From an uncultured Eubacteriales bacterium (GTDB taxonomy: Bacteria; Bacillota_A; Clostridia; Lachnospirales; Cellulosilyticaceae): a DNA stretch of 9,916 nt. The position numbers and the translations under genes were made by a program. Shown piece after piece: positions 1-9,916 of this stretch (its first letter is position 1; every line of letters begins with the position of its first letter). The notes beneath the pieces were generated by a model. It saw only the letters and a program-made list of their open reading frames with translations. It made no database searches and had not been told where the DNA came from. The stretch lies in contig USPX01000058.1 of the NCBI GenBank assembly GCA_900556665.1, forward strand, positions 1-9,916, written 5' to 3'.

Positions 1-66
1 AGATATCACATGCTTGGAGCTTATTCTACTTGTAAATTTAACTAGCACAACTCGTGATATTAATCT

Positions 67-954
67 TTAATTTGGACAGCATTCACTTGTAACGGGGTCA
101 TCCCCGATGATAAGTTGATCATCATAATAGACACAGACATTACGTGTAGGAGGATAAGAACAGTCGTTACTTTGATCGTAATTTGACCAATCTGATTTAT
201 TAATGCGGGTATTTAGTGTTAATTTAGCTGATTGATCTAATACTTCATTACCTGTAAAACTCAATTCTAAATAGGTATCTGCTAGATTAGTAGAGACTTT
301 CATAGGGATAATCTGAGCCTTTACATTGTTTGTAATACTTTGATACCAAGGTGCTTGATTGTAAGTGATACTCGCATTATCCACAGTAGCATTTTCGCCT
401 TGCATGCCGTCAGCAGTATAGTAATAGCGTACTTTTAACTTAGATAAATCATAGCTAGCATTATCTGATACAGTGAAGTTGAAGTTAGTACCAATAGTGT
501 TGCTAATTGCAGGTGTTGTATTTTCTAAATCCAATTTTAAAGATGGTACAACATTAATATAGAGGTTATAAGTCTCACCAGATTCAAATGTAACCTCTAG
601 CACTAATTCACCAAGATTTTGATGATTGAGGTAAGAAGTATTAAGCTCAAGATATCTATCAGAAGTGTTATATTCTTCTTCTAAGACCAACTCTTTACCA
701 GCATTAGAAATGTTTGTGATACATCCAGCTTTTGAGGAATCAAAACGAACAGAGAAGCTAACTCTATATGCATATAAGTCTGGATTATAATCAAGGTGAT
801 CGAATTTAAATGGAGATGAGACTGCAGTGGTTTCTTCAGCCAAGAGAGTTGGTTCTTCGGTTGAAATGATTTCACTAGCATATATAGGACTAAGTGAAAG
901 TGCTGTAATACCTATTGTTAAGCCTAATTGTTTTAACATTTTTTTATAAAACAT
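67..954 (-). CDS. Secreted X2-CBM3 cellulose-binding protein, no catalytic domain
   Basis: The 295-residue product begins with a signal peptide: basic MFYKK, a hydrophobic stretch at 10-25 and a likely cut after IYA at about residue 26. A short Thr/Glu-rich linker follows. Residues about 52-138 resemble the X2 (CBM_X2) immunoglobulin-like module, with AGKELVLEEEYN, the LELNTSYL strand and the LVLEVTFESGETYNLYINV ending. Residues about 140-287 read as a family 3 carbohydrate-binding module: LSKLKVRYYYTADG, ADTYLELSFTG, KSDWSNYDQSND and the closing VYYDDQLIIGDDP. X2-CBM3 pairs are known from cellulases and cellulosome scaffoldins, where CBM3 binds crystalline cellulose. Here they stand alone, so the protein probably adheres to cellulose outside the cell. 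The loop that usually carries an aromatic and DW residue is GENATVDNAS here, so binding may be altered. The tail is Cys-rich (C265, C274, C292, C293). AAGGAGG at 963-969, 8 bases upstream, fixes the start. The domain calls are from recalled family patterns. Confidence 0.82.
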   Translation of the reverse strand: MFYKKMLKQLGLTIGITALSLSPIYASEIISTEEPTLLAEETTAVSSPFKFDHLDYNPDLYAYRVSFSVRFDSSKAGCITNISNAGKELVLEEEYNTSDRYLELNTSYLNHQNLGELVLEVTFESGETYNLYINVVPSLKLDLENTTPAISNTIGTNFNFTVSDNASYDLSKLKVRYYYTADGMQGENATVDNASITYNQAPWYQSITNNVKAQIIPMKVSTNLADTYLELSFTGNEVLDQSAKLTLNTRINKSDWSNYDQSNDCSYPPTRNVCVYYDDQLIIGDDPVTSECCPN

Positions 955-1023
955 ATGTAAAACCTCCTTGTTTGGAATATTAATTTAATTTTATCACCAC
1001 ATTTAACCTGTTAGAATATTCTG

Positions 1024-1050
1024 ATTAATACATTTAAATTATTAATACAT
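1024..1050. repeat. Direct repeat ATTAATACAT x2 with 17-bp period
   Basis: The ten-mer ATTAATACAT occurs at 1024-1033 and exactly again at 1041-1050, in the 211-bp region between the divergent cellulose-binding protein and hydrolase genes. A perfect palindrome AGAATATTCT lies just beside it at 1013-1022. On the minus strand this is 60-100 bases upstream of the cellulose-binding protein start, so it could be a regulator site. In DNA this AT-rich, chance is a serious alternative. Confidence 0.3.
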
Positions 1051-1101
1051 ACATGTTATACAAATAAGGTATAAAGTTGAATGACAATTAAAACTATTCA
1101 G

Positions 1102-1130
1102 TTGAATAAATGTTAAAATAGTAAGATAAT
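1102..1130 (+). promoter_or_regulatory. Sigma-A type promoter for the alpha/beta hydrolase
   Basis: TTGAAT at 1102-1107 is separated by 17 bases from GATAAT at 1125-1130, giving 4/6 and 5/6 matches to the housekeeping consensus. A start site near 1137 would leave a leader of about 30 bases before the ATG at 1166, with the ribosome binding site GGAGGG at 1155-1160. Confidence 0.5.
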
Positions 1131-1165
1131 GGTATAGGAAATATAGGTTAAAATGGAGGGATTCA

Positions 1166-2230
1166 ATGAAAAGATTACTAAAAGTATTAGGAAGTATTAT
1201 AATAGGCATTCTAATATTGAGTGTAGTGTACATTATGGCAGGAAGATTTATTAATGGACAAAAGAGCAAGATTACAACTACAAAGGGGATACAAGAGAAT
1301 GTAACGATTGATATTAATGGAATGAGCCAAGTACTAAGTGTTCGAGGAGAAGATACGAATAATCCTATTATTTTATTTATACATGGAGGGCCAGGTGTAC
1401 CAACAGGGTGCTTTGATTATCTGTGGCAACCAGAGTTAAATAAAAATTTTACGATTGTAACCTTTGAACAAAGAGGTTGTGCTAAAACATTTTATAATAA
1501 TCCAGAAGCAGAAGTTTCTAAGGAACTTATATTACAGGATATAGATACAATTATAGATTATTTAAGGCAGCGCTTTAATCAGGATAAAGTTATTATTATG
1601 GGACATTCATGGGGAACGATTTTAGGAACAGAGTATACATATGCACGTCCTGAAAAAGTAAAGAGTTATATTGGCGTAGGACAAGTGGTTAATATGAGTG
1701 AAGGTGAGCAAGAGGCAGCACAAGAAGCTATGAAGAGGGCTACAGCACAAAATGATGAGAAGTATGTTGAGGTATTTAAAGAAAATTATGATGCCTTTTG
1801 TAGCACACATAAAATAGATGAAAGTTTTATGACTTATCGTAGTATGGAACCTAAATATTTAAAAGGGGATAGAGAGAAAACTATGTTACAATTAGCTTCA
1901 GCATATTTAACATCTCCTATTTTAACGTTCCAAGATGCTAAATGGTTTTTAATAGATAGTAATAAAAACTTATTAGATGAAAATAATACATTAACGAGGG
2001 GATTATTTGATTTTAATGGACACGAGATGAAGGCATATGAAGTACCTATGTATTTTATCAGTGGTGGGAATGATTATGTCACACCATTTGTATTAGCAGA
2101 AAAATATTGTGAAGAGATTACGGCTCCAGATAAAGCAATTAAAATCATTGAGGGAGCTGGACATAATACGTATTTAGATGTACCAGGAGAATTTAGTGCA
2201 GCGGTAAAAGAGCTACTTAATAGACAATAA
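1166..2230 (+). CDS. Membrane-anchored alpha/beta hydrolase, proline iminopeptidase-like (S33)
   Basis: The 354-residue protein has one N-terminal hydrophobic segment (about 8-26) after MKRLLK, with no clear cleavage site. It is probably anchored in the membrane with the hydrolase domain outside. Hydrolase signatures occur in order. HGGPG at 73-77 is the oxyanion motif typical of proline iminopeptidases. EQRG at 101-104 matches the family's DQRG. GHSWG at 146-150 is the nucleophile elbow with Ser148. SGGND holds the candidate acid Asp303, and GAGHN holds His333. The S33 fold, cap region (about 175-285) and triad are therefore complete. The family removes N-terminal proline or other residues from peptides, or hydrolyses esters and amides. 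The substrate cannot be read from sequence. GGAGGG at 1155-1160, 5 bases before ATG, supports the start. No terminator is visible before the rhodanese gene 86 bases downstream, so read-through is possible. Confidence 0.85.
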   Translation: MKRLLKVLGSIIIGILILSVVYIMAGRFINGQKSKITTTKGIQENVTIDINGMSQVLSVRGEDTNNPIILFIHGGPGVPTGCFDYLWQPELNKNFTIVTFEQRGCAKTFYNNPEAEVSKELILQDIDTIIDYLRQRFNQDKVIIMGHSWGTILGTEYTYARPEKVKSYIGVGQVVNMSEGEQEAAQEAMKRATAQNDEKYVEVFKENYDAFCSTHKIDESFMTYRSMEPKYLKGDREKTMLQLASAYLTSPILTFQDAKWFLIDSNKNLLDENNTLTRGLFDFNGHEMKAYEVPMYFISGGNDYVTPFVLAEKYCEEITAPDKAIKIIEGAGHNTYLDVPGEFSAAVKELLNRQ

Positions 2231-2246
2231 ACTAAGAAAAGTTGCA

Positions 2247-2275
2247 TTGACTTTGGCAGTAAACTTAAGTACAGT
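2247..2275 (+). promoter_or_regulatory. Possible promoter for the rhodanese gene
   Basis: TTGACT at 2247-2252, a 17-base spacer and TACAGT at 2270-2275 lie between the hydrolase stop and the rhodanese start. The -35 box is good (5/6) and the -10 box moderate (4/6). This could give the rhodanese its own transcript in addition to read-through from the hydrolase. Confidence 0.4.
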
Positions 2276-2316
2276 AAAAGTGTCTATGACATATATGACA
2301 ACTAAGGAGAGACAAA

Positions 2317-2628
2317 ATGAGTATAAATAAATTAAGTATGCAAGAAGCTAAAGCAAATTTAGAGGCAGATAAAAATATTCTTTTAATTGATATTCGTTCA
2401 AAAGCAGAGTATGACGAAGGGCATATTGCTGGAAGCGTTCATATTCCACTGCCAGAACTTGAAATGCGTATCGAAGAAGAAGCAACAGACTTAGATCAGC
2501 CAATTTACTTCTATTGCAGAAGTGGCGTGAGAACTTTAACAGCTGGTGCAATTTTAGAGCACTTAGGATATACAAATCTCTATGACATTGGTGGTATTAT
2601 TAACTGGCCATATGAAATTGAGAAATAA
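2317..2628 (+). CDS. Single-domain rhodanese (sulfurtransferase)
   Basis: The product is a 103-residue cytoplasmic protein consisting only of a rhodanese domain of usual single-domain size. The signature LIDIRSKAEYDEGHIAGSVHIP begins at residue 23 (D25, R27, E31, H36, I37). The active-site loop CRSGVR at 67-72 has the catalytic Cys67, which forms the persulfide. The C-terminal GGIINWPYE is also typical. The family moves sulfane sulfur between thiols such as thiosulfate, glutathione persulfide or protein partners. The acceptor is unknown here. There is no signal peptide. AAGGAG at 2304-2309, 7 bases before ATG, sets the start. The gene converges on the methyltransferase at 2709 and ends at a strong terminator. 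Confidence 0.93.
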   Translation: MSINKLSMQEAKANLEADKNILLIDIRSKAEYDEGHIAGSVHIPLPELEMRIEEEATDLDQPIYFYCRSGVRTLTAGAILEHLGYTNLYDIGGIINWPYEIEK

Positions 2629-2654
2629 GATAGTATGATTGGCCTCATAAGCTA

Positions 2655-2700
2655 AAAAAGTACTAACTGAAATCATAAATGATTTCAGTTAGTACTTTTT
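2655..2700. terminator. Bidirectional intrinsic terminator between convergent genes
   Basis: Arms 2655-2676 and 2679-2700 are perfect reverse complements, giving about 21 bp with a 4-base loop. The stem begins with an A run and ends with a T run, so both strands end in a U tract: TTTTT at 2696-2700 on plus, and six T on minus opposite 2654-2659. It serves the rhodanese on plus and the methyltransferase on minus, whose stop is 9 bases away. Confidence 0.9.
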
Positions 2701-2708
2701 AATTTGTA

Positions 2709-3275
2709 TTAAGGCATTTGCCATATATATCTTATAAATTTCCTATCATTAATGGCGTAGTTAAGTTTATCTTTTAAAGCGTGGGGAGGAAGCTGAGTAA
2801 AGTCGTCATCAGTTAATAAATCTGAGATATGAATGTTTGGATTATCCTTAGGGACTTCATAAAAACCATTTACCCATAGAATGCCTTTAGGCTTAATAAG
2901 TTTTATAAGATGAGGATATAAACTAGGATTTAAACGGTAGTGATTAATGATAATACCATCTACCTTATCTAAGTGTGTAAGGCTTGCTGCTTGGGATAAA
3001 TCTAATAATAATGTTTGAATTTGAAGAGGTTCATCTTTGATAAAAAGGTTTAGACGATATAGGGCTTCTTCACAAAAGTCTACGGCTATTACTTCATAGC
3101 CTAATCGTGCTAAATAAATAGTGTTACGTCCATCGCCACAAGCTAAATCTAATATTTTACCCTTTGAAGGAAAGTATAAAAGGTCTTTTTCTAAACGTTG
3201 TTCATGTGTCATTAAATTTAATGTTCTATTTTTAAAACGTGCATGCCACCATTCATGATTACCCATATATAGCAT
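2709..3275 (-). CDS. Class I SAM-dependent methyltransferase, small TehB/UbiE-like
   Basis: The 188-residue cytoplasmic protein has a Rossmann methyltransferase domain. Motif I is ILDLACGDGRNTIYLA at 41-56. It is followed by VIAVDF, whose Asp66 is the expected ribose-binding acid, and LLLDLS at 89-94, which probably contacts the adenine side. GILWVNGFYE at 131-140 fits the late strand. The N-terminal NHEWWHARFKN is seen in many small methyltransferases of this kind. The size and layout match TehB-like enzymes that act on small molecules, but the methyl acceptor cannot be read from sequence. A strong AAGGAGA (opposite 3284-3290), 8 bases before ATG, supports this start over Met4. The gene shares its terminator with the rhodanese and has a divergent promoter region with the downstream RNA methyltransferase. 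Confidence 0.85.
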   Translation of the reverse strand: MLYMGNHEWWHARFKNRTLNLMTHEQRLEKDLLYFPSKGKILDLACGDGRNTIYLARLGYEVIAVDFCEEALYRLNLFIKDEPLQIQTLLLDLSQAASLTHLDKVDGIIINHYRLNPSLYPHLIKLIKPKGILWVNGFYEVPKDNPNIHISDLLTDDDFTQLPPHALKDKLNYAINDRKFIRYIWQMP

Positions 3276-3314
3276 TTTAACAGTCTCCTTTGGTTAGTAT
3301 AAATAATTCAATTA

Positions 3315-3320
3315 ATTATA
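3315..3320 (-). promoter_or_regulatory. -10 box for the SAM methyltransferase
   Basis: TATAAT occurs on the minus strand here, 40 bases upstream of the methyltransferase ATG, leaving a leader of about 33 bases with the ribosome binding site. No good -35 box is visible at 16-18 bases, so the call rests on the perfect hexamer and its position. Confidence 0.35.
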
Positions 3321-3347
3321 CAATGGTTTGGAAATAAAGATGAAAAA

Positions 3348-3371
3348 ATAGTCAAAATATGATATGACTAT
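3348..3371. promoter_or_regulatory. Inverted repeat, possible operator between divergent methyltransferase genes
   Basis: ATAGTCA (3348-3354) and TGACTAT (3365-3371) are perfect 7-bp arms around 10 bases. The site lies upstream of both divergent genes, 20-40 bases ahead of the plus-strand TATAAT. This would suit a dimeric regulator, but no regulator gene is adjacent. Confidence 0.3.
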
Positions 3372-3409
3372 ATTAGTAATGCTAGAATTTTGGACTTCAA
3401 AATACGAAT

Positions 3410-3415
3410 TATAAT
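3410..3415 (+). promoter_or_regulatory. -10 box for the RlmM-like methyltransferase
   Basis: There is a perfect TATAAT 35 bases upstream of the ATG at 3450. TTGGAC at 3390-3395 resembles a -35 box, but the 14-base spacing is too short, and the hexamers at 16-17 bases are weak. The core promoter is likely but not ideal. Confidence 0.42.
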
Positions 3416-3449
3416 AAGACATCTCGTTAAATGAAAGAAGGCGTATAAA

Positions 3450-4481
3450 ATGGAGTATATTATGACATACTTTACGGAGTTTAGGAAGAATGCCATACAA
3501 GAAATTCAGTTAGTTGATCGAGAAGCAAAGCTTACTCCTATTAGAGTAGAGTTTACGCATATTGAAACTAAGATGGAAAATGAAGCATTTATAAAAAAGC
3601 TTAAGGCAGTGAATCCAATATTTATAAGACATATCATGCCTATTACATATAAAACAGTGTTAACAAATAAAAAAAGAGAAGACTTACCACTTATTTTAGA
3701 AGGGGTACAAGAAGTATGTAGATTAAAAGAAAAAGAATATTTTTCAGTCCAAGCACGCTTAGTAAAAGGGGCTATGGAAGATTATAATGCCAAGGACATA
3801 GAAGTTTTTATAGGAGAATACTACGAAAACAAGGGGTGTGAACCAGTATTTTCTGATGAAGAAGTTATTAATTATGATGTAAATGTGATTTCGATATTTA
3901 TAAGAGAAAGTCAGTGTTATATAGGCTATTCAAAATCAGAAGACAATCTTAACTTTCATAGTGATGAATATCGCATTTTAGGTAAAGAAACAGCAGAAAT
4001 ATCAAGAGCAGAAAACAAACTCAAAGAAGCAATTAGCAAATTTAAAATCAAAGTAAAAGGGGAAGGTTACGCCCTAGATATAGGCGCAGCGCCAGGAGGC
4101 TGGACAAAAGTATTAGCCGACAAAGGTTTCAAAGTAGATGCCGTAGACCCAGGAGAATTACATGAAGCGCTACAAAATAATAAAAATATCACACATTACA
4201 AAGCCCATGTAGAAGACGTACAATTTAATCACAAGTTCGCACTTATAACCTGTGATATGAATGTAGATGCCCTCATCGCAGCCAAAGTAATGTGTGATCT
4301 ACATAATCAAATTCAAGAAGGGGGCAGTTGCATCCTCACTCTCAAACTACCTTTCAAAGACGAAGACAAACGTATCCAAGAATCCATCCAAATACTAGAA
4401 CAAAAATACACAATCACCACCATCAAAAACCTCACCCACAATCGCCGCGAAGTCACCGTCTATATGCATCCTATATTCTAA
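3450..4481 (+). CDS. RlmM/FtsJ-like RNA 2'-O-methyltransferase
   Basis: The 343-residue cytoplasmic protein has two parts. Residues about 90-165 look like a THUMP-type RNA-binding region, ending VNVISIFIRESQCYIGYS. Residues about 180-343 form an FtsJ-type methyltransferase domain: ISRAENKLKEA, the SAM-binding LDIGAAPGGWTKVLADKG (209-226) and VDAVDPGE. The FtsJ K-D-K-E catalytic tetrad appears intact as K190, D269 (CDMN), K299 (LTLKLP) and E334 (NRREVT). This layout matches RlmM, which methylates the 2'-O of a 23S rRNA cytidine, so rRNA is the most likely target. The exact base is not known. Two starts are possible: ATG 3450 with AAGAAGG 8 bases upstream, or ATG 3462 with GGAG at 3452-3455. 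The last 100 bases before and including the stop are unusual, with 33 C and only 7 G (4381-4480). Structured copy 1 follows 11 bases after the stop. Confidence 0.82.
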   Translation: MEYIMTYFTEFRKNAIQEIQLVDREAKLTPIRVEFTHIETKMENEAFIKKLKAVNPIFIRHIMPITYKTVLTNKKREDLPLILEGVQEVCRLKEKEYFSVQARLVKGAMEDYNAKDIEVFIGEYYENKGCEPVFSDEEVINYDVNVISIFIRESQCYIGYSKSEDNLNFHSDEYRILGKETAEISRAENKLKEAISKFKIKVKGEGYALDIGAAPGGWTKVLADKGFKVDAVDPGELHEALQNNKNITHYKAHVEDVQFNHKFALITCDMNVDALIAAKVMCDLHNQIQEGGSCILTLKLPFKDEDKRIQESIQILEQKYTITTIKNLTHNRREVTVYMHPIF

Positions 4482-4492
4482 AAAGATGGGAG

Positions 4493-4764
4493 GTATATGC
4501 TAAAAAGGTGGGATAACGGTAGAGAACGCTTGGGGTGATGGGTGAGAATAGCTGCACCTTCCGTAATCTATGAGAGTCTAAGTTCGATGCTTAAAGTAAC
4601 GCTGTGAACTCGCTACATTGCATTTCGCTCAAACAGCACAGCTAAGGGCACTTTAAGCATCTTCACTAAGACTCTCAAAAGATTACTCCACAGGCAGACT
4701 ATTCTTACCCATCACCCCAAGCTACTCTCACGTTATAACCGTTTTACATATACTTTGTAGCGAG
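4493..4764 (+). ncRNA. Long structured RNA element, copy 1 (unrecognised family)
   Basis: This is a single 261-base interrupted hairpin, read here on plus. Basal pairings are 4493-4499/4747-4753, 4501-4505/4742-4746, 4513-4518/4731-4736 and 4521-4524/4725-4728. The main helix is 4528-4551/4699-4722, 24 bp with one G-U. Next come a bulged A at 4698 and helix 4552-4555/4694-4697. A 7x7 loop follows (ACCTTCC/TCCACAG), then helices 4563-4569/4680-4686 and 4572-4579/4669-4676. The loop AAGTTC/TTCACTA leads to a 12-bp helix (4586-4597/4650-4661). The loop AAC/TAAGGGC leads to the apical helix 4601-4606/4637-4642, which closes a 30-base loop. CTCGCTAC in that loop (4609-4616) can pair with GTAGCGAG at 4757-4764. 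It lies in the 3' UTR of the RlmM-like gene. The plus-strand assignment rests on the single G-U pair and on the matching position of copy 2. No reading frame fits it. A mobile palindrome is the main alternative. Confidence 0.72.
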
Positions 4765-4804
4765 AGAAAAGAGGTTAAAGCAAAGCAGATTTAGGAGAAA
4801 TAAA

Positions 4805-4848
4805 AAAGGCTACTAATTAGTTATAGCTTGTACTAATTAGTAGCCTTT
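4805..4848. terminator. Bidirectional terminator between the two structured elements
   Basis: Arms 4805-4821 and 4832-4848 are perfect 17-bp complements around a 10-base loop. The U tract is better on minus (six T opposite 4802-4807) than on plus, where TTT is followed by ATG. It is the first simple terminator met by transcripts from the RlmM-like gene (plus) and from the MBOAT/DHHW operon (minus), after each has passed one structured element. Confidence 0.82.
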
Positions 4849-4896
4849 ATGTAGTGCTTTTTTCTAACTAATAGGTGTCATTATCAACCCTAGAGT

Positions 4897-5133
4897 CCAA
4901 CGTTTTCCGCTATAAGGAAAGCTGAGGTGACAGGGGGAAGTAGTCTACCTATGGAGTGATTTGATGATTTTCTTAGTGAAGAGAATGAAAAAGGGTTTAG
5001 GCGAAGTGTTTGAAGCTGAGCGTTAGCGAAGCAAGTTTTTCGCCGTTTTTTTCATTCTCGAACTTAGAAAATCACAAATCACGGAATGTGTAGCTACTTC
5101 CCCCTGTCACCTCAGCAAGCCTTCCTTTAGCGG
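4897..5133 (-). ncRNA. Long structured RNA element, copy 2 (same family, opposite strand)
   Basis: This is a 227-base interrupted hairpin (4907-5133). By motif order it reads on minus. Pairings (plus coordinates) begin with basal 4907-4912/5128-5133 and 4914-4919/5122-5127, then the main helix 4921-4943/5094-5116, a perfect 23 bp. A bulged A lies opposite 4944, followed by helix 4945-4948/5090-5093. A 7x7 loop follows (minus strand ACATTCC/TCCATAG), then 4956-4962/5076-5082 and 4965-4973/5066-5074. The loop AAGTTC/TTCACTA leads to a 12-bp helix 4981-4992/5048-5059. The loop AAC/TAAACCC leads to apical helix 5000-5005/5039-5044. Layout and loop sequences match copy 1, but the helices differ in sequence. 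A possible loop-to-flank pairing (minus CTAACG with CGTTGG, one G-U) uses 5021-5026 and 4897-4902. The basal helix includes the stop codon of the DHHW gene, so the element would be the 3' UTR of that operon. Confidence 0.72.
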
Positions 5134-6242
5134 TTCAGCCACCCTAGTTTCACTTCTCTAGTGAAGTTTTGTATATTATACAGGAATAACACATCTTTAA
5201 TATTATTTTCATTTGCATAGCTTGTAATAGGTATATTAGAGAGTCTTAAATCAATCATATGAATTTCTTCATAATGATTCACTAAAAATGGCACAAGACT
5301 ATTGGCATAAGAGTCCTTAATGATTAAAAGCTTTTTCCCATTTTTAGTGCCTGTTTTTATTTTTATAAGTGGATGATTCCCATTTAAGAATACATTATAT
5401 TTATCTTTTGTGTCTAAGTGTGTATAAGTATATAAACTATTTGTTGTTGTATTGTCTGAGACATAAGTTACTTCTACATCAACTTTTTTCTTTGGTTCAA
5501 AGATTTGAATGGTATCTGGCTTAGCAAAAGTGAAGTTACCTCTTGAAAACAGTGTGCCATAAAATTCTTTGTGTGCATCGATTATATTAAAATCATCTAG
5601 ACTAAGTGGTGTAAAGCCTGCTGATTTTGCAAATTCAACATAAGCATAGTACGCACCTAAAGTTGTCCAGTGATGATCTGTTTTATAATAAATTGGCTGC
5701 GCTTTTTTATCTAATAATGCATCTAATACATTTACTTTATGGACATTATGATTAAGCTGTCCATAAAATCTATGAATAGAATCACCTTCGTCACAAGGGG
5801 TTGCATACTTTGGTAATTTGTAGCTTAGAATCTTTGTAGCTGTAGGTGAGATTAACGTATACACATTGAAGTTTTCAGCAAATGTGTTTATATATTGAGC
5901 GTTTTTATCAAGCTGGTCAAAGTTTTCATCTGTGAAATTTTGCATAAGATGGCCATCACGTCCAATGAAAACCCCATTATTATCTTTTTTTCTTAAGGCA
6001 AGTTCTGTGTAAGCTTTAACACTTATAAAGTTATTGCGTAGTGGAAACTGGTCTGCAATGTAAGTTTCAAAGTCTTTTCCAAATGAACCATCTAAGAAAG
6101 TTTTCTTTGTGAAAGTAGGCATACTGGCTAGATCACGGTTTTCAAGCTCTGAAATAGCTTTATCTTTAGCAAAGATTTGAAGTGCAAAAAAGCCAAATAC
6201 ATAAGCGACTAATGTAACGCCCATAGCTATTTTTAATTTCAT
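5127..6242 (-). CDS. DHHW protein (AlgJ/AlgX-like), polysaccharide O-acetylation
   Basis: The product has 371 residues from the chosen start MKLKIAMGVTLVAYVFGFF, whose hydrophobic segment is a signal anchor or uncleaved signal. The remainder lies outside the membrane. The catalytic signature TDHHW is at 188-192 and KDSYANS at 309-315, with Ser311. Together they give the Asp-His and Ser elements of the SGNH-like fold used by AlgJ and AlgX to move acetyl groups onto alginate. A longer frame opens at 6296, but AGGAG at 6250-6254, 7 bases before the ATG at 6242, makes this the better start and removes an 18-residue overlap with the MBOAT gene. The gap to that gene is 10 bases, so the two are probably translationally coupled. 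The partner MBOAT protein would supply acetyl groups across the membrane. Alginate itself is not implied. The glycan substrate is unknown. Confidence 0.88.
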   Translation of the reverse strand: MKLKIAMGVTLVAYVFGFFALQIFAKDKAISELENRDLASMPTFTKKTFLDGSFGKDFETYIADQFPLRNNFISVKAYTELALRKKDNNGVFIGRDGHLMQNFTDENFDQLDKNAQYINTFAENFNVYTLISPTATKILSYKLPKYATPCDEGDSIHRFYGQLNHNVHKVNVLDALLDKKAQPIYYKTDHHWTTLGAYYAYVEFAKSAGFTPLSLDDFNIIDAHKEFYGTLFSRGNFTFAKPDTIQIFEPKKKVDVEVTYVSDNTTTNSLYTYTHLDTKDKYNVFLNGNHPLIKIKTGTKNGKKLLIIKDSYANSLVPFLVNHYEEIHMIDLRLSNIPITSYANENNIKDVLFLYNIQNFTREVKLGWLNR

Positions 6243-6252
6243 AAAAAGTCTC

Positions 6253-7638
6253 CTAAAATCTAAAGTATAAGAATGGATTAAATGTTGAATCCACAAGGTA
6301 AGCTGTACTAATTACTAAAGTGCCTACATAGAAGAGGTAGAGTACAAAGTCAGGTGATTTTTGTTTAAGCTTATTCATAAGTGGCACGGCAAATAAAATG
6401 CCAATACCTAAAATAACACTATAATTTGTAAGGTTATAAAGTGTTATTTGATCTGAGAAAGGCGTACCCGCTAAGTTAAACATAACCTTTAAATAAGCAA
6501 GTCCCTCTGATAACCTATCATGTGAGAAAAATACCCAGCTTACTAATATCATTAAAAGAAGATAAATATGACTAAGTGCCTTTGGCAATTTATTTAATAA
6601 GTCTAGTAAAAAGCTTCTTTCTAATATAATAAGTACAGCAAAGAAGAGTCCCCATACAATGAAGTTCCAACCAGCACCGTGCCAAAAGCCTGTTAAGAAC
6701 CATACCACAAGTAGATTAAAGAATAAGCGTTTTTTACTCACACGATTCCCACCTAAAGGAATGTAAACATATTCTCTAAACCAGCCACCTAAAGTCATAT
6801 GCCAACGTCTCCAGAACTCAGAAACGTTTGTCGCAATATAAGGGTAGTTAAAGTTCTCAGGGAAATTAAAGCCAAGCATTTTACCAAGGCCTATAGCCAT
6901 ATCTGAGTAACCGCTAAAGTCAAAGTAAAGTTGTAGTGCAAAGGCAATAATGCCAAGCCAGCTACCAAGAACAGTAAGCTCATGAACATTTGTGTTTGAA
7001 ACACTATCCCATAAACGTCCAATATTATTGGCCAGAAGTACCTTTTTACCAAGACCTTCTATAAAGCGTATGCTGCCTTCTCCAAAAGAATCTAAGTTTG
7101 TAGTACGCTCATTAAGCTCCTTTTCAACTTTATTATAGGTAACAATAGGCCCTGCAATAAGCTGTGGAAACATAGCTACATAAGCACCAAAGGAAATGAT
7201 ATTTTTTTGTACACCAATTTTGCCACGATATAAATCAATAGTATAAGACATAGTTTGGAAAGTGTAAAAAGAGATACCAATAGGTAAAGCAATATGTAAA
7301 AGTTCTATAGGCTCAGATAATAAATGGTTTACATTACCTATCATAAAATCAGCATATTTAAAGAAGCCAAGCATACCTAAATTAGTTGCAATGGAAATGA
7401 AAAGGACAAGCTTTGGAATAACCTTATGGTTCCTAAAATAATCAATTAATCTACCACAGGTATAATCAAGTACAGTAGAAAAAATCATAATAAATACATA
7501 AATAGGCTCGCCCCATGCATAAAAGATGAGGCTAGCCATAAATAAAATAAAGTTACGTAATTTTTTAGGAACAATAAAGTAGGTTATTAAAAATAATGGT
7601 AAAAATATAAATAAGAATAATAAACTACTAAATACCAT
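6253..7638 (-). CDS. MBOAT family membrane O-acyltransferase (AlgI-like)
   Basis: The 461-residue polytopic membrane protein has many hydrophobic segments, for example at 3-23, 29-41, 46-58, 77-93, 112-127, 223-240, 305-318, 323-339, 355-371, 405-419 and 431-449. The MBOAT core is clear: YFDFSGYSDMAIGLGKMLGF at 238-257, NYPYIATNVSEFWRRWHMTL at 264-283 with His280, and the TGFWHGAGWNF block at 316-326 with the essential His320. This matches AlgI/PatA/DltB-like enzymes of about 450-500 residues, which pass acyl groups, usually acetyl, across the membrane to extracytoplasmic glycans. It sits between the lipoprotein and DHHW genes. AGGAG at 7645-7649, 6 bases before ATG, overlaps the upstream stop codon, and its own TAG stop overlaps the next ribosome binding site. 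The acetyl acceptor cannot be read from sequence. Confidence 0.93.
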   Translation of the reverse strand: MVFSSLLFLFIFLPLFLITYFIVPKKLRNFILFMASLIFYAWGEPIYVFIMIFSTVLDYTCGRLIDYFRNHKVIPKLVLFISIATNLGMLGFFKYADFMIGNVNHLLSEPIELLHIALPIGISFYTFQTMSYTIDLYRGKIGVQKNIISFGAYVAMFPQLIAGPIVTYNKVEKELNERTTNLDSFGEGSIRFIEGLGKKVLLANNIGRLWDSVSNTNVHELTVLGSWLGIIAFALQLYFDFSGYSDMAIGLGKMLGFNFPENFNYPYIATNVSEFWRRWHMTLGGWFREYVYIPLGGNRVSKKRLFFNLLVVWFLTGFWHGAGWNFIVWGLFFAVLIILERSFLLDLLNKLPKALSHIYLLLMILVSWVFFSHDRLSEGLAYLKVMFNLAGTPFSDQITLYNLTNYSVILGIGILFAVPLMNKLKQKSPDFVLYLFYVGTLVISTAYLVDSTFNPFLYFRF

Positions 7639-7647
7639 TGTGTTCTC

Positions 7648-8544
7648 CTATTTTACTGCATCATTAAAGTTAGCTACAAGTGCATCGATATTATTATCCA
7701 TTGCAAAGAATACATAGTTACCTTTTACAACTGTTTGGCGGTTTTCGTAAGCTTCTTGAAGTGATGGGTAAAGGTGACGTGGGTCAATGTCTCCACCTCT
7801 TTTAGTAATACCCGCTTTGACTTTTTCAATATCAGCAGCGTCTTTTACTTCAAATACAGCAATTTCAGTAATATGTGCACTCATCATTGGTGCAACAACT
7901 TTATAGCTTTTAAGCATACTTGTATCAATACCATACATATCATTAATAAGTTCACTATCTAAATCCATTGTAGCTGGGAGATCTACACCAGCTACAACTT
8001 TAGTGTAAACTTCTTCTGCTGTAAGAGAAGTTACTTCAGGTTTAGTAGAAGCTTCTGGTTTAGTTGTATTTTCAGGTTTAGTAGAAGCTTCTGGCTTAGT
8101 TGTGTTTTCAGGTTTAGCAGAAGCTTGAGGCTTAGTTTGAGCCTGAGGTTTAGTAGAAGCTTGTGGTTTAGCAGAAGCTTGTGGTTTAGTTGTAGCCTCT
8201 GGCTTTGTAGAAGCTTGTGGTTTAGCTGAAGTTTCTGGTTTAGTAGATGTAGCAGGTTTGCTTTCTACTTTTTGAGTATCTTCTTTAACTTCTTCTTTTT
8301 GTGTAGTTTCAGCACTTTCAGGTGCTTTTTCCTCTTCTTTTACTTCTTCTTTTTGTTCAGTATCAGCTTGTTCAGCATCAACTTGTTCTTCAGTAATTTC
8401 TGTTTCAGTAGTTTCTTCTGGTGTAGTTTCTGTATTTTCTACTGAAGTTTCAGGTGTAGTTGGTGTAGTATCTTTGGCACCACATCCAATAAGTGTTGTA
8501 CTAAGAGCTAGTACGGCCATAAAATATGTAAATTGTTTTCTCAT
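7648..8544 (-). CDS. Lipoprotein with KP-repeat linker and DUF4358 domain
   Basis: The 298-residue protein has a lipoprotein signal peptide. MRKQ is followed by a hydrophobic stretch and lipobox LIGC, with Cys21 as the lipidation site. Residues 22-95 are Thr/Glu-rich and acidic. Residues 96-173 are thirteen six-residue repeats of the KPxxxx type (KPEAST, KPQASA, KPENTT), a likely extended linker through the cell wall. The C-terminal part (about 174-298) matches the DUF4358 pattern as I know it: LTAEEVYTKVVAG, SAHITEIAVFEVKD and YVFFAMDNN. DUF4358 lipoproteins are often found beside MBOAT and DHHW genes in Clostridia, but their role is not established. A glycan-binding or assembly role on the outer membrane face is only inference. 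AGGAG at 8551-8555, 6 bases before ATG, fixes the start. It is the first gene of the operon. Confidence 0.88.
   Translation of the reverse strand: MRKQFTYFMAVLALSTTLIGCGAKDTTPTTPETSVENTETTPEETTETEITEEQVDAEQADTEQKEEVKEEEKAPESAETTQKEEVKEDTQKVESKPATSTKPETSAKPQASTKPEATTKPQASAKPQASTKPQAQTKPQASAKPENTTKPEASTKPENTTKPEASTKPEVTSLTAEEVYTKVVAGVDLPATMDLDSELINDMYGIDTSMLKSYKVVAPMMSAHITEIAVFEVKDAADIEKVKAGITKRGGDIDPRHLYPSLQEAYENRQTVVKGNYVFFAMDNNIDALVANFNDAVK
8026..8259 (-). repeat. Coding tandem repeat, 13 x 18 bp (KP-rich linker)
   Basis: Thirteen in-frame units of 18 bases encode residues 96-173 of the DUF4358 lipoprotein. Each starts with Lys-Pro and ends mostly in Ser/Thr-rich triplets. Neighbouring units are similar at the DNA level, so copy number can be expected to vary by slippage or recombination, changing linker length without a frameshift. 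Confidence 0.9.
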
Positions 8545-8589
8545 AAATAACTCCTTTAAATCTAATTGTTATCATATAAGACGAGTACT

Positions 8590-8617
8590 TTTATAAAAAG
8601 GTTCCACTTTTTATAAA
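8590..8617. promoter_or_regulatory. Inverted repeat upstream of the lipoprotein-MBOAT-DHHW operon
   Basis: Arms 8590-8600 and 8607-8617 (TTTATAAAAAG / CTTTTTATAAA) are perfect 11-bp complements around GTTCCA. The site is about 46-73 bases upstream of the lipoprotein start. It may be an operator or a leader hairpin of that operon. It lacks a U tract, so it is a poor terminator. I found no convincing -35/-10 pair for the operon. TATGAT on minus, opposite 8571-8576, is a possible -10 box. Confidence 0.4.
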
Positions 8618-8684
8618 GAAAAATATTTATCAGTAAAATTATAATTTTGCTTTCATGACAAATACTGTATACTAACAAGTAGAT

Positions 8685-8693
8685 TGTTATAAT
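8685..8693 (+). promoter_or_regulatory. Extended -10 promoter for the glutamate-cysteine ligase gene
   Basis: TGTTATAAT gives a perfect TATAAT (8688-8693) with the TGn extension, which can replace a good -35 box. None is visible at the right distance. A start site near 8700 would give a leader of about 130 bases that contains the hairpin at 8784-8814. Confidence 0.5.
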
Positions 8694-8783
8694 TTAAAAG
8701 TAATTGTTAGTTTATAAGTTAAAGGGATAAGAAAACATATTAAAAAGAAGATTATGATTAAGTAATATATTAATTAGAGAGGA

Positions 8784-8814
8784 CATAAGGTGAAAAGATA
8801 GAAATCACCTTATG
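8784..8814 (+). promoter_or_regulatory. Leader hairpin and mini-ORF before the glutamate-cysteine ligase gene
   Basis: CATAAGGTGA (8784-8793) and TCACCTTATG (8805-8814) are perfect 10-bp arms with an 11-base loop. The hairpin ends 3 bases before the AAGGAG of the ligase (8818-8823). The left arm contains GTG AAA AGA TAG (8790-8801), a possible two-residue leader frame after GTG, preceded by AGAGAGG (8776-8782). An in-frame ATG at 8812 lies in the right arm but has no ribosome binding site. The position suggests control of translation, but there is no T tract for attenuation. Confidence 0.45.
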
Positions 8815-8829
8815 AAAAAGGAGTATAAA

Positions 8830-9916
8830 ATGTTAGAGAGAATAAAAGAGTTATTTACTCCAGAGGAAATTTTAGCAGGAAATTTTGGTCTTGAGAGAGA
8901 AACGCTACGTACAACAAAGTTAGGGAAACTTGCAACTACACTGCATCCTGCCATTTTTGGAAGTAAACTTAAAAATCCATATATCACAACAGATTTTTCA
9001 GAAAGTCAGATAGAAGTCATTACGCCTATATTTAATAGTACAAAGGCCACATATGATTTTGTAAATGCCCTTTATGATATTGTGGCATTAAATGTGGGAG
9101 ATGAATATTTATGGCCACAATCTATGCCTTGCGATATTCCAGAAGATGAAAAGATTCCAATTGCAGAATATGAAGACTGTGAGCCTTGTAAAATAGCAAG
9201 AATATATCGCGAAGAGCTTTTTAAAAAGTATGGTGGTAAAAAACAACTTATTTCAGGTATTCATTTTAATTTTTCTTTTGAAGAAGAATTTATTAAAAAG
9301 TTACATGAAAATATGGGTCAAAACCAGTCGTATCAACTTTTTAAAGATGAAGTGTATTTAAAGGTTGTTAGAAATTACTTAGAATACAGATGGCTTATGG
9401 TGTATTTAATAGCAGCAACACCTGTTATGCATGAGTCTTATGTACAAGACCATATGAAAAATCTCCAAAAAGTCGGAGAAGGTGCATATAGTCATGAAGG
9501 GGCTATGTCTTATCGTTTAGGCACAAGTGGCTATAAAAATGCTTTAGATTTATATCCTAACTATACAAGTGTTGAAACTTATACAAAGAGTTTAAATGAA
9601 TTTGTAGCTGATGGGCATCTTCAAAACTATAAAGAGCTCTATAGTCAAATTCGTCCTAAAGCAAAAGACAATGGCAATTTATTAGAGTCTATTAATAAAG
9701 AGGGTATTCAATATATTGAAGTAAGAAGTGTAGATGAAAATCCATTTGCTAAAGGTGGGATTACATTAGAACAATTAGACTTTATGCACTTATTTATGAT
9801 TTATCTTTTATTTAAAGAAGAAAATACTGCAATAAGTTATGAAGAAAGACAAAAAGAAGGTAATTACAATCAAAAGATGATTGCAGAGTCAGGACTTTTA
9901 GATATTAAATTAATTC
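8830..9916 (+). CDS. gshAB: Glutamate-cysteine ligase, probably bifunctional GshAB/GshF, 5' part
   Basis: The visible 362 residues run off the window. They match the E. coli-type glutamate-cysteine ligase (GshA), which joins glutamate and cysteine with ATP as the first step of glutathione synthesis in the cytoplasm. The N-terminal FGLERETLR (19-27) corresponds to the GLEKE-type ATP and metal-binding start. ISGIHFNFS is at 141-149, MSYRLGTSGY at 226-235 and YIEVRSVDENPF at 295-306. In Clostridia this domain is usually the first half of a fused protein with an ATP-grasp glutathione synthetase, called GshAB or GshF. That half would lie beyond the window, so the fusion is inferred. AAGGAG at 8818-8823, 6 bases before ATG, supports this start over the in-frame ATG at 8812. 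It is divergent from the lipoprotein operon and has its own promoter and leader hairpin. Confidence 0.88.
   Translation, partial: MLERIKELFTPEEILAGNFGLERETLRTTKLGKLATTLHPAIFGSKLKNPYITTDFSESQIEVITPIFNSTKATYDFVNALYDIVALNVGDEYLWPQSMPCDIPEDEKIPIAEYEDCEPCKIARIYREELFKKYGGKKQLISGIHFNFSFEEEFIKKLHENMGQNQSYQLFKDEVYLKVVRNYLEYRWLMVYLIAATPVMHESYVQDHMKNLQKVGEGAYSHEGAMSYRLGTSGYKNALDLYPNYTSVETYTKSLNEFVADGHLQNYKELYSQIRPKAKDNGNLLESINKEGIQYIEVRSVDENPFAKGGITLEQLDFMHLFMIYLLFKEENTAISYEERQKEGNYNQKMIAESGLLDIKLI

Follow-up and report, generated by a model that had tools for sequence, protein, structure and literature searches.

An inverted pair of long imperfect palindromes behind two convergent genes of an uncultured Eubacteriales bacterium

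Two related stretches of DNA, of 260 bases (copy 1) and 229 bases (copy 2), lie in opposite orientation between two convergent genes of an uncultured Eubacteriales bacterium, and each is predicted to fold into a single long hairpin. The pair is a real and unusual feature of the window, by which we mean the whole stretch of DNA that was analysed (9,916 nucleotides of contig USPX01000058.1, assembly GCA_900556665.1). The hairpins are likely to be folded signals at gene ends, either as RNA or as DNA. The reading that we prefer, to which we give a probability of roughly two in five, is that this is an inverted pair of long imperfect palindromes behind convergent genes, in which the internal loops of the predicted hairpins are likely read by a protein and the arms have likely been kept matched by template switching at the DNA level rather than by RNA pairing alone.

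Results

Position, orientation and fold. Each copy reads in the sense direction of the gene that precedes it and is placed at the stop codon of that gene (Table 1). Copy 1 is separated by 11 bases from the stop codon of the RlmM-like gene, which ends at 4481. For copy 2, the outer stem as predicted takes in the DHHW stop codon (5127-5129). An earlier reading made from the letters of the window (hereafter the sequence-only reading) had set the limits of the feature at 4493-5133, which proved right, and had proposed one hairpin of more than 220 bases for each copy. The folds agree with this proposal, with a z score of -12.48 for copy 1 (computed on 4485-4765) and of -11.68 for copy 2 (on 4870-5165), and for neither copy was any of 200 shuffled sequences as stable.

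Table 1. Coordinates of the hairpins, their internal loops and the neighbouring features in the window
Feature	Positions	Strand	Evidence or use
RlmM-like 23S rRNA 2'-O-methyltransferase gene, upstream of copy 1	3450..4481	+	FtsJ domain, E 1e-13
Period-22 direct repeat: RlmM-like gene end with stop codon, recurring as outer 5' arm of copy 1	4472..4513	+	Tandem Repeats Finder score 70
Copy 1, long hairpin	4493..4752	+	Fold, -120.9 kcal/mol
Copy 1, core	4541..4709	+	Used in alignment and covariance model R1
Copy 1, 7x7 internal loop, 5' side, ACCTTCC	4556..4562	+	Fold
Copy 1, inner loop, AAGTTC side; AGT pairs with ACT in predicted fold	4580..4585	+	
Copy 1, inner loop, TTCACTA side	4662..4668	+	Fold
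Copy 1, 7x7 internal loop, 3' side, TCCACAG	4687..4693	+	Fold
Perfect 17-pair palindrome, midway between the copies	4805..4848	.	Fold of 4753-4904
Copy 2, long hairpin	4905..5133	-	Fold, -116.2 kcal/mol
Copy 2, core	4933..5104	-	Used in alignment and covariance model R1
Copy 2, 7x7 internal loop, 3' side, TCCATAG	4949..4955	-	Fold
Copy 2, inner loop, TTCACTA side	4974..4980	-	Fold
Copy 2, inner loop, AAGTTC side	5060..5065	-	Fold
Copy 2, 7x7 internal loop, 5' side, ACATTCC	5083..5089	-	Fold
DHHW family gene, preceding copy 2 in the reading direction of the copy	5127..6242	-	DHHW domain, E 7e-44

Neighbouring genes. The name RlmM is carried by some homologues of the product of 3450-4481. The DHHW protein has its C-terminus at the same end point as 28 homologues (tails compared by eye), so that its stop codon probably predates the stem of copy 2. 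Both genes look housekeeping-like and are convergent. The window further encodes a protein with CBM_3 and CBM_X2 domains, an alpha/beta hydrolase, a rhodanese, a methyltransferase, a glutamate-cysteine ligase and a DHHW-MBOAT-DUF4358 set, and all of its genes are of an ordinary chromosomal kind. The names that their homologues carry indicate Cellulosilyticaceae or nearby Lachnospirales. The order DUF4358-MBOAT-DHHW (5127-8544) recurs on a Pusillibacter faecalis plasmid and thus looks like a conserved gene set, which perhaps serves O-acetylation. In the DUF4358 gene, an 18-base repeat, present in about 11 imperfect copies, encodes a Lys-Pro-rich linker (7998-8282).

The perfect palindrome midway between the copies has a run of T immediately after it when read on the minus strand; on the plus strand the run comes about ten bases later. 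It is probably a terminator common to both genes. A consensus terminator scan of 4300-5400 listed a single site, on the plus strand and within the apical part of copy 2; the scan admits loops of 3-8 bases only, hence the palindrome, whose loop has 10, was not listed. The long hairpins resemble intrinsic and bidirectional terminators in being stable structures past stop codons with Watson-Crick stems, but they differ from them in that neither is followed by a T run, in their large internal loops, and in that a separate terminator-like palindrome (4805-4848) is present. A second palindrome with T-rich tails (2656-2699), similar to that at 4805-4848, lies between the convergent rhodanese and methyltransferase genes, with no long hairpins adjoining it.

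Pair-by-pair comparison. Copy 2, when read on the minus strand, aligned with copy 1 helix by helix, as had been claimed. Over the seven helices and 64 aligned pairs of this comparison, which rests on two sequences from one contig, 38 pairs were unchanged, 25 were changed on both sides with pairing kept (9, 1, 2, 3, 0, 6 and 4, helix by helix), one was changed on one side only (G-C to G-U) and none was broken. Thus 25 of the 26 changed pairs are double changes. The hand count of about 25 in the sequence-only reading was exact, its single one-sided change was found again, and its counts for each helix match ours except for an unchanged AGT/ACT helix that had been taken as loop. Within the 46-pair core, all 16 of the changed 5' positions had a changed 3' partner (hypergeometric P 1.7e-11, under a null that ignores any mechanism that keeps the arms equal). 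Transversions make up 11 of the 25 double changes, and transversion double changes cannot go via a G-U intermediate. Because tracts would be copied from arm to arm, changed pairs would be expected to cluster along the helices under arm copying; their clustering was not significant (permutation 0.24), which counts against this mechanism.

Internal loops. The 7x7 loop differs between the copies by one base per side, and the bulged A (4698 in copy 1) is common to both; both observations had been made before and are confirmed here. The identity of AAGTTC/TTCACTA also stands, although not all of it is loop, since in the predicted folds AGT and ACT form three pairs, bordered on one side by an A-A mismatch and on the other by a 2x3 loop. 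The more general claim that the unpaired parts are almost invariant was overstated: identity between the copies was 20 of 25 for the unpaired stem columns and 59 of 92 for the paired ones, a difference that is not significant (Fisher p 0.16), and 29 of the 55 positions of the apical region were kept. On the evidence of the two sequences on which the argument rests, the persistence of several internal loops, unpaired and similar in both copies, appears a better argument for function than the paired changes are. In the apical loop of copy 1, CTCGCTACA (4609-4617) is complementary to TGTAGCGAG (4756-4764) just outside the hairpin, a possible pseudoknot as judged from base complementarity; no equivalent partner was seen in copy 2 when it was checked by eye.

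G-U pairs, outer arms and gene-end repeat. In the folds of both hairpins only 2 of 175 pairs are G-U, against 14 of 103 in 6S and 4.5S RNA (Fisher p 3e-5), a yardstick that consists of the predicted folds of two RNAs of another organism, E. coli (183 and 114 nt). With copy 2 folded in longer flanks, the pair of hairpins has 6 G-U pairs in 187 (p 0.0013 against the same yardstick), and the aligned helices have 1 in 128. The stems extend outward beyond the part that is common to both copies. When these outer arms were compared copy against copy, their similarity was at chance level (reached by 416 and 226 of 1000 shuffles). Within each copy, by contrast, the two outer arms do pair with one another, and only 19 and 1 of 2000 shuffles paired as well, the arm tested for copy 2 including four bases from the shared helix.

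The direct repeat that forms the outer 5' arm of copy 1 matches the gene end at 18 of 20 bases, with an alignment score that was reached by 0 of 2000 shuffles. When the end of gene 1 was compared with copy 1's 3' arm in reverse, the score was at chance level (431 of 2000 shuffles), and so was that of the end of gene 2 compared with copy 2's 3' flank in reverse (1125 of 2000 shuffles). With two of the three tests at chance, the seeding of arms from gene ends therefore rests on one case.

Open frames on the opposite strand. Both copies contain a short open frame on the opposite strand, at 4613-4711 (minus) and 4931-5026 (plus), with translations that are alike (..LWSxLxxxLVKxxK..). The differences between the copies gave no clear codon-position bias that would indicate a coding function (22, 25 and 30 over 68 sites each), so that these frames are probably a by-product of DNA similarity. 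A search for translated relatives of the hairpins returned three candidates, none at E <= 10.

Searches for relatives. Among the 4227 families of Rfam 15, none matched either hairpin above its gathering score, in line with the earlier statement that no named family was recognised. Rfam matches over the whole window at E up to 5 numbered 13, none of them on a hairpin. A search of 4480-5165 at E up to 10 gave six matches, four of which overlap the terminator-like palindrome, the remaining two lying on the minus strand of copy 1, where they scored 15.3 and 13.1 bits, far below their cut-offs of 60. A strict loop pattern, run over a genome collection of 84,980 species by its own description, had one match, in a Bacteroidales MAG. 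Both copies of the window fit the loop pattern and neither was returned, so the source stretch is absent from this collection; other absences from it say little. The match in the Bacteroidales MAG sits in a long open frame, which we take to be secDF-like, and its fold is unlike these hairpins; it was rejected as a chance match. The covariance model R1, built from the core alignment of the two copies, was run with stricter filters over 101 genomes related to this MAG and had hits at E <= 10 in 2 of them (best E 1.6), both partial. The relatives of the MAG are apparently not spore formers, because Spo0A_C was above cut-off in 0 of 398 and was seen weakly in 2.

Loop patterns over viral contigs returned at least 120, 3 and 34 stretches. 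A script applied to these loci found 161 sites among the matches listed, with 14 of 20 flanking pairs at best; the best sites were the three strict matches, which share one identical sequence and form no long hairpin, and they were set aside as chance. With blastn, the two copies matched 1 and 0 of 72,556 plasmid records and 6 and 3 of 50,697 phage records, in short chance matches only. The titles and the opening parts of abstracts covered by a literature search hold no description of such an element, nor does the available part of a 2010 survey contain anything alike (PMC2864571).

Discussion

If the preferred reading is right, the transcript of each gene would run through its own hairpin to the shared terminator-like palindrome. 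An mRNA that ends in a very stable hairpin would be shielded from 3' exonucleases, and the hairpin may also serve to separate it from read-through that comes from the convergent gene. Candidate sites of recognition by a protein would be the internal loops. At the DNA level, replication may stall at the palindrome, whereby a mutation in one arm would be copied to the other, and loops would escape being copied away only through selection on them. The paired changes would then need no selection for RNA pairing, because arm-to-arm copying of DNA makes them. As they would come free under such copying, it is the retained 7x7 loop, 2x3 loop and bulged A that ask for selection. Template switching is described as turning imperfect palindromes into more perfect ones in the available part of a published account (PMC7202029). 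The hairpins have in common with such corrected quasipalindromes that their arms are more alike than mutation alone allows, and they differ in that both copies retain the same irregular loops within the arms.

DNA-level matching of the arms, or a need for both strands, fits the hairpins because G-U pairs are few, transversions occur among the double changes, the outer arms are paired and a gene end is repeated. These four results fit such matching or such a need at least as well as they fit RNA selection, and they speak against ordinary selection on one strand of RNA as the whole story. The scarcity of G-U pairs would also follow if both strands had to fold.

The sequence-only reading held that a functional RNA was shown by compensatory changes. 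The conserved long hairpin with its paired changes stands, and RNA function is possible rather than established, given the few G-U pairs, the 11 transversions in 25 double changes, the extended stems and the gene-end repeat. In its full form this explanation supposes a structured RNA family, as a 3' UTR element or a small RNA, in which selection for RNA pairing alone made the compensatory changes, and we regard it as somewhat unlikely. It would account for the compensation in 25 of 26 changed pairs (in two sequences), for a lone one-sided change that is G-U and not A-C on the strand read, for the loops and bulged A common to both copies and for the sense orientation behind both genes. The hairpins are also similar to 6S RNA and SRP RNA in that each is one long irregular hairpin with internal loops, but they have far fewer G-U pairs, occur as two copies at gene ends and match no Rfam family. 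A family of this kind is further opposed by G-U pairs below those of the two yardstick RNAs in either folding (2 of 175, and 6 of 187 when copy 2 has the longer flanks), by outer arms paired outside the shared part, by the gene-end repeat in copy 1 and by the finding of no relative in the collections searched.

Integron attC sites have GTTRRRY/RYYYAAC core boxes and an integrase. A second alternative is that the hairpins are mobile or repeated palindromic DNA of the REP/BIME type, which a transposase-like protein would recognise as folded single-stranded DNA and which would have spread into gene ends in the form of inverted pairs. In the available parts of two accounts (PMC8266576, PMC1525189), these elements are extragenic palindromes of about 20-65 bases, often in inverse pairs and frequent between convergent genes, and the E. 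coli REP stems carry a conserved mismatch bulge. The present pair shares with them, as there described, the inverted arrangement with a linker between convergent genes and the unpaired irregularities of the stems, which here are nearly all Watson-Crick; at 229 and 260 bases, the hairpins are several times longer. The GTAG tetranucleotide of REP/BIME was absent from about 20 bases 5' of either stem on both strands. Because of this and of their size, the hairpins are not filed under REP/BIME. The outer arms of the copies are unrelated, unlike the fixed ends of an element, the plasmid and phage searches gave chance matches only, no transposase domain was present in the nine window proteins scanned, and the window has no TnpA-REP gene and only the two hairpin copies. 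A direct repeat, ACCCTAG, is found on either side of copy 2 (4887-4893 and 5141-5147), placed as a target-site duplication would be, and would favour mobility; its right-hand unit lies within the DHHW coding sequence, whose length matches that of homologues, and beside copy 1 only AAAA was seen when a target-site duplication was looked for. Taken together, we consider an origin of this type unlikely.

Long palindromes are costly to keep, which counts against their having no function. That these are old palindromes of no function, with arms homogenised by template switching and loops alike by shared ancestry only, would agree with the almost perfect complementarity of the arms and with loops not significantly better kept than paired columns (p 0.16), but is highly improbable, since the 7x7 and 2x3 loops are kept in both copies and, to judge from the available part of PMC7202029, template switching should have erased them.

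The preferred reading can be extended to a new class of giant gene-end hairpins, with arms seeded from gene ends and rewritten by template switching and protein-read loops held by selection, so that covariation would arise without selection on RNA; in this extended form we hold it to be very doubtful. If the arms are homogenised at the DNA level, matched double changes would no longer prove a functional RNA, which concerns covariation-based RNA discovery generally. Were the arm-copying reading true, standard covariation tests would accept such elements as 'structured RNAs' even though their pairing is maintained at the DNA level. If the hairpins act as RNA instead, they would represent a large uncatalogued gene-end RNA in Clostridia. 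In either case, the frequency of G-U pairs in covarying palindromes would offer a cheap and testable discriminator between DNA-level and RNA pairing.
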